In this document: piece after piece, positions 1 to 64,000 of the stretch
How the letters are laid out: every line of letters begins with the position of its first letter
Position numbering within the stretch: the stretch's first letter is position 1
NCBI GenBank assembly: GCA_001767455.1
Contig: MELC01000091.1
Location: forward strand, 1-64,000
Direction: 5' to 3'
Length of the DNA stretch: 64,000 bases
From: Acidobacteria bacterium RIFCSPLOWO2_12_FULL_66_21
GTDB lineage: Bacteria; Acidobacteriota; Vicinamibacteria; Vicinamibacterales; 2-12-FULL-66-21
Translations under genes and position numbers: made by a program
Notes under the pieces: generated by a model
Seen by the model: the letters and a program-made list of their open reading frames with translations, nothing else
Database searches by the model: none
What the model was told of the DNA's origin: nothing

Positions 1-51
1 CTCGAACGTCAATCGACCGCGCTCATGCGCACCGTGGAGTCGCTACAGTAA
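1..51 (+). CDS. Possible 3' end of an unidentified gene
   Basis: Frame 1 is open from the window edge to a TAA at 49-51 and encodes 16 residues ending in RTVESLQ. It could be the C-terminus of a gene lying upstream of the window. Sixteen codons are too few to identify a family or to exclude chance, so this is only a placeholder for the window edge. Confidence 0.2.
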   Translation, partial: LERQSTALMRTVESLQ

Positions 52-70
52 ATTGCTGCACCCGGTTGTC

Positions 71-316
71 TCAAAATCGTTGACACGGCCCGCCTGGTCC
101 GCTGCACGCAGCACCGACGAAGAGTGCCAGAATGCAGACCGTTGCGAGGACAATGGGAATGGTGCGGGAGAGTCTTTCCGACCCCCCCTTGAACAACACG
201 TTGTAGTTCTGCCGACTGTTGAACGGGGGATCAAGATAGACGAGATCGACGCTCTCGTCTGCGACGTACCGTCGGAGAACGTCCAAGTTGTCGCCGTAGA
301 AGAACTCGTTTTTCAT
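71..316 (-). pseudogene. 5' fragment of a site-specific DNA-methyltransferase
   Basis: The first ~47 residues match the start of beta-class adenine/cytosine-N4 DNA methyltransferases: MKNEFFYGDNLDVLRRY, then YLDPPFNSRQNYNVLF, which holds catalytic motif IV (DPPF). Full-length members have several hundred residues; here similarity stops after FKGGSER and the frame runs into an unrelated hydrophobic tail (IPIVLATVCILALF) before a stop at 71-73. The SAM-binding and target-recognition parts are absent, so no enzyme can be made. Its ATG overlaps the TGA of the upstream recombinase fragment (ATGA, 313-316), the arrangement of an intact ancestral operon. I read this as a decayed mobile-element cargo gene broken by a deletion or insertion. 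Confidence 0.65.
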
Positions 317-828
317 TGGGATCTTCTCGCTCGCGTGTTGGATTTTACACCCGCCTCATCTGCCTCTTGCAGGGACTTCCTCACCTGCCGCTTCGGGACC
401 GCGGAGAGATCGTTCTTGTTCATCACCGCCGTCAGTCGTTTTGCGTAGAACTCGTCAATCATCACGACCGAAGTGCCAGCGTTCCGAGCGATGATCTGTA
501 AGTTCAACTCGGGATTGTTCAAGATCCTGAAACTGATAGACGTCGCACGGAGCGACTTGAAGTTCCGATCAAACCCCGACTTCGGATGTCGCCGCAGATG
601 CGCCGCTTCCAGCAACTCACGGAAGGCGTCCCGATGATGTTCGGGAAAGATGAGAGCGTCTGTGTCCTTTGCCTGTTTCAGACGACGCTCATAGACGGAT
701 GCCGCTCCCACTAGCGCCACGACATCTCTGGTGCCCCGCTTGCCCGACACCGCGTGTTGAGCTAACGCCTGTGGCACGATGATACTATCAGTGGCCCTTG
801 TTAGGGCTTTTGTTGGCTTTATTGCCAC
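313..828 (-). pseudogene. C-terminal half of a tyrosine recombinase (phage-type integrase)
   Basis: 171 residues from an ATG at 828. The recognisable part is the catalytic C-terminus: SLRATSISFRI around residue 92-102 (the second conserved arginine, R94, of the RHRY set), IARNAGTSVVMIDEFY around 113-128 with candidate nucleophile Y128. Integrases of this kind usually have about 350-420 residues with an N-terminal arm and core-binding domain; those, and the first catalytic arginine, are not visible. Upstream is AT-rich and divergent from hipBA. The protein could still be expressed but is unlikely to recombine DNA alone. It marks 1-2650 as a former integrated element. A short intact recombinase is the alternative. 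Confidence 0.6.
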
Positions 829-937
829 ATAATGGCCCTTAAAGAGTACGTATATGTGTTTTGTTTAATAGACCTAAATAAGGCTGTATTGATGGTATTT
901 ATTTACTATGGACTTAAATAGGTATATTAATTGAAGT
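829..937 (+). promoter_or_regulatory. AT-rich divergent promoter with two candidate HipB operators
   Basis: This gap is strikingly AT-rich compared with the rest of the window. It contains two similar sites, GACCTAAATAAGG (871-883) and GACTTAAATAGGT (911-923), 40 bp apart start to start, each with an imperfect palindromic core. The second overlaps a TATATT -10 box (923-928) placed 9 nt before the hipB ATG. HipB proteins are known to repress their own operon at paired operators, so these are the natural candidates; that assignment is inference. Confidence 0.5.
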
Positions 938-1249
938 ATGTCAGTGACGACACCTGGAGAATGGGAAGCGGAACTCGGAAAGCAGATCCGCACCCTTCGG
1001 CTCAGACTGGATCTCGATCAGAAGCAACTGGCGGAACGGGCCGGAATCGCGCTCAACGCTGTTAAGAACCTCGAGAGCGGAAAGGGCGTCACGCTGCGCT
1101 CTCTGATCCAGGTGCTCCGCGTCCTGAACAGAACGGATTGGCTCGGAGCGCTCGCACCTGCCGTTTCGATCAGCCCAGTGCAAATGCTCAAGACAAAGGC
1201 GCCACGACAGCGGGCATCGCCAAGACGAGCGAAAAGCAAGAAGGCATAG
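938..1249 (+). CDS. hipB: HipB-like XRE-family antitoxin/repressor
   Basis: 103-residue DNA-binding protein with one helix-turn-helix of the Cro/CI (XRE) type at about residues 17-65 (IRTLRLRLDLDQKQLAERAG, then NLESGKG), followed by a Pro/Arg/Lys-rich tail. In HipBA systems HipB neutralises the HipA kinase and represses the operon. It lies 12 bp before hipA on the same strand. The ATG has no good Shine-Dalgarno sequence but sits 9 nt after a TATATT box, so the mRNA may be leaderless. Base composition is lower in GC than most of the window, in keeping with transfer along with the neighbouring integrase remnant. Family assignment is firm; toxin-antitoxin behaviour is inferred from the pairing. 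Confidence 0.82.
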   Translation: MSVTTPGEWEAELGKQIRTLRLRLDLDQKQLAERAGIALNAVKNLESGKGVTLRSLIQVLRVLNRTDWLGALAPAVSISPVQMLKTKAPRQRASPRRAKSKKA

Positions 1250-1261
1250 CGGAGCGCCATT

Positions 1262-2554
1262 GTGTACCGACCCGTTCATGTCGTCGAGGTTCTGATTTGG
1301 GGCAAGGCCGTCGGTGCAGTAGCGCTCGATCCGAAGCTTGGCTATTACGCTTTCGAATACTTGCCGGCCTTCCGTGAATCCGGTATCGACCTGGCGCCCA
1401 TCACGATGCCGATCGCGGCTGCTCCCGAGCCTTTTGCTTTTCCGGATCTGGCGGAACTCACGTATCGCCGGTTGCCGGGAATGCTCGCGGACGCGTTGCC
1501 TGACGATTTTGGAAACGCCCTGATCGATGCCTGGATGGCGCGCCAGGGCGTGAACAGGTCACAGATAACTCCGCTTGACCGTCTCGCGTACATGGCCCAG
1601 AGGGGAATCGGTGCGTTGGAGTTCAAGCCAGCGCGCGGTCCTGGACGTTCGAAATCGACGACGGCGATCAAGCTGTCGGCACTCGTTGAAAGTGCCAGAC
1701 GTGCTGTGCAAGGAGACATTGATACCGACGAACACGCCAAGGCCGCGCTCGCGCAAATCATTCAGGTCGGCACTTCCGCGGGAGGCGCCAGAGCGAAGGC
1801 GGTCATCTCGTGGAATCCGGACACTCACGAAATTCGTGCAGGCCAGTTCGATGTTGGGCCCGGATTCGAGCATTGGCTGATCAAGTTCGATGGCGTCGGA
1901 ACGGATGAACGTCTCGGTGTCAGCCGAGACTATGGACGCATCGAGTATGCGTACTACCTGATGGCGACGGCTGCGGGGATCGAGATGTCAGAGTCCCGCC
2001 TGTTGGAGGAAAACGATCGAGCCCACTTCATGACGAAACGGTTCGACCGCGACGGGAACAGGAAGCATCACCTCCAGACCCTCTGCGGCTTGGCACATCT
2101 CGACTATCGACAAAAGGCCACTCACGATGCCAGCCAGCTGTTCCTGACGATCGACCGCCTCGGAATCGGATACTCAGGCATGGAGCAAGCCTTCCGACGT
2201 ATCGCATTCAACGTCATGGCCGCCAATTGTGACGACCACACGAAGAACGTGTCATTTTTGCTTCGTGAGCGCGGCAGGTGGGAACTCGCTCCAGCCTACG
2301 ACGTCACTCACGCCTACAACCCGAAGGGAGAATGGACGTATCAGCACCTGATGTCTGTAAACGGCGAGTTCGCCAGCATCTCGCGGGACGATCTCATGGT
2401 CGTCGCCGATCGTTTCGGCGTCGGGACGGCGACGAAAGTCCTGACTGACGTCAGTGAGGCTGTTTCGTCCTGGCCAGACTTCGCAAAGAGGACGAAGGTG
2501 AGCCAGGCTGAAATCGCTCGCGTCAAGGAACATCACGTTCTTTTCTCGCGTTGA
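1262..2554 (+). CDS. hipA: HipA-family serine/threonine kinase toxin
   Basis: 430 residues, the normal length for HipA kinases, from a GTG start with GGAG upstream. HipA proteins phosphorylate a translation-related target (GltX in E. coli) and induce dormancy. Visible kinase features: a glycine-rich loop GTSAGGARAKA (about 170-180), ATP-site lysine K208 in WLIKFD, the catalytic loop NCDDHTKN with D324 in the place of E. coli D309, and the metal-binding aspartate D347 in LAPAYDV. All key residues are present, so the enzyme looks active. It follows hipB by 12 bp. The N-terminal subdomain (residues 1-120) also looks complete. The real substrate cannot be read from sequence. Confidence 0.85.
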   Translation: MYRPVHVVEVLIWGKAVGAVALDPKLGYYAFEYLPAFRESGIDLAPITMPIAAAPEPFAFPDLAELTYRRLPGMLADALPDDFGNALIDAWMARQGVNRSQITPLDRLAYMAQRGIGALEFKPARGPGRSKSTTAIKLSALVESARRAVQGDIDTDEHAKAALAQIIQVGTSAGGARAKAVISWNPDTHEIRAGQFDVGPGFEHWLIKFDGVGTDERLGVSRDYGRIEYAYYLMATAAGIEMSESRLLEENDRAHFMTKRFDRDGNRKHHLQTLCGLAHLDYRQKATHDASQLFLTIDRLGIGYSGMEQAFRRIAFNVMAANCDDHTKNVSFLLRERGRWELAPAYDVTHAYNPKGEWTYQHLMSVNGEFASISRDDLMVVADRFGVGTATKVLTDVSEAVSSWPDFAKRTKVSQAEIARVKEHHVLFSR

Positions 2555-2567
2555 GCGGAGAACGGCA

Positions 2568-2605
2568 CTCAATTGCCGATTGCCGGTTGACGACTGCCGA
2601 TTGAG
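2568..2605. repeat. Short intergenic repeat with TGCCGATTG units
   Basis: Between hipA and padR, two copies of TGCCGATTG-like units are bounded by CTCAAT (2568-2573) and ATTGAG, giving a small imperfect hairpin as well as a direct repeat. It belongs to the general habit of this genome of carrying short tandem repeats in gaps. No function is evident; it could act as a terminator for hipBA. Confidence 0.4.
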
Positions 2606-2711
2606 GGCCACGCGCTCGCGGCGCGCAGCAGGATCATCCTGTGTCTCATGCATATGACGCCTTTGCGATTTTCTATCCAAACACGAACTTATTGTGCTAT
2701 CGTTTCGCCGC

Positions 2712-3038
2712 ATGAAGGGTGGACACCTCGGCGAGTTCGAAGAATTCACGCTCCTCGCGGTCCGCGCGCTCGGGGACCACCCCTACGCCGTTCCCATCCA
2801 GCAGTACGTGGAGAAGGTCACGGCGCGGCCGATCTCCATCGGCTCGATCTACGCCGCCCTGGCGCGGCTCGAAGAGAAAGGCTTCCTCCGCTCGACAATG
2901 AGCGCAGCGGTGGCGCAGCGCGGCGGCAAGTCGAAACGGGTCTACACGGTGACACCAAGCGGGTTGCGGACGGCGCGAGACCTGCACCGCGTACGCGAGC
3001 GGATCTGGCACGCGATTGCAGAAGGAGGGCGCTCGTGA
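2712..3038 (+). CDS. PadR-family transcriptional regulator (acidobacterial type)
   Basis: 108 residues from the ATG at 2712 (MKGGHLGEFEEFTLLAV). The winged helix of PadR regulators is seen in order: GEFEEFTLLAVRALG, YAVPIQQYVE, SIGSIYAALARLEEKGFL, then the wing RGGKSKRVYTVTPSG. A GTG at 2694 would add six residues, but the ATG matches the usual family start and sits 8 nt after a TATCGT box with no Shine-Dalgarno, so a leaderless transcript is likely. Its last codons overlap the permease start (GTGA, 3035-3038). In Acidobacteria such PadR genes typically precede ADOP permease genes, which they presumably control in response to an unknown ligand. Confidence 0.88.
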   Translation: MKGGHLGEFEEFTLLAVRALGDHPYAVPIQQYVEKVTARPISIGSIYAALARLEEKGFLRSTMSAAVAQRGGKSKRVYTVTPSGLRTARDLHRVRERIWHAIAEGGRS

Positions 3039-5734
3039 CGCGGCCGCCGCGGCGTGATCCGCATCTGCCACGTCCCGCGCGGTGGCTGCTGCCGCTGTCA
3101 CCCGTGCCGCGCGAGACGCGCGCCGAGGCGGAGGCCGACCTGCACGAGCTCTTCGTGGGACGCCGGCGCGATCGCGGCACCCTCTACGCGCACTGGCGCC
3201 TGTATCACGATGTGGCGAGCCTGTGGCTCCACCCCCGGCCGGTGGTGCGTACAGCCACGACTCGGTCCCCGCTCGCGCTCCTGCGCGACGCGCGCGGTGA
3301 CCTCAGGTACGCGGTGCGCCTGTTCGCGCGACAGCCGGCGATTCTCCTGCTGACGATTGTCGGTCTTTCATTGGGACTCGGCATCGCCACCGCGGCGTTC
3401 AGCATCTTGAACGTAGCCGCCCTGCGCGGCGAGGGCCTCCTCGATCCGGATCGCGCGCCAGGGGTCTTGAGGACCACCGACCGGTCAGTGTCGACCGTCT
3501 GGACGTACGACGAGTTCCTCCACTTGCGCGAAGGCGCGACGCGGATGCATGTCGAGGCCCTGCTCTCGAGTCCTGCCCGCGTGGGGACGACAGCAGCGGA
3601 AGCCGATCCCCCTGCGGCGGTCCTGGCATTCGTCAGCGGCGGATTCTTCGCCGCGACGGGTGGACGGGTTGTCGCCGGCCGTCCGCTCGAGGTCGCCGAT
3701 GAGCAGTATGTCCAGCACGGCGGTCCGCCGCCGGTTGTGGTGAGCTTCGTCTTCTGGACCTCGAAGCTCAATCGGGATCCCGCCGTCGTCGGGCGCACGA
3801 TCCGGATCGGGCGCACCGATGCGACGGTCGTCGGCGTGGCGGAGCGTGGTTTCACTGTGCCGCGCAGCCCGGTGCTCTGGACGCCGCTGACCGCTTACGG
3901 CGCGGTGTACGGCGCCAGGCAGCACGCAGCGCCGGTGAGGCCGGCGCCCGGCATCGTGGTCGAAGTCTTTGGACGGTTGTTGCCGGATGTTGCGCTCGCC
4001 GAGGCTGAAGGGCAGCTCAGTGGCGTGGCCTCCGCGCTGCCGCATGGTGCGACGGCTTGGGCGCCGAAGCCTTCGGCGAAGGCGGCCGACTCGGCGCTCC
4101 GGGTGAGACTGGATCCCCACGCGGGGCTGGGGCGCGCGTCCGCGTCAGACACGGTGGGGATCACGGTAATGGTGTCCGCCGTGATCGGCCTCGTGCTGCT
4201 GCTGGCGTGCGCGAACGTCGCCACCGTCCTCATCTCGACCGCCATCACGCGCCAGCGCGAGATGGGCATCCGGGCGGCGCTCGGCGCGAGCCGCTGGCGT
4301 ATCGTCCGGCAACTCGTCACGGAGAGCCTCGCGCTCGGGACGCTCGCCGCGAGCATCGGTCTGGCGTTTGCCTACTGGGCCATCCCGATCATCGGCACGA
4401 TGGTGGAGGCGCCGGAGGGCGTCGACCTCGCGCCGGACCTCACCGTCTACCTGTTTCTGGGAATCGTGACGCTCGTCACCGGCGTCGGCGCCGGTCTGGC
4501 GCCCGCCTGGCACGGTCGCGGAGCCGATCTCGTCACGCCGCTCAAAGGGGACGGCGCGCGAGAGAATCGAGTCGCGCCGCGGCGCCTGCGGTCCATGCTC
4601 GTCATGGCCCAGGCGGCCGTCTCGGTGCTCCTCATCGTTCTTGCGGCACTGTTCGTACGCGCGACCGTCCGCGCGGCGACGATCGAGGTGGGGTTCGATG
4701 CCGCCGGGCTCTACACGGTCGCCCCGGGACTCGGTGACGCAGCCGATGATGGCGGTGCCGCCACCCGGAACTTCTGGGCGCGCGCGACGTCCGAACTGCA
4801 GGCCTTCCCGGGCATCGCTGCTGTGGCCCTCGCCGACCGAACGCCATTCGGGGGGATGGGCAGGACCTCGATCACCCGTGACGGTCTGGCGCGGGTCGTC
4901 AACCTGCATGGCACGCGCGGCGAGTATTTCGAGGCACTCGGTCTGCGCTTCCTCGCGGGACGGACCTACACGCGCGACGACATCGCGGCGAGGGCTCCAG
5001 TGGCGGTTGTCAGCCAGTCACTCGCACGCGCGTACTGGCACGACCAGTCGCCGCTCGGTCAGCTGCTGCCGCAGGAGATCCCGGTGGCGTCGGCCAGGCC
5101 GGTGGTCGTCGGTGTGGTCGCCGACGCGATCACGTCGCATCTGCACGAGCGCAATCCATTCGCGGTCTACGAGCCGCTCGACCCCGAATATGAGAAGTTC
5201 GCCGAACTCCTGATACGGGTGGCGCCTGGCACAACCGGCGTCATCGATCAGGCGAGCCAGCGGTTGCGCGCGATCGATCCGCAAGCCGATGTCAGGATCG
5301 CGAGCGTCGCGGCGCGACTCCAGCGGGAGGCGGGCCGCCCGCGCATGCTGGCCACCCTCACCGGCGTGGTCGGCATCGTCGCCATCGTTCTCTGCGTGAT
5401 CGGTCTCTACGGCCTGACCGCGTCCGTCGTCGGTCAGCGCGCGCGCGAGATGGCCGTGCGCGCCGCGATCGGCGCGGAGCCACGGGATCTGCTGCGCCTG
5501 CTGATGTGGGACAGCTTGAGGCCGGTCGTGCTCGGTCTTGCGGTCGGTGCCGGGGCAGCCCTGCTCGCCAGTCGCGTTGTCGTGGCCGCCATGCTCTTCG
5601 GCGTGTCGCCGCAGGATCCGACGGCATATGCAGGAGCGGCCGTGATCCTGCTTGCCGCGGCGACACTGGCGGTGCTGGTGCCGACGCGCCGCGCCGCGGC
5701 GGTGGATGCGGCGTGTGTCTTGAGGCGGTCGTGA
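3035..5734 (+). CDS. ADOP-type ABC permease (MacB/FtsX fold)
   Basis: 899 residues from a GTG at 3035 that overlaps the padR stop and has AAGGAGGG (3022-3029) in good position. The frame is open further upstream but only as a shadow of padR. N-terminal ~60 residues are the cytoplasmic prefix typical of acidobacterial duplicated orphan permeases; then a first membrane helix (PAILLLTIVGLSLGLGIATA), a MacB-type periplasmic core, a triple-helix FtsX domain (VIGLVLLLACANVATVLIS...), a second core and a C-terminal FtsX domain with GVVGIVAIVLCVIGLYGLTA. This duplicated layout has no adjacent ATPase, hence 'orphan'. These proteins probably work with ATPases encoded elsewhere in export or signalling; substrate unknown. 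Confidence 0.88.
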   Translation: MTRPPRRDPHLPRPARWLLPLSPVPRETRAEAEADLHELFVGRRRDRGTLYAHWRLYHDVASLWLHPRPVVRTATTRSPLALLRDARGDLRYAVRLFARQPAILLLTIVGLSLGLGIATAAFSILNVAALRGEGLLDPDRAPGVLRTTDRSVSTVWTYDEFLHLREGATRMHVEALLSSPARVGTTAAEADPPAAVLAFVSGGFFAATGGRVVAGRPLEVADEQYVQHGGPPPVVVSFVFWTSKLNRDPAVVGRTIRIGRTDATVVGVAERGFTVPRSPVLWTPLTAYGAVYGARQHAAPVRPAPGIVVEVFGRLLPDVALAEAEGQLSGVASALPHGATAWAPKPSAKAADSALRVRLDPHAGLGRASASDTVGITVMVSAVIGLVLLLACANVATVLISTAITRQREMGIRAALGASRWRIVRQLVTESLALGTLAASIGLAFAYWAIPIIGTMVEAPEGVDLAPDLTVYLFLGIVTLVTGVGAGLAPAWHGRGADLVTPLKGDGARENRVAPRRLRSMLVMAQAAVSVLLIVLAALFVRATVRAATIEVGFDAAGLYTVAPGLGDAADDGGAATRNFWARATSELQAFPGIAAVALADRTPFGGMGRTSITRDGLARVVNLHGTRGEYFEALGLRFLAGRTYTRDDIAARAPVAVVSQSLARAYWHDQSPLGQLLPQEIPVASARPVVVGVVADAITSHLHERNPFAVYEPLDPEYEKFAELLIRVAPGTTGVIDQASQRLRAIDPQADVRIASVAARLQREAGRPRMLATLTGVVGIVAIVLCVIGLYGLTASVVGQRAREMAVRAAIGAEPRDLLRLLMWDSLRPVVLGLAVGAGAALLASRVVVAAMLFGVSPQDPTAYAGAAVILLAAATLAVLVPTRRAAAVDAACVLRRS

Positions 5735-5771
5735 GCTGCTGGATGTGAGCGGCGAGCGAACCTCGTGGGTG

Positions 5772-6362
5772 CTACTTTCCGCCGGAGACCGCCGCTTCGA
5801 TTGCCCGGGCAAGATCGACCACGGGACCGTTGAACACCGTGGCCGTTGGCATCCGCTCTTCCCAGCGAGCGCCCTTCGGATACACCGCGGCGAGGTCCCA
5901 CAGAACGCCGGAGTGTACGCAGCACTCTTGCTCGGGCTGCGGCGACCGCGCGTCGGCGGCCATCTGTTTCGCGAGCACGTGATTGCGATCCCAGTACTGT
6001 TGCACGCGGCGATCGGAGGCTCGGCTCAGCACCGATGTTGTGGGGGCCATGAAGTCGGTTGGCAGGATAGGCTCCCAAACCATGAACACGCGCACGGCAG
6101 CGTTCGGCTGCTTCGCTAACACCGATTCGACTGCGGAAGACCCCCGCAGACAGTTTGGTCAAGTTGGCGAGAGCAGCACGATGATCCGTGTCTCGCTCGC
6201 GGCCCGGTTGAAATCCGCCTTGACGGTGGCGAGGGAGGCGGGATCAAGATACGCGAGCGGCAGTTGACCGGCTGGTGCATCGTGGGATGCGAAGCGCACA
6301 TAGCCGAACGCCGCAGCGATTGCCACGACCACGAGGATCAGGAGCAGCTTTCGTCGAGTCAT
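5772..6362 (-). CDS. Selenocysteine-containing thioredoxin-like protein (UPNC motif, TGA read as Sec)
   Basis: Read through the in-frame TGA at 6161-6159, one 196-residue protein results. Residues 5-21 form a signal/anchor helix (KLLLILVVVAIAAAFGY); then a thioredoxin-like strand ETRIIVLLSPT leads into residues 68-71, U-P-N-C, exactly where thioredoxin-fold proteins have CxxC. The frame continues with VFMVWEPILPTDF, a vicinal cysteine pair C147-C148, and FNGPVVDLARAIEA at the end. Immediately after the TGA is a SECIS-like hairpin (6149-6131). Ordinary annotation would give two broken genes, but there is no frameshift: both parts share one frame. The start ATG overlaps the stop of the MerT-like gene upstream (ATGA, 6359-6362). 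The protein probably handles thiol or metal redox chemistry outside the cytoplasmic membrane; the substrate is unknown. The selenium insertion genes are not in this window. Confidence 0.83.
6131..6158 (-). promoter_or_regulatory. Bacterial SECIS element
   Basis: Directly downstream of the TGA (6161-6159) the mRNA can fold as CUGCGG (6149-6144), loop GGGUCUU (6143-6137), CCGCAG (6136-6131): six perfect pairs. The loop contains GGUCU, the same bases that SelB recognises in the E. coli fdhF SECIS, and begins 16 nt after the UGA, within the spacing accepted for bacterial SECIS elements. Below a U-U mismatch a G-C and a U-G pair extend the stem. This supports decoding of UGA as selenocysteine. Confidence 0.8.
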
Positions 6363-6682
6363 GGCATCCAATCGGCGAGCAGGCCGGCGATCAGTTGCGG
6401 GAAGAGCACGACGAGCAGCACGAGCGTCGTGGACGCGGCGAGGATCACCACGGAGGCGATCCCGTGCCTCCGGCAGGCGCGGCGCGCCCGCGCGAACTGC
6501 ACGGCGCCGACCGCGAGCAGCACCACGGACGCTCCGAGGAACGCCCATCGGTAGGAACCCGCAACGATCGCGAGACTGGCCGAGGCGGTGCCCGCGGCGA
6601 ACGCGATCGGCAGGCAGCACGCCAGCGTGGCAAGCGCGCTCAGAGCCGCGGCAACCGGAGCGATTTTATCAGTGTGCTTCAT
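6359..6682 (-). CDS. MerT-like small membrane protein
   Basis: 107 residues from the ATG at 6682, with three predicted membrane helices. Helix 1 carries a vicinal cysteine pair (ATLACCLPIAF, C22-C23) as in the mercuric-ion transporter MerT and relatives; the second segment (YRWAFLGASVVLLAVGAVQFA) is followed by a loop with one further cysteine (RRACRR, C70) and a third helix. MerT passes Hg(II) from periplasmic thiols to the cytoplasm; related small proteins may move other soft metals. No merA, merP or merR is nearby. An alternative start at 6703 would add MPGDREE; neither start has a convincing Shine-Dalgarno. It is translationally coupled to the selenoprotein, so the two likely act together. 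Confidence 0.7.
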   Translation of the reverse strand: MKHTDKIAPVAAALSALATLACCLPIAFAAGTASASLAIVAGSYRWAFLGASVVLLAVGAVQFARARRACRRHGIASVVILAASTTLVLLVVLFPQLIAGLLADWMP

Positions 6683-6833
6683 CTCTTCGCGATCGCCGGG
6701 CATTCCGGAGCGGTAAGTCCCCGCCATTTTAGAACGCCAGGTGTCGGAATTCTGCGTCGAGTCGGCGATCAGCCGCCAGGCCGGACTTGAAAGTCGCGGG
6801 GCCGTAAGGGCCGTGTGACTTCGAGACGCATGG

Positions 6834-6839
6834 TAGATT
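6834..6839 (+). promoter_or_regulatory. -10 box for a probably leaderless DUF2277 mRNA
   Basis: TAGATT lies exactly 9 nt before the ATG at 6849 and no Shine-Dalgarno sequence is present. The spacing puts transcription start at or next to the ATG, as for hipB, the PilT gene and the tesA-like gene in this window. Confidence 0.45.
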
Positions 6840-6848
6840 TGCGGTGAC

Positions 6849-7082
6849 ATGTGCCGGAACATCAAGCAGCTCTTCAATTTCGATCCACCCGCCAGCGACG
6901 AAGAGATCCGCGCCTCGTCGCTCCAGTTCGTGCGGAAGCTGAGTGGGTTCAACAAGCCTTCGAAAGCGAACGAGGCGGCTTTCGATGGCGCCGTCGAGGA
7001 AGTCTCCGCCGCGGCCCGCAAGCTGTTGCGGTCCCTCGTGACGAACGCGCCCCCGCGCGATCGCTTAGTCGATAGTCGATAG
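6849..7082 (+). CDS. DUF2277 family protein
   Basis: 77 residues that match the small DUF2277 family nearly end to end: MCRNIKQLFNFDPPA, EEIRASSLQFVRKLSGFNKPS, and a C-terminal helix that usually ends near NAPPRDR. Members are short cytosolic proteins of unknown function, common in Actinobacteria and Acidobacteria. The final residues LVDSR are encoded by a tandem GATAGTC repeat that begins at 7066, so the repeat has extended the 3' end of the gene. No operon partner; the neighbours on both sides are on the minus strand. Confidence 0.88.
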   Translation: MCRNIKQLFNFDPPASDEEIRASSLQFVRKLSGFNKPSKANEAAFDGAVEEVSAAARKLLRSLVTNAPPRDRLVDSR

Positions 7083-7126
7083 TCGATAGTCGATAGTCAA
7101 AGTCAAAGTCGAAGTCGAAGTCGTCA
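7066..7126. repeat. Heptamer/hexamer tandem repeat at convergent gene ends
   Basis: Four copies of TAGTCGA are followed by AAAGTC, AAAGTC, GAAGTC and GAAGTC units. The array lies between two convergent genes and supplies the last codons of DUF2277 and reaches the stop codon (7124-7126) of the HTH-RDD gene. Slippage here would change the C-terminus of the former. Confidence 0.75.
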
Positions 7127-7717
7127 GTCAGCCGGAGCCCAGGCGTTGACCGCACGCAGCAGGATTACCCGCAGGCGGAGAGGGCATTCCGGCCGGCGGT
7201 CCGGGACGCCGCAGACGACTTGGCCCATCGTGCGGCCGTGCACTCCCGCCAGCAGGATGAAATACAGCACCCAGGTTGTCGCGCACAGCACGATGAGTGG
7301 CAGGGGAGTGTGCGTCAGGAGAGCGCCGGCGCCGATGCCGCACGTCATCGCGACGACCCGCACGATGACGGCGTTGAGAATGAAGAGCAGCAGCAGGTCG
7401 AGGCCGGCGGCGGCCGGTACGCGCGTGCGTGGCACCCGTTCCGCGCGTGCGGCAACGGCCGCCCGGGCGCGCGCGGCAGCGGGCAACGGGTCCTCTTCGG
7501 TGGGGAGCAGCGGCAGGATGGCCGCGAGCTCGGCCGTATCGAGTCCGACGGCATCCGCAAACGCGCGCACGTAAGAGCGCGCATAGATCCCAACGGGGAG
7601 ATCCGCAAACCTCCCCTCGTCGATCGCTTCGAGATGCCGGGGGCTCAGCCGCGTCGTATTCGCGATCTCAGCGAGACTGAGTCCACGCATTCTCCTGGCA
7701 ACGCCGAGCGGATTCAT
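7124..7717 (-). CDS. Helix-turn-helix / RDD-like membrane protein
   Basis: 197 residues from the ATG at 7717 (MNPLGVARRMRG); a second ATG at 7735 would add six. Residues ~5-65 form a RodZ-type XRE helix-turn-helix (LSLAEIANTTRLSPRHLEAI, GIYARSYVRAFADAVGLD). A Pro/Ala/Arg linker leads to a membrane part resembling the RDD fold: a first helix LDLLLLFILNAVIVRVV, more hydrophobic segments, and the RDD-like GRTMGQVVCGV near the C-terminus. Proteins that join a cytoplasmic HTH to membrane helices often act in cell-shape or envelope control, but this fusion is not one I can assign. Convergent with DUF2277. Confidence 0.6.
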   Translation of the reverse strand: MNPLGVARRMRGLSLAEIANTTRLSPRHLEAIDEGRFADLPVGIYARSYVRAFADAVGLDTAELAAILPLLPTEEDPLPAAARARAAVAARAERVPRTRVPAAAGLDLLLLFILNAVIVRVVAMTCGIGAGALLTHTPLPLIVLCATTWVLYFILLAGVHGRTMGQVVCGVPDRRPECPLRLRVILLRAVNAWAPAD

Positions 7718-7781
7718 CACATACCCGATCCGCATATCGGGACGGCGCGCGATCGGATTTAACTCAGCGGCATCGACCTCG

Positions 7782-7814
7782 GCAATTCACGCATTCAGCA
7801 ATTCACCAATTCCC
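7782..7814. repeat. GAATTG-type tandem repeat (short array)
   Basis: AATTCACGCATTCAGC, AATTCACC and AATTCCCC units form a short array that overlaps the stop and last codons (GNW) of the adjacent minus-strand gene. The same octamer family, GTGAATTG on the other strand, builds larger arrays at 58137-58180 and 59807-59924. Confidence 0.6.
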
Positions 7815-8522
7815 CTTGGAAAGCACACCCAGCAGATCGAAGTACGAGGATTTCAGCGACTCCGCCGCGCGCTGCGTGCCGTCGAGATCGCGCGTGGACG
7901 CCGCCTTCTGCACCGTGCTGAGCAGGGTGGACGTCTGCACGGCCGCGCTCGACCAGCCGCTGACGCTCTTCGCGCGTCCCGCACCCGCCTCGACGGCCGC
8001 CCAGGCGTTGCGCGCGCGAACCGCCTGGTCCGCGATGGCGACGTAGTCCTCGGCGGTGAGCGTGATCTCGTTGTGCAGGCCGACGCGGCTCGCGAGACGC
8101 TCCATCGCCTCGTGATAATCCGTCACCTCGTCGTCGAACGTCCGCGCGCCATGCCGGGCGCGGGCGTCGCGCAGGATCGCGCGAATCGCCTCGAGCTCCT
8201 CGTGCGCGCGGTGGACATCGCGGGCGAGGGTGCGCTGGCGCGCGCCGTCGATGCGCGCCTGGACGGCGGCGATTACCGTCTGACCGCCGGAGGTCTGCTT
8301 CGCCCACGCCGGAGCGTCGGAACGCCCGGACAAGTCCTTCCAGTGCGTGCCGAGCACGAGCAGGTGACGCGTCGTGCCGTCGCCATCGCCGCGCGCGCTC
8401 GTCAGGAGCGCGGCATAGTACGCCGGCATCGCGGCGTGGCACGCGTCGTCAAAAGTCTGGGGTGCCGCGGACGGCCAGCCCGCCGACAGGATCGCGAGGG
8501 CGCTCAGAAGCGCGAGGTGCAT
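7803..8522 (-). CDS. Secreted helical protein of unknown function
   Basis: 239 residues from the ATG at 8522, preceded by GGAGG at proper distance; longer in-frame starts lack such a site. An N-terminal signal peptide (HLALLSALAILSAGWPSAA) is followed by an alanine- and arginine-rich, almost wholly helical chain with two conserved-looking tryptophans and H-W-K-D-L near residue 60. There are no haem, metal or catalytic motifs that I recognise, and a single cysteine remains after the likely cleavage site. Helical hairpins recall methyl-accepting or cytochrome-b562-like bundles, but this is only shape. Neighbours do not form an operon with it. Confidence 0.6.
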   Translation of the reverse strand: MHLALLSALAILSAGWPSAAPQTFDDACHAAMPAYYAALLTSARGDGDGTTRHLLVLGTHWKDLSGRSDAPAWAKQTSGGQTVIAAVQARIDGARQRTLARDVHRAHEELEAIRAILRDARARHGARTFDDEVTDYHEAMERLASRVGLHNEITLTAEDYVAIADQAVRARNAWAAVEAGAGRAKSVSGWSSAAVQTSTLLSTVQKAASTRDLDGTQRAAESLKSSYFDLLGVLSKGNW

Positions 8523-8725
8523 CAGAAGCCTCCAGCGGGAACACCAATACCGATCGGCACGTGCATCCACGTCCCGTACCAACCTTATCGCGAGCCGGTC
8601 GGGGGGAATTCCCATGCAAAATCGAGCTGCCCACCAACGAAGGCGGGTCGTGTCGCCGGTAACCCGGCACCCTTGCTCGCGCAACGCGCAAACAATGAGA
8701 GACTTGGATGGGAGGAAGGGGGGCC

Positions 8726-10147
8726 ATGTTCCTGCGACAAATCGTTGACGAGAAGCTTGCGCAGTACGCCTACCTGATTGGCTGTCAACGGACCGGCCAG
8801 GCGCTCATCATCGATCCCGAGCGGGACATCGATCGCTACGTGGCCGCGGCGGACGCCGCCGGTTTGCGCATCGTGGCGGTCACCGAAACCCACATCCATG
8901 CGGACTTCCTGTCAGGCGCGCGGGAGTTCGCGGAGCGGTACGGCACGAGGGTGTATCTCTCGGACGAGGGTGATGCCGACTGGAAGTACGAATGGGCCGC
9001 CCTCAGCAAGTACGACTGCGTGTTGCTCCACGACGGCGACACCTTCCGGATCGGGAACATCGACGTGAAGGCGGTGCACACGCCCGGCCACACACCGGAG
9101 CACCTCGTCTTCCTCATCACCGACACGGGCGCCGATGCGACCGAACCGATGGGGATGGCCAGCGGCGACTTTGTCTTCGTCGGCGATCTCGGCCGGCCGG
9201 ACCTGCTCGAAAGCGCGGCGGGGCTGCACGGGGCCATGCGGCCGTCCGCCGAGCGGCTGTACGGCTCCGTCCAGCGGTTCCTGCATTTGCCGGATTTCCT
9301 GCAAGTCTGGCCCGGACACGGCGCCGGTTCGGCGTGCGGCAAGGCGCTGGGGGCGGTACCCGAGACGACCGTCGGGTACGAGAAACGATTCAGCGCGGCG
9401 ATCAAGGCCGCCCGCGGCGGTGAAGAGGCGTTCGTCGACTACATCCTCAAAGATCAACCGGAGCCGCCGCTGTACTTCGCGCGGATGAAGCGCGACAACC
9501 GCAAGGGCCCGCCGATCCTCGGCGACCTGCCGCGTCCGCGCCGCATGGATCCCCGCGCCCTCGTGACCGCGTTGAATGGCAGGGGAATCGTGGTGGACAC
9601 GCGGCTCGATCGTGCGGGCTTCATGTCGCGTCACCTGCGCGGTTCGTTGTATGCGCGGTTCGACAGGGCGTTCAACACCGCCGTGGGATCGCTCCTCACC
9701 GACGAATCGACGCCGCTCTACCTGGTGATCGACGACGACCACGTCGAGGCCGCGGTGCGTGACCTGGTGAGGATCGGGTACGACCGGATCCCCGGCTACG
9801 CGGATCCCGGGGAGTTCGAGGCCTACCTCGCACAGGACGGGGGCAGCCGCACCGAGCAGATCGAGTTCGCGGACGTCGAACAGCTGCGGGCCCGCCCGGA
9901 CCAGCAGGTGCTCGACGTGAGGAACGCGTCCGAGTTCCAGGCGGGCCACGTGCCCGGCGCGCTGAATATCGCATACACTCGGCTCGCCGACCGCCTGGCC
10001 GAAGTGCCGCGCGACAAGGCGCTGCTCGTGTACTGCCTGTCGGGCGCGCGAGCGGCGGTCGCCTCCGCGTTCCTCGAAGCGAACGGATGGAGCGTCAAGT
10101 ACGTCGGCGACAACTTCGGCAATTACGAGCGCATCGCGGCGGGATGA
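8726..10147 (+). CDS. MBL-fold / rhodanese fusion (persulfide or sulfur-transfer enzyme)
   Basis: 473 residues from the ATG at 8726, which has GGAGGAAGGGGGG just upstream; the ATG at 8708 would place the ribosome site inside the gene. Residues 1-240 are a metallo-beta-lactamase fold of the ETHE1/persulfide-dioxygenase group: ETHIHADFLSG, HTPGHTPEH and GDFVFVGDLGRPDL supply the metal ligands. Two rhodanese domains follow: the first (about 285-365) lacks a catalytic cysteine, the second (about 380-470) has VLDVRNASEFQAGHVPGA and the active-site loop CLSGARA. Such fusions oxidise or transfer persulfide sulfur in the cytoplasm. The exact reaction, dioxygenase or sulfurtransferase, cannot be fixed from sequence. 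Confidence 0.85.
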   Translation: MFLRQIVDEKLAQYAYLIGCQRTGQALIIDPERDIDRYVAAADAAGLRIVAVTETHIHADFLSGAREFAERYGTRVYLSDEGDADWKYEWAALSKYDCVLLHDGDTFRIGNIDVKAVHTPGHTPEHLVFLITDTGADATEPMGMASGDFVFVGDLGRPDLLESAAGLHGAMRPSAERLYGSVQRFLHLPDFLQVWPGHGAGSACGKALGAVPETTVGYEKRFSAAIKAARGGEEAFVDYILKDQPEPPLYFARMKRDNRKGPPILGDLPRPRRMDPRALVTALNGRGIVVDTRLDRAGFMSRHLRGSLYARFDRAFNTAVGSLLTDESTPLYLVIDDDHVEAAVRDLVRIGYDRIPGYADPGEFEAYLAQDGGSRTEQIEFADVEQLRARPDQQVLDVRNASEFQAGHVPGALNIAYTRLADRLAEVPRDKALLVYCLSGARAAVASAFLEANGWSVKYVGDNFGNYERIAAG

Positions 10148-10151
10148 ACCC

Positions 10152-10284
10152 GGAAGCCGCGAGCCGCCCGCCTTCGCGCATTGCGCTACGGCGGGCAAGC
10201 GAGCGCCGAGCCACGAGCCGGCCGCCTTCGCGCTTTGCGCTACGGCGGGCCAGGCGAGCTGCGGGCTGCGGGCTGCGGGCTGCG
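10152..10284. repeat. Two palindromic CCGCCTTCGC..GGCGG repeats plus GGGCTGC tandem
   Basis: Two copies of a hairpin-forming element (10166-10196 and 10221-10250), each CCGCCTTCGCGC-A/T-TTGCG and ending CTACGGCGGGC, are followed by four GGGCTGC heptamers (10258-10284) that run up to the ribosome-binding site of the tryptophanase gene. A related CCGCCTTCGCCAAGGCTACGG module is nested in dispersed repeats at 28069-28170 and 34301-34415. Confidence 0.75.
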
Positions 10285-10292
10285 GAAGACAC

Positions 10293-11690
10293 ATGCATCA
10301 CAAGACGATAATCGAACCCTTTCGCATCAAGTCGGTCGAGCCCATCAAGTTCACCACGCGCGCCGATCGGTCCGCGGCGCTCGTCGACGCCGGCTACAAC
10401 GTGTTCCGCCTGCACGCCGACGATGTGCTCATCGATTTGTTGACCGACTCGGGCACGGGCGCCATGTCCTCGCAGCAGTGGGGCGCGCTGATGCAGGGAG
10501 ATGAAAGCTACGCCGGCAGCCGCTCCTTCTACCGTTTCCGCGACGTGGTCCAGGACCTCACCGGGTTCCAGCACATCATCCCGACGCACCAGGGGCGGGC
10601 GGCCGAACGCATCCTCTTTCACACGCAGGTGCGGTCCGGCCATGTCGTGCCGAACAACAACCATTTCGACACCACGCGCGCGAACATCGAGGTCGAAGGG
10701 GCGGAGGCGCGCGACCTGGTCATCGCCGAAGGACGCGTGCCGTCCGCGCTGCACCCCTTCAAGGGGAACATCGATCTCGACGCGCTGGAAGCGCTGCTCG
10801 TCGAGGACAAGCGCCAGGGAGGGCGCCTCGTCCCGCTCGTGATGGTGACCATCACGAACAACTCCGGCGGCGGGCAGCCGGTCTCGCTCGAGAACCTGCG
10901 CGGCGTGCGCCGCCTGTGCGACACATACAGCAAGCCGTTCTTCCTCGACGCGTGCCGATTCGCGGAGAACGCGTATTTCATCAAGCTGCGCGAAAAAGGG
11001 CAGGGCGACCGCACACCCGCCGACATCGCCCGCGAGGTGTTCCGCCTGGCGGACGGCTGCACGATGTCCGCCAAGAAGGACGGGCTGGCCAACATCGGCG
11101 GGTTCCTGGCGATGAACGACTCGCAGTGGGCGGACACGGCGCGGAACCTGTTGATCCTGACGGAGGGGTTTCCGACCTACGGCGGCCTGGCCGGCTACGA
11201 TCTCGAAGCCATCGCCCGCGGGCTCGAGGAAGTCGTCGAGGAGCCCTATCTCAAGTACCGCATCCGCTCGACGGCCTACCTGGCGGACAAGCTCACGTCG
11301 GGCGGCGTGCCAATCATCCAGCCCGCCGGAGGCCACGCGATCTATATCGACGCCCGTGGCATGCTGCCGCACATTCCGCCGGTCCAGTATCCGGGCATCG
11401 CGCTCGCCAACGCGTTGTACGTCGAGGGCGGCGTGCGCGGCGTCGAGATCGGCACGGTGATGTTCGGGCTGCGAGCCGACGGTACGGAAGTCCCGCCGGC
11501 CATGGATCTCGTGCGCCTGGCGATCCCGCGGCGCGTGTACACGCAATCGCACATCGATTACGTTGCCGAGGTGGTGCTCGCGGTGGCCGCCGCGAGCGTC
11601 TCGCTGCGCGGGTATCGCATCGTCTCGGCTCCAGCCGTCCTGCGGCACTTCACGGCACGGTTCGAGCCGCTACCAGAAGAAGGGAAGTAG
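10293..11690 (+). CDS. tnaA: Tryptophanase (tryptophan indole-lyase)
   Basis: 465 residues, the normal size for PLP-dependent beta-eliminating lyases. Motifs: LLTDSGTGAMS, PTHQGRAAER, DACRFAENAYFIK and SAKKDG with PLP lysine K262. Tyrosine phenol-lyase is a close relative; substrate-site residues favour tryptophanase: FDTT at 125-128 (Asp as in TnaA), VEIG rather than the lyase's MERG, and LRHFTA near the C-terminus with the tryptophanase histidine (H452). It cleaves tryptophan to indole, pyruvate and ammonia in the cytoplasm. It stands alone without a TnaB transporter or a visible TnaC-type leader; the repeat array just upstream occupies the leader region. GGAAGAC serves as a weak ribosome site. 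Confidence 0.88.
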   Translation: MHHKTIIEPFRIKSVEPIKFTTRADRSAALVDAGYNVFRLHADDVLIDLLTDSGTGAMSSQQWGALMQGDESYAGSRSFYRFRDVVQDLTGFQHIIPTHQGRAAERILFHTQVRSGHVVPNNNHFDTTRANIEVEGAEARDLVIAEGRVPSALHPFKGNIDLDALEALLVEDKRQGGRLVPLVMVTITNNSGGGQPVSLENLRGVRRLCDTYSKPFFLDACRFAENAYFIKLREKGQGDRTPADIAREVFRLADGCTMSAKKDGLANIGGFLAMNDSQWADTARNLLILTEGFPTYGGLAGYDLEAIARGLEEVVEEPYLKYRIRSTAYLADKLTSGGVPIIQPAGGHAIYIDARGMLPHIPPVQYPGIALANALYVEGGVRGVEIGTVMFGLRADGTEVPPAMDLVRLAIPRRVYTQSHIDYVAEVVLAVAAASVSLRGYRIVSAPAVLRHFTARFEPLPEEGK

Positions 11691-11700
11691 GGGAGGGGGC

Positions 11701-11740
11701 AACAGGAGAAGGGGAGGAGGGGAGGCGTCTTGTTTTCCTC
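11701..11740. repeat. Purine-rich dispersed repeat, copy 1
   Basis: AACAGGAGAAGGGGAGGAGG followed by GGAGGCGTCTTGTTTTC. An almost identical stretch recurs in the opposite orientation at 13520-13557, also beyond the 3' end of convergent genes. Confidence 0.7.
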
Positions 11741-11744
11741 CAAC

Positions 11745-11768
11745 CGTCCCGCGGTACTTTACGGGACG
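11745..11768. terminator. Bidirectional hairpin between tnaA and spoIIM-like gene
   Basis: CGTCCCG (11745-11751), a 10-nt loop, CGGGACG (11762-11768). It lies at the junction of two convergent genes and includes the stop codon of the minus-strand gene. No U-tract follows, so it would be an atypical terminator. Confidence 0.4.
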
Positions 11769-12724
11769 CTTCTATCGCGTCCCTGTAGAAGGTAGAGGAC
11801 GAGCAGCGTGGCCATGGCCGCGCCGATCGCCAGCTTCGCGGCGGGCGCCAGGTCCACGGGCGACACGAACGCTTCGAGGATGCCGGCGATCAGGAGCAGC
11901 GGGATGACCCCGAGCAGCAGGCGGATCGCGGTCGCAGCCGCGGCCGCGAGCGATTCGCGGCGCGGCCGCGTGCCAGGCACGAGCACCCCGCGCCCGAGCA
12001 GCAGGCCGGCGCCGCCGGCGATCACGATCGCGGGCAGCTCCAGCGCGCCGTGCGGCGCGACGAAGCTCCACAGCGACAGGCTCATGCCGGCGCGATGACA
12101 CGCCGCCCCGATGGTGCCCATCATGACGCCGTTGAACAGCATGAGCCACACGGTGCCGACGCCCGCGAAGATCCCCGTCGCAAAGGCGGCAAACGCCACG
12201 CTGAGGTTGTTCGTCAGGATGGCGCTCGACGCGAGCGGCTTCACGGCCAGGATCGAATGCGTCCACATTTCGCCGCGCTCGATCGTGTCCATCATCTGGC
12301 CGCCAAGAATGAAGCGCTCGAAGCCTGGGTCGGCGACTGTCAGCGCGATGCCGCCCAGCGTACCCGCGATGAAGATCGCGGTCGAAGCGGCCGTGTAGCG
12401 CCATGTCGCCCGGAAGATCGCCGGGACCGTCTGCGCGAAGAACCTGACGATCGACCGAAGACGAGCGGACGGGGCCGCGTAAATGACGTTGTGCGCGGAC
12501 CCCAGCAGTCCGTTCAGGTAGGCGGCGAGCTCCGCGCTCGCGGGATCCTCGCGCGCGGTCGCGAGATCCGCGGCGGTCTGCCGATACAATAGCGCCAGGT
12601 CGCGCAGGTCGGCGTGTGCGAGTCGTGTCGTGCCGCGCCGCCCCGGCGCAACGAGCGCCTCGAGGCGCTCCCAAAGCGGCCGCCGCTTCTCAATCCACCG
12701 CGAGGACACCGAACGTGCCGGCAC
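11759..12724 (-). CDS. SpoIIM-family integral membrane protein
   Basis: 321 residues from a GTG at 12724 (a GTG at 12709 would trim five residues; neither has a clear ribosome site). A charged N-terminal ~90 residues precede about six membrane helices. The helix following FRATWRYTAASTAIFI, the conserved GEMWTHSIL and ILTNNLSVAFAAFATGI and FVAPHGALELPAIVIAGG are characteristic of the stage II sporulation protein M / DUF95 family. Outside sporulating Firmicutes such genes sit beside RDD, DUF58 and MoxR genes as here. The product starts back to back with the RDD gene, overlapping it by 10 bp. The role is presumably in envelope homeostasis; no sporulation is implied. Confidence 0.82.
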   Translation of the reverse strand: MPARSVSSRWIEKRRPLWERLEALVAPGRRGTTRLAHADLRDLALLYRQTAADLATAREDPASAELAAYLNGLLGSAHNVIYAAPSARLRSIVRFFAQTVPAIFRATWRYTAASTAIFIAGTLGGIALTVADPGFERFILGGQMMDTIERGEMWTHSILAVKPLASSAILTNNLSVAFAAFATGIFAGVGTVWLMLFNGVMMGTIGAACHRAGMSLSLWSFVAPHGALELPAIVIAGGAGLLLGRGVLVPGTRPRRESLAAAAATAIRLLLGVIPLLLIAGILEAFVSPVDLAPAAKLAIGAAMATLLVLYLLQGRDRSVP

Positions 12725-13455
12725 CCGAGCAGCTTATCATCGACACTCCGGAGCAGATTGCGCTGGAGTTCCCGCTGGCCAGCGCGGGCAGCCGTTTCCT
12801 CGCGCTGGGCATCGACAGCTTGTTGCAGGCGGTGGTGTTCGCGGTGCTCGGCCTCCTGGCGCTGCTGGCCGTGTATCTCCGCGCGAGGCTCTCGAGCGTG
12901 CTGGGCACCTGGACGCTGGCGGCGCTCCTGCTGGGCGCGTTCCTGCTGTATTACGGGTACTTCGCGGTGTTCGAGACGCTCTGGAACGGGCAGACGCCTG
13001 GGAAGCGGATCATCGGCATCCGCGCGATCGGTGAATCGGGGCGGCCGCTCAGCGCCACCGATGCGATTCTCCGCAATCTGCTTCGCATCGTGGATCAGAT
13101 GCCGGGTATCTACGTGGTGGGTCTGCTGTCGATTTTCTTCACCGCCCGGAACCAGCGCCTCGGCGATCTGGCCGCCGGCACCGTCGTCGTGCACGACCGT
13201 CCGGTTCAGCGTCCGGAGATCCCCGATGCGCGCCCCCGTCAGGTCCGCTACGGCGCCGCCCGGCTGACGCCGGAGGAGGTCGCGCTCGCCGAGACGTTCC
13301 TGCGCAGGCGCGCGGCGCTCGATTCGTACGTGAGGTTGACTACTGCCCGGCAGATCCTCGACCGCCTGCGCCCGCGGCTGGACATCCCGGCCGGCCGAGT
13401 CCGCGACGAAGAACGGCTGCTGGAAGAGATCGTCGCCGAGTTCCGGGCGCGGTAA
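12715..13455 (+). CDS. RDD family membrane protein
   Basis: 246 residues from the GTG at 12715, which has GAGG eight bases upstream; longer frames only shadow the divergent SpoIIM gene. The N-terminus LIIDTPEQIALEFPLASAG leads to the first RDD helix SRFLALGIDSLLQAVVFAVLG, a second helix pair, then the signature WNGQTPGKRIIGIRAI and helix 3 with NQRLGDLAAGTVVVH. A charged C-terminal third (after ~165) is cytoplasmic. RDD proteins have no settled function; some move small ions or solutes. Context with SpoIIM, MoxR, DUF58 and DUF4129 genes is recurrent in many phyla. Confidence 0.85.
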   Translation: MPAPEQLIIDTPEQIALEFPLASAGSRFLALGIDSLLQAVVFAVLGLLALLAVYLRARLSSVLGTWTLAALLLGAFLLYYGYFAVFETLWNGQTPGKRIIGIRAIGESGRPLSATDAILRNLLRIVDQMPGIYVVGLLSIFFTARNQRLGDLAAGTVVVHDRPVQRPEIPDARPRQVRYGAARLTPEEVALAETFLRRRAALDSYVRLTTARQILDRLRPRLDIPAGRVRDEERLLEEIVAEFRAR

Positions 13456-13583
13456 CAGGAGAGTAGAGGAGGGCTGTCCCATAACAGGAGGAGGGGAGAA
13501 GGGGAGAGTCTTCTTTCAAGAAAACAAGACAGACTCCCCTCCTCCCCTGCTCCTGTTGATCCTCTCCTGCTCCCCTTCTCCTG
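13456..13583. repeat. Long purine/pyrimidine inverted repeat between convergent genes
   Basis: The left arm AACAGGAGGAGGGGAGAAGG (from 13483) pairs with CCCCTCCTCCCCTGCTCCTGTT on the right (to 13557), and further AGGAG/CTCCT blocks flank them (13456-13480 and 13560-13583). The right arm is an inverted copy of 11701-11740. It could serve as a bidirectional terminator for the RDD and DUF58 genes or form triplex-like DNA. Confidence 0.7.
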
Positions 13584-14960
13584 TCACAGCAGCCCTCGTT
13601 CTTTCACCTCGAGGTAGCGGTCGACGAGCGCGCCGCCGAGATCCGCCGGCGCGCCCTCCAGCACCAGCGCCCCGCGTTGACGCAGTCCGCCGAGCAGCGC
13701 GTCCCGCCGCTCGACCGCTTCCTGCGCCGCCAGGACGCGGTACATCTCGCGGGAGGATCGGGGAGCGCTCGAGGCGAGCGATCGGATCTCCCCGTGGCGC
13801 GCGACGGCGAACAACACCACGTGGCGGGGCATCAGGCTCGTCGACTGATCGATGACGTCGGGGGTCCCCGCTGTTTCCGCGACGTCCGTGAGCCACACGA
13901 CGAGCGCGCGCCGTTTCTGGACGCGCAGCATCTCGGCCGCGGCGCCGCCATGATCCGCTTCGACGCTTTCGGCACGCACCGACGCGAGGGCCTCGATCAG
14001 GGCGCGCAGCTGCGCGCTGCCCCGGCCGGGCGGCAGCCGGCGCTGGATGCGCCGCCCATAGGCGAGCAGACCGACGTTGTCGCCCGACGCCATCGCGACC
14101 TGCGCGAGCGTGAGCGCTCCGGTGACGGCATGATCGAGCATCGTGAAGGCCCCGGCACGCGCGCGGAGCAGCCGCCCGAGATCCACGATCAGCCACACCG
14201 GCTGGCTGCGCTCGGGACGGTAGATCTTGGTGACGAGCCGGCCTCGTCGCGCGGTGGCCGTCCAGCACACGTCGCGCGGCTCGTCGCCGTCCTGGTGGTC
14301 GCGCAGGCTTTCGAACTCGCGACCCTGGCCGAGGTGCCGCGCGCGCCGCTTCTCGATCGCAATCTGGCGGCTGCGAATCAAGTAGAGCGACTCGCGCCGT
14401 CCCCGCTGGACATCGGGGTAGACCCGGACCGTCTGTCCGATCGGCGCGATCCCGCGGCGCTCGCAGAGGCGCCACGCGCTCAGCCAGCGCACCGTCGCCG
14501 ATCCGACCTCTGCATCGCCGCGCTCGGCGGGCGCCACCTCGTAGGACGCCGCCGCGACGGCGCCGGCGCGCACGTGCACGCGAACGTCCGGCGCGTTCGC
14601 GCGCATCGACGCCGGGGCGTAGTCCATGACCGACGCCGTGACCGCCCCTGCCCCGGCGTTGTGGAGGTCGAGCGACACCTGTGCCGGGGAACCGAGCGTG
14701 AGCGGACCCGACCACCGCCGCGTGACCGTCAGATCCCGCGGCTTCGCCGTCCGATGGAAATCGAGGACGGCCGCGGCGAGGACGAGGCCGTCCCACAGCA
14801 GCATCGCGGCAAGCGCCCGGCGATCGAACCAGGCCGGAACGAGCCAGATCAGTCCGGAAGCGAGCAGCAGGAACGCCGCGGGGCCGGCCGCGAACGGCAG
14901 CCGGCCGAACGGCTCGCAGGGGGCGCCGCGCGCCGCGGGGGTCCTGCCGGTGCCGGTCAT
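13584..14960 (-). CDS. DUF58 domain protein
   Basis: 458 residues. Two N-terminal membrane helices (FAAGPAAFLLLASGLIWLV and ALAAMLLWDGLVLAAAVL) precede a beta-rich region and the DUF58/VWA-like core: YLIRSRQIAIEKRRARHLGQ, GREFESLRDHQDGDEPRDVCWTA (split here at residue limits; the hallmark is the R-x-Y/H-x-x-GD-x-x-R-x-x-CW block) and a MIDAS-like VWLIVDLG. DUF58 proteins nearly always accompany MoxR AAA ATPases and are thought to be their substrates or partners in assembling metal- or cofactor-bearing complexes. The ATG overlaps the MoxR stop (14957-14960). Confidence 0.88.
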   Translation of the reverse strand: MTGTGRTPAARGAPCEPFGRLPFAAGPAAFLLLASGLIWLVPAWFDRRALAAMLLWDGLVLAAAVLDFHRTAKPRDLTVTRRWSGPLTLGSPAQVSLDLHNAGAGAVTASVMDYAPASMRANAPDVRVHVRAGAVAAASYEVAPAERGDAEVGSATVRWLSAWRLCERRGIAPIGQTVRVYPDVQRGRRESLYLIRSRQIAIEKRRARHLGQGREFESLRDHQDGDEPRDVCWTATARRGRLVTKIYRPERSQPVWLIVDLGRLLRARAGAFTMLDHAVTGALTLAQVAMASGDNVGLLAYGRRIQRRLPPGRGSAQLRALIEALASVRAESVEADHGGAAAEMLRVQKRRALVVWLTDVAETAGTPDVIDQSTSLMPRHVVLFAVARHGEIRSLASSAPRSSREMYRVLAAQEAVERRDALLGGLRQRGALVLEGAPADLGGALVDRYLEVKERGLL

Positions 14961-15913
14961 TTGGGCACTTCGACGGCCGCGAGGAGATCCGCGATGACCT
15001 GATCGGGCGTGACGCCTTCCAGTTCCGCCTCCGCCTTCAACACGACACGATGTCTCAGGACGGCCGGCGCGGCCCGTTTCACGTCGTCGGGCAGCAGGTA
15101 AGCGCGCCCGTCGAGCGCCGCGAGCGCCTTGGACGCCTGCATCAGGTGCACGGAGCCACGCGGGCTGGCGCCGAGGGCGATCGAGGGCCAGTCACGCGAT
15201 CGGCGCGCCACCGCCGCGATGTACTGGAACAGCGGCCCTTCGACCCGCACCGCCGCAACATCGGCGCGCGCGCGCACCATCTCGGCGGCGTCGAGCACCT
15301 CCAGGTCCATCGACTCCAGCGCCCGCATGTCGAATCCCTCGTGGTGCCGCGCGAGCATGCGCTCCTCCTCGCCGCGGCTGCGATCCGGGTAGTCGAGACG
15401 GATCTTCAGCAGGAAGCGATCGAGCTCGGCCTCGGGCAGCGGGTACGTGCCTTCGAATTCCACCGGGTTCTCGGTGGCGAAGACCGCGAACTCCGGCGAC
15501 AGACGGTGCGTCGTGCCGTCCACCGTCACCTGCCGCTCTTCCATCGCTTCGAGCAGCGCCGCCTGGGTGCGCGGCGGCATGCGGTTGACCTCGTCCACGA
15601 TCAGCAGATCGGCGAACACCGGTCCCTGGCGGAGCGCGAACGTGCTCGACGTCATGTTGAAGACGTTCGATCCGATGATGTCGGCGGGCATCAGATCCGG
15701 CGTGCACTGCACGCGCTGAAACCGCAGCCCCAGGATCCGCGCCAGCGTGCGCACCGCGAGCGTCTTGCCGAGTCCGGGGACCCCTTCGACCAGCGCGTGG
15801 CCGCCGCACAGCAGCGTGACGAGCAGCAGGTCCACCGCCTCGGCATGCCCGACAATGGTGCGCTCCAGGCCACGCCGCACGTGGTTGACTACCGTCTCGA
15901 GACTGCTCGTCAT
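14957..15913 (-). CDS. MoxR-family AAA+ ATPase
   Basis: 318 residues. Walker A GVPGLGKT near residue 40-47, Walker B LLIVDEVNRMPPRTQAALLEA near 105, sensor 1 FATENPVEFEG near 150, arginine-finger/sensor 2 region SPRGSVHLMQASKA near 250. These residues and length fit the MRP/APE2220 branch of MoxR chaperone-like ATPases. It is in a five-gene minus-strand operon with overlapping start and stop codons on both sides (ATGA at 15910-15913 and 14957-14960), so stoichiometry with DUF58 and DUF4350 products is probably coordinated. Acts in the cytoplasm facing the membrane partners. Confidence 0.92.
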   Translation of the reverse strand: MTSSLETVVNHVRRGLERTIVGHAEAVDLLLVTLLCGGHALVEGVPGLGKTLAVRTLARILGLRFQRVQCTPDLMPADIIGSNVFNMTSSTFALRQGPVFADLLIVDEVNRMPPRTQAALLEAMEERQVTVDGTTHRLSPEFAVFATENPVEFEGTYPLPEAELDRFLLKIRLDYPDRSRGEEERMLARHHEGFDMRALESMDLEVLDAAEMVRARADVAAVRVEGPLFQYIAAVARRSRDWPSIALGASPRGSVHLMQASKALAALDGRAYLLPDDVKRAAPAVLRHRVVLKAEAELEGVTPDQVIADLLAAVEVPK

Positions 15914-17133
15914 CCAGTCCTCCCGGTTTTCGGTTGTGCTCGTTCGTGCGTCGTCGTGCGCGGCGCACCGTGCATTTCAGTGGCGTTGGCGGCAAGGCTC
16001 TGCAGCTCGAACACCAGACGGATCGCGTCCCTGTCGCTGAGGCCCGCGTCACCGGCGCCGATGGCGCTCTTCGAGAACACGCCCGCGACGGCCGCGCCGT
16101 CGAGAAGAAACCGATCGGCCATCGCGCGCGCGAGGCGGTCGTCAGACGCCGAGGCCGGCAGTCCGGCAAGCGACCGGCAGATGCGCCGCGTGCGGCTCAG
16201 TGCGGTCGACACGGCGACCGTCGCCGGACGCGCGCGCTCGTACAGCGCGCCCATCGTGTCGATGAACTCGAGCGGGGAGGTTCGCGGTTGATCCGGCAGG
16301 CTGCGGATCGGGCCGTGCCGCCGCGCGAACGTGAAGAGGGCGGCGGCGGCGATCGCGCCCAACTGCAGCAGCGCCCACGCCACGGGCGTGCCGCGCGCGT
16401 ACGACCAGATCGATCGCGCATACCCGTGATAGTGCTCGTCCCAGACGATGTCGCGCGCGCCAGCCGGGCCGAGCGCGTTCAACAGCAACTCCAGATGGCC
16501 GGGCGATGCGATGGCCGCGTTGGACATCGGCCGCGACGATGCCCACCAGATCATCCGGCCCGCTCCGCGGCGGGTCGTCAGGACCGCGGCATCCTCGTAG
16601 TTGCCGTACACGGCGATCCACGCAGGATCGGCAACCCGCAGCAACGGACCCGCTGGCGTCATCTCGATCGCCGGAGCACTGCGCGTCAGACTGCTCGGGA
16701 ACGACGGTCCGTACGATCGCGCCGGGCTCGTCGTGCGGGTCGGGGCGCCCCGGAGCTCGAGTCCCGGAAGAAACCTGGCCGCCGGCGGGCCTGTGGCGAG
16801 CACGATGCCGCCTGCATCCGCGAACGCGGCAAGCGCGGCGACGTCCTGGCGTGACGCCGGCAGGAACGGGTCGGCGAGCACCAGCACGGTGCGGCCGGGA
16901 TCGGCTCGCAGGACCGCGCAGGGCTCGAAGGAACGCCGAATGGCGAACCCCGCGTCTTTCAGGAGCACGTAGGCGGCCTTCGCTCCGTCCGGAGCGGTCG
17001 CGTAGCTGGAGCCGGCGTGCTGCGGCGCGCCGCTCTCCGCGGCCAGCACGAACGAGAGGCCGGTCATCGCGAGCATCGCGGTCAGCCCGGCCATCAACAG
17101 GATCAGATCGCTGTTTCGTGCGCCCGCACGCAT
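15910..17133 (-). CDS. DUF4350 domain membrane protein
   Basis: 407 residues. An N-terminal helix (LILLMAGLTAMLAMTGLSFVLA) is followed by a periplasmic segment SSYATAPDGAKAAYVLLKDAG with the GxxAxxxLLxxxG pattern typical of DUF4350, and LVLADPFLPASRQDVAAL. A second membrane helix (PVAWALLQLGAIAAAALFTFA) lies near residue 275, then a helical cytoplasmic tail. This is a usual companion of MoxR/DUF58/DUF4129 genes; function unknown. It overlaps DUF4129 by 31 bp at its start, so ribosomes must re-enter within the upstream gene. Confidence 0.8.
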   Translation of the reverse strand: MRAGARNSDLILLMAGLTAMLAMTGLSFVLAAESGAPQHAGSSYATAPDGAKAAYVLLKDAGFAIRRSFEPCAVLRADPGRTVLVLADPFLPASRQDVAALAAFADAGGIVLATGPPAARFLPGLELRGAPTRTTSPARSYGPSFPSSLTRSAPAIEMTPAGPLLRVADPAWIAVYGNYEDAAVLTTRRGAGRMIWWASSRPMSNAAIASPGHLELLLNALGPAGARDIVWDEHYHGYARSIWSYARGTPVAWALLQLGAIAAAALFTFARRHGPIRSLPDQPRTSPLEFIDTMGALYERARPATVAVSTALSRTRRICRSLAGLPASASDDRLARAMADRFLLDGAAVAGVFSKSAIGAGDAGLSDRDAIRLVFELQSLAANATEMHGAPRTTTHERAQPKTGRTG

Positions 17134-18071
17134 CCCAGCAGCTCCAGATCGTGGATCAGGCGCGCGGCCTCATCGGCCGCGCCCGGACTGTTGGCGTACA
17201 CCGTCCGCTCGAACTGGCGGACGATGTCGTGAAAGACGACGCGGCGGGCGTCGGCGGGTTCGAGCAGGCGGGCGTATTCGCGCGCGGTGCGCGACTCATC
17301 GACACGCCACGTACCCTGCTCCTCCAGCCGCTGCACGGCCGCGCGATAGGCACACCGGACCGCTTCGCTCGTCTGACCGTCGCGCGCGGCGGCCAGGGCG
17401 CGCAGCGCCCATTCCCGCGCCGGCGTCAACGGCCGCAACTCGTTGGCGTCGTTCAGCGCGACGCTCGATCGGGACCGCCGCGTGGTCCGATACAGAAACC
17501 ACGCTATCCCGGACAGGGCGAAGAGTGCCGCGAGCCACGCGAGCGTCAGTCCCAGGCGGTCCATGTCGAGGCCGGCGGGGGCCACGCGTTTCCACACACG
17601 TCGGAATGCCGCGGTGACCCAGTCGCGCAACCGCGTGGTCCACGGTACCGACCGGAGATGCGTGAACTCTCGCCGTGCGAGCACGGCGTCGAGCGACCGG
17701 TGCAGGTCGACGGTGTCGGGCGACCCGCTCTGGAAGGACTCCGCTTCCGCCGTCATGCCGCGAAGGGCGGATAGGATCGCCGTTCGCCGCTCGGCCCATC
17801 GCGACGGATCGGATCGGGCGCGCGCGAGACTCTGCGCGATGGGCTCGAGGCGCACATCGAACACCTGCTGCCGTGTCCGCACGCGCAAGGTCGAGGGGAC
17901 CGTAGTGATGATGCGCGTGACGTCTTCGGGCGTGGCCCGTTCGATCGCGGCGGAGAGCGTCTCGAGCGTCGTGATGAACGCGCGCGCGTCCACCTCCTCG
18001 GCGGCCGCGGACCGGGCGGCGGCGGGCGTCGAGGCTGCGAGCGCCAGCAGAAGGAAGACGGTTCGCCGCAC
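17103..18071 (-). CDS. DUF4129 domain protein
   Basis: 322 residues from a GTG start. A signal peptide (TVFLLLALAASTPAAA), a helical extracytoplasmic region, one membrane helix (LGLTLAWLAALFALSGIAWFLY, about 188-209) and a C-terminal cytoplasmic domain with EWALRALAAARDGQTSEAVRCAYRAAVQRLEEQG, the classical DUF4129 signature, then EYARLLEPA and IVRQFERTVYANSPGAADEAAR. DUF4129 is found with transglutaminase-like or MoxR/DUF58 modules. Six base pairs separate it from the upstream membrane protein gene. Confidence 0.82.
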   Translation of the reverse strand: MRRTVFLLLALAASTPAAARSAAAEEVDARAFITTLETLSAAIERATPEDVTRIITTVPSTLRVRTRQQVFDVRLEPIAQSLARARSDPSRWAERRTAILSALRGMTAEAESFQSGSPDTVDLHRSLDAVLARREFTHLRSVPWTTRLRDWVTAAFRRVWKRVAPAGLDMDRLGLTLAWLAALFALSGIAWFLYRTTRRSRSSVALNDANELRPLTPAREWALRALAAARDGQTSEAVRCAYRAAVQRLEEQGTWRVDESRTAREYARLLEPADARRVVFHDIVRQFERTVYANSPGAADEAARLIHDLELLGCVRAHETAI

Positions 18072-18077
18072 GCTGGC

Positions 18078-19037
18078 TCAGCTTGGCGTTACGGCGGGAG
18101 GCGTCGAAAAGGTGGAGCCTCCGCCGGGGGTTTCGAGGGACTGCATCATCAGCTGGAGGTCGAGCCCCTCGTGGCGGACGCGCATGTCGTAATACAGCAG
18201 CGCGAGCGCCACGATGCCCAGCGGGCCGCTGATCGCGCCGGCCACAGCGCCAGCGAACGCGCCGACGAGATTCAGCGCGAAGGCGGCGCGTGTGTCGGGA
18301 CCCATCACGATGGCGGCGACCGTGAACGGGCCCTGGAAGAGAAGGGCCGTAGCGTAGGTCACGGCCGCCGCGAAGAGGCCGACGATCAGGATGCGCCACC
18401 GGTGGCCGGCGCCGAGCTCGACGCCGCGGCGGATCGCCTCGCTGGCCGTGATCGGTTCGAGCATGACGGCGGGTATCGACAGGGCGTACCGCAGCCAGAG
18501 ATACAGCATCAATATCCCCGCCGCCAGGACCATCAGCACCATGACGACGCCGCCGGCCCACGGAGCGCCGAGCGCGAAGACCACTGCCATCACGGCGCCG
18601 ACGACGATGGCCGCGATGAACACGCCCGCCATGCGCAGGCCGATGAGCAGCAGCACCAGCAACAGGCGGCCGACGCGATCGCGCACGCGGCGGAACGCAC
18701 CCGCCGCCGATGTGTCACGCCCCATGTAGATGTCCGAGACGGCCGCCGTGGTCGCACCGAACGCAATCATCGACACGACAAAGTACACGGCCATCAGCGC
18801 GAACATGGCGAAGGCCAGGCCCATCATCGTGAACGCCTCGCTCACGTTCGGCTCGTGCCCCGGCTGCCCGAGGCGGCCCGCCAGCGTCGAGATCGTCTGC
18901 GACACCATGGCCATCCCGGCGGCAAACACCGCCGGGATGACCATGATCGCGACGAGCGTGCGAAACCGCGCGCGATAGAGGCTGAAGGAGCGATCGAGCA
19001 GTTCGCCGAGCGACAGCGGACGCAGGTCCATAGCCAT
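18078..19037 (-). CDS. Multi-pass membrane protein (glycerophosphodiesterase-membrane-domain type)
   Basis: 319 residues from the ATG at 19037, preceded by GGGAG; a much longer upstream frame is a shadow. LRPLSLGELLDRSFSLYRARFRTLV is the hallmark N-terminus of a family of six-helix proteins related to the membrane domain of glycerophosphoryl diester phosphodiesterase and DUF975-like proteins. Helices then alternate with short loops, including PAVMLEPITASEAIRRGVELG, another family block. First gene of the minus-strand operon that runs through DUF4129, DUF4350, MoxR and DUF58. No catalytic motif; likely scaffold or transporter. Confidence 0.75.
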   Translation of the reverse strand: MAMDLRPLSLGELLDRSFSLYRARFRTLVAIMVIPAVFAAGMAMVSQTISTLAGRLGQPGHEPNVSEAFTMMGLAFAMFALMAVYFVVSMIAFGATTAAVSDIYMGRDTSAAGAFRRVRDRVGRLLLVLLLIGLRMAGVFIAAIVVGAVMAVVFALGAPWAGGVVMVLMVLAAGILMLYLWLRYALSIPAVMLEPITASEAIRRGVELGAGHRWRILIVGLFAAAVTYATALLFQGPFTVAAIVMGPDTRAAFALNLVGAFAGAVAGAISGPLGIVALALLYYDMRVRHEGLDLQLMMQSLETPGGGSTFSTPPAVTPS

Positions 19038-19297
19038 CGAGGATCTCCCAGGTTCGGGTGGCGTGATGGTAACACGCGCCCGTTTGCTCCCATTCCCGCG
19101 GTTTTCGGCGTGAAGGGCTGCCGGGGAACCGGCAGGCGCCCGGCGCGTGGATTCGCCCCACTTTTGGCCTGTCCGTCCCCGCGGTTCTGCCCCGGCGCCG
19201 TCCCCGGTCCTTCCCGGCCTTCCGCGCACGTTTCTTGCTCTCTTCGCCTCGAACTCCTCTATTGCCGTGATTCCGTCACCGTTGTCTCGAGGGCCCG
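19038..19297. other. Divergent intergenic region
   Basis: 260 bp between the start of the minus-strand envelope operon and the plus-strand nfn-por operon. It must carry promoters for both, but I see no confident -35/-10 pair, operator or structured leader. It is C-rich on the plus strand (19150-19260) and has no start with a ribosome site inside. Confidence 0.5.
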
Positions 19298-20146
19298 ATG
19301 CACCGAATTCTCTCGCGCGAGGCGCTTGCGCCGGATGTCGTACGGTTCTGGGTTGACGCTCCACCGATAGCCCGCAAACGCCGCCCCGGCCAGTTCGTGA
19401 TCGTTCGACTTGGGGAGGGGGGCGAACGCATTCCCCTCACCATCGCCGATGCCGATCCGAAACGTGGCGCCATCGCCCTGGTCGTGCAGGGCGTCGGCAA
19501 GACCACCCGCGACCTGAACGCGATGGAGCCGGGCGACGCCATCCAGGACGTTGCCGGTCCGCTGGGGCTTCCGACGAAGATCGAGCCGGGGCAGCGCGTG
19601 TGCTGCGTGGGTGGCGGGATCGGCACCGCCGTGGTGTTGCCGATCGCGCGCGCGGTCCGCGAGGCTGGCGGCCACGTGGTGTCCATCCTCGGCGCGCGCA
19701 CGCGCGACCTGATCATCCTCGAAGACGACGTCCGCGCCGTCAGCCACACCTGCGTGGTGACGACCGACGATGGGAGCTACGGGCAGAAAGGGCTGGTCAC
19801 TGACGCGCTGCGGGAGGCGATCGCGAAAGCGCCGGAGCCCTTCCACGAAGTGGTGGCGATCGGGCCGCTGCCGATGATGCGCGCGGTGTGCGAGCTGACG
19901 CGGCCGCTCGGCCTGCGCACGATCGTCAGCCTGAACCCCGTGATGGTGGACGGCACCGGCATGTGCGGCGGGTGCCGCGTGACGGTCGGCGGCGAGCAGA
20001 AGTTCGTCTGTGTCGACGGGCCGGAGTTCGACGGGCATCAGGTGGACTTCGGCGAGCTGATGGCGCGGTTGACGGCGTACAAGGAGCAGGAGGCCGTGGC
20101 ATGCGCTCGGCATCCGGTGGCGGGGCCGTTCACGCCCGCGTGGTGA
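19298..20146 (+). CDS. nfnA: NfnA/SudB-like FAD/NAD(P)-binding reductase subunit
   Basis: 282 residues. An N-terminal ferredoxin-reductase FAD domain (RKRRPGQFVIVRL, RIPLTIAD, with the flavin-binding R-x-P-L-T pattern), a NAD-binding half with GGGIGTAVVLPIARA and a C-terminal iron-sulfur site MCGGCRVTVGGEQKFVCVDG, whose spaced cysteines hold a 2Fe-2S cluster. This is the small subunit of NADH-dependent ferredoxin:NADP oxidoreductase and of sulfide dehydrogenase. Being directly followed by its partner and a complete oxidoreductase, it probably feeds or drains electrons between NAD(P)H and ferredoxin. Confidence 0.88.
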   Translation: MHRILSREALAPDVVRFWVDAPPIARKRRPGQFVIVRLGEGGERIPLTIADADPKRGAIALVVQGVGKTTRDLNAMEPGDAIQDVAGPLGLPTKIEPGQRVCCVGGGIGTAVVLPIARAVREAGGHVVSILGARTRDLIILEDDVRAVSHTCVVTTDDGSYGQKGLVTDALREAIAKAPEPFHEVVAIGPLPMMRAVCELTRPLGLRTIVSLNPVMVDGTGMCGGCRVTVGGEQKFVCVDGPEFDGHQVDFGELMARLTAYKEQEAVACARHPVAGPFTPAW

Positions 20147-20151
20147 GGTCG

Positions 20152-21573
20152 ATGGCGAAAAAGATCACGCAGAAAACGAAGACCCCGATGCCGTGCGTGG
20201 ACCCGGCCGTCCGTAGCCGCGCATTTGTCGAAGTGGCCAGCGGATACACCGAAGAGATGGCAGTCGCGGAAGCGAATCGCTGCATTCTCTGCAAGAACCG
20301 CCCGTGCATCGCGGGATGCCCGGTGGAGATCGACATCCCCAAGTTCATCCAGAAGGTCGCGGAGGGAGATTTCGAGGGGGCGTTCCAGACCCTCACCGAG
20401 AAGAACGTCCTGCCCGCGATCTGCGGCCGCGTCTGCCCGCAGGAAGATCAGTGCGAGAAGCTGTGCACGCTCGGCGTCAAGTTCGAGCCGGTGGCGATCG
20501 GCCGCCTGGAGCGGTTCGTCGCGGATCGCGCCGCGGCCTTCGGTTCGCAATCCGACAGCGGAACCTCGCCGCAGCCGACGGGCCACAAGGTTGCCGTGGT
20601 GGGGTCGGGCCCCGCGGGCCTGACGGTCGCCGCGGATCTGGCGAAGATGGGGCACAGCGTCACGATTTTCGAGGCGCTGCACGAGGCGGGCGGCGTGCTG
20701 ATGTACGGCATCCCCGAGTTCCGCCTGCCGAAGGAGATCGTCCAGCGCGAGATCCACGGGCTCGAGCGCATCGGCGTCGAGCTGAAAGTGAACCACGTCA
20801 TCGGCCGGACCTTCACCGTTGACGACCTGTTCGAGGAGCTCGGGTACGAAGCGGTCTTCATCGGCACGGGCGCCGGTCTGCCGCACTTCCCGAAGATCCC
20901 CGGCGTCAACCTGATTGGCGTGTACTCGGCGAACGAATACCTCACGCGCTCGAACCTGATGAAGGCGTACAAGTTCCCGGAGACGGACACGCCAATCGTC
21001 CACGGCCGCCGCGTTGCGGTGATCGGAGGCGGGAACACGGCGATGGACGCGGTGCGCACGGCGCTCCGGCTCGGCGCCGAGCACGCGTATCTCGTCTACA
21101 GGCGCACCGAGCACGAGATGCCCGCGCGTCTCGAGGAGATCGAGCACGCAAAAGAGGAGGGGGTCGAGATCTCGTTCCTCGCGGCGCCGGTCGGGATCCT
21201 CGGAGACGACCGGAAGCGGGTGTGCGCGATGCGCTGCATACGCATGGAGCTGGGAGAGCCGGACGCGTCGGGGAGGCGCAGCCCGGTACCGCAGCCCGGT
21301 TCCGAGTTCGAGATCGACGTCGACGTGGTCGTGTTCGCGGTCGGCCAGGGCGCGAACCCCCTGATTCGATCGACGACCCCCGATCTGCACGTGAACAAGT
21401 GGGGCAACATCTGCGCGGACGCCGCGACCGGCGCGACGGAGAAGAAGGGCGTGTTCGCCGGCGGCGATATCGTCACCGGCGGCGCGACGGTGATCTCGGC
21501 GATGGGCGCGGGGCGCCGGGCGGCGCGCGCGATTGACGTGTACCTGCGAAACCCGCTGCCGGACGGGGTGTGA
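20152..21573 (+). CDS. nfnB: NfnB / GltD-like NADPH oxidoreductase subunit
   Basis: 473 residues from the ATG at 20152, 5 bp after nfnA. N-terminal cysteine sets for two 4Fe-4S clusters (NRCILCKNRPCIAGCPVEID and ICGRVCPQEDQCEKLC), then FAD-binding GSGPAGLTVAADLAKMGH and EALHEAGGVLMYGIPEFRLP, and NADP-binding GGGNTAMDAVRTALRLGA, with the C-terminal FAD block GVFAGGDIVTGGATVISAMGAGRRAA. This matches the large subunit NfnB and the glutamate synthase small subunit; absence of a GltB and pairing with nfnA favour NfnB, an electron-bifurcating transhydrogenase. Stop and next start overlap (21570-21573). Confidence 0.88.
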   Translation: MAKKITQKTKTPMPCVDPAVRSRAFVEVASGYTEEMAVAEANRCILCKNRPCIAGCPVEIDIPKFIQKVAEGDFEGAFQTLTEKNVLPAICGRVCPQEDQCEKLCTLGVKFEPVAIGRLERFVADRAAAFGSQSDSGTSPQPTGHKVAVVGSGPAGLTVAADLAKMGHSVTIFEALHEAGGVLMYGIPEFRLPKEIVQREIHGLERIGVELKVNHVIGRTFTVDDLFEELGYEAVFIGTGAGLPHFPKIPGVNLIGVYSANEYLTRSNLMKAYKFPETDTPIVHGRRVAVIGGGNTAMDAVRTALRLGAEHAYLVYRRTEHEMPARLEEIEHAKEEGVEISFLAAPVGILGDDRKRVCAMRCIRMELGEPDASGRRSPVPQPGSEFEIDVDVVVFAVGQGANPLIRSTTPDLHVNKWGNICADAATGATEKKGVFAGGDIVTGGATVISAMGAGRRAARAIDVYLRNPLPDGV

Positions 21574-22160
21574 CGATGATTGCGACGCGCTTTCACGGCC
21601 GCGGCGGACAGGGTTCGGTGATCGCCTCGAAGCTGCTGGCCTCCGCGCTCTTCAACGAGGGATGGCAGGTGCAGGCGTTTCCCTCGTTCGGCGCCGAGCG
21701 CACGGGCGCGCCGGTCATGGCGTTCCTCCGCTGCGACCACGCGCCCATCAACGAGCACTACAACGTCTACGAGCCGGATCACGTCGTCGTGCTCGACCCG
21801 GTGCTGCTGAAGACGGTGAACGTCACCGCCGGGCTCAAGCCGGGCGGCTGGCTGCTGGTGAACTCACCGAGGACGCCGGAGGAGCTTGGCATCGAGGGGA
21901 ACTTCAATGTGGCGACGTGCGACGGGACGGCCATTGCGCTGGCGCACGGGCTGGGATCGCGCACCTCGCCGATCGTGAACACGGCGATGGCCGGCGCGTT
22001 TGCCGCCGTGACGGCGCTCGTCAGCCTCGACGCGATTCTGGGGGCGATTCCGGATTACGTGCCGTCGAACGTGGCCGCGAACCAGTCCGCGGCGCGGGAG
22101 GCATTCGGAAAGACCCTCGTCCGCGACCGATCCGGGGTCCGGAGCGGAGCCCCGGTCTAG
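21570..22160 (+). CDS. porG: 2-oxoacid:ferredoxin oxidoreductase gamma subunit
   Basis: 196 residues from a GTG that overlaps the nfnB stop; an ATG two codons later is the alternative. FHGRGGQGSVIASKLLASAL and FGAERTGAPVMAFLR are the hallmarks of the gamma subunit (catalytic domain common to pyruvate/ketoisovalerate oxidoreductases), as is the end NQSAAREAFGK. The gamma subunit holds coenzyme-A-binding contacts in the complex. Family could be pyruvate, 2-ketoisovalerate or 2-oxoglutarate specific. Length is typical. Confidence 0.88.
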   Translation: MTMIATRFHGRGGQGSVIASKLLASALFNEGWQVQAFPSFGAERTGAPVMAFLRCDHAPINEHYNVYEPDHVVVLDPVLLKTVNVTAGLKPGGWLLVNSPRTPEELGIEGNFNVATCDGTAIALAHGLGSRTSPIVNTAMAGAFAAVTALVSLDAILGAIPDYVPSNVAANQSAAREAFGKTLVRDRSGVRSGAPV

Positions 22161-22173
22161 TCAGGAGATCAGC

Positions 22174-23868
22174 ATGAGCGTTTCCATCAGGCATCCCGAG
22201 GACGTGCCCGACGGGACACCGATGTCGGTGTCGCTCCGGAGCACGCGGGAGCTGGCGACTGGAAACTGGCGGACCTTCCGCCCGCAATACGTGACCGAGC
22301 CGTCGCCCTGCAACCTGGATTGTCCGGCCGGCACGGACGTGCGGGCGTTCCTCACTCTCGCCTCGCGCGGCCAGGCCACCGACGCGTGGCGGACGATTCT
22401 CGAGCACAACCCGCTGCCGGGCGTCTGCGGGCGCGTCTGCTATCACCCGTGCGAGGAGGCGTGCAATCGCAGCGCGATTGACGAGCGGGTCGCGGTGCAC
22501 GCCGTCGAGCGCGCGATTGCGGCGGAAGCGGCGCGCGAGAACGCGGCGGCCGCGGTCCTCGCGGGCGCGCGATCGCTGGACGATTCGGCGGTCGCGGTCA
22601 TCGGATCCGGGCCGGCCGGCCTGAGCTGCGCGTACCAACTGGCCCGGCAGGGCCGCCGTGCGGTGATCTTCGAGGCCGCCGACGAGCCCGGCGGCATGCT
22701 GCGCTACGGCATCCCCGCGTATCGCCTGCCGCGCGAGGTGCTGTCGGACGAAGTGGACCTGCTGCGCCGCCTCGGGGTCGAGTTCAGGACCGGCGTGCGC
22801 TTCGGCGCCGGCATGGTGTGGGAGGACCTGCGCCCCTTCGACGCGGTCTTCCTGGCCGTCGGCGCCCAGCGATCGCGTCCGGCCGGCGTCGCGGGCGAGG
22901 ACCTCAAGGGCGTACGGCCGGCGATTGACTTCCTGCGCGGGGTGAACGCGGGCCGCGACGTTTCGGTCAGCGGCCGCGTGGTGGTCATCGGCGGCGGCAA
23001 CACGGCCGTCGATGCCGCGCGCGTCGCGCTGCGCAAGGGGGCGCACGTGACGATCGTCTACCGGCGGTCGCGCGCGGAAATGCCGGCGCATCCCGACGAG
23101 ATCGCGCAGGCCGAAACCGAGGGCGTTCAGTTCATCTTCCAGGCGGCGCCTCTCCGCTTCCAGGGCTGGCGCGGCGTGCTCACGAGCCTGCATTGCCAGC
23201 GCACGCGGCTCGGCGCGCCAGACGCGAGCGGCCGCCGACGGCCGGAGCCGATCCCGGGCGACACGCTGACGATTTCCTGCAACGACGCGCTGACCGCGAT
23301 AGGCGAAGAACTCGAAGAGGCCGCGTTTGCTTCCGCGGTCGAGATCGCCCACGGGCGGCTGCGCGCCGATCGATGGGGACGCACGGCGAAGGCGCCGCTC
23401 TTCGCCGGCGGTGACGCGGCCACGGGCGCGGGGACCGTCGTCGAGGCGATCGGCTCGGGGAGCCGCGCGGCGCGTGCCATCGACGCGATGCTGGCCGGGC
23501 GCGAGATCCCCGAGGATCCGGCCGACGGTCGCCGTGTGGCGGTCGAAGACCTGAACCTGTTCTACTTCGGCCGCGCCGCCCGCGCGCACGTGCCGATGCT
23601 GCATCACAGCTATGCCGTGGCCGGCTTCCGTGAAGTGTCCGGCACGCTGGAATGGGCGCAGGCGCGGGAAGAAGCGGGACGCTGCCTGAGCTGCGGCTTC
23701 TGCACCGAGTGCAGCAACTGCCTGATCTTCTGCCCGGACGTCGCCATCGCGCGCAACGTCGCGGGCGGCGGCTACACGATCGACGAGGGCCACTGCAAAG
23801 GGTGCGGCGTCTGCGTCGCGGAATGTCCGCGCGGCGCGATGGCGCTGGTGCCCGAGGAGGCGCGGTGA
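22174..23868 (+). CDS. GltD-like flavoprotein fused to the PorD ferredoxin (delta) subunit
   Basis: 564 residues, with AGGAG upstream. N-terminal cluster cysteines C46, C50 and C85, C89, C93, C97 are followed by FAD-binding GSGPAGLSCAYQLARQG (about 144-160), NADP-binding GGGNTAVDAARVALRKGA, and a second FAD block LFAGGDAATGAGTVVEAIGSG. The last 65 residues are a two-cluster ferredoxin: C504/C507, then C510-C513-C516-C520 (CTECSNCLIFCP), and C541-C544-C547-C551 (CKGCGVCVAECPRG), the delta subunit of 2-oxoacid oxidoreductases. Joining the delta ferredoxin to an NAD(P)H flavoprotein would wire the oxidoreductase directly to pyridine nucleotide. Its stop overlaps the alpha start (GTGA). Confidence 0.85.
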   Translation: MSVSIRHPEDVPDGTPMSVSLRSTRELATGNWRTFRPQYVTEPSPCNLDCPAGTDVRAFLTLASRGQATDAWRTILEHNPLPGVCGRVCYHPCEEACNRSAIDERVAVHAVERAIAAEAARENAAAAVLAGARSLDDSAVAVIGSGPAGLSCAYQLARQGRRAVIFEAADEPGGMLRYGIPAYRLPREVLSDEVDLLRRLGVEFRTGVRFGAGMVWEDLRPFDAVFLAVGAQRSRPAGVAGEDLKGVRPAIDFLRGVNAGRDVSVSGRVVVIGGGNTAVDAARVALRKGAHVTIVYRRSRAEMPAHPDEIAQAETEGVQFIFQAAPLRFQGWRGVLTSLHCQRTRLGAPDASGRRRPEPIPGDTLTISCNDALTAIGEELEEAAFASAVEIAHGRLRADRWGRTAKAPLFAGGDAATGAGTVVEAIGSGSRAARAIDAMLAGREIPEDPADGRRVAVEDLNLFYFGRAARAHVPMLHHSYAVAGFREVSGTLEWAQAREEAGRCLSCGFCTECSNCLIFCPDVAIARNVAGGGYTIDEGHCKGCGVCVAECPRGAMALVPEEAR

Positions 23869-25025
23869 CGACCACCAAGGTCATCGAAGGCACGCACGCG
23901 ATTTCCCATGCGGTCCAGCGCTGCCGCGCGAGGATCGTCGCCGCCTACCCGATCACCCCGTCGTCGGGGGTCGTCGAGCTGCTGGCCGAGATGTGCGCGG
24001 ATGGCCGGCTCGACGCGCGGTTCGTCGCCGTGGAGTCGGAGCACTCCGCGCTTGCCACGTGCGCCGGCGCGGCCCAGACGGGTGTGCGCTCGTTCACGGC
24101 CACCTCGTCGCACGGACTGCTCTACATGCACGAGATGCTGCACTGGTGCGCGGGCGCGCGGCTGCCGATCGTGCTGGCCAACGTCAACCGCTCCGTGGGA
24201 TCGCCCTGGAACATCTTCGTCGACCAGAACGACAGCCTGTCGCAGCGCGATACCGGCTGGATGCAGTATTACTGCGAGAACAACCAGGAAGTGCTCGACA
24301 CCATCATCCAGGCCTACAGGGTCGCCGAGCAGGTGTCGATGCCCGCGATGGTCTGCCTTGACGCGTTCTTCCTGTCGCACACGAGCGAGCCGGTGACGAT
24401 TCCTGACCAGTCGGTCGTAGACGAGTACCTCCCGCCGTTCGCGCCGTCGTTCCTCCTCGATACCAGCGACCCGCACGCGTTCGGCGGCCTGCCCGCCAAC
24501 GATGCGTACATGGAGCTCCGCGCGCGCATGGAGCGATCGATGCGGCAGGCGATCCCGCTCGCGGCGGCGGCGGACGAGGAATTCGGGCGGCTGTTCGGCC
24601 GCCGCTACGGGCTGGTGGACGCGTATCGAACGGAAGACGCCGAGACGATCCTGGTGACGTCCGGCACGGCGGCGGGCACGTCGCGCGGCGTCATCGACGC
24701 CTACCGCGCGCAGGGCACCAAGGTGGGCCTGGCGCGCATCAGGCTGTTCCGGCCGTTCCCGGTCGTGGACCTGCGCCGCGTGCTCGCGCCGGCGGGGAAG
24801 GTGGTGGTGTTCGATCGGAACATCTCCTTCGGTCTGGGCGGGATCATGGCGTCGGAAGTGCGCGCCGCGCTGTGCAATCAGACGCCGCAGCCCACGGTGT
24901 TCTCCTTCGTCGGCGGGCTGGGCGGCCGCGACGTCACGCCCGAGACGATTCGGACGGCCGTGGATTACGCGCTCGCGCGCCAGGCGCCCGACGCCGACAT
25001 GCTGTGGCTCGGACTGAAGGACTGA
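23865..25025 (+). CDS. porA: 2-oxoacid:ferredoxin oxidoreductase alpha subunit
   Basis: 386 residues from the GTG at 23865, with GAGGAGG just before it. VIEGTHAISHAVQRC, AAYPITPSSGVVELLAE, FVAVESEHSALATCAGAAQTG and FTATSSHGLLYMHEMLHWC are the pyrimidine-binding-domain signatures of the alpha subunit; FRPFPVVDLRRVL and FVGGLGGRDVTPE lie in the C-terminal half. Typical length is 380-400. With beta it binds thiamine pyrophosphate and decarboxylates a 2-oxoacid. Substrate cannot be assigned with certainty; pyruvate is the default guess. Confidence 0.9.
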   Translation: MTTTKVIEGTHAISHAVQRCRARIVAAYPITPSSGVVELLAEMCADGRLDARFVAVESEHSALATCAGAAQTGVRSFTATSSHGLLYMHEMLHWCAGARLPIVLANVNRSVGSPWNIFVDQNDSLSQRDTGWMQYYCENNQEVLDTIIQAYRVAEQVSMPAMVCLDAFFLSHTSEPVTIPDQSVVDEYLPPFAPSFLLDTSDPHAFGGLPANDAYMELRARMERSMRQAIPLAAAADEEFGRLFGRRYGLVDAYRTEDAETILVTSGTAAGTSRGVIDAYRAQGTKVGLARIRLFRPFPVVDLRRVLAPAGKVVVFDRNISFGLGGIMASEVRAALCNQTPQPTVFSFVGGLGGRDVTPETIRTAVDYALARQAPDADMLWLGLKD

Positions 25026-25027
25026 CC

Positions 25028-25918
25028 ATGTCACAGATTCCGTACACGACCATTCCGGCGGACGAGATTCTCGCGCCGGGCCACCTCGGGTGCGGCGGCT
25101 GCGGGGCCACGCTCTCGATGCGGCTGGCGCTGAAAGCCCTGGGGCGCAAGACCGTGCTCGTCGTGCCGGCGTGCTGCTGGTCCATCATCGACGGGATGGC
25201 GCCGTTCACCGCGGCCGGCGTGCCGCTGATGCACACGCCGTTCGCGTCGGCGGCCGCGGCGGCCTCGGGTGTGCGGGCCGCGCTCGACGTGAAGGGCGAT
25301 GTCGACACGACGGTCTGTGCCTGGGCGGGCGACGGCGGCACGTTCGACATCGGCATCCAGGCGTTGTCCGCGGCCGCCGAGCGGAACGAGAACATCATCT
25401 ACGTCTGCTACGACAACGAGGCGTACATGAACACCGGCGTCCAGCGCAGCTCCGCGACGCCGTTCGGCGCGTGGACGACCACGACCCCCAACCAGCGGGT
25501 GAAGGAGCAGCCGAAGAAGGACATCATGCGGATCCTCGCGGCGCACGGGATCCCATACGCCGCGACCGCGACGGTCGCGTATCCCGACGACTTCATCGCG
25601 AAGTTCGAGCGCGCCCGGCAGATGCGGGGCACGCGCTTCCTGCACGTGCTGTCACCCTGCCCGCCCGGCTGGAAGATCCCGTCGGAGCGCGCCATCGAGT
25701 TCGCGCGGCTCGCCGTCGCCACGAGGGTCTTTCCGCTGGTGGAAGTCGAGGACGGGCGCCGGTGGCGCGTGACCGTCGATCCGCCGCGAGAGGGTCTGTC
25801 GGCGTACCTCGCCGGCCAGGGGCGGTTCCGCCAGCTCGCGGAGGATGGCGAGCGCATCGCGGAGGTCGTGCGCGCCCTCGACGAGCGCTGGGCCGCCATG
25901 GGCGGACAGGCGCGCTAA
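25028..25918 (+). CDS. porB: 2-oxoacid:ferredoxin oxidoreductase beta subunit (TPP-binding)
   Basis: 296 residues from the ATG at 25028, 2 bp after the alpha stop. HLGCGGCGATLSMRLAL carries cluster-binding cysteines, the TPP motif is WAGDGGTFDIGIQALSAAAERN (GDG..., ending about 27 residues on at CYDNEAYMNTG), and SPCPPGWK supplies another conserved cysteine. This is the standard beta subunit. It closes the operon; a run of inverted repeats follows. Confidence 0.92.
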   Translation: MSQIPYTTIPADEILAPGHLGCGGCGATLSMRLALKALGRKTVLVVPACCWSIIDGMAPFTAAGVPLMHTPFASAAAAASGVRAALDVKGDVDTTVCAWAGDGGTFDIGIQALSAAAERNENIIYVCYDNEAYMNTGVQRSSATPFGAWTTTTPNQRVKEQPKKDIMRILAAHGIPYAATATVAYPDDFIAKFERARQMRGTRFLHVLSPCPPGWKIPSERAIEFARLAVATRVFPLVEVEDGRRWRVTVDPPREGLSAYLAGQGRFRQLAEDGERIAEVVRALDERWAAMGGQAR

Positions 25919-26015
25919 CTGCCAACTCCCAACTGCCAACCCCCAATTCTCTGCCTCCCAATGCCGAATTCCCACTTCCCAAGTTTGGGAGTTGGGAGTT
26001 TGGGAATTGGGAGTT
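25919..26015. repeat. CCCAACT / AGTTGGG inverted repeat cluster
   Basis: Several CCAACTCCCAACTGCC-like units (25919-25980) face GGGAGTTGGGAGTTTGGGAA (25986-26015). The two halves can form a long imperfect hairpin after porB, so it may serve as a terminator for the nfn-por operon. No U-tract follows. Confidence 0.6.
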
Positions 26016-26037
26016 ATCTTAGTCGTGGAGGTCGATC

Positions 26038-26733
26038 GTGACACGCAAAACCTGGACGCTGATACTCGTCGTCTTCCTCGCCGTGCCGCTGCTGGCTGAG
26101 ACGGAAGCGGATCGCCTGCGAAACTGCGCGACGGTGCTGAAAGAGATCCTCGGCATGCCCGACAGCATTCCAAGAGACCTCCTGGACCGCGCCGAATGCG
26201 TCATCGTGTTTCCATCCGTCAAGAAGGTCGCCATCGGCGTTGGCGGAAGCTACGGGCGCGGGGCAATGACGTGCCGCGGCGGCGACACCTTCGACGGACC
26301 GTGGGGCCCGCCCGGGATGATGGCGCTCGAGGGAGGCAGCATCGGCTTCCAGCTCGGGGGCCAGGCGACCGACTTCGTGCTGCTCGTGATGAACGACCGC
26401 GGCGCGGACTCCATTCTCGGGAGCAAGGTGAAGATTGGGGCGGACGCCTCCGCGGCGGCCGGGCCGAAAGGGCGGACCGCCGGCGCGGCGACCGATGTCG
26501 CCATGCGCGCCGAGATCCTGACCTATTCACGGTCGCGTGGGCTCTTTGCCGGCGTGTCGCTCGAGGGATCGACGCTTCGCCCCGATGGCGACGCGAACGA
26601 AGCGGTGTACGGAAAGGCCGCCACGGCTCGCGGCATCGTGCGCGGTACGCTTCCGGTGCCCGCCGGCGCGCGGCCGATCGTCGATCTGCTCAATCAACAA
26701 TCGCCCAAGAACCTCTCCGAGCGGTCGAAGTAA
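26038..26733 (+). CDS. SYLF (YSC84/DUF500) lipid-binding domain protein
   Basis: 231 residues from a GTG at 26038, with GGAGG at 26027-26031 and a TATCTT box ahead. A signal peptide (TWTLILVVFLAVPLLAE) precedes the SYLF domain: RAECVIVFPSVKKVAIGVGG, YGRGAMTCRGG, GPPGMMALEGGSIGFQLGGQ, FVLLVMNDRGADSIL and a C-terminal region with LFAGVSLEGSTLRPD, the yeast Ysc84-like core. Bacterial members are secreted or membrane-associated lipid binders of unknown role. Monocistronic here. Confidence 0.88.
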   Translation: MTRKTWTLILVVFLAVPLLAETEADRLRNCATVLKEILGMPDSIPRDLLDRAECVIVFPSVKKVAIGVGGSYGRGAMTCRGGDTFDGPWGPPGMMALEGGSIGFQLGGQATDFVLLVMNDRGADSILGSKVKIGADASAAAGPKGRTAGAATDVAMRAEILTYSRSRGLFAGVSLEGSTLRPDGDANEAVYGKAATARGIVRGTLPVPAGARPIVDLLNQQSPKNLSERSK

Positions 26734-26839
26734 GCGCTACTGGTACCGCGCGGGGGGGCCGAGAATCGCGGCCGCGACCACCACGGCTGACCCGATCTGC
26801 AGCGACTGTCGCATCACGCGGCCGCAAAGAGCCAGGGTC

Positions 26840-26859
26840 GTGCCAGATGGCACTAGAAT
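26840..26859 (+). promoter_or_regulatory. Palindrome GTGCCA-GA-TGGCAC next to the -10 of the pilT-like gene
   Basis: GTGCCA (26840-26845), GA, TGGCAC (26848-26853) is a perfect 6-bp inverted repeat that abuts TAGAAT (26854-26859). The ATG at 26869 follows the -10 by 9 nt, so the transcript is probably leaderless and any protein bound to the palindrome would block promoter opening. The TGGCAC also resembles half of a sigma-54 site, but the TTGC at the proper distance is missing. Confidence 0.5.
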
Positions 26860-26868
26860 GGCCCCACG

Positions 26869-28017
26869 ATGGCTGAGAGCGACGACATCGATCGGCTCAT
26901 CCTTGAACTGCATTCGACGCTCGAGCCTGCGCCGCCACAGGCCGGCGATCCCGCCGCCCTCGAGCGCTGGCTTCGCCTGGTCGCCGCGAAGAACGGCAGC
27001 GATCTCCTGCTGGTCGCCGGCGCTCCGCCGTCTGTCCGAATCGACGGCCGTGTGCACCGGCTCGGCGACGCCCCAATCGATGGGGCCGATGTCGAAGACA
27101 TGGTGCTGCCGGTTCTTCCTCCGCACGCGCGGCGCCAGTACCGCGAGGCGTCGATCGCGGACGCGTCCTTCCGCATCGCGGACATCGGGCGGTTCCGCAT
27201 CAACCTGCACCGCGAGCGCGGCCGTGCCGCCGCCGCGGTCAGGCTCCTGCCGACCCGCGTGCCCCGCCTCGACACCCTCGGCCTTCCGCCTTCGGTGGAA
27301 TTGCTCGCGAGGCTTCAGCGCGGCCTCGTCCTCGTCGGCGGCGCGACAGGCTCGGGAAAGACCACCACGCTCGCCGCCCTTGTCGACGACATCAACCGCC
27401 GCGAAGCGCGCCATATCGTCACCATCGAGGATCCCATCGAATACGAGCACGCCCACCACCACTCGGTCATCGAGCAGGTTGAGATCGGCGTCGACGCGCC
27501 GGACTTCCCGACGGCGCTCCGGGCGGCGCTCCGTCAGGCGCCCGACGTCATCGTCGTGGGGGAAATGCGGGATCCGGAAACGATGCGGATCGCGCTGGCC
27601 GCGGCGGAGACGGGACATCTCGTGCTGTCCACGGTTCATACAACCGATGTCGCTTCGACGGTGTCGCGCGTGGCCGACTCGTTCCCGCTGGAACGGCAGA
27701 ACACCATCCGTCAGGAGCTGGCGATGGCGCTGGCGGCCGTGATGACGCAAGCGCTGCTGCCGCGAGTGGGCGGCGGCCTGGTCCCGGCCGCCGAACTGCT
27801 GATCGCGGGATACGGCGCGCGCCAGCACATCCGCAAGAATGCGCTCCAGCACCTGCACCAGGAAATCACCATCACGCGGCGCCACGGGTCGTTCACTTTC
27901 GAGGAGTCACTCGCGCGTCTCGTGCACGAACGCGCCATCGAATGGCGCGAAGCTCATGCGTGCGCGCCGCATCCGGACGACTTCGACAAGCTCGTGCCCG
28001 ATCCCGGCCAGAACTGA
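26869..28017 (+). CDS. pilT: PilT-like type IV pilus retraction ATPase
   Basis: 382 residues. N-terminal PAS-like half begins at ~30 (LRLVAAKNGSDLLLVAGAPP, as in PilT). Walker A GGATGSGKTTT (157-167), Asp box TIEDPIEYEH (185-194), Walker B DVIVVGEMRDPE (226-237) and His box TGHLVLSTVHT (248-258) are all intact. PilT hexamers depolymerise type IV pili at the cytoplasmic side of the membrane and power twitching. PilT usually has ~345-370 residues; here the N-terminus adds a short acidic extension. No other pilus genes are in the window, so pilT-like is the safe name; PilU is a possible alternative. Confidence 0.88.
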   Translation: MAESDDIDRLILELHSTLEPAPPQAGDPAALERWLRLVAAKNGSDLLLVAGAPPSVRIDGRVHRLGDAPIDGADVEDMVLPVLPPHARRQYREASIADASFRIADIGRFRINLHRERGRAAAAVRLLPTRVPRLDTLGLPPSVELLARLQRGLVLVGGATGSGKTTTLAALVDDINRREARHIVTIEDPIEYEHAHHHSVIEQVEIGVDAPDFPTALRAALRQAPDVIVVGEMRDPETMRIALAAAETGHLVLSTVHTTDVASTVSRVADSFPLERQNTIRQELAMALAAVMTQALLPRVGGGLVPAAELLIAGYGARQHIRKNALQHLHQEITITRRHGSFTFEESLARLVHERAIEWREAHACAPHPDDFDKLVPDPGQN

Positions 28018-28068
28018 ACCTCCGTTACACGGCACAGATGATGCTTCGACGCTGCTGAACGCGTGCGT

Positions 28069-28170
28069 ACGCGGCCGGAATGTCGCCAGCGACGAAGCGC
28101 TGGCGAGATGGAGGCGGCTAGTCGGGGTGACCGACCGCCTTCGCCAAGGCTGCGGCCCCCGACGATTCAA
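28069..28170. repeat. Type 1 dispersed GC-rich repeat, intergenic copy with nested module
   Basis: Matches the other copies: GGAATG..GCCAGCG-CGAAGCGC, GCGGCTAGTCGGGGTG, then CCCCGACGATTCAAG at the right end. Where other copies have GCAGGGGT, this one carries a CCGCCTTCGCCAAGGCTGCGG module. It sits 20-120 bp before the PA2779-like gene. Confidence 0.7.
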
Positions 28171-28191
28171 GAAACGTTTCAGGAGGCAGAG

Positions 28192-28581
28192 ATGAGAATG
28201 GTCCGGCAAGTACTTGCGGTGTGCCTGGCAGTGTTGATGATCGCTCCCATGGTCAACGCCCAGAGCCACGTCATCAACAAAGCGGCGCTGGATGAGGCGG
28301 TGAAAGTGCGCGTCAGCCAGGAGCGGGCCGATCGCGACGCGATCGTCGCGCTGCTGCACAGATCCGATGTCCGCCGGATCGCCGCGAAGGCCGGCCTGTC
28401 TATCGACAAGGCCGCCGCGGCCGTCTCGACGCTGCAGGGCCGGGAGCTGCAGCAGATCGCGTCACAGGCCCGCCAGGTTCAGAACGATCTGGCCGGCGGG
28501 GCATCGACGATCGTCATTTCCACGACGACGGTCATCATCATCCTGCTCATCGTCATCTTGATCGTCGCGCTTTCCGATTGA
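28192..28581 (+). CDS. PA2779-like small secreted/membrane protein
   Basis: 129 residues from the ATG at 28192 with AGGAGG upstream. A signal peptide (VRQVLAVCLAVLMIAPMVNAQ), a helical region with RADRDAIVALLHRSDVRRIAA and a C-terminal hydrophobic segment (VISTTTVIIILLIVILIVAL) ending in a short tail. This matches the PA2779 family (DUF6627): small proteins with a helix pair and a C-terminal membrane anchor, encoded next to PA2778-type C39 peptidases. Here too the peptidase follows, overlapping its stop (TTGA). Role unknown; the pairing suggests a substrate or membrane partner of the peptidase. Confidence 0.72.
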   Translation: MRMVRQVLAVCLAVLMIAPMVNAQSHVINKAALDEAVKVRVSQERADRDAIVALLHRSDVRRIAAKAGLSIDKAAAAVSTLQGRELQQIASQARQVQNDLAGGASTIVISTTTVIIILLIVILIVALSD

Positions 28582-30581
28582 AGCCGCGGATCGCGATCGC
28601 CGTCGCGGCTGCGGCCATGCTCGTGGCCGTCGGACGGCCTGCCGCCCAGGCGCAGGCCGTCGGCGGCGCGCTGCACCTGCTTGACGTCCCGTACCTGCCG
28701 CAGAGCGAAGCGCTCTGCTGCGGGGCGGCGGTCGCGATGGTCATGCGCTTCTGGGGCGCGGAAGGCGTGTACGCCGACACGTTCGCGGACCTCGTGGACC
28801 GCAATGCCGGCGGCATCCGCGGCGACGAGCTGTTGCGGGCCTTGCGCGCGCGCGGCTGGACCGCGACGTCGTACCGCGGGGACGAAGCGCTCATCCAGTC
28901 GCAGCTCGCCGAACGGCATCCCGTCATCGCACTCATCGAGGACCGGCCCGGGCGCTACCACTACGTTGTTGTCGTCGGATGGAACACGGGGCGAGTCATC
29001 GTCCACGATCCCGCACGCGCACCATTTCGAATCCTCCAGCAGGACTCGTTCGTCGCCGCATGGAGCCAGACGGGGTTCTGGACGATGGTCGCGACTCCTC
29101 CGGCGCGCTCCGCCGGGAGCCGGAGCGCGGATGAGGAGCGCGTCGAGCCTCCCTCGGGGCCGGCGCCTTGCGACGGCATGGTGGACGAGGGAGTGCGGCT
29201 GGCAGGGCGGCACGACATCGCAGGCGCCAGGCAGTTGTTCGAGATGGCTGCCATCTCGTGTCCCGCCTCATCGGCCCCCTGGCGCGAGCTTGCGGGTCTC
29301 CACGCACTCGCGGCCGACTGGAAGCACGCCGCGGCCGACGCAGAGCGGGCCGTGGAGAAGAACGGCGGCGACGTGCACGCGTGGCGGATCCTCGCGACCG
29401 GCCGTTATCTGGAAGGGGATCTGCATGGCGCACTCGAGGCGTGGAATCGCAGCGGCGAGCCGCTGATCGATCTGATTGCGGTCGAAGGACTGGAGCGCAC
29501 ACGGTACGACGTCGTCACGCGCATCCTCGGGCTGCAACCGAGGACTGTGCTCACCGGCGCGGCGCTGGATCGCGCCGCCCGCCGGCTGGCGGAGCTTCCC
29601 GCGGCTGCGGCGACGCGCGTCACCTTCAGGCCGGAGGCTGACGGGCGCGGCGTTGTCGCGGCGGCCGTCATCGAGCGCCCGCGGGTGCCCTGGGGTGTCG
29701 TGCCGCTCGGCACGATGGCCGTCTCGATGCTGAGCGATCGGGAGCTGAGGGGATCGATTGCGAGTCCCAGCGGCGGCGGCGAGTTGTGGACCGCGTCGTG
29801 GCGCTGGTGGGAGCACCGGCCGCGCGCCGGCCTCGCATTCAGCGCGCCGTCGCCGTCCGGCGCGTCATGGGGCGTCGAGTTCGACGACGAGCGCCAGACG
29901 TACGCGTCACCGCGCGCCCCGATCGAGGAACGGCGGCGCACGGCGAGCTTCCATGTGAGCGACTGGCTCGGCGCCGGCCTCCGGTGGCAGGCGACGGCGG
30001 GAATCGATCGGTGGACGGCGCTGGGACGCTCGGTGGCACTCGGCGGATCGCTGCAGCAGCGGCTCGCGGCCGATCGGGCAGTCGTGGAAGCCCGCGCGGG
30101 TTTCTGGGCGGGCGGTGTGCGCGCCTGGACACTCGCGACCCGCGCTGAGTGGCGATCGACGAGCCGTCATGACGGTCACGTGCTGCTTGCGCGTGCCGGC
30201 GCGGACACGGCGGGCGCGGGCGCGCCGCTCGCTTTGTGGTCCGGCGCCGGAACAGGCCAGGGACGCGAAGCCTTGCTGCGGGCGCATCCGCTGCTCGCGG
30301 ACGGCATCATCACTCGCGGTGTATTCGGCCGGACCCTGGCCTACGGCAGTGCGGAGTGGCAGCGGTGGTGGCACTCGCCCATGAGGCCGCTAGGCGTCGC
30401 TCCGGCGCTCTTCCTCGACATCGCTCGCGCGTGGAGTCGTCCCGACGGGTTCGATCGCGATCACGCCGACCTCGGGGCGGGACTGCGAATCGCCGTGCCG
30501 GGCAGCGGCGTCCTCCGGCTCGACTTTGCGCGCGGCCTCGACGATCGCCGCACCGCCTTCTCGATCGGCTGGACAAAGTAG
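28578..30581 (+). CDS. PA2778-like C39 peptidase with tetratricopeptide and beta-rich C-terminal regions
   Basis: 667 residues from a TTG overlapping the previous stop. Signal peptide (IAIAVAAAAMLVAVG...), then a C39 papain-like domain: oxyanion Q42 and nucleophile in PQSEALCCGAAVAMVMRFWG (C47/C48), H128 in RYHYVVVVGW and D144 in VIVHDPARAP. Next a TPR-like region (SAPWRELAGLHALAADWKHAAADAERAVEKNGG and further). PA2778 proteins end there; this one continues with ~330 residues rich in aromatic alternations (ELWTASWRWWEHRPRAGLAFS, SAEWQRWWHSPMRP) and ends FSIGWTK, like an outer-membrane beta-barrel. It may cleave and export or tether a partner at the outer membrane; that is inference. Confidence 0.75.
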   Translation: MKPRIAIAVAAAAMLVAVGRPAAQAQAVGGALHLLDVPYLPQSEALCCGAAVAMVMRFWGAEGVYADTFADLVDRNAGGIRGDELLRALRARGWTATSYRGDEALIQSQLAERHPVIALIEDRPGRYHYVVVVGWNTGRVIVHDPARAPFRILQQDSFVAAWSQTGFWTMVATPPARSAGSRSADEERVEPPSGPAPCDGMVDEGVRLAGRHDIAGARQLFEMAAISCPASSAPWRELAGLHALAADWKHAAADAERAVEKNGGDVHAWRILATGRYLEGDLHGALEAWNRSGEPLIDLIAVEGLERTRYDVVTRILGLQPRTVLTGAALDRAARRLAELPAAAATRVTFRPEADGRGVVAAAVIERPRVPWGVVPLGTMAVSMLSDRELRGSIASPSGGGELWTASWRWWEHRPRAGLAFSAPSPSGASWGVEFDDERQTYASPRAPIEERRRTASFHVSDWLGAGLRWQATAGIDRWTALGRSVALGGSLQQRLAADRAVVEARAGFWAGGVRAWTLATRAEWRSTSRHDGHVLLARAGADTAGAGAPLALWSGAGTGQGREALLRAHPLLADGIITRGVFGRTLAYGSAEWQRWWHSPMRPLGVAPALFLDIARAWSRPDGFDRDHADLGAGLRIAVPGSGVLRLDFARGLDDRRTAFSIGWTK

Positions 30582-30601
30582 GCCCGACCGTCAGGTCGGG
30601 C
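30581..30601. terminator. GCCCGACC hairpin between convergent genes
   Basis: GCCCGACC (30582-30589), loop GTCA, GGTCGGGC (30594-30601), starting in the stop codon of the C39 peptidase gene and facing the SH3 gene that ends at 30627. A cognate hairpin (CCGACCT..AGGTCGG) is at 31223-31238. There is no T-tract, so it may be a repeat element acting as a terminator. Confidence 0.5.
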
Positions 30602-30626
30602 GCGTGATATCTGGGGCGTGTCCGAC

Positions 30627-31157
30627 CTACCGCTGCAGGAACGGCGTGCCGATTGGCTCGATGGTGGCCACGCCGCTGTGTGAGAACAGGATGCGGCAGT
30701 CCGCGTAGGTCCACTCTTCCGCCACATCGTCCGCGACGCGGCGGAGATCCTTGCTGAGCGGATCGCCGAGCGCGAGCTGCACCTGGTCGCCGGTGAAGCC
30801 CTCGCGAATCCGGCCGCGCGCGACATCCATCTTGACCGCGTCGGGCCACTTCGCGAGCATCGCCCGAAACAGCCGGTATTTCACGGTCTCAATCGGCCCC
30901 CGCGCGACGTTCTGCCGTACGAAGGGAATCCAGCCGCCGTCCGCTCCTTCGAGCTGGAGCCAGCCTGGCGCCGCCTCGCGGCCTGTGACCAAGTCGTAGC
31001 GTTTCAGTTTGAGAAGAACCGCCGATTTCGGTGCGGGTGTGGCCCTGACGGTGGTCGATTCTGAAACGATATAGAGGAGAAGTGGCAGGCGTGCGGCGTC
31101 ATCCTGGATGACGCCGGCGCGCGCGGAGAGAACCGCAAGCAGGAGCACTGTCGCCAT
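30627..31157 (-). CDS. Secreted SH3-like protein with OmlA/BamE-like tail
   Basis: 176 residues. A signal peptide (MATVLLLAVLSARAG) precedes a bacterial SH3 fold (about 30-80: YIVSESTTVRATPAPKSAVLLKLKRYDLV, GWLQLEGADGGWIPF). The C-terminal part has REGFTGDQVQLALGDP, the G-x-T-x-x-Q-V-x-x-x-x-G-x-P pattern of BamE/OmlA-like folds, then EWTYADCRILFS. Likely periplasmic and protein- or peptidoglycan-binding. It faces the hairpin at 30581-30601 and has its own 100-bp upstream gap with another hairpin. Confidence 0.68.
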   Translation of the reverse strand: MATVLLLAVLSARAGVIQDDAARLPLLLYIVSESTTVRATPAPKSAVLLKLKRYDLVTGREAAPGWLQLEGADGGWIPFVRQNVARGPIETVKYRLFRAMLAKWPDAVKMDVARGRIREGFTGDQVQLALGDPLSKDLRRVADDVAEEWTYADCRILFSHSGVATIEPIGTPFLQR

Positions 31158-31220
31158 GTTTGCCGGGAAGAAGACATCTTACCTCAGCCGGGGCCCAATA
31201 GCCAAACCGGGACACACATG

Positions 31221-31240
31221 CGGCCGACCTGAAGGTCGGG
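31221..31240. repeat. GGCCGACCTGAAGGTCGGGCC palindromic repeat
   Basis: CCGACCT (31223-31229), GA, AGGTCGG (31232-31238). It shares its stem with the terminator-like hairpin at 30582-30601, so it is a dispersed palindrome. It lies in the 31158-31264 gap between the SH3 and M23 genes. Confidence 0.6.
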
Positions 31241-31264
31241 CCCACGACTGACGCCCGACGCCGT

Positions 31265-32002
31265 TCAGCGGTGAAAGATGTCGTAGGGATCGATCGGCGT
31301 CCCCTCCCACCAGCGTTTAGCCTCTGTGAGCTTGAAAACGGCGAAATGCAGGTGCGGCGTGTCCTTCGGCGCATTGCCGGAGGTTCCGACGTAGCCGAGG
31401 ATCTGTCCCTTGCCGACGCGATCGCCCTCATGCAGCCCGTCGGCGTACCGTTCGAGGTGGGCGTAGTAGTAGCAGTACCGTTCGGTGGGATCGAACTGGT
31501 AGATCGTGGTGCCGCCGGCCTTGCTGTAGAACAGCCGCGCAATCTGCCCGTCGTCGACCGCCTTCACCGGCGTGTTGCGCGGCGCCAGGATGTCGATCGC
31601 CTCGTGGGCGCGGATGCCGCTCCGCCGCTCGTCGAACGATCGCAGCAGTTGATCGCGGCGGACCCCCTGCACCGGAATCTCGAGATCGCGCCCCGCAAGA
31701 TCGGCCGGGGGCGCGGCCGCAATGCGCGGCGTTTCACCGGACGGCCCGGGCGGACGGCCGCCGCTCGTCGCCGCCGGCTCGCCTTTTTGGAGCACCGGAG
31801 CGTCGATGTCGGCGAGGCCATCGCTCCAGCGATCGATTGCCGGGGGCGCGACGCCCCGGCGTGCCGCGGCTGCCGCCCCCCTGTCAAAGGTGCCGCCGAA
31901 TCGCCAGACGATCGTCACCGTCAGCAGCACCCCCGCGGCGAAGCCCACGGCCGCCGCGATGGTGACTCTGCGTTCGGGCCGGGGCAGTGGGAATCGGCTC
32001 AT
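31265..32002 (-). CDS. M23-family metallopeptidase (peptidoglycan hydrolase)
   Basis: 245 residues. A membrane anchor (VTIAAAVGFAAGVLLTVTIVW, about 13-33), a Pro/Ala-rich spacer, then the LytM/M23 domain: SGIRAHEAIDILAPRNTPVKAVDDG with the first zinc ligands (H-x-x-x-D), YCYYYAHLERYADGL and GTSGNAPKDTPHLHFAVF, with the final H-x-H. All zinc and catalytic residues are present, so it should cleave peptidoglycan cross-bridges in the periplasm. It lies 7 bp after an L,D-transpeptidase on the same strand: one gene builds and one breaks cross-links. Confidence 0.88.
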   Translation of the reverse strand: MSRFPLPRPERRVTIAAAVGFAAGVLLTVTIVWRFGGTFDRGAAAAARRGVAPPAIDRWSDGLADIDAPVLQKGEPAATSGGRPPGPSGETPRIAAAPPADLAGRDLEIPVQGVRRDQLLRSFDERRSGIRAHEAIDILAPRNTPVKAVDDGQIARLFYSKAGGTTIYQFDPTERYCYYYAHLERYADGLHEGDRVGKGQILGYVGTSGNAPKDTPHLHFAVFKLTEAKRWWEGTPIDPYDIFHR

Positions 32003-32009
32003 CGAGGCG

Positions 32010-33125
32010 TCATTCCGTGAAGACGACCCGCGTGCCGGGCTTGACCATGCCGGCGAGCTTCAGCGCGTCCCAGTTGGTCAGGCGCACGCAGCCGTGCGAC
32101 TGCGCCTTGCCGACCGTCGAGGGTTCCGGCGTGCCGTGCAGGCCGTAGTGCTCCTTCGAGAGATCGATCCACACCAGTCCGACTGGATTGTTCGGCCCCG
32201 CCGGAATCGTGGCTTTCGAGTGCGTCGGATCCGCGTCCCAGAACAAGTCCGGATTGTAGCGGAACGTGGGACTGAACTGCACGCCGCGGACCTTCCACTC
32301 GCCGATCGGCAGCGGGTCGTGCTCGCTGCCGGTCGTGACGGGCGCATAGAACAGCACCCGGCCGCCGGCGTCCGTCACCGTCAGCCCGGACGTGCGCTTC
32401 ACGACGGTCACGACGGCGGCTTTTCTTGAATCGTCGGGGACCCCTGCACCCCGACTGGCGGCCTGCATTCCGCCCGCGCTTCGCCGCTGGCTCCATTCCG
32501 TCCGCGCTCTTGAATCGTCGGGGACCCCTGCACCCCGACTGGCGGCCTGCATTCCGCCCGCGCGTCGCCGCTGGCTGCGTTCCGGCCGCACTTCGTCCCT
32601 CGCTCCTTGCACCTGCTCCGGCGGTTTCTGTGCCGGGACCGCGGGGGCGGGAGCGGGCGGCACCATGGCCTCGACGTTGGGTACCGTGATGTCTTCGCCC
32701 GCCGCGAACTTCGCCTGCGGATTGAGCCGCTGCAGCAGCGCCGGCACGCTGTGGAACCGTTCGGCGAGCAGTTCCAGCACCGACGCGTAGCCGAGCGCCG
32801 GCAGCTTCGACTGTTCCATCATGTCCGATGGAATCGCGCCGAAGGGGCCCGCGGCATCCTCCCTGGTGATGTGGTACTGCGTCACGGCGGGGACCGCCGT
32901 TGCGTCCTGGTGCCCTTGCTTGTGAAACTGCTCGAGCGCCTTCCGAGTGTTGGCGCCCATCCGTCCGTCGATCGCGCCCGGTGAGAAACCGGCGCGGTCC
33001 AGCATGACCTGGAGCTGCAGCGCAGCGTTCGCCTTCGCGGCGCGCTCAGGAGGATGCGGCGGCTGCGCGGCTGGAGCCTGCGCCTGGAGGAGGACGGCGA
33101 CGGAGAAGACAATTGGAATCAGCAT
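32010..33125 (-). CDS. L,D-transpeptidase with peptidoglycan-binding domain and in-frame repeat insertion
   Basis: 371 residues. Signal peptide (IPIVFSVAVLLQAQA), a PGB1 peptidoglycan-binding domain (LQVMLDRAGFSPGAIDGRMG, NTRKALEQFHKQ), a LysM-like stretch (LAERFHSVPALLQRLNPQ), then a low-complexity linker, and a YkuD catalytic domain ending HGTPEP (H330) and SHGCVRL with C346. It cross-links peptidoglycan by 3-3 bonds. Residues about 178-234 are encoded by two 84-bp tandem copies (32425-32592) of a dispersed repeat that keep the frame: the peptide SQRR-x-AGGMQAASRGAGVPDDSR occurs twice. The insertion lies in the linker, so activity may be unaffected. Confidence 0.85.
   Translation of the reverse strand: MLIPIVFSVAVLLQAQAPAAQPPHPPERAAKANAALQLQVMLDRAGFSPGAIDGRMGANTRKALEQFHKQGHQDATAVPAVTQYHITREDAAGPFGAIPSDMMEQSKLPALGYASVLELLAERFHSVPALLQRLNPQAKFAAGEDITVPNVEAMVPPAPAPAVPAQKPPEQVQGARDEVRPERSQRRRAGGMQAASRGAGVPDDSRARTEWSQRRSAGGMQAASRGAGVPDDSRKAAVVTVVKRTSGLTVTDAGGRVLFYAPVTTGSEHDPLPIGEWKVRGVQFSPTFRYNPDLFWDADPTHSKATIPAGPNNPVGLVWIDLSKEHYGLHGTPEPSTVGKAQSHGCVRLTNWDALKLAGMVKPGTRVVFTE
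32425..32592. repeat. Type 1 dispersed repeat, tandem in-frame pair
   Basis: Two adjacent copies with an 84-bp period (32425 and 32509), 28 codons each, nearly identical through GTCGGGGTGCAGGGGTCCCC (read on the minus strand). They share consensus with copies at 28069, 34301, 51459 and 62926. Both are inside the L,D-transpeptidase gene. Confidence 0.85.
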
Positions 33126-33149
33126 GGGTGTGTGCCCGTTTCGTTTCGT

Positions 33150-33971
33150 TCAGATGCGCTCGACGGAGCGGCGATCTCCACTGACACGGCGCTCGCCGCT
33201 CGCATGCGGCGCGCACTCGTGGGCCGGCGGGTGCACCTCGAACTCGACGATCCGGAAGGGCCGCTCCGGGGACACCGTGCGCATCAGGCACAGTGAGACG
33301 TTGTAGACGGGAACGCCCTTGGCCGTGAGCCCCTCGGGACGGCCGTGGTGCGCATGTCCGTGGAAGACCGCGCTGACGGGGAAGCGTCCGATTGGTTCCT
33401 CGAGCCGGCTGCATCCGAGAAACGGGTAGATCTCCAGCGGCTCGCCTTCGACCGTCTGCTGAACCGGGGCGTAGTGCAGCAGGACGACGAGCCGATCGGT
33501 GCGCAGGCGCGCGAGCGATGCCTCGAGCTTCAGCGCCTCGTCGAGAGCCTCGTGCACGAACTTTTTGATGATGTCCTCGCCCCAGGGCCCGAGCGCGCGG
33601 CGCCCGAAGCCGCCGGCGAACCCCTTCACGCCCGCGAACCCGATGCCGAGCAGCTCCGTCGAATCGCCGTCGAGCGTGGTCACGCCGGCATCGGCGAAGA
33701 TCTTCTGCAGTTCCTGCTGCTGTCCGGATTCGTAATCGTGATTGCCGAGAACCGCGACGGTGGGAATCTTCAGCGAGCTGGCCATCTCGCGCGCCAGCGC
33801 GCGCGCCTCTTCCGGCAGGCCGTAATCGGTCAGGTCGCCACAGAGGGCGAGGATGTCGGCTGACTCGGTGATCTGGCTGAACAGCGGCTGGAGACCGCCG
33901 ACGGCGGCGTTGCGGCTGTAGTGCAGATCGCCAAGAGCCGCGATTCGGACGAGATCTTTGACCGGAGGCAT
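33150..33971 (-). CDS. Calcineurin-like metallophosphoesterase
   Basis: 273 residues from ATG 33971 with AGGA upstream. Metal ligands of the superfamily are in order: GDLHYSRN (14-21, D-x-H), LCGDLTDYG (GD), LGNHDYESGQ (GNHD), LHYAPVQQT and FHGHAHHG (GHxH). This is a small, cytoplasmic, binuclear-metal phosphodiesterase or phosphatase; the family covers nucleotides, cyclic nucleotides and phosphoproteins, and the substrate cannot be chosen here. It precedes, on the minus strand, the transpeptidase by 24 bp and may be in the same transcript. Confidence 0.85.
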   Translation of the reverse strand: MPPVKDLVRIAALGDLHYSRNAAVGGLQPLFSQITESADILALCGDLTDYGLPEEARALAREMASSLKIPTVAVLGNHDYESGQQQELQKIFADAGVTTLDGDSTELLGIGFAGVKGFAGGFGRRALGPWGEDIIKKFVHEALDEALKLEASLARLRTDRLVVLLHYAPVQQTVEGEPLEIYPFLGCSRLEEPIGRFPVSAVFHGHAHHGRPEGLTAKGVPVYNVSLCLMRTVSPERPFRIVEFEVHPPAHECAPHASGERRVSGDRRSVERI

Positions 33972-34028
33972 ATTCCTGCAGGGGCAGGAGCAAGATGTGT
34001 TCCGGCCGGGGTGCGCCTGCCGGGGCGA

Positions 34029-34280
34029 CTACGAACGCGTCGAATCCAGCGCCTGGATCTCGGCGTCGAGCGCCGCAATCGCCTGTTCGAGCATGCGCTT
34101 GTGCGCGGCAACCGTCGCGCGACTCAGGTCCGCTGCCGCGCGGGCGCGTGACAACTGCAGCGTCCGCCGACGGTCGCGCGACGCGCGCTCGTCCTGCGAC
34201 AAGTGCGGGCCGATCACCCGCGGCCGCGTGGCCTCCTCCTGCTGGGCTTCCACGAACTTCGAATCGAATCCGCGTGCCAT
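34029..34280 (-). CDS. Small coiled-coil protein of unknown function
   Basis: 83 residues, soluble, with no signal peptide or cysteines. The N-terminus MARGFDSKFVEAQQEEA is followed by DERASRDRRRTLQLSRARAA and a helical heptad region to the end (ML-Q-AI-ALDAEIQAL). Highly charged and helical, it looks like a DNA- or protein-bundling accessory, but I can assign no family. TAGAAT (34292-34287) lies only 6 nt before the ATG with no ribosome site, so it may be leaderless. Confidence 0.6.
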   Translation of the reverse strand: MARGFDSKFVEAQQEEATRPRVIGPHLSQDERASRDRRRTLQLSRARAAADLSRATVAAHKRMLEQAIAALDAEIQALDSTRS

Positions 34281-34300
34281 GACGCCATTCTACGTTACTT

Positions 34301-34415
34301 GATCCGTCGGGGACCCCTGCTTGACGCGCCGTAGCCTTGGCGAAGGCGGTCACCCAGACTAGCGGCCTTCACTCCGCCGCCGGCGCTTTGCCGCCGGCTC
34401 CGTTCTGGCCGCAGT
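34301..34415. repeat. Type 1 dispersed repeat, copy with nested CCGCCTTCGCCAAGGCTACGG
   Basis: On the minus strand this reads GCGGCAAAGCGCCGGCGG, GGCCGCTAGTCTGGGTGACC, the CCTTCGCCAAGGCTACGG module, then GCAGGGGTCCCCGACGGATC. It fills the gap between the small coiled-coil gene and the tesA-like promoter. Confidence 0.8.
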
Positions 34416-34448
34416 GCGCCGCGCCGGCCGCATGCAGATCTCAGCTTA

Positions 34449-34454
34449 TATAAT
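34449..34454 (+). promoter_or_regulatory. TATAAT -10 box of the tesA-like operon
   Basis: Perfect TATAAT, 9 nt before the ATG at 34464; no Shine-Dalgarno between. This is the clearest leaderless candidate in the window. Confidence 0.6.
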
Positions 34455-34463
34455 GACTGGTAC

Positions 34464-35165
34464 ATGCAGGCAGTCTGGCGGCGGCTCGGGGTGGCGGCTT
34501 CGCTCGTCGTGTGCGTGCTCCTGGCTTCCTGTTCCAGCTGCAAAGGGCACGTTGATGTCCTGAAGGCACCGCCGCCGACGCCGCTCGAGACCAACACGGA
34601 TGACCGGCCGAAGGTCGTGATCCTCGGCGACAGCATCACCGCGGGGCTGGGGCTCGTCGAGACGCAGTCGTTCCCGGGATTGCTCCAGCAGAAGGCCGAC
34701 GCCGAGGGGCTCGACTTCGAGGTGATCAACGGCGGCGTTTCGGGCGATACCAGCGCCGGCGGATTGCGGCGCCTCGATTGGGCGCTCGAAGGCGACGTGC
34801 GCGTGCTCGTCGTCGCGCTCGGCGCCAACGACGGCCTGCGCGGTCTGTCGGTCGGCGAGATGAAGCGGAACCTGGCGCAGATCATCGAGACGGCGGACGC
34901 GCGCAAGGTCGTGGTCATCCTGGCCGGCATGGAAGCCCCGCCGAATTACGGGCCCGAATACGCCTCGTCGTTCCGGCAGGCGTACCAGGATCTCGCGGGG
35001 CAGTACCGCGTCCGCTTCATACCGTTCCTCCTGGACAAAGTGGCGGGCCAGCCGTCGCTCAACCAGGCCGACGGCATCCATCCGAACGCGCAAGGGTCGG
35101 CGATTGTCGCCGACACCGTATGGGCCGTGCTCCGGCCGGTCCTCGACCAGATCGCGAACTCATGA
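34464..35165 (+). CDS. tesA: TesA-like SGNH/GDSL esterase, lipoprotein
   Basis: 233 residues. The signal sequence ends in a lipobox, VCVLLASC (C22), so the product is probably a lipoprotein. SGNH blocks: VVILGDSITAGLGL (catalytic Ser in GDS), INGGVSGDTSAGG (Gly), VVALGANDGLRG (Asn), and a C-terminal DGIHPNAQG (Asp, His). This is the arylesterase/thioesterase I family. In many Proteobacteria tesA is next to ybbA and ybbP as here, the start of which overlaps the stop (ATGA, 35162-35165). Likely lysophospholipase or arylesterase at the outer face of the inner membrane. Confidence 0.88.
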   Translation: MQAVWRRLGVAASLVVCVLLASCSSCKGHVDVLKAPPPTPLETNTDDRPKVVILGDSITAGLGLVETQSFPGLLQQKADAEGLDFEVINGGVSGDTSAGGLRRLDWALEGDVRVLVVALGANDGLRGLSVGEMKRNLAQIIETADARKVVVILAGMEAPPNYGPEYASSFRQAYQDLAGQYRVRFIPFLLDKVAGQPSLNQADGIHPNAQGSAIVADTVWAVLRPVLDQIANS

Positions 35166-35845
35166 TCGAGCTGCGCGGCGTCTCGAAGACGGTGCCGAGC
35201 GGCGACGGCACGCTGACCATCCTTCATCCTCTCGACCTGTCGATCCCTGACCGGCACGTCGTGGCGATCACGGGGCCCTCGGGCAGCGGCAAGTCCACGC
35301 TCCTCGGGCTGATCGCCGGGCTCGACGCGCCGACCTCCGGGCAGATTCTCGTGGGCGGCACCGACATCACCACGCTCGGCGAGGACGCGCTCGCGCGGCT
35401 GCGCGGCACGCACATCGGGTTCGTCTTCCAGTTCTTTCACCTGCTGCCGTCGCTCACCGCGCTCGAGAACGTGCGGGTCCCGATGGAGATTGCCGGTGCG
35501 CGCGACGCGGAGCGCCGCGGGCGGGCGCTGCTCGACGAGGTCGGGCTCTCCGAGCGGGGGCATCACTACCCGTCGCAGCTTTCAGGCGGCGAGCAGCAAC
35601 GCGTGGCGATCGCGCGCGCGCTCGCCAACGACCCGCCGCTGCTGCTGGCCGACGAGCCGACCGGGAACCTGGACTCCACGACCGGCCGCCAGGTGATCGA
35701 CCTGCTGCTGCAGGTCAACCGATCCCGCGGCACGACGCTCGTGCTCGTGACGCACGACGCCGATCTCGCGGCCCTGGCCGACCTGACGATCGGTCTGCGC
35801 GACGGCGCCATCGCCAGCCGGACGGCGCGCCCGCCGGCATCATGA
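35162..35845 (+). CDS. ybbA: YbbA-like ABC transporter ATPase
   Basis: 227 residues. Walker A GPSGSGKST (about 39-47), Q-loop FVFQFFHLLPSLTALEN, signature LSGGEQQRVAIARAL, Walker B PPLLLADEPTGNLD and the switch histidine VLVTHD. It belongs to the MacB/LolD/FtsE group that drives FtsX-like permeases without a solute-binding protein. Its partner is the overlapping next gene (ATGA, 35842-35845). In E. coli YbbA-YbbP accompanies TesA and is thought to handle lipid-like or toxic compounds; that is only analogy here. Confidence 0.9.
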   Translation: MIELRGVSKTVPSGDGTLTILHPLDLSIPDRHVVAITGPSGSGKSTLLGLIAGLDAPTSGQILVGGTDITTLGEDALARLRGTHIGFVFQFFHLLPSLTALENVRVPMEIAGARDAERRGRALLDEVGLSERGHHYPSQLSGGEQQRVAIARALANDPPLLLADEPTGNLDSTTGRQVIDLLLQVNRSRGTTLVLVTHDADLAALADLTIGLRDGAIASRTARPPAS

Positions 35846-38442
35846 CGTTCGTCCTGCTGATGGCCGCGCGCGAGTTCCGCGCCTCCTGGCGCCGGCTGCT
35901 GTTCTTCTTCGTCTGCGTCGCGATCGGCGTGGGCGCCATCGTGGCGCTGCGATCGATCATCCAGAGCGTGCGGAGCGGGCTGACTGGCGAGGCGCGCGCG
36001 ATGATCGCCTCCGATGTCGTCATCCAGTCGAATCGTGCGTGGACGCCGGAGGTGCGACGCGATCTCGACGCCCAACTCGCGAAGACGCCGGTCGCCGCCC
36101 GGCAGGACTCCATTGAGATGGCCACGATGGTGCGCGCCGAGCGGGGCGCGGCGGTGGCCCGCATGGTCGAGCTGCGCGGCGTGGAATCCGGCTTTCCCTT
36201 CTACGGCCGGTTCACGCTCCAGGGCGGCGCCCCGTATTCCCACGATCTGCTCGTCGGCCGCGGCACGCTGGTGCGCCCCGAGCTGCTCGCGCAGCTTGGC
36301 ATCCGCGTCGGCGACCGCATCATGATCGGCGGTCAGCCGTTCACCGTGCGCGGCGTGATCGAGCAGGAGCCCGGCGGAAGCGCGGGCGGCTTCAGTCTCG
36401 GATCGCGGGTCCTCGTGGACCTGGCGGACCTTCGCGGCACCGGCCTTCTGACCTTCGGCAGCCGCGCCACCCATCAGATCCTGCTGAAGATCGCCGAGGA
36501 GAATGCGGCGCTCCGCCTCGTGCGCGAGGTGCGCGCCAACTTCCGCGAACGCTTCGTGACGGCCCGGTCGTTCCGGTCCACGGAGAACCAGATCGGCGAG
36601 AGCCTGGAGCGCGCGGAGAACTTCCTCAGCCTCGTCGGCTTCATCATCGTCGTGCTCGGCGGGATCGGTGTCTGGAGCGTGACGCGGGTGTTCGTGCAGC
36701 AGAAGATCCCCAGCGTCGCGATCCTGAAGTGCCTGGGCGCGTCCACGCGGCAGGTGCTCGCCGCCTACGTCGCGCAGGTGGCGCTGCTTGCGCTGGCGGG
36801 CAGCGCGCTCGGCGTCGGCCTGGCCGCCGTGGGGATTCGCAGCATTCCCGCATCGCTGACGGCCGCGCTCGGCAGGGTGGCGTACGGTCTCACGCTGTCC
36901 GCGGTGCTCCAGGGGCTCGCCGTCGGCCTGCTCGTGTCGTTGCTTTTCGCCCTCGTGCCGTTGCTCGAAGTGCGCCGCGTGAAGCCCCTGCTGCTCCTGC
37001 GCGGCTTCAATCTCGCGGCCGCCGGTCAACCCTGGACGGGCAGCCTCGTCTCCCGACTGCGCGCGCGGCTTGCCGCGCTCGACCTGCTCCAGGCCGCGAC
37101 CGGCGTGCTGGTCGCGATCGCACTCGTGGTCGTGGCGTCCTGGCAGGCGGGATCCTGGCGTGCGGGCGCCGCGGTCACGATTGGGTTTGCGGGCATCGCG
37201 GCGGTGTTGTACGGGGCCGCGTTCGTGCTCGTCCGCGCGGTGTCGCCGCTCGCGTCCATGCGCTGGTTTCCGCTCCGGCACGCGGTGGTGAGCCTCCGGC
37301 GCCCCGGCAACCAGACGCGCGTCATCCTGCTGGCCGTCGGCCTCGGGAGCTTCTTCGTCCTCGGCGTCCGATCGCTGCAGAACGACTTGATCGCCGAGTT
37401 CGCGCTCGCGCTCGACCCGAAGGGGGCCGACATGTTCCTCATCGACGTGCAGCGCGATCAAGCCGGCGGCGTGCGGGCGCTCCTGGTCGATCGGCAGGAC
37501 CCCGGCGCGCCGCCGCCCCGGCTGGTGCCGATTCTGCGCGCGCGCGTGACCGGGGTGAAGGGCCGCGAGGTGACGCTCGACAGCTTCTCGGATGTACGCG
37601 GCCGCGGCTCGCTCGGCCGCGAATACGGCATCACCTACCGCAACGCGCTCGAGGAGAACGAGCGCGTCACCGAAGGGCGGTTCTGGACGGGTGAGCCCCC
37701 GCTGGACCCTGACGCGCCCCTCCACGAAGTGTCGATCGAGCAGAGCATTCACGAGCGCTTCGGCATCGAGGTCGGCGACACCATGCGGTTCGACGTCCTC
37801 GGCCGCATCATGCAGGCACGCGTCACGAGCGTTCGGCGCGTCGAGTGGGCGGACGCGAGGAGCGGCGGATTCATGTTCGTCTTCCGCCCGGGAGCCCTCG
37901 ACAAGGCGCCCCAGACCTTCGTCGGATTCCTGAAAGGGCCGGCCGATCTCACCGCGCGCCTACGCCTGCAGTACGATCTCGTCACGAAATACCCCAACGT
38001 GACGGCCGTGGACGGCCGTGAAATCATCGGGCGGATCCAGAAGGTGCTCGACAACGCGGTGCTCGCCATCTCGATTGTCGGCGGCATCGCGCTTCTGAGC
38101 GGCACGCTCATCCTGATCGGCGCGGTCGCGATGACCAGATACCAGCGGGTGTACGAGGCGGCGATCCTTCGAACGCTCGGCGCCAGCACCCGCACGCTCG
38201 GGACCATGCTGGCGATCGAGTACTGCGCGCTCGGTCTGCTCGCCGGCGCGATCGGCGCCGCGGGGGCGGCGGCGCTCACCTGGGGCGTGACCCGGCACGT
38301 CCTCGACATCGCCTGGCGTCCGGCGCCGGTGCTGCTGGTTTCCGGCGCACTGTTGACGACGGCGCTCGTCGCCGTCGTGGGCGTGGCGGCCAGCACGGAA
38401 GTGCTTCGGAAGAAGCCACTCGGGGCACTCAGGGCGGAGTAG
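35842..38442 (+). CDS. ybbP: YbbP-like ABC permease (FtsX family)
   Basis: 866 residues, near the normal length of YbbP. N-terminal helix LLFFFVCVAIGVGAIVALRS, a periplasmic domain (VVIQSNRAWTPEVRRDLDAQL...), three-helix FtsX block (NFLSLVGFIIVVLGGIGVWSV, SVAILKCLGASTRQVLAAY, AYVAQVALLALAGSALGVG), a second part with VSLRRPGNQTRVILLAVGLGSFFVLGV and a C-terminal FtsX block (AILRTLGASTRTLGTML). The duplicated layout pairs with YbbA. A permease for extracting lipophilic substrates or lipoproteins from the membrane is the usual inference. Confidence 0.88.
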   Translation: MTFVLLMAAREFRASWRRLLFFFVCVAIGVGAIVALRSIIQSVRSGLTGEARAMIASDVVIQSNRAWTPEVRRDLDAQLAKTPVAARQDSIEMATMVRAERGAAVARMVELRGVESGFPFYGRFTLQGGAPYSHDLLVGRGTLVRPELLAQLGIRVGDRIMIGGQPFTVRGVIEQEPGGSAGGFSLGSRVLVDLADLRGTGLLTFGSRATHQILLKIAEENAALRLVREVRANFRERFVTARSFRSTENQIGESLERAENFLSLVGFIIVVLGGIGVWSVTRVFVQQKIPSVAILKCLGASTRQVLAAYVAQVALLALAGSALGVGLAAVGIRSIPASLTAALGRVAYGLTLSAVLQGLAVGLLVSLLFALVPLLEVRRVKPLLLLRGFNLAAAGQPWTGSLVSRLRARLAALDLLQAATGVLVAIALVVVASWQAGSWRAGAAVTIGFAGIAAVLYGAAFVLVRAVSPLASMRWFPLRHAVVSLRRPGNQTRVILLAVGLGSFFVLGVRSLQNDLIAEFALALDPKGADMFLIDVQRDQAGGVRALLVDRQDPGAPPPRLVPILRARVTGVKGREVTLDSFSDVRGRGSLGREYGITYRNALEENERVTEGRFWTGEPPLDPDAPLHEVSIEQSIHERFGIEVGDTMRFDVLGRIMQARVTSVRRVEWADARSGGFMFVFRPGALDKAPQTFVGFLKGPADLTARLRLQYDLVTKYPNVTAVDGREIIGRIQKVLDNAVLAISIVGGIALLSGTLILIGAVAMTRYQRVYEAAILRTLGASTRTLGTMLAIEYCALGLLAGAIGAAGAAALTWGVTRHVLDIAWRPAPVLLVSGALLTTALVAVVGVAASTEVLRKKPLGALRAE

Positions 38443-38478
38443 ATTGTAGTTGTGAATCCTGAGTTGTGAATTGTCAAC

Positions 38479-38883
38479 ATGCGGCCAAGTCGTCCGGCGG
38501 GACGATTCGGCCACGTTGTCGCTGAATTCATCGAGAAGCTCGAAGGCAATGGCGAAGTGTTCCTCCACAGCGGCGGCACGATCGTCCCGATGCAGCTGGC
38601 GGCGGAAGAGCGCCTCAAGGTCGACACCGGCTGCCTCGTGGCGTTCGACGCGAGCGTGGACTACGACATTGTCCGGGTGGGCGGCATCAAAACCTCGCTG
38701 TTCGGCGGCGAGGGGCTGTTCTTCGCGGCGCTGAAGGGGCCGGGGCGCGTGTGGCTGCAAACGCTGCCGTTCTCGCGGCTCGCCGACCGGATCCATGCCG
38801 CCTACAAGGGGGACCGCGAAGACGTGAAGCGCGACTTGGGCGGCGCGATCGGCAAGATCGGAAACCTGATCGGCGGCAAGTGA
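38479..38883 (+). pseudogene. N-terminally truncated AIM24 family protein
   Basis: 134 residues matching only the C-terminal half of AIM24 proteins (TIGR00266-type, normally about 220-260 residues): EFIEKLEGNGEVFLHSGGTIV, RLKVDTGCLVAFDASVDYDI, VGGIKTSLFGGEGLFFAALKGPG and LPFSRLADRI. The normal first half is missing; upstream is an intergenic TTGTGAAT-like repeat (38446-38475) and the previous gene's stop. I think a deletion, perhaps at the repeat, removed the N-terminus. A shorter but functional beta-sandwich protein is possible. Confidence 0.65.
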
Positions 38884-38905
38884 CCCCCGATCGCGGGCTT
38901 TCTGC

Positions 38906-38911
38906 TAAGAT
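38906..38911 (+). promoter_or_regulatory. Extended -10 for the dksA-like operon
   Basis: TGC followed by TAAGAT (38906-38911), about 60 nt before the ATG at 38975. The 5' leader is long enough to contain a GGAG ribosome site (38959-38962). Confidence 0.4.
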
Positions 38912-38974
38912 CAGGTTTTGCCGGTGCGCCGTTTCCGGCGTCACTGGGCCCGGCGTTCTGGAGTAGCCACGAAC

Positions 38975-39310
38975 ATGGATCCGACCCCGTACAAGGAAGC
39001 CCTCCTGCGGAAGCGCGGAGAAATCCTCTCCATGGGCGGCGTGAAGCCGCTGCAGGGGACCATGGAGACTAACTCGCGGCAGGGAGATCTCGCCGATCAG
39101 GCCAGCGGCAACAACGAAGTCCACATCCAGCTCAAGCTGAAGCAGACCGACGCGAAGATCCTCCAGGCCATCGAGGAGGCGCTCTACCGGATGGAAAAAG
39201 GCACGTACGGCGTCTGCCGGGACTGCGGCGAGGAAATCGCCCCGGCACGGCTGAACGCCATTCCGTGGACCCGCGTCTGCATCACCTGCAAGGAAAAGCA
39301 GAACACGTGA
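38975..39310 (+). CDS. TraR/DksA-family zinc-finger protein
   Basis: 111 residues from the ATG at 38975. A helical N-terminus with YKEALLRKRGEILS and the coiled coil containing DLADQASGNNEVHIQ (acid residues near the tip, as in DksA-type secondary-channel proteins), then the zinc finger YGVCRDCGEEIAPARLNAIPWTRVCITCKE with four cysteines. Such proteins insert into the RNA polymerase secondary channel to modify initiation; members of this size are often stress-related. Stop overlaps the next gene's GTG start (39307-39310). Confidence 0.88.
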   Translation: MDPTPYKEALLRKRGEILSMGGVKPLQGTMETNSRQGDLADQASGNNEVHIQLKLKQTDAKILQAIEEALYRMEKGTYGVCRDCGEEIAPARLNAIPWTRVCITCKEKQNT

Positions 39311-39798
39311 AGGCGACAGAGCTGCTGGACCTGCTGCGCGAGTTCTACCGCGACAAGCTGGCGATGCGGCAGCGCCACGTCGCCGCCGTCCGGCATGTGG
39401 CCGACTACGACGCCAACAACACCTACCAGTACATCATCGCCCGCGAAGACACGCACCTCAACTGGCTTCGTGACGGCGTGGCGGACATGGGCGGCGCGCT
39501 CGACGAGATCGCCGAGCCCGGCGTGCGCCCGTCCGGGAAGGGGCGCCACGCGGAGGCATCCGTCGTCCAGCCCGACAGGGACGCGGCCGCCGCCTTCGTG
39601 GAGAAGTGGCGTCCGAGGATCGAGGCGATGCCCAACGCAAGGCATCGGACGCTGCTGCGGGTCATTCTCGGGGAGACGCTGGAGCACAAGCGTTTCTTCG
39701 AGCAGGCGCTCGCCGGCCGCAGCGACTTGCTCGGCCGCCGCGCCGACGGCGCCGGCACCGGCGGCGGAGTGCTCGGGATACGGTGGATCTCGCAATAA
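39307..39798 (+). CDS. Ferritin-like four-helix protein
   Basis: 163 residues from a GTG overlapping the DksA-like stop. All-helical. Two helices carry E-x-x-H pairs: YIIAREDTHLNWLRDGV near 43-59 and ILGETLEHKRFFEQAL near 120-135, the arrangement of diiron ferritin-like bundles such as rubrerythrin-related DUF families. A glycine-rich tail follows. It could detoxify peroxide or store iron; no enzyme class is certain. The coupling with a DksA-like protein suggests joint expression in stress. Confidence 0.6.
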   Translation: MKATELLDLLREFYRDKLAMRQRHVAAVRHVADYDANNTYQYIIAREDTHLNWLRDGVADMGGALDEIAEPGVRPSGKGRHAEASVVQPDRDAAAAFVEKWRPRIEAMPNARHRTLLRVILGETLEHKRFFEQALAGRSDLLGRRADGAGTGGGVLGIRWISQ

Positions 39799-39835
39799 GC
39801 AAGAGCGACCCTTCGCTCTTCACGCTTTCACTATC

Positions 39836-40306
39836 TTGAAGGTCGCTATCGCCTTTGGCAGTAATCTCGGCGACCGCCGCGCGGCGATTGCCTTCGCGGC
39901 CGAGCGTCTCTCCCCCGCCATCTCGGGCCTGACCCTGTCGGGTCTAATCGAGACCAATCCTGAAGGGGAGGGTCTCGACACCCAGCCGCTGTATCTCAAC
40001 GGCGTCGGCGTCGGCGAGACCTCGCTCGACGCGCGGTCGCTGCTCGAGCTGCTGCTCGCGATCGAGCGCGAGTACGGCCGCGAGCGTCCCTATCCTGGCG
40101 CGCCCCGCACGATCGACCTCGATTTGATTCTGTACGGCGACCGGGTGATCCACGAGCCGGGGCTGTCGGTGCCGCATCCGCGATTCCGGAATCGGTTCTT
40201 CGTGCTCGGTCCGCTGGCCGAAGTGGCGCCCGACCTCGTGGATCCGGAAACGGGGTTGCGTGTGGGGGAGTTGCTGCGGAAGCTGCTGCAGGACGAAACG
40301 CGATGA
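39836..40306 (+). CDS. folK: 6-hydroxymethyl-7,8-dihydropterin pyrophosphokinase
   Basis: 156 residues from a TTG at 39836, giving the family start VAIAFGSNLGDR. Motifs in order: FGSNLGDRRAAI, QPLYLNGVGVGET (P-x-Y-x-N), IEREYGRERPYPGAPRTIDLD with R-x-x-x-x-x-x-R-x-x-D-x-D-L-D, ILYGDRVIHEPGLSVPHPR and FVLGPLAEVAPDLVDP. It transfers pyrophosphate from ATP to the pterin in folate synthesis. It ends a four-gene stretch and has no visible ribosome site. Confidence 0.92.
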   Translation: MKVAIAFGSNLGDRRAAIAFAAERLSPAISGLTLSGLIETNPEGEGLDTQPLYLNGVGVGETSLDARSLLELLLAIEREYGRERPYPGAPRTIDLDLILYGDRVIHEPGLSVPHPRFRNRFFVLGPLAEVAPDLVDPETGLRVGELLRKLLQDETR

Positions 40307-40352
40307 GGATGGAGGCAGGAGATGACTCCCGCCTCCTGCCTCCCTTCAGAAA

Positions 40353-40823
40353 CTACGTAGTCTTCTTGTAGACCGTCTTGGTCGTTTCACCGCCACGGCC
40401 CTGACCCTCGATGGTGAGGTTGCCGCCGTCGAGCGACCACGTCTGCGCGGTCGTCCTGGGCGTGCCATCCTGGCCCGGACGGGTCGAGGAAAGAACCAGC
40501 TTGTTGCCGTCCCACTTCGCGGTCGTCTTCACTTCGACTTCGCCGCCGCGGCCCATCTGCTTGTTGACAGTCTCGGTGCCGTCCAGCTTGTACACGGTCG
40601 AGATCTTGTTGTCGCCCATCGAGCGCTCGATGGTCAACGTGTCGGGGGTCTGCTTCACCGTCATCGGGCCCCCCATGCCCATGCGTCCACCGCCACCGCC
40701 GGGTGCGGCGGCCGGCTGATCCGGCGTCCAGGTGCCCGAGAAGTCCGGCTTCGCTTGCGCGAAAGCCACCGTTGCCACGGCGAAGACCGCCGCGGCAATC
40801 ACTGCGAACCGTGCCCGCTTCAT
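40353..40823 (-). CDS. Secreted protein with repeated beta structure, unknown function
   Basis: 156 residues from the ATG at 40823 with AAGGAG upstream. Signal peptide FAVIAAAVFAVATVAFAQA, then KPDFSGTWTPD, a G/M-rich loop, and beta-rich strands PMTVKQTPDTLTIERSMG and ISTVYKLDGTETVNK, KWDGNKLVLSS, TAQTWSLDGGNLTIEGQG. The lipocalin-like 'FSGTWxxD' start and such strands are frequent in Acidobacteria secreted proteins; periplasmic binding is plausible, but I know no function. Downstream, it faces folK. Confidence 0.62.
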   Translation of the reverse strand: MKRARFAVIAAAVFAVATVAFAQAKPDFSGTWTPDQPAAAPGGGGGRMGMGGPMTVKQTPDTLTIERSMGDNKISTVYKLDGTETVNKQMGRGGEVEVKTTAKWDGNKLVLSSTRPGQDGTPRTTAQTWSLDGGNLTIEGQGRGGETTKTVYKKTT

Positions 40824-40892
40824 GCTCTGCTCCTTGTGAAATGAACCGACTATCAACCAGCGACTACCGACCCTACGATCGTTGCCTGTCGG

Positions 40893-40984
40893 GCAGCCCT
40901 GAAGGGCTGCGCTACAAGAATCCTTCAAGGCAGCCCTGAAGGGCTGCGCTACAAGAATCCTTCAAGGCAGCCCTGAAGGGCTGC
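40893..40984. repeat. Three tandem copies of a GCAGCCCTGAAGGGCTGC hairpin
   Basis: Perfect 7-bp palindromes (GCAGCCC..GGGCTGC) at 40893-40910, 40930-40947 and 40967-40984, with a 37-bp period and spacer GCTACAAGAATCCTTCAAG. The third touches the stop codon of the MacB permease gene. Hairpins of this pattern often act as terminators or processing signals; the spacer is identical, so this is not a CRISPR. Confidence 0.8.
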
Positions 40985-40985
40985 G

Positions 40986-42200
40986 CTACTCAAACCTCAA
41001 GGCTTCAATCGGATCCAGTCCGGCCGCCTTCTTCGCCGGGTAGAACCCGAAGAATACACCGGTTGCCGCGGCGAAGCCGAACGCCATGCCGATGGCGTTG
41101 GGCGGAATGCTCGTCGGCCACTGGAGGAACCGCTCCGCGGCCGCCGAGAGGCCGAAGCCCAAAGCAATCCCGAACATGCCACCAACCAGGCTGAGGACGA
41201 TCGCCTCGACGAGGAACTGCAGCAGGACGTCCTTGCCGCGTGCGCCGATGGCCATGCGGAGCCCGATCTCGCGCGTCCGTTCGGTGACCGACACCAGCAT
41301 GATGTTCATGATGCCGATGCCCCCCACGAGCAGCGAGACGCCGGCGATGGCGGCCAGCAGCGTCGTCATCGTGCGCGTGGTTTCGGTGCGGACGCTGGCC
41401 ATTTCCTCCTGCGTGCGCACCATGAAGTCGTCGGGATCCGTGCCGACGAGCTTGTGGCGCTGCCGGAGCACCTGCGTGATGGCCGCGGCGACCGGCTGCG
41501 TCTCGGGCGTTGACGCCGAGACGGTGATGTTGTTGATGTGCTGGATGCCCTGCAGCTTTTTCTGCACGGTTGTGTACGGCGCGAACACGGTGTCGTCCTG
41601 ATCGCCGCCCATGCCCGACGTGCCTTTCGAGGCCATGACGCCGATGACTTTGAACGGCTGGTTCTTGACGCGGATGATCTGTCCGGTCGGGTCGACGTCG
41701 GGGCCGTAGAGCGTCTCGGCGACCGTCTGCCCGAGCACGCACACCTTGCCCGCGGCGGCGACGTCCTGCGGCGTGAAGAACCCGCCGTACTTCGTCGGCC
41801 AGTTGCGAATCAGCGGCAGTTCGACGTCGGTGCCCTGGATCTGACTCTGCCAGTTCTGGTTGCCCGCGATGAGCTGCGCGCGCGAGCTCACGCCGGCCGC
41901 CACGTACTGCACGCCGGGCACTTCGCGCAACGCCTCGGCGTCTTCCTTGGTCAGCGTCGTGGCGTTGCCGCCGCCCATGCGCACGCCGCCCTGCGAGAAG
42001 TTGCCCGAGTTGATGTTGATCAGGTTCGTGCCGGCCGCCTTGACCTGCTCCTCGATCGTCGACTGGGCGCCCTTGCCGAGCGCCACCATCGTGATCACCG
42101 CCCCGACGCCGATGATCATGCCGAGCATCGTCAGCGCCGTGCGCATCTTGTTGCGGCCGAGCGCCTTGAGGGCGATCCGCAGCGTCATCAATATCGACAT
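40986..42200 (-). CDS. macB: MacB-like ABC transporter permease
   Basis: 404 residues. The N-terminal helix ILMTLRIALKALGRNKMRTALTMLGMIIGVGAVITMV opens a MacB core (LININSGNFSQGG, VPGVQYVAAG, YGGFFTPQDV, VIGVMASKG) and three C-terminal helices, with RTREIGLRMAIGARGKDVLLQFLVEAI and PAKKAAGLDPIEALRFE. In full MacB proteins ATPase and permease are fused; here they are separate genes as in YknYZ-type systems. Works with the next ATPase, MacA and TolC to export a peptide, macrolide or other compound. Confidence 0.92.
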   Translation of the reverse strand: MSILMTLRIALKALGRNKMRTALTMLGMIIGVGAVITMVALGKGAQSTIEEQVKAAGTNLININSGNFSQGGVRMGGGNATTLTKEDAEALREVPGVQYVAAGVSSRAQLIAGNQNWQSQIQGTDVELPLIRNWPTKYGGFFTPQDVAAAGKVCVLGQTVAETLYGPDVDPTGQIIRVKNQPFKVIGVMASKGTSGMGGDQDDTVFAPYTTVQKKLQGIQHINNITVSASTPETQPVAAAITQVLRQRHKLVGTDPDDFMVRTQEEMASVRTETTRTMTTLLAAIAGVSLLVGGIGIMNIMLVSVTERTREIGLRMAIGARGKDVLLQFLVEAIVLSLVGGMFGIALGFGLSAAAERFLQWPTSIPPNAIGMAFGFAAATGVFFGFYPAKKAAGLDPIEALRFE

Positions 42201-42209
42201 CGCCTTCTC

Positions 42210-43013
42210 CTAGACCACTCCGCCCATGTGCTCGACGGGCACTTCGTCGCCCGACCCGTTCTCCGGCAACTCTTCCGCCGGCGGCAGCGCGGCCAGCTCG
42301 TGCGCCGCGTTGCGGCGGTGCGCGATGGGCTCGTTGACCTGGATCCGGCCGTCGCGGAACCGCACGATCCGCGTGCCGTATTCCGCGATGTCCACCTCGT
42401 GCGTGATGAGGAGGATGGTGATGCCGCGCTCGATGTTCAGCCGCTGGAAGATGTCCATGACCTCGATACTCGTGCGCGTGTCGAGGTTGCCCGTCGGCTC
42501 GTCGGCCAGCAGGATCGTCGGTTCGGTGACGAGCGCGCGCGCGATCGCCACGCGCTGCTGCTGACCGCCGGACAACTGGTTCGGATAATGGTGAGCGCGC
42601 TCGGTCAGCCCCACGGCGTTGAGCGAGTCCATCGCCCGCTTGTGCCGCTGGGCCGACCTCAGCTTCGAGGCGCCGTTGTACAGCAGCGGCAGCTCCACGT
42701 TGTCGAGCGCGCTCGTGCGCGACAGCAGGTTGAATCCCTGGAACACGAATCCGATCTTGCGGTTGCGGACGAGCGCCAGCTCGTCCTTCGACATCCGGGA
42801 CACGTCCTTCCCGTCGAGGATGTATTGCCCGCTCGTCGGCCGATCCAGACATCCCAGGATGTGCATCAGCGTGGACTTGCCGGATCCCGACGGGCCGGTG
42901 ACTGAGACGAATTCACCGGCCTCGACGTCGAGATCCGCGCCGCGCAGCGCCCGCACGGTGACCTCGCCGACGTGATACGTCTTGACGAGGTTCCTGACCG
43001 AGATGACCGGCAT
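42210..43013 (-). CDS. macB: MacB-like ABC ATPase
   Basis: 267 residues from the ATG at 43013, whose first base is the last of MacA's stop (TAATG). Walker A GPSGSGKSTLM (about 40-50), Q-loop FVFQGFNLLSRTSALDN, signature LSGGQQQRVAIARAL, Walker B TILLADEPTGNLD, switch H in LLITHE. A longer upstream frame is a shadow of the adaptor. C-terminal tail after ~235 is acidic. Pairs with the permease 9 bp downstream. Confidence 0.92.
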   Translation of the reverse strand: MPVISVRNLVKTYHVGEVTVRALRGADLDVEAGEFVSVTGPSGSGKSTLMHILGCLDRPTSGQYILDGKDVSRMSKDELALVRNRKIGFVFQGFNLLSRTSALDNVELPLLYNGASKLRSAQRHKRAMDSLNAVGLTERAHHYPNQLSGGQQQRVAIARALVTEPTILLADEPTGNLDTRTSIEVMDIFQRLNIERGITILLITHEVDIAEYGTRIVRFRDGRIQVNEPIAHRRNAAHELAALPPAEELPENGSGDEVPVEHMGGVV

Positions 43014-44899
43014 TACCGTCCCCGTCCGCCGCCGCCGCCACCCGGGCCGCCGCGGCCGCGCTGCGGACCCATGAGCGGGTTCTGCGCGCCGCCCGTGGGG
43101 GTCGTCGTCTTCGGCTCGAGGCCGGTGACGAGGTTGGTGACCACTTCGGACCCTTCGAGAAGCCCCGCCGCGTCGACCAGTTCCGTCCACGTGCCGTCGG
43201 ACACTCCAGTGCGAACGTTCACGAGCTTCAGCTTCTTGTCCACCCACAGCCACACGCGCTCGCGGCGCTGGACCTGCGGGATCTCGGGGAACAACGCGTC
43301 GATGGTCGTCGCGTTCGTGTTCGCCATCGACGGCGTGCTCGCGACGCGTCCCGGCAGCGCCGGACGGGCGCCGGGAGCTCGCAGCGTCGTCGTTGTCTGG
43401 GCCTGGTTGCCGCGCGCCGGCTGATCGCCGCCGGCCGCATTGCCGCGACCGCCGCCCGCACCGGCCCGGTCGCCGCCAAAGCCGCCGCGTCCGCCGCCCT
43501 GTGCCGCGCGCTCGCGCATCCGCGCCTCGAACTGCGCGCGCTCTTCCGGCGTCATCGCGGCCATGCGCTCTTCCATGCGCTTCTTCCGCTCTTCGGGGGT
43601 CGTGTTCGGATCGAAGCCGCCGCGTCCGCCCTCGCCGCGGCTGGCCGACGCGCGATCGCCGCCGCCACGGCTCTCCGCGGCCGCTGCCTGCCCTTGTGTG
43701 CGTTCGGCGGCCTGAGGCGTCCGTGCCTGAGAGCCGCCGGCCGCCGGCGTCGTGCCTCGCGGTGCGGCCGCTGACGGAGCCGCCGCACCAGGCGTCGCCG
43801 CCGGGGCGCCTGCGGCCGGTGTCTGGCCCGTTTCGCCCGCGCGCCCACCGCCCGTCCGTCCGCCCATTCCCGCGCCGTTGCGGCCGAAGCCGCCCTGACC
43901 GCGCTGCATCTCCGGAGGCACCGGCTGATTGAGCGCGGCAAACATGTCGGTCGTCGGCCGGAACCGTACCGCGGCGGTCGGCAGCCGCAGCACGTCGGTG
44001 CGGCGCGCCACCTCGATCGACACGGTCGCCGTCATGCCCGGCTTGAGCTTGTACTGCTTGTTCGGCACCTCGATGACCGTCTGGTACGTCACGACGTTCT
44101 GCACGGTCGTCGGCTGAAGGCGCACCTGCCACACGCTGCCGGTGAAGGTCTCGGTGGGGTAGGCGTCCACGCGGAAGGTGACCGTCTGGCCCGGCCGCAT
44201 CCGGCCTATTTCCGCTTCGTCGACGCTGGCGTTGACCTTCATCTGCGTCAGGTCGGCGGCCAGGACGAACAACGTCGGCGCGTTCATGCTCGCGGCGACC
44301 GTTTGCCCCGGTTCGACCATCCGTGAGATGACGATCCCGTCAATCGGCGCGGTGATGATCGTGTGGTCCAGGTTGACCTCGGCGGTGTTGAGCTGCGACT
44401 TCGCCTGCACGAGGCCCGCTTCCGACGACTTGATTTGCGCGTCGATCGACCGGACGTTGACTTCCGCCGTCTCGAGCTCGGTGCGCGGCAGGAGGTTCTT
44501 GTCGGACAGCGCCTTCGCGCGTTCGAGCTTCTGCTTCGCGTCGTCGAGCGAGACCTTGAGCCGCTGGAGATCGGCCTGCGACCGCGTGACGTTGGCGCGC
44601 TGCTGCTCGACCTGCGTCTGGAGCAGCGACGGGTCGAGCCGCGCGATGACCTGCCCCTTCCGTACGATTTTGTTGTAGTCGGCGTACAGCTCCTGCACGA
44701 TCCCGGAGACCTGCGTGCCGACCTGGACGGTCGTCACGGCTTCGAGCGTGCCGGTGGCCTGGACGACATCGGCGATGTCGCCGCGCGTGACCTGCAACGT
44801 CGTGACGACAGGTTCGGGCGTGTTCTTGCGAAGGTAGAAGGCGCCGGCGCCCACGCCGACGGCCACGAGGATGATGACGGTCACTATCAGCTTTTTCAT
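43013..44899 (-). CDS. macA: MacA-like membrane-fusion (adaptor) protein with large low-complexity insertion
   Basis: 628 residues; MacA homologues have about 370-420. N-terminal anchor (IVTVIILVAVGVGAGAFYL), barrel-sandwich/lipoyl halves (VQVGTQVSGIVQELYADY, NLDHTIITAPIDGIVISR), an alpha-hairpin (LLQTQVEQQRANVTRSQADLQ...), and a beta-barrel (VDAYPTETFTGSVWQVRL). After ~330 comes a ~200-residue region of G, R, A, P, T and Q with FGRNGAG, GRTGGG, RGGFGG repeats, then a MP domain with VWLWVDKKLKLVNVRTG and a final GRGGPGGGGGG tail. It bridges MacB and TolC across the periplasm. The insertion lies in the membrane-proximal domain and is unusual for the family. Confidence 0.85.
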   Translation of the reverse strand: MKKLIVTVIILVAVGVGAGAFYLRKNTPEPVVTTLQVTRGDIADVVQATGTLEAVTTVQVGTQVSGIVQELYADYNKIVRKGQVIARLDPSLLQTQVEQQRANVTRSQADLQRLKVSLDDAKQKLERAKALSDKNLLPRTELETAEVNVRSIDAQIKSSEAGLVQAKSQLNTAEVNLDHTIITAPIDGIVISRMVEPGQTVAASMNAPTLFVLAADLTQMKVNASVDEAEIGRMRPGQTVTFRVDAYPTETFTGSVWQVRLQPTTVQNVVTYQTVIEVPNKQYKLKPGMTATVSIEVARRTDVLRLPTAAVRFRPTTDMFAALNQPVPPEMQRGQGGFGRNGAGMGGRTGGGRAGETGQTPAAGAPAATPGAAAPSAAAPRGTTPAAGGSQARTPQAAERTQGQAAAAESRGGGDRASASRGEGGRGGFDPNTTPEERKKRMEERMAAMTPEERAQFEARMRERAAQGGGRGGFGGDRAGAGGGRGNAAGGDQPARGNQAQTTTTLRAPGARPALPGRVASTPSMANTNATTIDALFPEIPQVQRRERVWLWVDKKLKLVNVRTGVSDGTWTELVDAAGLLEGSEVVTNLVTGLEPKTTTPTGGAQNPLMGPQRGRGGPGGGGGGRGR

Positions 44900-44953
44900 A
44901 TGTGCGGTCCTGCCCGATCCGTGATCGGGTCTGCGACGGGGCGGTCCTGCCCG

Positions 44954-46594
44954 TTACCTCGAGGTGATCTGAACGCGCTGCAAGTCGACCAGCGCCTTCC
45001 GGTAATTCAGCAGCGCGCGCAGCTCGCTGTTGCGCGCATCGGCGAGATCGCGCTGGGCCTGCACGACCTCGTAGCTGATCGCCATGCCGACGTCGAACTT
45101 GCTCTGCGCCGCCTCGAGGCGCCGCTCCGACAGCTCGCGCGAGGTCGCGGCGGCCTGCACGCTTTCGAGCGTGTTCCGGACCGTGAGCGCCGCGCTCGTG
45201 ACGTCGGTGGCGATCTGCAGCTCGGTCGTCTTGATCGTGGCCTGGTTCTGCTGCAGCAGGAGCCGCTGCCGCGCCAGGTTCGCCTCCGCCGCGCTCTGGC
45301 CGATCGGGTAGTTGAAGCTGAGCTGGACGGTCCACGTCGGCGCATCGAAGCCCTTGATGTTCCGGAGGGCGTCGGAGTATCCCCCGGGAATCGTCTTCGT
45401 GATCTCGTTCGTGATCCGATCGCGTTCGATTGACGTGCCTCCGCGTCCCTCCAACTGGTATGTCCCGATGAGGTTCAGCGTCGGCAGCGTCTGGTTGCGC
45501 AGGCTTCGCAACTGGAGGTTGGCCGTGTCGATGCTCTTTCGATTCGTCTCGAGGTCGGTCCGGTTCCGCAGCGCATTGCGCACGGCCGCCTCGAGGTCGA
45601 TCGGTTCGGCAACCGCGGGCGGGGCCGGGCGCTCGACCGGATTGATCGTCGCCGTCCACAGCTCGTCGTCGGTGCCGCTGACGATCAGCCGCTTCAACGC
45701 CAGCTCGTTGTTCCGCAGCGTGGCCTGCGCGTTCACCAGGGCCTGGCGCCGCGAAGCCTCCTCCGCCTGCGCCTGCACGATGTCGATGGGCGCCATCGTG
45801 CCGATCTCGACGCGCGACCGGTTGTCCTGCACCAGCTTGGACGAGAGGCTCAGCGAGCGCTCCGCGGACTCAACCGCCTGATAGGCGTACACCAGCTCCC
45901 AATACGCGTTCCGGACCTGCGCCTCGGTGCTCGCGATGCTCGCGCGCAGATCCAGTTCGGCGATTTCCTGCTGGATCTGGCCCGTCCGGAGCGCCGTCCG
46001 CGTGGCGTCCGTCTTGAAGTTCTGCAGCAGAGGCTGCGTGAACCGGGCGGTCAGTCCTGTTCCGAAGCTCGGATTGAACGTCGAGTTGTTGCGGTCGGTG
46101 ACAATGCGTGAATTGTTCCAGGACACTGTATAGCTCGACCCGTGCCACCACAGGCTCTGCTGGAGGCTGCCATTCCAGTTCTGCGTGTCGTTGTTGACCT
46201 GCGTGCCGCCTTCGACGGTGGTCGTGGGGAGCTGGGTCTGCGAATTGTTGGTGAAGCTCGACGTAAGGGTCGGGCGGTAGGTGGCCCGCGTCGCCGCGAT
46301 CGAATAGTCGAACGTCCGTGGCGTCAGCCGCTGCGACGCCAGCGTCGGATTCTTCTCGAGCGAGCGCGCCACCGCCTCGTCCGCCGTGATGTCGACTTTC
46401 CGGCCGGCGGTCGCAATCCCGGTCTGACCGGCAGGCGGCGGCTGCACCTGCTGCGTGGCCTGCCGAATGAGATCGCGGACGTGCGCGGCGTCCTTGTCGG
46501 ACTGGGACTGGGTGGGCTGTTGGGCGCGGGCCGGCGCGGCCGCCAGGACCGCCACGAGCCCCGCCACGATCGACAGTGATGCAGTCTTGCTCAC
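44954..46594 (-). CDS. TolC-family outer-membrane efflux protein
   Basis: 546 residues from a GTG with GGAGG eight bases upstream. Signal peptide (ASLSIVAGLVAVLAAAPARA). Two tandem helical repeats of the outer-membrane efflux (OEP) fold: SLEKNPTLASQRL, VRNAYWELVYAYQAV, RSRVEIGTMAPIDIVQAQAE, and NRTDLETNRKSIDTAN, SKFDVGMAISYEVVQAQRDLADARNSELRALLNYRKA. Forms the trimeric channel-tunnel for the MacAB-type exporter encoded downstream. It is first in the transport operon after a Spy-like protein gene. Confidence 0.92.
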   Translation of the reverse strand: MSKTASLSIVAGLVAVLAAAPARAQQPTQSQSDKDAAHVRDLIRQATQQVQPPPAGQTGIATAGRKVDITADEAVARSLEKNPTLASQRLTPRTFDYSIAATRATYRPTLTSSFTNNSQTQLPTTTVEGGTQVNNDTQNWNGSLQQSLWWHGSSYTVSWNNSRIVTDRNNSTFNPSFGTGLTARFTQPLLQNFKTDATRTALRTGQIQQEIAELDLRASIASTEAQVRNAYWELVYAYQAVESAERSLSLSSKLVQDNRSRVEIGTMAPIDIVQAQAEEASRRQALVNAQATLRNNELALKRLIVSGTDDELWTATINPVERPAPPAVAEPIDLEAAVRNALRNRTDLETNRKSIDTANLQLRSLRNQTLPTLNLIGTYQLEGRGGTSIERDRITNEITKTIPGGYSDALRNIKGFDAPTWTVQLSFNYPIGQSAAEANLARQRLLLQQNQATIKTTELQIATDVTSAALTVRNTLESVQAAATSRELSERRLEAAQSKFDVGMAISYEVVQAQRDLADARNSELRALLNYRKALVDLQRVQITSR

Positions 46595-46631
46595 GAAGTG
46601 CCTCCAGATATACGTGCGAAAAAGAATTCAG

Positions 46632-47138
46632 CTACTTGCGGTTGGTTGTGTCTGACGATCGGCGATGCTCGCGGTCGAAACGGGCCTGCAGCTTCGCACG
46701 CTGCTCGGCCGAGAGCACTTGATGCATGCGGTAGATCATCATCGTGCGATTCTTGGCGAGTTCCGCCCGGAGCGTCTCGACGCGATCCACTTGCTTCTGG
46801 ACAATGGACGGGTCGGCGCTGGCGTCTTTGATGACCTGGTTCAACTCGGCTTCGAGCTTCTCGAACGCCACCCAGCGCGGCCGCTGGACTTGCATCGCCG
46901 CGTGCCAAATCTCTTCGATCCTGACCGCCTGCTGATCCGTGATGTCGAGCTCCGCGCGGTCCTTCGGCTCCTGCCACCACTTCGTCCAGCGGCGCGGCTG
47001 CGGCTGCTGCGCGCCGGCTTCCTTTTGCGGGGTCTGGGCCTGCTCCTGCGGCGGGACGGACTGACTTGCTCCAACTGACGGGCTTGCCGCCGCGCAGGTG
47101 AGCACGAGCGCCATTGCCCAAATCGAATACCTTGCCAT
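46632..47138 (-). CDS. Spy/CpxP-like periplasmic chaperone
   Basis: 168 residues. Signal peptide (IWAMALVLTCAAASPSVG), a charged linker and a helical body with ELDITDQQAVRIEEIW (an L-T-x-x-Q-like block), WVAFEKLEAELNQVIKD and TMMIYRMHQVLSAEQRAKLQARF, the latter being the second LTxxQ-type motif region of Spy/CpxP proteins. Such proteins prevent aggregation and report envelope stress. It is 37 bp before tolC on the same strand, so it may help assemble or regulate the exporter. Confidence 0.72.
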   Translation of the reverse strand: MARYSIWAMALVLTCAAASPSVGASQSVPPQEQAQTPQKEAGAQQPQPRRWTKWWQEPKDRAELDITDQQAVRIEEIWHAAMQVQRPRWVAFEKLEAELNQVIKDASADPSIVQKQVDRVETLRAELAKNRTMMIYRMHQVLSAEQRAKLQARFDREHRRSSDTTNRK

Positions 47139-47371
47139 AAGTGATTACCACTGCCCAGCCGGCGGGCCGGGACCTCGGCCTGATCGGGTTACTGGGGGTA
47201 TTACGACCCTGTTCGGATCCCCGTTTACCGTGTGACTGGGGCGCCCGGGTGCCATCCCGGCCGTCGAGCCGCACTAACCGACTGACTCTAAAGGTGATTC
47301 ATGATGGCAATCGCCTTGCACAAAGTCCCGGCGTGCCGAAGTATTTCGGCCGTTAGCAGGGAGCGTGGCTC
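47139..47371. promoter_or_regulatory. Divergent intergenic region with structured leader
   Basis: The gap must hold promoters for the Spy-like/exporter operon (minus) and the small secreted protein (plus). On the plus strand there are two hairpins: GGC-AATC-GCC (47306-47315) and GCCGAA-GTAT-TTCGGC (47335-47350), separated by CACAAAGTCCCGGC. A ribosome site GGGAG lies 5-12 nt before the ATG at 47372. The layout faintly recalls a ligand-binding leader, but no known riboswitch class fits. Confidence 0.35.
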
Positions 47372-47728
47372 ATGCGGGTCGCAATGATCGGGTGGATGGT
47401 GCTCGCGCTGCTGCTCGTTGGCCTGAGCATCGGCCGCGCGTCGGAGAACGCGAGGAGCGGAGCGGGGCGGAAGGCCCCCGCGCGCGACGAGCTTGGCGGG
47501 GTGAAGGGGGCCCCGCCTTCCGACAAGGACGAGGCGGTGATCACCGCTCAAGTGACGTCCGCCGACCACGAGCTCGACGAGGGTTACTTCACGCTGGGCG
47601 ACAACGCCACGGTCGTCGCCAAGCCTGGCAGCGATCTCTATCGCTTCCTCGCGCGCCAGCGCGGACACAAGATCAAGATGGTGCTGACGGAGACAGGTGG
47701 ACCGGAGCTGTCGAAGCTCGTTCGATGA
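47372..47728 (+). CDS. Small secreted protein interrupted by type 2 dispersed repeat
   Basis: 118 residues. Signal peptide (IGWMVLALLLVGLSIGRA) followed by ~24 residues (ENARSGAGRKAPARDELGGV...) encoded by a dispersed GC-rich repeat (47449-47515), then a conserved-looking domain: AVITAQVTSADHELDEGYFTLGDNA, VVAKPGSDLYRFLARQRGHKIKMVLTE. The latter resembles small beta-rich secreted proteins of unknown function in Acidobacteria. The repeat entered between leader peptide and mature domain without breaking the frame. GGGAG serves as ribosome site. Confidence 0.62.
   Translation: MRVAMIGWMVLALLLVGLSIGRASENARSGAGRKAPARDELGGVKGAPPSDKDEAVITAQVTSADHELDEGYFTLGDNATVVAKPGSDLYRFLARQRGHKIKMVLTETGGPELSKLVR
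47449..47515. repeat. Type 2 dispersed repeat, in-frame copy
   Basis: GAGCGGAGCGGGGCGGAAGG then CCCCCGCGCGCGACGAGCTTGGCGGGGTG, matching (in reverse orientation) 51520-51600 near the SpoIID gene. Inside the coding sequence, so it adds residues ARSGAGRKAPA-x-DELGGV-x-GAP. Confidence 0.8.
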
Positions 47729-47838
47729 CAGCAGGCGGATAGCAGGCAGCTGGCAGCAGGCAGTAAATCGAGCTGCAGTCCCATACGAGTCAGCGTGACA
47801 GCGTGATCCACTGTCAGCTGCATGCTGCCAGCTGCAAG
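47729..47838. repeat. CAGGCAGCTGGCAGC-type repeats
   Basis: AGCAGGCAGCTGGCAGCAGGCAG (47742-47764, given in part) faces CAGCTGCATGCTGCCAGCTGC (47814-47834): short direct and inverted units of (G)CAGCTGGC(AG) fill the gap between the small secreted protein gene and ispH (convergent). They can form hairpins and may end both transcripts. Confidence 0.6.
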
Positions 47839-48999
47839 CTATTCCCGACAGAACTCCTCCAACGTCTTCACCACCTGTCCGACGATGTTGTTCGGCGTGG
47901 ACGCGCCGGCGGTCAGGCCGACCACCACCGGACCGGTTGCGGGCAGCCATCCTCGCGTCACGTCTTCCTTTCCACTCGTCGTCGATGGCGCTCCAACCGG
48001 ACGGTGCCGCACCTCGCCCGCTGACACCAGGCAGGTCGGGTCCGCAATGTGATACGTGGGAGCCCGCTCGGCGCAGATCCGCGCGAGGTTGCACGTGTTG
48101 CTGCTGTTGTACCCGCCGACCACGAGCATCAGATCCACCCGCGTTTCGGCAAGCAGGTCGATGACGGCGTCCTGCCGCTCCTGCGTCGCGCTGCAGATCG
48201 TGTCGAAGGCGCGGAAGTGCAGGTCGAGCGCCTCTTCGCCATAGCGTTCGCGCATCGCGTCGCGGAACAGCTCGCCGATCTCGAGCGACTCCGACATCAG
48301 CATCGTGGTCTGGTTCGCGCACCCGACGCGATCGAGATCCCGATCGGGATCGAACCCGGGAGAGACGGCGCCGGCGAACCTCGCCAGAAACGCGCCGCGG
48401 TCGCCGCCGTGGCGGACGTAGTCACAGACGGCGGCGGCTTCCTGGCAATCGAGTACCACGATGTAGCGGCCCTCGGGGAACTTGAGCGCCTGCGACGCGG
48501 TCGCGCGCGTCTCCTCGTGCTTGACTTTGCCGTGGATCACCGACGTGAAGCCGTCGCGCGCGTACCGGATCACGTTCTTCCAGACGTTGAGCACGGACCC
48601 GCAGGTCGTGTCGACCAGCGTGGAGCCGCGATCCGACAACCGCGTCATCTCGCCGACCGTTACGCCGAACGCCGGGAGGATGACGACGTCGTCGGGGCCG
48701 AGGCTGTCGCGCGTCTCGCCCGGATCGGAGAGGAACCGGATGCCGGCCCCCCGGAGTCGATCGTTGACGTGCGGGTTGTGGATGATCTCGCCGGTGAGGA
48801 AGACGTTCCGGCCTGGAAACCGGCGCCGCGCCTGATACGCGTAGTCGACCGCGCGGTCCACGCCGTAACAGAAGCCGAACTCGCGGGCGAGATGGACCGT
48901 GAGCCGCCCGGACTCGTGCCGGAAATCATTCTCGCGGACGGCGTCGACGATCGCGCTGTCGTACTCGCGCGCGAGCTCGGCGGCGACGGCCTCCTTCAT
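47839..48999 (-). CDS. ispH: 4-hydroxy-3-methylbut-2-enyl diphosphate reductase
   Basis: 386 residues from the ATG at 48999, which has AAGG upstream; a TTG at 49041 would add 14 residues. This is the long cyanobacterial/plant-like form: FGFCYGVDRAVDYAY, LTGEIIHNPHVNDRL, LVDTTCGSVLNVWK, GKVKHEETRATAS, QTTMLMSESLEIGEL, FDTICSATQERQDA and VGGYNSSNTCNLARI. The three cysteines for the 4Fe-4S cluster (in FCYG, TTCG and TICS) are all present. It is the last step of the MEP isoprenoid pathway, using two electrons. It lies downstream of the anti-sigma gene and is monocistronic or third of that operon. Confidence 0.92.
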   Translation of the reverse strand: MKEAVAAELAREYDSAIVDAVRENDFRHESGRLTVHLAREFGFCYGVDRAVDYAYQARRRFPGRNVFLTGEIIHNPHVNDRLRGAGIRFLSDPGETRDSLGPDDVVILPAFGVTVGEMTRLSDRGSTLVDTTCGSVLNVWKNVIRYARDGFTSVIHGKVKHEETRATASQALKFPEGRYIVVLDCQEAAAVCDYVRHGGDRGAFLARFAGAVSPGFDPDRDLDRVGCANQTTMLMSESLEIGELFRDAMRERYGEEALDLHFRAFDTICSATQERQDAVIDLLAETRVDLMLVVGGYNSSNTCNLARICAERAPTYHIADPTCLVSAGEVRHRPVGAPSTTSGKEDVTRGWLPATGPVVVGLTAGASTPNNIVGQVVKTLEEFCRE

Positions 49000-49047
49000 G
49001 TCGAGGCCTTTGCGGAAGACCAGGGGCCGTGTGGACGACAACGAGGT

Positions 49048-49674
49048 CTACCGCGCCGCCCGGACGAAGTCGCGCGCCCGGGGCGTCATCGAGTCGAGCG
49101 CGACCAGTGAATCGGGAATCCGCGGCGTCGAGAGCTCTTCAATCCTCACCATCAGCGCATCGTCGGTAATCGCCAGGCTGGCTGGCTGCACCGCCGGTGG
49201 CGAGGCGGGCCGCGTCTCGACGGTCCGTGCCTGCCGCTCGCTCGCCTGGTTGCCGCCGAACGAGCGGCGCAGATCCATCATCTGGCCGACCGCGACACCG
49301 ACGATCAGGCCGGCGGCCGCGGCACCCGCAATCCAGCGGTGCGCATGCGACCGGCCGGCGGAGATCGGCCGCGCAAACTTCGGGAACGCAATCACGCGGG
49401 CGGGGCGCTCCGCGGCTTCAATCCGCCGGACGATCTGCGCATGTTGGACGGCCAGCCGTTCGGCAGGGAAGGCCTCGTCCGCTTCCGCGTTCGCGTCGTC
49501 GCGAATCTGATCGAGCCAGGCCGAGAACGCGTTGAACCGGGACCGGCAGGCCGCGCACGCCTGCAGGTGCGAGTCGGCGGGGGCGTCTCCGGTGATCGAC
49601 GCACCTGTCCAGATAGCCGCGAGGCGGGCATCGTCGAGATGACCGCTCGAACTGAATCTGTCAAGGATGGACAC
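49048..49674 (-). CDS. Zinc-type anti-sigma factor, membrane-bound
   Basis: 208 residues. The N-terminus has the ZAS-like H-x-x-x-C-x-x-C signature (SHLQACAACRS, H36, C40, C43), usually binding zinc and the sigma factor, then a helical region, and one membrane helix (RWIAGAAAAGLIVGVAVGQMM, about 112-132), and a periplasmic C-terminus. Overlaps the sigma gene by 14 bp. This typical pair would be released by an envelope or redox signal; zinc-anti-sigma proteins often sense oxidants. ispH follows 48 bp later. Confidence 0.82.
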   Translation of the reverse strand: MSILDRFSSSGHLDDARLAAIWTGASITGDAPADSHLQACAACRSRFNAFSAWLDQIRDDANAEADEAFPAERLAVQHAQIVRRIEAAERPARVIAFPKFARPISAGRSHAHRWIAGAAAAGLIVGVAVGQMMDLRRSFGGNQASERQARTVETRPASPPAVQPASLAITDDALMVRIEELSTPRIPDSLVALDSMTPRARDFVRAAR

Positions 49675-50323
49675 GGCGATTCTCCCTGGATCCGGCGGCG
49701 GCGGCTTCGCCGAGCAAGCTCCGCAGCCGGCGTATGGCGCGGAACAGATGCACCCGCACGGTCGATTCGTTCAACCCCGTGAGCGCGCTGACTTCACGCG
49801 ACGTGCAGCCCTCGTAATGGCTCAACATGAATACCGAACGCTGCCGCTCGGGCAATCGCCCGAGCGCGTGAGCCAGCGCCCGGCGCCGCTCTTTTGCGAG
49901 CAGCTCGTCCTCCGGCGACGGCCCGCTGCCGGCCGTCCGCTCGGCAAAGTCCCGCTCGCCGCTGGCCCCCTGCGGCAAGGGCGCAATCCAGCGCTCCCGC
50001 CGGCTGCGCGCCTTGATGCGGTCCAGGCATCCATTTATCAGGATGCGCGTGAACCACACTTCGAACGGGAGCTCCTCACGAAACGACGCCAGGTGCGAGT
50101 ACGCCTTGACGAAGGCATCCTGCACCGCCTCATCCGCTTCCGCGGCGTCGCGCATGTAGTGGAACGCGATACGCGCCGCGCGCCGCTGATGCCTGCCCAC
50201 CAGTTCCGCGTAACGCTCGCGTGCCTCGGCATGCCGGCCTTCGGCCTGAGAGGCCTTGACGGCAGAGGCGGCGGCGCTGTCCGCTTCGCGGCCGGGAAGG
50301 CCGGCCGCAGGAGCTCCTGTCAT
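49661..50323 (-). CDS. ECF RNA polymerase sigma factor
   Basis: 220 residues from the ATG at 50323; longer frames reach into a tandem repeat. Region 2 (about 35-110): ELVGRHQRRAARIAFHYMRD, AEADEAVQDAFVKAYSHLASF, FEVWFTRILINGCLDRIKARSRRERW; region 4 (about 150-205): ALGRLPERQRSVFMLSHYEGCTSREVSALTGLNESTVRVHLFRAIRRLRSLL. ECF family without region 3. It is coupled to its anti-sigma by a 14-bp overlap. A TATAAT box lies on the minus strand at 50384-50379 with tandem repeats immediately upstream. The regulon is unknown. Confidence 0.92.
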   Translation of the reverse strand: MTGAPAAGLPGREADSAAASAVKASQAEGRHAEARERYAELVGRHQRRAARIAFHYMRDAAEADEAVQDAFVKAYSHLASFREELPFEVWFTRILINGCLDRIKARSRRERWIAPLPQGASGERDFAERTAGSGPSPEDELLAKERRRALAHALGRLPERQRSVFMLSHYEGCTSREVSALTGLNESTVRVHLFRAIRRLRSLLGEAAAAGSRENRRVHP

Positions 50324-50384
50324 AGTTACGCCACAAATGCGGAAACGTTTACCCGACGGCCGGAAAACCGGCAAGGCCATTATA

Positions 50385-50488
50385 AGGTGCTGAGGGGTGC
50401 TGAAAGGTGCTGAGGGGTGCTGAAAGGTGCTGAGGGGTGCTGAAAGGTGCTGAGAGGTGCTGAGGGGTGATGAAAGGTGCTGAGGGGC
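50385..50488. repeat. Decamer VNTR upstream of the ECF sigma gene
   Basis: Ten units of GGTGCTGARR (50386-50485), alternating GGTGCTGAGG and GGTGCTGAAA to give a 20-bp higher-order period. The array covers the region that should hold the -35 and upstream elements of the sigma-gene promoter (its -10 is at 50384-50379) and ends 2 bp before the SpoIID stop. Confidence 0.85.
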
Positions 50489-50489
50489 C

Positions 50490-51455
50490 CTACTTGAGGC
50501 TGATGAGCTTCGTTCCCGGAAAGTACCTCTGTAGGACCGCTGGCAGTGGCTGACCGGCGCGGACGCAGGCGAGCGCTCCCGCCTGGCAGAGCCCGACACC
50601 GTGGCCGAAACCACGTCCTTCGAAGATGAACGTGCCGCGCTGGCGCCGGACAGTAAACAGCGTGCTCCTGATCGCGTGGGGGCCGAACGCCCGGGAGAGT
50701 GCATCGCGGAGCTCCTCACCGCGGACGATCCGATCCCGCGCGCCGCTCACGGCGATACGTTCGGCGCGCCCCGCCGGGTCGCGGTCGAGCACCGTCAGGC
50801 CATCAAGTCGCGCGCCAGTCCGCGTCCGGCGGTCCGCGTCCAACGCGCGAAGCACCGCGGTTGCCGCGGCTTCGTAGCGCCAGCCGGCATGCGCCTGTTC
50901 CGCGGGGCCATCGTCGGCGATGCCGACCAGGTAAGGACGGCCCGCGCCACCCCAGACATCACGCGAGTTGCTCGTGTGGCCGCCGCAGTCAGCGTGGAAC
51001 ACGGCCGTGGCCGGCGCGCCGTCGAACCAGAGCACCTCGCCCGCGGTGTGTTCCGTCGCGGCGCGTGCGGCATCGGCCCAGCGGGATGTGCGGAGCCGGG
51101 AGGGCTCGAACAACTGGCAATGCGTGGTGGAACAGAGATCGAACCCCTCGCTGGCGTGCCGCGCGAGATGGGCCAGCGCGTACGTCCGGCTGATGACGGC
51201 CTGGACCTCCAGCATACGCTCGACGACATCCGCCTCCCCTGACGCGGGAGCGAATTCGGAGACAACCGACGCGCGCACGTAGTCTTCGAGCGGCACGGCC
51301 CGGACACGGCTGATTCCGTTTTCCGTGACCTGAACTCGCACCACGCGCGGCGCGGGCGGCTCGGCGGGCGGGAGCCGTGGCTTCCCGGGCGGCGCGGCGC
51401 ACCCGGACGCGAAGGTCACCGCCAGCACGACAGGGACACACGACCGTGCTTTCAT
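50490..51455 (-). CDS. SpoIID/LytB-domain lipoprotein (amidase enhancer-like)
   Basis: 321 residues from the ATG at 51455; MPRRD at 51470 would add five. Lipobox LAVTFASGC near residue 15-19 suggests a lipoprotein. SpoIID domain: VPLEDYVRASVVSEFAP, EVQAVISRTYALAHLARH, CSTTHCQLFEP, VFHADCGGHTSNSRDVWGG, FEGRGFGHGVGLCQAGALA, AVLQRYFPGTKL. In Bacillus SpoIID degrades glycan strands made by SpoIIP in sporulation, and such proteins elsewhere work on denuded glycan in division or cell-wall turnover. The conserved C/H residues are present. Here a non-sporulating role is likely. Confidence 0.88.
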   Translation of the reverse strand: MKARSCVPVVLAVTFASGCAAPPGKPRLPPAEPPAPRVVRVQVTENGISRVRAVPLEDYVRASVVSEFAPASGEADVVERMLEVQAVISRTYALAHLARHASEGFDLCSTTHCQLFEPSRLRTSRWADAARAATEHTAGEVLWFDGAPATAVFHADCGGHTSNSRDVWGGAGRPYLVGIADDGPAEQAHAGWRYEAAATAVLRALDADRRTRTGARLDGLTVLDRDPAGRAERIAVSGARDRIVRGEELRDALSRAFGPHAIRSTLFTVRRQRGTFIFEGRGFGHGVGLCQAGALACVRAGQPLPAVLQRYFPGTKLISLK

Positions 51456-51458
51456 ATC

Positions 51459-51616
51459 GCGTCGGGGCACCCTGCACCCCGACTGGCGGCCTCCATTGCG
51501 CCGGCGCTCCGTTCACTGAATGGCGGGGACCCCTGCACCCCGCCAAGCTCGTCGTTCGCGGGGGCCCTCCGCCCCGCTCCGCTCCGCGCGCGCCGGCTCC
51601 ATTCCGTCCGCACGTT
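51459..51616. repeat. Type 1 and type 2 dispersed repeats side by side
   Basis: Type 1 (partial) 51459-51511: GTCGGGGCACCCTGCACCCC, ACTGGCGGCC. Type 2 51512-51616: GCGGGGACCCCTGCACCCCGCC, AAGCTCGTCGTTCGCGGGGG, CCCGCTCCGCTCC. This shows that both types occur together. It lies between the divergent SpoIID gene (its start region) and the NtrC gene; TATAAA (51638-51643) for the latter follows. Confidence 0.8.
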
Positions 51617-51660
51617 CACCGTATCGGCCCGGGCCGGTATAAAGTTAGCCGTCTCCACCT

Positions 51661-53007
<1,347 letters not shown>

Positions 53008-53025
53008 TGTTGCACTTCAGAAACG

Positions 53026-53057
53026 CGTGTGCGTGCCGTTCATGAAACGCGCACACG
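53026..53057. promoter_or_regulatory. CGTGTGCG..CGCACACG hairpin in ntrC-kinase gap
   Basis: CGTGTGCG (53026-53033), 16-nt loop, CGCACACG (53050-53057). Eight perfect pairs in the 171-bp gap before the histidine kinase. It may be an attenuator, a terminator without U-tract, or a protein-binding palindrome. Confidence 0.45.
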
Positions 53058-53178
53058 AGGCCGTTGCGATCGCGATCGCGGGCGCGCCCCTCAACTCACT
53101 GACCAGCCAGCCTTTTCCTGAACCGCCCACGACGTGAGCGGTTCCGGCTCGTCTCTTGCGGGGGTGGGCCAGGTACCC

Positions 53179-55587
53179 ATGGTCCACTCCGCCTCGCTCC
53201 TCATCGTGGAAGACGATCTCGCGCTGGCCAGTCTGCTCGCCTCCGAAGCCGCGGCGCGCGGGTTTCGCGCATCGCATGCCGCCTCCTTGCCCCAGCTGCA
53301 GCCGTTGCTCGATCGGCGCACCTGGGAGGTGGCGCTCGTCGACCTGACGCTCGGACCCGATTCTGGGTTCGACGCCTTGCGGCAAATCAAGGAACGCGCG
53401 CCGGACGTGGAAATCGTCGTCATCTCGGCGACGACGTCGCTCGCCTCGGCGATCCAGTCGTACGAGCTGGCCGCTTTCGCGTTCGTGCAGAAGCCGTTCG
53501 ACGTCGGCCACCTGTTCGCGACGCTCGAACGGGGCCTCGAGCGGCGGCGCATGAATCTCGACAACCGGCGTCTCGTCTGGGAGCTCCAGACCATCAACGA
53601 GATCGCCGACGGCATCGCGCGATCGCTGCGGCTCGACGACGTGCTGGTCGGCTCGCTGAAGCGCATGGTGCGCGCGCTGGATCTCTCCGGCGCGTCGATC
53701 CGGCTGCGCGACGAAACCACCGGCGTGTTCGTTGAAGAAGCGCTGATTGGCACGCCGCTCATCAACGCGATGTGGACCACCTACGACGGTCCCGTGCCGC
53801 GGCCGAGCGACCGGGTGATCGCCACGCGGGCCGCCGTCGTCATCGAGGACCTCGCGACGCTGGCGCCGCCCAATCGCGGCGACGGCCTCATCATCCGCAG
53901 CGTCGTCAGCGTCCCGATGTTCGCGGGTGAGGAGCTGCTCGGCACGCTGTCGATCGGAGCCGAGGTGCCGGGGCGGTTCACCGCGGAGGATCAGCGACTC
54001 GTGGGCATCTTCGCCGGGCAGATTGGCGCCGCGGTGCAGAACGCGCGGCTGCACGACGTCGTGAGCCGAGGCAAGCGTGAATGGGAGCAGACCTTTGACG
54101 CCATCGGCGATCCGATAGCCGTCTTCGACGGCCGAGGGGAGCTGCTCCGCGGCAACGCGGCGCTCGCCGCGCACCTCGGCGTGGAGTTCACCGCGTTTCG
54201 CGGCGCCCGCTGCTGCGCCATCGGATTCTGCGAGGGCGAAGGAGAGGACTGTGCGGTGAGCCGCGCCCTGCGCAACGACGGCAGCCGCACGGAGATCACG
54301 CGCCGGGACGGACAGATCTTCAGCGTGCGGACGTTCCCGGTCGCGGGAGGGTCCGACGGCGCCGCCGTCGTGCAGACCGCGAAGAACGTGACCGAGGAAA
54401 TCCGCGGCGCGCGCCGCATGCAGCAGATGCGCGACGAGCTCGCGCGCGCCAACGAGCGGTCGATCGCCGCGCTCGAGCGCCTGAAGTCGACGCAGGCGCA
54501 GCTGATCCAGGCGGAGAAGCTCTCGGCCATCGGCCAGCTCGTGGCCGGCGTCGCGCACGAGCTGAACAACCCGCTCACCAGCGTCATCGGCTACGCCCAG
54601 CTGCTCGAGGACGAGCTGCTCGACGCCGGCGCGCCGCTTCGCGAGCCCGCGGCGCTCGCGCGGGATCTTCGCCGCATTGCCGAGGAGTCCGAGCGGGCCG
54701 CGCGCATCGTCCGCAACCTGCTGGCCTTCGCGCGGCGCCAGGCGGTGGCGCGGGTGCCCCAGGATGTCGCCGAGCTGTTCGGCCGGGTCATCGCGCTGCG
54801 CGCGTACGAGATGCGCCTGAACAGCGTTCAGCTGCAGAGTGACTTCGAGCCCGGCCTGCCGAAGGTCGTCGCCGACGGCAGCCAGTTGCAGCAGGCGCTC
54901 CTCAACCTCGTCCTCAACGCGGAGCAGGCGATGCGCGGCCGCGCGGTTCGCCGGCTGCGTGTCGGCGCGCGCTTCGACGAGATGGCGTCCGCGGTGGAGC
55001 TGTTCATCGGCGACTCGGGCCACGGCATCGACCGCGCGAACCTGTCCCGCATCTTCGATCCGTTCTTCACGACGCGCGATGTCGGCGAAGGCACCGGACT
55101 TGGCCTGAGCATCTGCTATGGGATCGTCCGCGATCACGGCGGACAGATCTCCGTGGACAGCCGCCCGGGTGAAGGGACGACGTTCTCGATCCTGCTGCCG
55201 GCGCTCGTCGAGCAGCCGGAGGGGCGTCCGATCCTCGTGGCCCTGGCCGACACGGGCGATCGCGACTACCTCGCGGCGGCGCTCGGCGGCTGGGGCCACG
55301 ATGTCCTGACGGCGGCCTCCGCGCCCGACGCGCAGGCGATTTGCCGCGAGCGGCCGCTGCAGGCGCTGTTCGTCGACTTGCCGGTACTGGCCGGGGACCT
55401 CGCCGGCTGGCGTGCCGTGCGTCAAACGGACGCGCGCGCTGTGCCGATCGTGCTCACGGCCCTGGCGTCGGGTGAGGGGGACGCGGAGCGGTTCGGCCGC
55501 GACGAGGCTCGCGCCGTGCTGGCGCCGCCGTTTCAGCTTCGGACGCTTCGCGGCGCGATCCGCGCCATTGCCAAGGAGCTCGTATGA
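53179..55587 (+). CDS. Hybrid histidine kinase: REC-GAF-PAS-HisKA-HATPase-REC
   Basis: 802 residues from the ATG at 53179; a GTG at 53134 adds 15. N-terminal receiver (LLIVEDDLALASLLAS, VDLTLGPDSGFDAL, QKPF); GAF region (about 145-310: RLRDETTGVFVEEALIGTP ... VPMFAGEELLGTLSIGAE, GIFAGQIGAAVQNARLHD); PAS-like segment (FDAIGDPIAVFDGRGELLRGN) with a C-x-x-GF-C motif (CCAIGFCEGEGEDC) that could bind a metal or haem; HisKA with H460 (GVAHELNNPLTSVIGY); HATPase with NLVLNAEQAM, DSGHGIDRANL, TGLGLSICYGIV, GEGTTFSILLP; and a C-terminal receiver-like domain (LVALADTGDRDYLAAAL, LQALFVDLP). The kinase can feed both REC domains and the neighbouring regulators. Confidence 0.85.
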   Translation: MVHSASLLIVEDDLALASLLASEAAARGFRASHAASLPQLQPLLDRRTWEVALVDLTLGPDSGFDALRQIKERAPDVEIVVISATTSLASAIQSYELAAFAFVQKPFDVGHLFATLERGLERRRMNLDNRRLVWELQTINEIADGIARSLRLDDVLVGSLKRMVRALDLSGASIRLRDETTGVFVEEALIGTPLINAMWTTYDGPVPRPSDRVIATRAAVVIEDLATLAPPNRGDGLIIRSVVSVPMFAGEELLGTLSIGAEVPGRFTAEDQRLVGIFAGQIGAAVQNARLHDVVSRGKREWEQTFDAIGDPIAVFDGRGELLRGNAALAAHLGVEFTAFRGARCCAIGFCEGEGEDCAVSRALRNDGSRTEITRRDGQIFSVRTFPVAGGSDGAAVVQTAKNVTEEIRGARRMQQMRDELARANERSIAALERLKSTQAQLIQAEKLSAIGQLVAGVAHELNNPLTSVIGYAQLLEDELLDAGAPLREPAALARDLRRIAEESERAARIVRNLLAFARRQAVARVPQDVAELFGRVIALRAYEMRLNSVQLQSDFEPGLPKVVADGSQLQQALLNLVLNAEQAMRGRAVRRLRVGARFDEMASAVELFIGDSGHGIDRANLSRIFDPFFTTRDVGEGTGLGLSICYGIVRDHGGQISVDSRPGEGTTFSILLPALVEQPEGRPILVALADTGDRDYLAAALGGWGHDVLTAASAPDAQAICRERPLQALFVDLPVLAGDLAGWRAVRQTDARAVPIVLTALASGEGDAERFGRDEARAVLAPPFQLRTLRGAIRAIAKELV

Positions 55588-57005
55588 CTGGACAGCGGCC
55601 TCTGCTGCTGCTGGTGGACGACGAACAGGGGACGCTCGACGTTGTCGGACGGTTCGCGCGGCGCGCCGGGTTCGACGTGCTGACCTGCTCCGGCGGGCGC
55701 GAGGCGATCGCCCAGATCGAGGCGCGCCATGCCGCCCTCGTGATGGTCGATCTGCGCATGCCGGAGGTCGGCGGCCTCGACGTCCTGCGCGCGATACGCG
55801 ACACCGATCCGCGCTGCCATGCGGTGCTCATGACCGGCTTCGCGTGCGTCGAAACGGCCGTCGAAGCGGTCAAGCTCGGGGCGATGGACTACTTGAGCAA
55901 GCCAATCGACTTCGGCCGGCTCGATCAGCTGCTCGGCTCCGTGCGCGAGGACATCGAACGGCGGCGCACGCTCCTGTCGATGGAAAGCGACGTCGCCCGG
56001 CGGCTGGAATTCTGCGGCATGATCGGCCGCGGTCCCGCGATGCAGGAGCTGTTCGACCTGATCCGCCGGCTCGCCCCGCACGTGCGCACCGTTCTGGTCA
56101 CGGGGGAGACCGGCACCGGCAAGGGGCTCGTCGCGCGGGCGCTGCACAAGACGGGGCGGCGGCGCGATCGCCGCTTCGTGACGGTCAACTGTTCCGCGGT
56201 CGTGGAGACCCTGTTCGAGAGCGAGCTGTTCGGCCAGATGCGCGGCGCGTTCACCGGCGCCACCGAGACCAAGCCGGGACTGTTCGAAGCGGCTGACGGC
56301 GGCACGCTGTTTCTCGACGAGATCGGCGAGCTGCCGCACGGCATCCAGGCGAAGTTGCTTCGCGTGCTCGAGACGGGCGAGCTGCATCGCGTCGGATCGC
56401 TCGAGGCGCGCCACGTCGACGTGCACGTGATCGCCGCGACCAATCGCGACCTGCGCGCCGATGTCGCGGCGGGTCGCTTCAGAAGCGATCTGTACTACCG
56501 GCTCAACGTCGTCGAGCTCCGGCTGCCGGCGCTCGGCGAGCGGCGCGAGGACATCCCGTATCTCACCGCCGCGTTCGTCCGTGACGCGAGCGAACGGCTC
56601 CAGAAGCCGCTCGTCGGCGTCACGCCGGGCGCCGAGCGCCTGCTCTCGTCCGCGGGCTGGGAGGGGAACATCCGCGAGCTGCGCAACGTGCTGGAGCGGG
56701 CGTGCATCCTGGCCGACGGCGACTTCATCACGGAGCGCGAGCTCATGGTGAGCCTGCCCGTCTGGACGCCGGCGGCGCCGGCCGCGCCGGAGCCGGTGCG
56801 CGCGCCGCGGGTCCCGCCGGAGCGGCTCGCCGACGTCGAGCGCGATCACATTCAACGCGCGCTCGAGCGCGCCAGCGGCAACAAGAAGGCGGCGGCGAAG
56901 ATGCTCGGCCTGAGCCGGCGGGCGCTCTACCGGCGCCTCGAGCGCCTGGATTTGTCCAACACGATCACGCGGCGCGCCAATGGCGCGCTGCTGGTGGAGG
57001 CGTGA
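55584..57005 (+). CDS. NtrC-family sigma-54-dependent response regulator
   Basis: 473 residues from an ATG overlapping the kinase stop (ATGA). REC: D12/D13, D56 (VMVDLRMPEVGG), K105 (LSKPI). AAA+: GETGTGKG (173-180), GAFTGA (220-225), GGTLFLDEIGELP, FRSDLYYRLN. The HTH (KKAAAKMLGLSRRALYRRLERLD) is followed by an extended tail. Overlap with the kinase gene suggests that this is the kinase's main output regulator. A sigma-54 target cannot be named. Confidence 0.92.
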   Translation: MTGQRPLLLLVDDEQGTLDVVGRFARRAGFDVLTCSGGREAIAQIEARHAALVMVDLRMPEVGGLDVLRAIRDTDPRCHAVLMTGFACVETAVEAVKLGAMDYLSKPIDFGRLDQLLGSVREDIERRRTLLSMESDVARRLEFCGMIGRGPAMQELFDLIRRLAPHVRTVLVTGETGTGKGLVARALHKTGRRRDRRFVTVNCSAVVETLFESELFGQMRGAFTGATETKPGLFEAADGGTLFLDEIGELPHGIQAKLLRVLETGELHRVGSLEARHVDVHVIAATNRDLRADVAAGRFRSDLYYRLNVVELRLPALGERREDIPYLTAAFVRDASERLQKPLVGVTPGAERLLSSAGWEGNIRELRNVLERACILADGDFITERELMVSLPVWTPAAPAAPEPVRAPRVPPERLADVERDHIQRALERASGNKKAAAKMLGLSRRALYRRLERLDLSNTITRRANGALLVEA

Positions 57006-57010
57006 GAGTC

Positions 57011-58072
57011 ATGAGCGAAGCGACGACGGGCGCACCCCCCTCGACGGAGAACGCGCGCGCGCGCACCGTGTTGATCGTCGACGACGAGAACGGCGTGCGC
57101 GACCTGATGACGCGGTGGCTCGAATCCGTGGGGTACTCGGTCACCGCGGTGGGCAGCGCCGAGGATGCGCTCGCCGAGCTCGAGGCATCCCCGGCGGCGG
57201 TGGCGCTCTGCGACATCCGCATGCCCGGCCGCGACGGTCTGTGGCTCGCCGAGCATATCCGCCGCCAGCATCCGGAGACCGCCGTCATCATGGCCACCGG
57301 CGTTCAGGACGTGTCGGCGGCGGTGGAGAGCCTCCGCACGGGCGTGATCGACTACCTGACGAAGCCGTTCGGCCGCGACCGGCTCCGCGAGGCGGTGGTG
57401 CGCGGGCTCGAATGGCACGAAGCGGCGTGGGACGCCCGGCGCTGGCGCGAATCGCTCGAGCAGGAAATGTCCGTGCGCCGATCCCGCCTCGTGGATGCCA
57501 TCACGTCGTCGCAGATCGCCGACGACGATCGGCTCGATGCCATGCTGGCCATGGTGACGCTCACCGATCGCGAGGCGTACGCCCACGCCTACCGGGTCGC
57601 GGCCCTGTCCCTGAGTCTCGGGCGCCTCCTGCGCGTGGCGGAGGCCGATCTTCCTGCGCTCGAGCACGCCGCGTTGCTGCACGATCTCGGCAAGCTGACG
57701 ATTCCCGAAGCCATCCTGCGCAAGCCCGCGCCCCTGACGAACGAGGAACAGACGCTCATTCGTCTCCACCCGTCGGTGGGCAGCGATCTGATCGCCGCGG
57801 TGCCGTATCTGGCGCCGGCGGCGCCCGTCGTGCGGGATGCCCACGAGCGCATGGACGGCCGCGGCTATCCGCGCGGAATCCACGCGGGCGACGTGAGCGT
57901 TTCCGCGCGCATCGTCGCCGTCGCCGACGCGTTCGACACGATGACCAGGCCGCGCGTCTTCCGTGACGCGCTCAACGGCGCCGAAGCGCTGCTCGAGCTC
58001 GAACGCTGCAGCGGATCGCAGTTCGACCCGCGGGTCGTCGAGGCGTTCCGGAGCGTCATCGCCGCACAGTAG
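57011..58072 (+). CDS. Response regulator with HD-GYP-type phosphodiesterase domain
   Basis: 353 residues from the ATG at 57011. REC domain: D24/D25, D68 (VALCDIRMPG) and K118 (LTKPF). HD-GYP: HAALLHDLGKLTIPEAIL (H224-D225), RLHPSVGSDLI, DAHERMDGRGYPRG with GYP at 285-287, and VADAFDTMT. Metal-binding and GYP residues look mostly intact, so it may hydrolyse cyclic di-GMP when phosphorylated. It ends the four-gene cluster. Confidence 0.88.
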   Translation: MSEATTGAPPSTENARARTVLIVDDENGVRDLMTRWLESVGYSVTAVGSAEDALAELEASPAAVALCDIRMPGRDGLWLAEHIRRQHPETAVIMATGVQDVSAAVESLRTGVIDYLTKPFGRDRLREAVVRGLEWHEAAWDARRWRESLEQEMSVRRSRLVDAITSSQIADDDRLDAMLAMVTLTDREAYAHAYRVAALSLSLGRLLRVAEADLPALEHAALLHDLGKLTIPEAILRKPAPLTNEEQTLIRLHPSVGSDLIAAVPYLAPAAPVVRDAHERMDGRGYPRGIHAGDVSVSARIVAVADAFDTMTRPRVFRDALNGAEALLELERCSGSQFDPRVVEAFRSVIAAQ

Positions 58073-58086
58073 GTCCAGCCCTTGCA

Positions 58087-58116
58087 TTGACTCGCCCAGC
58101 CGTTCGCCGGTACGAT
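58087..58116 (+). promoter_or_regulatory. Promoter of pckA
   Basis: TTGACT (58087-58092), 18-nt spacer, TACGAT (58111-58116): a good sigma-70-type pair. The 5' leader of about 80 nt holds the GTGAATTG array. Confidence 0.5.
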
Positions 58117-58136
58117 CGGCGGAACGTCGCCAGCCC

Positions 58137-58180
58137 AATTGGTGAATTAGTGAATTGGTGAACTGGTGAATTGGTGAAGT
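58137..58180. repeat. GTGAATTG tandem array in the pckA leader
   Basis: Five to six units of GTGAATTG/GTGAACTG in the 5' UTR of pckA. Same family as 7782-7814 and 59807-59924. Confidence 0.8.
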
Positions 58181-58204
58181 GTGCGTGCAGGAGAGAGGAC
58201 CTAC

Positions 58205-59806
58205 ATGGCACAGGTGCAGCAGCAGGTGGCCGGTCTCGAGGCCCACGGCATCCGCAACGTCGCGCGGGTGTACTGGAACCTCAGCGTGCCGGCGCTTTAC
58301 GAGGAGGCGGTCCGCCGCCGCGAGGCGTTGATGGCGGCTGACGGGCCGCTGGTCTGCCGCACGGGACAGCACACCGGACGATCGCCGAACGACAAGTTCA
58401 TCGTGCGTGAGCCCTCGAGCGAGGACCGCGTGTGGTGGAGCAAGGTCAACCGGCCCATCGATCCCTCGGCGTTCGACGCGCTGCACCAGCGCATGACGAG
58501 CTATATGGAAGGCAAGGAGCTCTTCGTGCAGGACTGCTTCGCGGGCGCCGATCCCCGGTACCGCCTGCCGGTGCGGATCGTCACGGAACAGGCGTGGCAC
58601 AGCCTGTTCGCCAAGCACCTGTTCATCGACGTGCGCGACTCCGAGGGACGGCCGGCGCACACGCCGGAGTTCACCGTCATCGACATGCCGGGGCTGCACG
58701 CCGATCCGGCGGTGCACGGCACGAACTCCGAGGTGTTCATCCTGGTCAACTTCGGAGAGCAGCTCGTGCTCATCGGCGGCACGAGCTACGCCGGCGAGAT
58801 CAAGAAGTCGATCTTCACGGTGATGAACTACCTGCTGCCGCTCCGCAACGTCATGTCGATGCACTGCTCGGCGAACGTCGGCGCCGACGGCGACGTCGCG
58901 CTGTTCTTCGGCCTGTCCGGCACGGGCAAGACGACGCTCTCGAGCGATCCCGATCGCGGCCTGATTGGCGACGACGAGCACGGCTGGAGCGAGGATGGCG
59001 TGTTCAACATCGAAGGCGGCTGCTACGCCAAGATGATCCGGCTGTCGGCTGAAGCGGAGCCGCAGATCTACGAGACGACGAGGCGGTTCGGCACGGTGCT
59101 CGAGAACGTGCACATGGCGTCGGGGACGCGGCGGCTCGATTTCGACAACGACTCGCTGACCGAGAACACCCGTGGCGCGTATCCGATCGAGTTCATCGAG
59201 AACTCGGTGCCGTCGGGGCAGGCGGGGCACCCGCGCAACATCATCATGCTGACCGCCGACGCGTTCGGCGTGGTGCCGCCGATCGCGCGGCTGACGCCGG
59301 CCGGCGCGATGTATCATTTCCTCTCCGGGTACACCGCGAAGGTGGCGGGCACGGAACGCGGCGTGACCGAGCCGAAGGCGACCTTCAGCACCTGCTTCGG
59401 CGCGCCGTTCATGGTGCTGCACCCCACCGTGTACGCGAAGTTCCTCGGGGAGAAGATCGCGCGCCACGACGTGCGGGTCTGGCTGGTGAACACGGGGTGG
59501 ACGGGCGGCCCGTACGGCGTCGGCACCCGCATGAAGATCAGCCACACGCGCGCGATGATCCGCGCGGCGCTCTCGGGCGCGCTCGACGAGGTCGCGTACG
59601 ACCGCGACCCGGTGTTCAACGTGGACGTGCCGCAGTCCTGCCCCGGCGTGCCGCCGGAGGTGCTCAAGCCGCGCCACACGTGGAGGAGCCCGACGGCGTA
59701 CGACGAGCAGGCGCACAAACTGGCGCGCATGTTCGGCGAGAATTTCAAGACGTTCGAGGCCGAGGCGACCGCGGACGTGCGGGCCGCCGGACCGCGGGCG
59801 TACTAA
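58205..59806 (+). CDS. pckA: Phosphoenolpyruvate carboxykinase (ATP)
   Basis: 533 residues from the ATG at 58205 with GAGAGAGGAC upstream. Signatures: [17 protein letters not shown] (substrate loop), [14 protein letters not shown] (PCK-specific), [14 protein letters not shown] (P-loop, 236-249), [23 protein letters not shown] (metal-binding kinase-2 region, D255/D256), and [14 protein letters not shown]. It converts oxaloacetate, ATP to PEP, CO2 and ADP for gluconeogenesis. Cytoplasmic, monocistronic with its own promoter. Confidence 0.95.
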
Positions 59807-59924
59807 TTGGTGAATTGGTGAATTGGTGAGTTGGTGAATTCGTGAGTTGGTGGTTGAATCTGGCAAGTTGGTGAATCGGGCCCAGTTCACAATTCACCAA
59901 CTCACGAATTCACGAACTCACCAA
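59807..59924. repeat. GTGAATTG direct and inverted repeats between pckA and gatB
   Basis: GAATTGGTGAATTGGTGAGTT units (59806-59845) face CACAATTCACCAACTCACGAATTCACGAACTCACC (59888-59922, in part), so a long hairpin can form. The right arm abuts the gatB ATG (59925) with just AA between and removes any Shine-Dalgarno. Confidence 0.85.
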
Positions 59925-61370
59925 ATGTACGAATCGGTCATTGGTCTCGAGATTCACGCCCAGCTGCTGACACAGAGCAAGATCTTCTGCGGCTGCAGCA
60001 CACGTACCGGCGATCCGCCGAACACGCACGTCTGTCCCGTGTGCCTGGGGCTTCCCGGCGCGTTGCCCGTGCTGAACCGGCGCGCCGTCGAGCTGGCCGC
60101 GCAGGCGGCGATTGCGCTCGGCTGCACCATTCATCCCACGTCGGTCTTTGCCAGGAAGAACTACTTCTACCCGGATCTGCCGAAGGGCTATCAGATCTCC
60201 CAGTACGATCGCCCTCTCGCGACCGGTGGGAGTCTCCAGATTGCCACGGGCGGCCTCGCGCGGGAGATTGGCCTCATTCGCGTCCATCTCGAGGAGGACG
60301 CGGGCAAGTCGCTGCACGAAGGGTTCCCGGATTCCGACCGTTTCGCGCGCGTGGACTTCAATCGGAGCGGCGTCCCCCTCATCGAAATCGTCAGCCGGCC
60401 CGAGCTGCATTCCGCTGCCGAAGCGGCCGAGTTCTTCAGCCGGCTCCGTTCGATCCTCGTCGCCATCGGAGCCAGCGACGGGAACATGGAGGAAGGCAGC
60501 CTGCGCTGCGACGCCAACGTCTCGGTCCGTCCCGGAGGCGCCACCGCGATGGGCGTGAAGACGGAGATCAAGAACCTCAACTCGTTCCGCTACGTGCAGC
60601 GCGCGCTGGAATTCGAGCTGGAGCGCCAAACCGCCGTGCTGGAGGATGGCGGTCGCGTCATCCATGAAACACGATTGTGGGATCCTGCCGCCAACCGCAC
60701 CCACCCGATGCGAAGCAAGGAAGCGGCGGACGACTATCGCTACTTCCCGGAACCGGACCTGCCGCCCCTCCGGATCGAGGACGCCTGGATCGAGCGGCTG
60801 CGCGCCAGCCTGCCCGAGCTGCCCGATGCGCGGCGCCGGCGCTTCGTCGCTTCGTACGGGCTGCCCGAGTACGACGCGGGCGTGCTGACGGCCTCCCCCG
60901 CGCTCGCGTCGTACTTCGAGGCGACCGCCGCGGCGGCCGGCAACGCCAAGGCCGCCAGCAACTGGATCATGGGAGAGCTGCTTGGCCTCCTCAACGAGCG
61001 CGGCATCGGCATCGAGCGGGCCCCGATCGCCCCCTCCGCGCTGGCGGACTTGATCCGGCTCGTCGACTCGGGCACTATCAGCGGACCGACAGCCAAAGCG
61101 GTGTTCGCGGCGATGTACACCTCGGGGCGCGGCGCCCGGGCCATCGTCGACGCCGAGGGGCTCGCGCGCGTGGACGACGAAGCCCTGATCGCCCGGACGG
61201 TGGCCGGCGTGCTCGCGGCGAACGAGCGCGCCGTGCGGCAGTACCACGAGGGCAAGCGCCAGACCTTCGGGTTCCTTGTCGGCCAGGTGATGACAGCCAT
61301 GCAGGGCAGGGCCAATACGGAGATCGTCAACCGGCTGGTGCGCCGCGCGCTCGAGGAGGGGCCGGCGTGA
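59925..61370 (+). CDS. gatB: Aspartyl/glutamyl-tRNA(Asn/Gln) amidotransferase subunit B
   Basis: 481 residues from the ATG at 59925. MYESVIGLEIHAQL, CGCSTRTGDPPNTHVCPVCLGLPGALPVLN (with zinc cysteines), FARKNYFYPDLPKGYQISQYD, LHEGFPDSDRFARVDFNRSGVPLIEIVS, EEGSLRCDANVS, KTEIKNLNSF and TRLWDPAANRTHPMRSKEAADDYRYFPEPDLP are family hallmarks; the tail has a YqeY-like helical domain. It presents misacylated tRNA for amidation in the GatCAB complex; gatA and gatC are not nearby. Next start overlaps (GTGA, 61367-61370). Confidence 0.95.
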   Translation: MYESVIGLEIHAQLLTQSKIFCGCSTRTGDPPNTHVCPVCLGLPGALPVLNRRAVELAAQAAIALGCTIHPTSVFARKNYFYPDLPKGYQISQYDRPLATGGSLQIATGGLAREIGLIRVHLEEDAGKSLHEGFPDSDRFARVDFNRSGVPLIEIVSRPELHSAAEAAEFFSRLRSILVAIGASDGNMEEGSLRCDANVSVRPGGATAMGVKTEIKNLNSFRYVQRALEFELERQTAVLEDGGRVIHETRLWDPAANRTHPMRSKEAADDYRYFPEPDLPPLRIEDAWIERLRASLPELPDARRRRFVASYGLPEYDAGVLTASPALASYFEATAAAAGNAKAASNWIMGELLGLLNERGIGIERAPIAPSALADLIRLVDSGTISGPTAKAVFAAMYTSGRGARAIVDAEGLARVDDEALIARTVAGVLAANERAVRQYHEGKRQTFGFLVGQVMTAMQGRANTEIVNRLVRRALEEGPA

Positions 61371-62026
61371 TCGAGGCGTATCACGTCTCGAAGGCGTACA
61401 GCCGCGGGGTCTTCGCGCTGCGCGACCTGTCGCTCCGCATCGAAAAGGGAGAGTTTGTTTTTCTCACCGGCCCGAGCGGCGCCGGAAAGTCCACGCTGCT
61501 GCGCCTGCTGCTGCGGCAGGACGTGCCGTCGGAAGGGCAGCTCGTGGTCGCCGGCCGCAATCTCTCCAGCCTGACGCCCCGTCAGGTGCAGGCCTACCGG
61601 CGGTCGATTGGCTTCGTGTTCCAGGATTTCAAGCTGCTGCCCGGCAAGACCGTGCTCGAGAACGTCGCGTTCGTCCCGCGCGTGCTGGGGATGGCGATGT
61701 CGCAGCAGCAGCGCCGCACGTTTCAGGTGCTCAAGTGGGTGGGGCTCCAGCACCGGATGAGCGCGTACCCGCAGGAGCTCTCCGGGGGAGAGCAGCAGCG
61801 CATCGCGATTGCGCGCGCGCTGGTGAACGATCCCACCATCATTCTCGCCGATGAGCCGACGGGCAACCTCGATCCGGATTTGTCGCTGGAGATCATGAAC
61901 CTGTTCCGCGAGATCAACGCGCGGGGCACCACCGTGGTCGTGGCCACGCACGATCGTGAGCTGATCCGCCGCGTGGGCCGGCGCGCCGTGTCGCTCGACC
62001 ACGGCAAGATCGTGGAGGCCACCTGA
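61367..62026 (+). CDS. ftsE: Cell division ATP-binding protein FtsE
   Basis: 219 residues from a GTG overlapping the gatB stop, with GAGGAGGGG upstream. Walker A GPSGAGKSTLL, Q-loop FVFQDFKLLPGKTVLEN, signature LSGGEQQRIAIARAL, Walker B TIILADEPTGNLDP, switch H in VVATHD. YHVSKAY at the start and the short length fit FtsE. With FtsX it activates peptidoglycan hydrolases in the division septum. Overlap with ftsX is 1 bp (TGATG). Confidence 0.95.
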   Translation: MIEAYHVSKAYSRGVFALRDLSLRIEKGEFVFLTGPSGAGKSTLLRLLLRQDVPSEGQLVVAGRNLSSLTPRQVQAYRRSIGFVFQDFKLLPGKTVLENVAFVPRVLGMAMSQQQRRTFQVLKWVGLQHRMSAYPQELSGGEQQRIAIARALVNDPTIILADEPTGNLDPDLSLEIMNLFREINARGTTVVVATHDRELIRRVGRRAVSLDHGKIVEAT

Positions 62027-62916
62027 TGCGCGCCATTCGGTACTCGATCGCCGAGGCCGCGGCGAGCCTCTGGCGCGGGGGCGGCGCGGCGTTTGTCGCC
62101 GTCCTCACCATCGCCGCCGGTCTGTTCGTGCTCGGCTTCTTCCTCGTCGTCAACGCGAACGTGCAGCGGGTGGTGGGGCGGTGGAGCGAGTCGGCCGAAC
62201 TGTCGGTGTACTTGAAGGACGGGGCGACGGCCGACCAGCTGCGGACGGTCGACGAGCTGATCGCGCGAAGCGGCCTCGCCGCCCACCGGGAGTACGTCTC
62301 CAAGCAGCAGGCGGGCGCCCGGTTCAAGCAGGATTTCCCCGATCTGGCGCGAAGCTCCGACGAGCTCGACCGCAACCCGTTCCCGGCGTCGGTTGACGTG
62401 CGCCTGCGGCCGGAGGCGCGGACGGCCGGTGATGCCATCGAGTCGCTGGCCGGCGCGATCCAAAGCGTCGAGGGCGTGGCCGACGTCCGGTACGATCGCC
62501 GCTGGCTCGACCGCCTCAGTGCCATGGTGACGCTCGTGCGCGGCATCGGCCTCGCGATTCTCGTGGTGCTCGCGGTGGCGTCAGCGCTGACGGTCGCCAA
62601 TGTCGTCAGGCTCGCGGCCTCCGCGCGGCGCGACGAAATCGAGATCATGCAGCTCGTCGGAGCGCCGTTCGGCTACGTGCGCGGCCCGTTCGTCGTCGAA
62701 GGAATCCTGCAAGGGGGGCTGGGCGCCCTCGTCGCCGTCCTCGCCTTGTGGGGATTGTTCGCGCTGGCACGATTTCGCTACGGCCACTTTGCCGCCGATG
62801 CGATCGGTCTTTCGACGATTACATTTCTGCCACTGCAGGTGTGGGCGATCGTGGTGGCGGGCGGTATGCTCCTGGGATGCGCCGGCGGTTTCGCCGTCGC
62901 CCGCCGCGTGCGATAA
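62026..62916 (+). CDS. ftsX: Cell division permease FtsX
   Basis: 296 residues. Helix 1 (GGAAFVAVLTIAAGLFVLGFFLVV), then the extracellular loop ECD (SAELSVYLKDGATADQLRTV, REYVSKQQAGARFKQDFPDL, NPFPASVDVRLRPEAR), and the C-terminal helices LVRGIGLAILVVLAVASALTVANVVRL, REIEI-like RDEIEIMQLVGAPFGYVRGPFVVEG and two last helices. The length and order match FtsX. Signals through the ECD to hydrolases or their activators (M23-type proteins such as that at 31265 could be a target, but that is inference). Confidence 0.93.
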   Translation: MRAIRYSIAEAAASLWRGGGAAFVAVLTIAAGLFVLGFFLVVNANVQRVVGRWSESAELSVYLKDGATADQLRTVDELIARSGLAAHREYVSKQQAGARFKQDFPDLARSSDELDRNPFPASVDVRLRPEARTAGDAIESLAGAIQSVEGVADVRYDRRWLDRLSAMVTLVRGIGLAILVVLAVASALTVANVVRLAASARRDEIEIMQLVGAPFGYVRGPFVVEGILQGGLGALVAVLALWGLFALARFRYGHFAADAIGLSTITFLPLQVWAIVVAGGMLLGCAGGFAVARRVR

Positions 62917-62925
62917 CGACGATGT

Positions 62926-63005
62926 GGAGCGGACGGGATGGAGCCGGCGACGAAGCGCCGGTGCAATGAAGGCCGCTGGTCGGAGTGCAGGGGGCCCCGA
63001 CGAAA
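62926..63005. repeat. Type 1 dispersed repeat copy
   Basis: GGACGGGATGGAGCCGGCGACGAAGCG, then GGCCGCTGGTCGGAGTGCAG, GGGGCCCCGACGAAATG. Same orientation on the plus strand as in the other minus-strand copies. It lies after ftsX and before the promoter of the small gene at 63109. Confidence 0.8.
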
Positions 63006-63041
63006 TGTCGGTCGAGCTTGAAGATTCGGTCGCGGTTGCGG

Positions 63042-63071
63042 TTGACAGCTTTTCCTGTCCGCGCTTACACT
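63042..63071 (+). promoter_or_regulatory. Sigma-70 promoter of the 63109 gene
   Basis: TTGACA (63042-63047), 18-nt spacer, TACACT (63066-63071). Perfect -35 consensus; the 5' UTR of ~30 nt includes GAGGA before the ATG at 63109. Confidence 0.6.
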
Positions 63072-63108
63072 GGTGACACTCCACAGTATGAACCACGCGA
63101 GGACTCGC

Positions 63109-63393
63109 ATGGCACGCGTCGGCAGCCCGAATCGGCTCAGCGTTCCTGTTTGTGATCCAGCCGACTTCTATCGCCAGGAATTTCTCCGGCACAGGGAATG
63201 TCTCGCGAAGCAGCGCGAGTACTTCTCGGAGCGCGCGATCGGCGACGCGGACCGCGCGCTGGCGCTGGTCCTGTCGCAGCTCAAAGAGCTGTGCGAGAAG
63301 GACGGCGGCGATCAACTGATCTGCCGGCTCCTTCGCACCTTCAACGCCGTCACCGGCCTCTCCAGCTGGTCCGACCCGAAACAGTTTCACTGA
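63109..63393 (+). CDS. Small protein of unknown function
   Basis: 94 residues from the ATG at 63109 with GAGGA in place; an ATG at 63088 would add seven. Contains VPVCDPADFYRQEFLRHRECLAKQREYF and ALALVLSQLKELCEKDGGDQLICRLLRTFN, a mostly helical protein with four cysteines spaced far apart. No membrane segments. I do not recognise a family; could be a regulator or a metal-thiol binder. It has a good promoter and its stop overlaps a possible start (CTGA) of the glycerate kinase gene. Confidence 0.6.
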   Translation: MARVGSPNRLSVPVCDPADFYRQEFLRHRECLAKQREYFSERAIGDADRALALVLSQLKELCEKDGGDQLICRLLRTFNAVTGLSSWSDPKQFH

Positions 63394-63428
63394 GCGGCCT
63401 TCCTTCACTCAGACTCGATCTTCGGCAC

Positions 63429-64000
63429 ATGCTGCGCGCGGCAGTCGAGGCGGTCGAACCGCGTCGCCTCGTCGCATCGGCGCGCGCGCTCCCCGCGCTC
63501 GACGGCCGGCCCCTCTTCGTGATTGCCGCGGGCAAGGCCGCGTGGCCGATGGCCTCTGGGCTGGCGGATGTGCCTGGACTGGGAATCGAGGCCGGACTGC
63601 TGGCCGGACCGCGCATCGGTGCCGGTCCGCTTCCCGCGCGATTCGAATGGATCGCGGGAGGACACCCGCGGCCCGACGCCGCCAGTGAAGCCGGGGGCCG
63701 TCGTGCGCTGGCCCTCGCGCGCCAGAGCCGGTCAGGAGGAGCGCTTCTCGTGTTGTTGTCCGGCGGGGCCTCGTCGCTGCTCGCGGTGCCCGCGCCCGGC
63801 CTCACGCTCGACGACAAGGGCGCCACCATTGCCGCGCTGATGGACGAAGGTGCCGGCATCGCCGATCTGAACTGTGTCAGGAAGCATCTCTCCGCGATCA
63901 AAGGGGGACGGCTTGGCGCGACGGCCGGTTCCGCCATCGCGCTGGTCATCTCAGACGTGCACACACCCATCGAGGACGATCCCGCGGTCATCGGATCCGG
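63429..64000 (+). CDS. Glycerate 2-kinase (DUF4147/GckA), 5' part, truncated by the window
   Basis: The first 190 residues from an ATG at 63429. Motifs of the family: VIAAGKAAWPMASGL, GHPRPDAASEAGGRRAL, LLSGGASSLLAVPAPGLTLDD, GIADLNCVRKHLSAIKGGRLG and ALVISDVHTPIEDDPAVIGS. The glycerate 2-kinase phosphorylates D-glycerate in serine/glyoxylate or sugar-acid metabolism; the remaining C-terminal MOFRL half lies past the edge. Alignment of SLRLDLRHMLRAAVEAVEP to the family suggests ~12 further N-terminal residues; in frame only a CTG at 63390 overlapping the previous stop (CTGA) is available. Confidence 0.85.
   Translation, partial: MLRAAVEAVEPRRLVASARALPALDGRPLFVIAAGKAAWPMASGLADVPGLGIEAGLLAGPRIGAGPLPARFEWIAGGHPRPDAASEAGGRRALALARQSRSGGALLVLLSGGASSLLAVPAPGLTLDDKGATIAALMDEGAGIADLNCVRKHLSAIKGGRLGATAGSAIALVISDVHTPIEDDPAVIGS

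Follow-up and report, generated by a model that had tools for sequence, protein, structure and literature searches.

A thioredoxin-fold selenoprotein family with a likely link to mercury handling

Introduction

On the minus strand of the window, by which is meant the whole 64,000-nucleotide stretch of DNA analysed here (contig MELC01000091.1 of Acidobacteria bacterium RIFCSPLOWO2_12_FULL_66_21, a soil bacterium), lies a gene that is near certain to encode a selenoprotein. The reading of it that we favour, and to which we would assign a probability of roughly 0.6, is that its product is a membrane-anchored thioredoxin-fold selenoprotein that works together with a MerT-like protein in the capture or hand-off of mercury; judged from comparisons among its relatives, the family to which it belongs is likely to be tied to mercury handling. 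What appears to be new, going by the Pfam and NCBIfam models and the literature passages searched, is the family itself, a group of thioredoxin-fold selenoproteins linked in this way to MerT, MerB and MerA and including a fusion of a selenocysteine-containing thioredoxin with mercuric reductase. Since ordinary gene finders split the Sec forms at the UGA, a mercury partner of this kind is easily overlooked. If the favoured reading is true, it would be a case of selenium being used to handle mercury, and it makes testable the idea that detoxification in bacteria draws on the strength of the selenium-mercury bond. The features concerned are collected in Table 1.

Table 1 Features of the selenoprotein locus, with positions in the window.
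Feature	Position	Strand	Remarks
Gene for the selenoprotein (196 aa, residue 68 being Sec)	5772..6362	-	ATG 6362-6360, stop TAG 5774-5772
UGA almost certainly read as selenocysteine (U68)	6159..6161	-	in-frame; family alignment
U68-P-N-C71 motif	6150..6161	-	start of helix 69-84, after strand 58-64, in the predicted fold
bSECIS hairpin, stem CUGCGG/CCGCAG	6131..6149	-	MFE fold has its apical GGUCU loop at 6142-6138, spaced 16 nt from the UGA
N-terminal hydrophobic helix, residues 3-25, probable membrane anchor	6288..6356	-	sequence and predicted model
Vicinal Cys147-Cys148	5919..5924	-	closest relatives only
MerT-like small hydrophobic protein, 107 aa, Cys-Cys near N-terminus	6359..6682	-	ORF, NCBIfam, profiles
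ATGA overlap, MerT-like stop TGA / selenoprotein ATG	6359..6362	-	
Vicinal Cys22-Cys23 of the MerT-like protein	6614..6619	-	

The reading frame and its family

A preliminary description of this DNA, made from the letters and their open reading frames, had noted two open stretches sharing one frame and separated by a single TGA, and translation bears this out: the frame 5772-6362 yields 196 residues, and its only TGA, at 6161-6159, falls at residue 68 in the context IIVLLSPT-U-P-N-C. Under the standard code the list of open reading frames splits it into 5772-6122 and 6159-6620, just the pair of fragments that automatic annotation had been expected to give. This apparent stop almost certainly codes for selenocysteine, and insertion of Sec at U68 in the cell is what sequence comparison would lead one to expect. 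Homologues with Cys at residue 68 and others with TGA there, which the same description had proposed to look for, both exist: when hits below 60 bits and identical sequences are dropped, and one locus with a U-P-K-U motif (L141) is set aside, the codon is TGA in 51 distinct places (the window counted) and Cys in nine. Because the family hits of at least 60 bits have Sec (TGA) or Cys at this same codon, the TGA is not a matter of chance.

Conservation beyond the TGA, a further point that had been put forward for checking, is also found. Compared with its relative L040 the window protein has 77 of 122 residues identical after the UGA and 35 of 65 before it, the corresponding figures being 72/126 and 29/64 for L041 and 72/126 and 24/58 for L042. 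Third codon positions change most in all three comparisons (for L040, 35, 24 and 72 substitutions after the TGA at codon positions 1, 2 and 3), and it is from this pattern, taken together with the conserved residues, that the downstream part is concluded to be translated in the same frame.

The genome of the window has one copy of the family, matches to which were found in 19 of 198 relative genomes and in 47 of 396 genomes of the phylum. Of these 47, 37 have at least one TGA form and 10 have none; seven of the 10 read as Cys, a count that excludes G239, G325 and G459, in which the match has no internal stop. The members come from Acidobacteria MAGs, including genomes of the window's own family, and from Chloroflexi (in the phylum of the Chloroflexi genome G544, eight of 301 sampled genomes have matches, G544 included). 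An alignment, here called A1, was made from 21 of the 24 rows given by the relative-genome search, leaving out L035 and L039, which represent a frameshifted family copy in genome G004; it has 14 invariant columns, among them F51, R59, P66, T67, U/C68, C71, D117, R119, W124, D125, W155, D156 and W167. A quick tree of 61 rows requires eight changes between Sec and Cys, at least four of them by well supported branches, and sequence comparison thus suggests that the two may have been swapped repeatedly during the evolution of the family. Two loci, L141:4120-4533 (genome G417) and L169:33-455 (G297), carry U-P-K-U with TGA at both active-site positions; these members of one genus likely have a double-Sec motif.

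As to the searches themselves, a peptide-pattern search of the genome contigs with the window protein alone gave no relative, and one with a subset alignment gave 13 loci, several of them known already. One candidate from the search of the relative genomes (L034, E 1.8e-4) was dropped when the family profile did not confirm it.

The vicinal cysteines 147 and 148, for which a redox relay had been suggested, are indeed present, but a conserved relay through them is rejected as a family feature: besides the window protein, only L040, L041, L042 and the downstream piece of L043 have the pair, and the other 17 rows of A1 lack it.

The hairpin after the UGA

According to the published bSECIS rules (PMC13188914), the loop should comprise 3-9 nt with G in the first two loop positions, the upper stem 4-16 bp and the spacing 16-37 nt, with an MFE of -7.5 or below. 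The window hairpin, with a 5-nt loop, a 7-bp stem beginning nine bases after the UGA, a spacing of 16 and an energy of -12.5 kcal/mol, lies within these rules, and so do the hairpins of 40 of the 51 TGA genes, whereas draws of synonymous codons would lead one to expect 14.9; the same rules pick out two of the nine Cys genes, where 1.9 would be expected.

Covariation was considered in two groups of 28 and 23 sequences, defined by protein and not by pairing. In the window-type group (n=28) each of the six stem pairs has changed on both sides somewhere, giving 22 both-side cells against 4.7 +/- 1.6 after shuffling (0/500), a figure that also exceeds those for slid registers; compensatory covariation is thus strong in this subgroup, in which pair 13-31 is nonetheless unformed in 13 of the 28 sequences. 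The second hairpin class (A5, n=23), many of whose nucleotides are invariant, gave no covariation in the register tested, and it was judged by the rule test instead. Folding energy alone is not informative: it is unremarkable for the window hairpin (z -0.35), group means lie near -0.5 relative to synonymous codons, and the TGA forms fold less well than two of the Cys forms. Rfam at its gathering thresholds gave no hit in the window.

Selenocysteine machinery

The preliminary description had also proposed looking for selA, selB, selC and selD in the genome, and each was found. The tRNA-Sec gene is on contig C36 (anticodon TCA, by ARAGORN), there being ten weaker hits to the tRNA-Sec model besides; selB (C91:69103-71001, 347.8 bits) is on the window's own contig, about 5 kb beyond the end of the window; and selA and selD match at 534.2 and 359.6 bits respectively, selD itself carrying an in-frame TGA. 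One of the weaker tRNA-Sec model hits, L003, which is over the cut-off, proved to be a tRNA-Ser.

Across the 396 genomes of the phylum, 256 have a selB match at E <= 1e-60, of which 254 pass the cut-off (the remaining two possibly including G410, at E 1.9e-61). The 256 include 36 of the 37 TGA-bearing genomes as against 220 of the 359 others, with p = 9e-7, a value that treats genomes as independent, which they are not. Since nine of the 10 genomes without a TGA form have selB as well, the association is not specific to TGA forms. Three drafts carrying TGA forms (G431, G543 and G545) gave no selB match that reached the cut-off, nor did an ARAGORN scan of six candidate loci in them yield a tRNA-Sec; the draft of G431 is 72% complete, while G543 and G545 are Chloroflexi drafts from outside the 396-genome sample. 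In G543, a Kouleothrix draft and the source of locus L117, there is a TGA form alongside two candidate loci that lack a tRNA-Sec, for which incomplete assembly, contamination or another decoding are possible explanations.

Predicted fold

An AlphaFold2 model calculated with A1 as the alignment has a mean pLDDT of 86.6, with a helix at residues 3-25, a strand at 58-64 and a helix at 69-84 that starts from the motif. Its best structural matches are thioredoxin-fold proteins, including ResA, DsbF, DsbE and the C-terminal domain of DipZ, with Z about 11 (for ResA 2f9s, Z 11.5 and rmsd 2.9 over 121 aligned residues), and identities in the structural alignments listed are 4-14%. The window protein is accordingly predicted to have a thioredoxin fold with the motif at the start of the first active-site helix, which agrees with the preliminary description, where the TGA was put at the first position of U-P-N-C and in the place of the CxxC of thioredoxin-fold proteins. 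Its proposal that the protein is membrane-anchored or secreted likewise agrees with the model, whose N-terminal hydrophobic helix is a probable anchor.

Domain models are far less forthcoming. The window protein matches nothing in Pfam at E <= 1, the TlpA, ResA and thioredoxin families included, and nothing in NCBIfam at E <= 10, and an HMA or MerP domain is recognised in it by neither collection. Thioredoxin-type Pfam models match single members of A1 only, at 0.19-0.26, and the best NCBIfam match among the 21 members is that of one member to TIGR02187 (0.0012). The model for SaoT (NF040730) matches neither the window protein (E <= 10) nor the 21 members (E <= 1).

The MerT-like partner

The protein encoded directly upstream finds its best NCBIfam match in MerT (NF033560; 24.9 of 130 bits, E 1.9e-5), far below the curated cut-off, and is linked by profiles to proteins with stronger MerT matches; by these comparisons it is a relative of MerT, not a certified member. 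Neither this gene nor a tie to mercury figures in the preliminary description. The ATGA overlap between the two genes probably indicates translational coupling, and the promoter of the operon should lie within 6683-6848, between the MerT-like gene and a short DUF2277 gene (PF10041, 3.7e-34) that is divergent from it at 6849-7082 (+).

A profile built from three MerT-like sequences (those of the window, L041 and L043) finds a gene of the same kind directly upstream in nine further distinct loci (L040, L042, L045, L048, L059, L092, L100, L103 and L104) and farther off in L105. With an enlarged profile a hit lies directly upstream on the same strand in 14 of 69 family loci, where directly upstream means a gap of up to 144 nt, one of the 14 is a fusion, and 10 of the 14, together with L098 and L105, helped to build the profile; nearby hits occur in L098, L105 and L099. 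Within the window's own clade the gene is directly upstream in six of nine rows. In 150 kb of other DNA the MerT-like profile hits only two stretches surrounding merA (L124 and L125), and it has no hit in the corresponding stretch from the window's own genome (L123).

The window locus does not have MerR and MerA in the same cluster, the combination taken to define a mer operon, and a scan using regular expressions and a hydrophobicity rule found no MerR, MerA, MerB or CopZ-like signature within 5 kb. The merA of this genome, which includes an HMA domain, is on contig C44 (603.7 bits).

Other genes in the window

Elsewhere in the window, an HTH protein followed by a HipA-like protein (PF07804) at 938-2554 (+) forms a probable HipBA toxin-antitoxin pair, and at 7124-7735 (-) an HTH_25 domain is joined to an RDD-family membrane domain, a pairing that seemed unusual. 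A metallo-beta-lactamase/rhodanese fusion at 8708-10147 (+), which we take to be persulfide-dioxygenase-like, is followed at 10293-11690 (+) by a beta-eliminating lyase (PF01212), presumably tryptophanase-like; the two are possibly a sulfur metabolism cluster.

Mercury genes beside and within family members

The most direct links to mercury are fusions. In L096 a Cys form is fused to MerT (Pfam, at its cut-off), and next come a protein with a weak likeness to MerP and then MerA, which passes its cut-off with 502.6 bits; in L098 a Cys form fused to a MerP-like HMA domain stands between MerT and CopZ-like genes; and in L120 (428-2452) a Sec form without the hydrophobic anchor continues in frame into a complete MerA (525.4 bits). 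The last of these, from a Chloroflexi MAG, ends in a Cys-Cys tail.

Neighbouring genes extend the list. In L117, from Kouleothrix aurantiaca, merA and merB come first, then the Sec form, a MerR-family gene and another merB, which looks split between two frames; L099 has a MerB gene (195.6 bits, narrowly above the cut-off) some 1 kb past its Cys form; MerA and a MerE-like protein (under the cut-off) precede the Sec form of L163; MerA is found 1.4 kb from the Cys form of L167, on the other strand; and a neighbour in L107 is matched by Pfam MerC. Several members are accompanied by CopZ-like proteins (over the NCBIfam cut-off in L048 and L098) and by MerR-type regulators (confirmed by Pfam as of the MerR family in L043, L096 and L117). 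The best NCBIfam models for the regulators are those for MerR (L096), Zn(II) (L043) and Cd/Pb (L117 and L162), all under cut-off, and on these matches the regulators do not single out mercury. Membrane neighbours of another kind are a DsbD-type protein in L165, from Chloroflexota (DsbD_TM, PF02683, 1e-15), and multi-helix proteins adjoining the Sec forms of L162 and L163, which look CcdA-like by eye, a label that no Pfam or NCBIfam model supports.

A further small open frame with an in-frame TGA (...PPAT-U-RVYPGGVP...) was seen at L043:7087-7503 (-), downstream of a frameshifted family copy. It has no Pfam match and a weak one to NCBIfam NF049942 (DF family of (seleno)proteins; E 0.018, under the cut-off), and from its sequence is possibly another selenoprotein.

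As labelled for the tree, 41 of the 61 family rows, about two thirds, have no mer gene in the DNA analysed, or 40 after the L120 fusion, some of the contigs being short. The 20 mer-linked labels, which are the author's reading of the profile and context results before the L120 fusion, need 11 changes on the quick tree, and mer-linked members are therefore scattered over it; the other counts given here are based on profiles or on named NCBIfam or Pfam matches. MerA is present in 6 of the 47 family genomes and in 15 of the 349 others (p = 0.027), a weak association at genome level.

Interpretation

The fusions and neighbours are what place the protein on the mercury path between the envelope and MerA. 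It would not simply replace MerP, since L098 and L105 also hold an HMA/MerP domain. In the scheme that we favour, UGA 6161-6159 would be decoded as Sec by the cell's own SelA, SelB, tRNA-Sec and SelD with the aid of the downstream hairpin, and the selenoprotein would be made together with the MerT-like Cys-Cys membrane protein; outside the membrane the U68/C71 pair would take up Hg(II), or an organomercury ion, and deliver it to the two adjacent cysteines of this MerT-like partner, after which the mercury would enter and be reduced by the MerA encoded elsewhere in the genome. We infer the mechanism in respect of membrane orientation, metal specificity and direction of transfer. The Se-Hg bond is strong, as is well established in chemistry. 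A more specific version is offered tentatively, at somewhat worse than even odds: that it is a selenolate-thiol pair in a thioredoxin fold, and not an HMA thiol pair, which takes up Hg(II) or organomercury for delivery to MerT or to a fused MerA, in a family marked by repeated swaps of Sec and Cys and by joins to MerT, MerA and a MerP-like domain. The mercury story is in any case incomplete, because there are members without a mer neighbour and because the regulators do not single out mercury.

The main rival is a reductase that keeps cysteine pairs working: a selenoprotein thiol-disulfide or selenol reductase that would maintain or repair those of MerT, MerP and other envelope proteins under metal stress, with a DsbD-like or MerT-like membrane partner as its electron source, and would itself carry no mercury. 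The UxxC motif and a predicted fold closest to ResA, DsbF, DsbE and DipZ domains are what one would expect of such an enzyme, and the DsbD_TM neighbour in L165, the multi-helix proteins next to the L162 and L163 Sec forms, the coexistence with HMA domains and the many members outside mer contexts would all suit it too; however, direct fusion to MerA, MerT and an HMA domain, together with the pairing with MerT-like proteins in Acidobacteriota, points to metal handling, and we regard this explanation as unlikely. Appreciably less probable still is that the family serves some other process (Zn, Cd, Cu, peroxide or sulfur chemistry) and that the mer neighbourhoods reflect recruitment in particular lineages only, instead of what the protein does in the window: mer neighbours are absent from most family loci, MerA and the family co-occur weakly, and the nearby regulators have their best matches in models for Zn, Cd/Pb or Hg without reaching cut-off, but the scatter of mer-linked members over the tree and the MerT-like gene upstream in most of the window's clade tell against it. 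That the gene is not a selenoprotein at all, either because the stop is real, in a pseudogene or through a sequencing error, or because the UGA is read as another residue, is very improbable, for although three TGA-bearing drafts lack a detectable selB and tRNA-Sec and the folding energy of the window hairpin is unremarkable, the TGA recurs at one codon that is otherwise Cys, the hairpin agrees with the SECIS rules and covaries, and the window's genome has the full Sec machinery.

Comparison with known systems

Sec-thioredoxins, SaoT, metal-linked selenoproteins and mer operons are all known already. A search of the Pfam and NCBIfam models and of literature passages (PMC13188914, PMC9312934, PMC12013277) turned up neither the present family nor its joins to MerT, a MerP-like domain and MerA.

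The heavy-metal selenoprotein families NF045683, NF045877 and NF041115 (a Sec-containing MerT/CopZ fusion, a CopZ-like and a UxxU family) resemble the present one in being just that, and relatives of theirs are neighbours of its members, but they are other protein families and none of them matches the window protein. The likeness to MerP and to the HMA N-terminal domain of MerA lies in the position beside MerT, in the fusion to MerA and in the proposed role in handing off mercury; the fold, however, is a different one, and in L098 and L105 both an HMA/MerP domain and the family protein are present.

SaoT, a thioredoxin-like selenoprotein of the Sec-assisted organometallic (SAO) system, shares with the family (NCBIfam NF040730; PMC13188914) a thioredoxin-like character, UxxC and a place in a selenoprotein operon for organometal chemistry, whereas the partners of the window family are MerT, MerA and MerB. 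The TlpA/ResA/DsbE envelope proteins, finally, are alike in predicted fold and in the N-terminal hydrophobic helix, but the window family differs from them in having Sec at the first position, no Pfam match and an identity of 4-14%, and in conserved residues of its own, namely F51, R59, D117, R119, W124-D125, W155-D156 and W167.

Follow-up and report, generated by a model that had tools for sequence, protein, structure and literature searches.

The hairpin that follows an in-frame TGA on the minus strand of this acidobacterial window (the whole stretch of 64,000 nucleotides analysed here) is very probably a bacterial SECIS element, and the gene that contains it very probably encodes a selenoprotein, as judged from comparative sequence analysis (Table 1). 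The selenoprotein reading proposed in the first-pass annotation can be extended: the gene is a member of a wide family, apparently absent from the catalogues, with mercury-gene neighbours.

Table 1. Coordinates of the predicted selenoprotein locus in the window
Feature	Positions	Strand	Description and basis
Predicted selenoprotein gene	5772..6362	minus	196 aa with Sec68; frame open apart from the TGA; homologues, AlphaFold, fold
TGA codon, predicted Sec68 of LLSPTUPNC	6161-6159	minus	in-frame; TGA in 50 of 55 distinct homologues
Predicted SECIS hairpin	6131..6149	minus	sequence, fold, covariation, leave-clade-out model
Hairpin, 5' arm	6149-6144	minus	CTGCGG
Hairpin, loop	6143-6137	minus	GGGTCTT
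Hairpin, 3' arm	6136-6131	minus	CCGCAG
Upstream MerT-like membrane protein	6359..6682	minus	107 aa, ACCLP motif; weak NCBIfam MerT match

Conservation of the TGA codon among homologues

Homologue searches covered the class (193 genomes, 17 with a match) and the phylum (396 genomes, 47 with a match), and most of the matches carry one in-frame TGA. Eleven further loci were obtained from GTDB contigs (ten from Acidobacteriota and one from an Archangiaceae MAG), some of which repeat earlier loci. Removal of duplicates left 55 distinct homologues, nearly all from Acidobacteriota; beyond this phylum, the family is represented by one MAG contig (L080) alone, and no homologue was found in plasmid sequences by tblastn. 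The aligned codon is TGA in 50 of the 55 homologues and TGT or TGC in the other five, none of which has the full stem, in agreement with the earlier claim that the TGA replaces a cysteine. With the TGA read as Sec, the active-site motif becomes LLSPTU68PNC71 (UxxC), and Cys71 is kept in the TGA homologues, with the exception of L060, where a second TGA occupies this position. The two features by which UxxC selenoproteins are recognised, namely, homologues with Cys at the Sec position and a second redox Cys, are both present.

In L060 (genome G417), in-frame TGA codons occupy the two active-site positions (UPKU), and this protein may be a double selenoprotein. In genome G041, a second copy of the gene (L033/L084, contig C77) is broken into two frames close to its end, reflecting either a real frameshift or a sequencing error; the copy on C84 is apparently intact.

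A thioredoxin-fold family apparently missing from the catalogues

In the AlphaFold model of the window protein (mean pLDDT 95.1, pTM 0.89), an N-terminal helix (residues 3-24) is followed by a thioredoxin fold, with the active site placed, as in other proteins of this fold, at the start of helix 1 (here, residue 69 is the first of the active-site helix). In VIA-align comparisons, Z is 11.2 with ResA (2f9s; 117 residues at rmsd 2.5) and with DsbF (3ios) and ~10.6 with GPX4, and the Foldseek E-values for this ResA/DsbF/GPX-like fold are near 1e-3. Together with the lipobox-like N-termini of some relatives, the N-terminal anchor and the predicted fold class suggest a membrane-anchored protein located in the periplasm. 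The family is marked by a conserved LLSPTUxxC...WD...WD pattern, and a vicinal Cys pair (C147-C148) is confined to the MerT-adjacent lineage, where ten members have it.

Searches of Pfam and NCBIfam 20.0 with the window protein returned no family even at E 1; the 54 members compared with the same databases produced only generic weak thioredoxin matches or matches to the fused HMA part, and a profile built from 54 relatives retrieved thioredoxins only, weakly (E 0.01-0.05). A known Trx or TlpA selenoprotein was considered and dropped because no family model matches. A review of May 2026 presents an inventory of 119 prokaryotic selenoprotein families (PMC13188914). None of the families described in this inventory fits the window protein, and none of the inventory families with Pfam or NCBIfam models matches it. 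Within the resources searched (open-licence PMC papers, Pfam and NCBIfam), the family appears to be undescribed, and, as it is present in no catalogue searched, its genes probably carry annotations as truncated hypothetical proteins.

Association with mercury genes

The start of the predicted selenoprotein gene overlaps the stop of the upstream ORF (ATGA, 6362-6359, minus strand). The product of this ORF matches NCBIfam MerT at E 1.9e-5, which is below every MerT cut-off, and has no match in Pfam. A MerT-like relative is encoded directly upstream in 11 other loci with the same hairpin register (type A, see below) and, more weakly, in five loci with another register (type B); the upstream proteins of L043 and L046 are MerT above the Pfam cut-off. 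A MerR-family regulator lies upstream in L050. Sixty neighbour ORFs were sampled at other loci. Five of them encode MerR-family regulators, for which the best model is the mercury-resistance MerR (3.7e-33); matches to MerT, to MerC and to a CopZ domain were obtained for others, and two ORFs match NF045683 (MerT_CopZ_Se) below its cut-off. In addition, three members of the family, in the Sec or the Cys form, carry a fused HMA (heavy-metal-associated, MerP-like) domain, at the C-terminus in L046 and at the N-terminus in L051 and L064. Mercury genes adjoin many but not all loci; the genes next to many loci of type B, and to many distant ones of type A, are unrelated.

Selenolate has a high affinity for Hg(II), which makes Sec chemically interesting in mercury handling. 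From gene neighbourhood only, we lean towards a protein that works with a mercury-transport system, either in selenol/thiol redox chemistry or in the handling of Hg(II), and favour an exchange of Hg(II) or electrons between a periplasmic UxxC selenoprotein and a MerT-type transporter. The serious competitor, which we rate somewhat below an even chance, is a general extracytoplasmic thiol-disulfide oxidoreductase (ResA/TlpA/DsbE-like) without a mercury role, next to which the mer genes are incidental. Such an enzyme would suit the nearest folds (ResA, DsbF and GPX) and the many loci without mer neighbours, but would leave unexplained the MerT-like gene that immediately precedes the family gene in 12 loci of type A (and, with weaker similarity, in five of type B), the occurrence of the MerT, MerR and MerC families among the sampled neighbours, and the HMA domains fused at either end.

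Several other features were observed near these genes. In three related genomes (L052, L054 and L056), a Cys-rich small protein, GDCCV(Y/F)CSYGS...CPP, is encoded directly upstream of the selenoprotein gene. In the window, a short intergenic tandem array of TAGTCGA-like units spans 7066-7123, and two ORFs on the plus strand resemble, by eye, a persulfide dioxygenase/rhodanese fusion (8708-10147) and, after it, a tryptophanase (10293-11690).

Geometry of the hairpin and its chance level

On the minus strand, the sequence 3' of the TGA reads CCAAACTGT CTGCGG GGGTCTT CCGCAG. The stem and the loop GGGUCUU were given exactly in the first-pass annotation, to which we add the strand; its distances, counted from the UGA (stem from nt 10, loop of the six-pair reading from nt 16), are likewise borne out by the sequence and the fold. 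The spacer between the TGA and the stem is 9 nt (6158-6150), and a seventh pair, G6143.T6137 (G.U), leaves an apical loop GGTCT (GGUCU) at 6142-6138. Folding of the 26-mer gives this hairpin as the structure of lowest energy (-9.7 kcal/mol, z -2.5), and equal stability was reached in 2 of 200 shuffles. In the published bSECIS model, the apical loop is located 16-37 nt from the UGA and starts with G (PMC13188914). The first loop base of the window hairpin, at nt 16, lies within this range, the energy of -9.7 kcal/mol over 26 nt is below the bSECIS limit of -7.5 kcal/mol, and the loop, taken as either GGUCU or GGGUCUU, starts with G, the GG being invariant across the 28 type A relatives. An Rfam search with positions 5700-6700 matched no family and gave chance-level matches only.

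A hairpin in a single sequence is weak to modest evidence in this GC-rich window because 74% of its 1421 TGA trinucleotides are followed by a hairpin that satisfies loose bSECIS criteria (a stem of 4 bp or more, a loop of 3-9 with a G at its first or second position, a distance of 16-37 nt, and any folding energy); for the same reason, bSECISearch-style filtering was given no weight as evidence. Stems of 6 bp or more follow 26% of the 1421 TGAs. Six Watson-Crick pairs at exactly the same position are far less frequent, occurring after four of them (0.28%), the studied TGA included, and among the 86 window hairpins with 6 bp and a 7-nt loop, the studied one alone has GGTCT within the loop. The earlier assertion that the hairpin is unlikely to arise by chance holds for this exact geometry, but it is the comparison of relatives, and not the single sequence, that is decisive.

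Covariation of the stem

The TGA homologues with the hairpin in the same register as the window (type A, n=28, window included) pair nt 10-16 with nt 22-28 after the UGA, with the loop at nt 17-21. Pairing is found in 94.9% of the 196 cells (28 sequences by seven pairs), and two-sided compensatory changes occur at six of the seven pairs, a number reached in none of 500 shuffles; in the control with the partners slid, at most 65% of the cells were paired, with few two-sided changes. The outermost pair is broken in nine of the 28 sequences. The covariation picture is unchanged when the clade of the window is left out. The pair nt 12-26, which couples Leu CTG/CTT with Ala GCA/Glu GAA, is never mismatched, 16 sequences having GC and 12 having UA. 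On a protein tree constructed with the hairpin codons masked, which was used to count events per pair, the change from GC to UA at this pair, the commonest two-sided change, is a single event, and the two-sided changes at the remaining pairs fall on other branches. Accordingly, covariation supports the stem through a few events spread over different pairs, not through 22.

The coding sequence provides further evidence. The full stem is observed in 66% of the sequences, compared with a mean of 8.4% (maximum 26%) after random synonymous recoding. The Gly codon preceding the loop is GGG in 27 of the 28 type A sequences and AGG in one, with GGG accounting for 7 of 36 nearby Gly codons. A covariance model derived from 16 sequences outside the clade of the window scored the window site at 40.4 bits, its sole match in the 6.5-Mb genome. 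Thus, the outcome that had been proposed as support for a SECIS, namely, covariation of the stem in relatives that keep the TGA, with GG retained in the loop, is what the relatives display; combined with the leave-clade-out match and the stemless Cys homologues, it backs the reading of the hairpin as a SECIS and of the gene as a selenoprotein gene. Preservation of the stem by compensation alongside the UGA and its absence from the Cys homologues (five available) is the pattern characteristic of bSECIS elements.

The type A loop conforms to GG(G/U)(C/U)(C/U), in which GG alone is invariant in the 28 sequences. Most of the loops are GGGCC; GGGCU, GGUCC and GGUUC are also found, and GGUCU is a minority form. 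The resemblance to the E. coli fdhF loop reported for the window is there, GGUCU being present, but it is not conserved among the relatives; it was dropped as decisive evidence on this account, and the match is partly fortuitous.

Alternative registers of the hairpin

In a second group of TGA homologues (type B, n=18), the stem pairs nt 17-22 with nt 26-31 around a GGU-like triloop at nt 23-25, about 6 nt further from the UGA than in type A. Covariation is weak in this group (one two-sided change), and its assignment as a SECIS is suggested mainly by conserved pairing and loop position. A third register has few members (L048, L052 and probably L032); the hairpin centres are at nt 19 in type A, nt 20 in the third register and nt 24 in type B. 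Two of the 50 TGA sequences, L049 (five of seven positions paired) and L060, fit no register cleanly, the L060 hairpin resembling type B plus one inserted codon. These observations would be compatible with a hitherto undescribed, mercury-associated family of selenoproteins whose SECIS has changed place within the coding sequence relative to an unmoved Sec codon, and which includes a UxxU member with a one-codon insert, a reading that we consider tentative and just short of an even chance. If the SECIS has moved, the SelB of Acidobacteriota would accept, or have co-evolved with, several UGA-to-loop spacings.

Selenocysteine machinery and decoding of the TGA

The source genome (6.5 Mb) encodes SelA, SelB, SelD and tRNA-Sec with the anticodon UCA; the SelB gene resides on the same contig as the window (C91), ~5 kb past the window end. 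SelB was found in 46 of the 49 other genomes with the TGA form, and the three genomes without it are 57%, 72% and 81% complete. Of 20 genomes lacking the selenoprotein gene, 15 were found to encode SelB, as were 9 of 11 genomes whose match has no in-frame stop. The SelD gene of the source genome (L082, contig C42) has an in-frame TGA of its own, within the motif SCAGU. Two candidate hairpins follow this TGA, one with the triloop GCC at nt 16-18 and one with the triloop GUG further down.

Decoding of the TGA as another residue (e.g. Trp), or programmed readthrough without selenium, would also account for the frame being open past the TGA, and selenium is here deduced from sequence; this is highly improbable considering that the position is Cys in the homologues read without a stop, that nearly all the TGA-carrying genomes encode SelB, that a tRNA-Sec with the UCA anticodon is present, and that the hairpin agrees with the published bSECIS model (PMC13188914) in its position and in having a G at the start of its loop. 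A true stop or pseudogene lesion with a fortuitous hairpin, kept for the encoded LRG(A/S)SA in a GC-rich gene, can be practically dismissed: most window TGAs do pass the loose SECIS rules and the stem does code for conserved residues, but the TGA is held at the catalytic-Cys position across the phylum with the frame open beyond it, the Sec machinery is complete, and the stem covaries, is lost on synonymous recoding and is absent from the Cys homologues.

Proposed mechanism and implications

In bacterial Sec insertion, SelB carrying Sec-tRNA(Sec) binds the SECIS loop. By the same mechanism, with the ribosome at the UGA (6161-6159), SelB with Sec-tRNA(Sec) would bind the loop of the window hairpin, and Sec would be placed at position 68 instead of termination. 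The product would be a membrane-anchored thioredoxin-fold protein with the active site U68-P-N-C71, probably facing the periplasm, as suggested by its helix and ResA/DsbF-like fold, and it may be coupled to the upstream MerT-like membrane protein.

If so, a selenoprotein family is missing from the 119-family inventory (PMC13188914), NCBIfam 20.0 and Pfam, and the gene neighbourhood would link mercury handling with the use of selenium by soil Acidobacteriota. The covarying alignment also constitutes a compact natural data set on the loop and spacing tolerance of SelB.

Comparison with known systems

The SECIS element itself is of a known type. Like the element of E. coli fdhF and other bSECIS elements, it is a coding-region hairpin just past the UGA with a small G-starting loop, which in the window is GGUCU. 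The fdhF SECIS has a spacer of 11 nt, whereas the spacer in the window is 9 nt, with no bulged U seen; the loops of the relatives are mostly GGGCC, and some of the hairpins lie about 6 nt further. The first loop base of the window hairpin is at the lower bound of the 16-37 nt model (PMC13188914).

Thioredoxin-fold selenoproteins with a UxxC motif already listed include Trx, TlpA/Prx-like, SaoT and others (Table 1 in PMC13188914). The family described here shares with them the UxxC motif, the thioredoxin fold and, according to the model, an extracytoplasmic ResA/DsbF-like structure, but differs from them in matching neither Pfam thioredoxin nor NCBIfam selenoprotein models and in having a sequence pattern of its own, LLSPTUxxC...WD...WD. 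With MerT/MerP and the selenoproteins PF02411 (mercuric transport) and NF045683, it is connected through the MerT-like neighbour and the HMA domains fused in some members; the predicted selenoprotein is neither MerT nor MerP, but a thioredoxin-fold protein that adjoins them.
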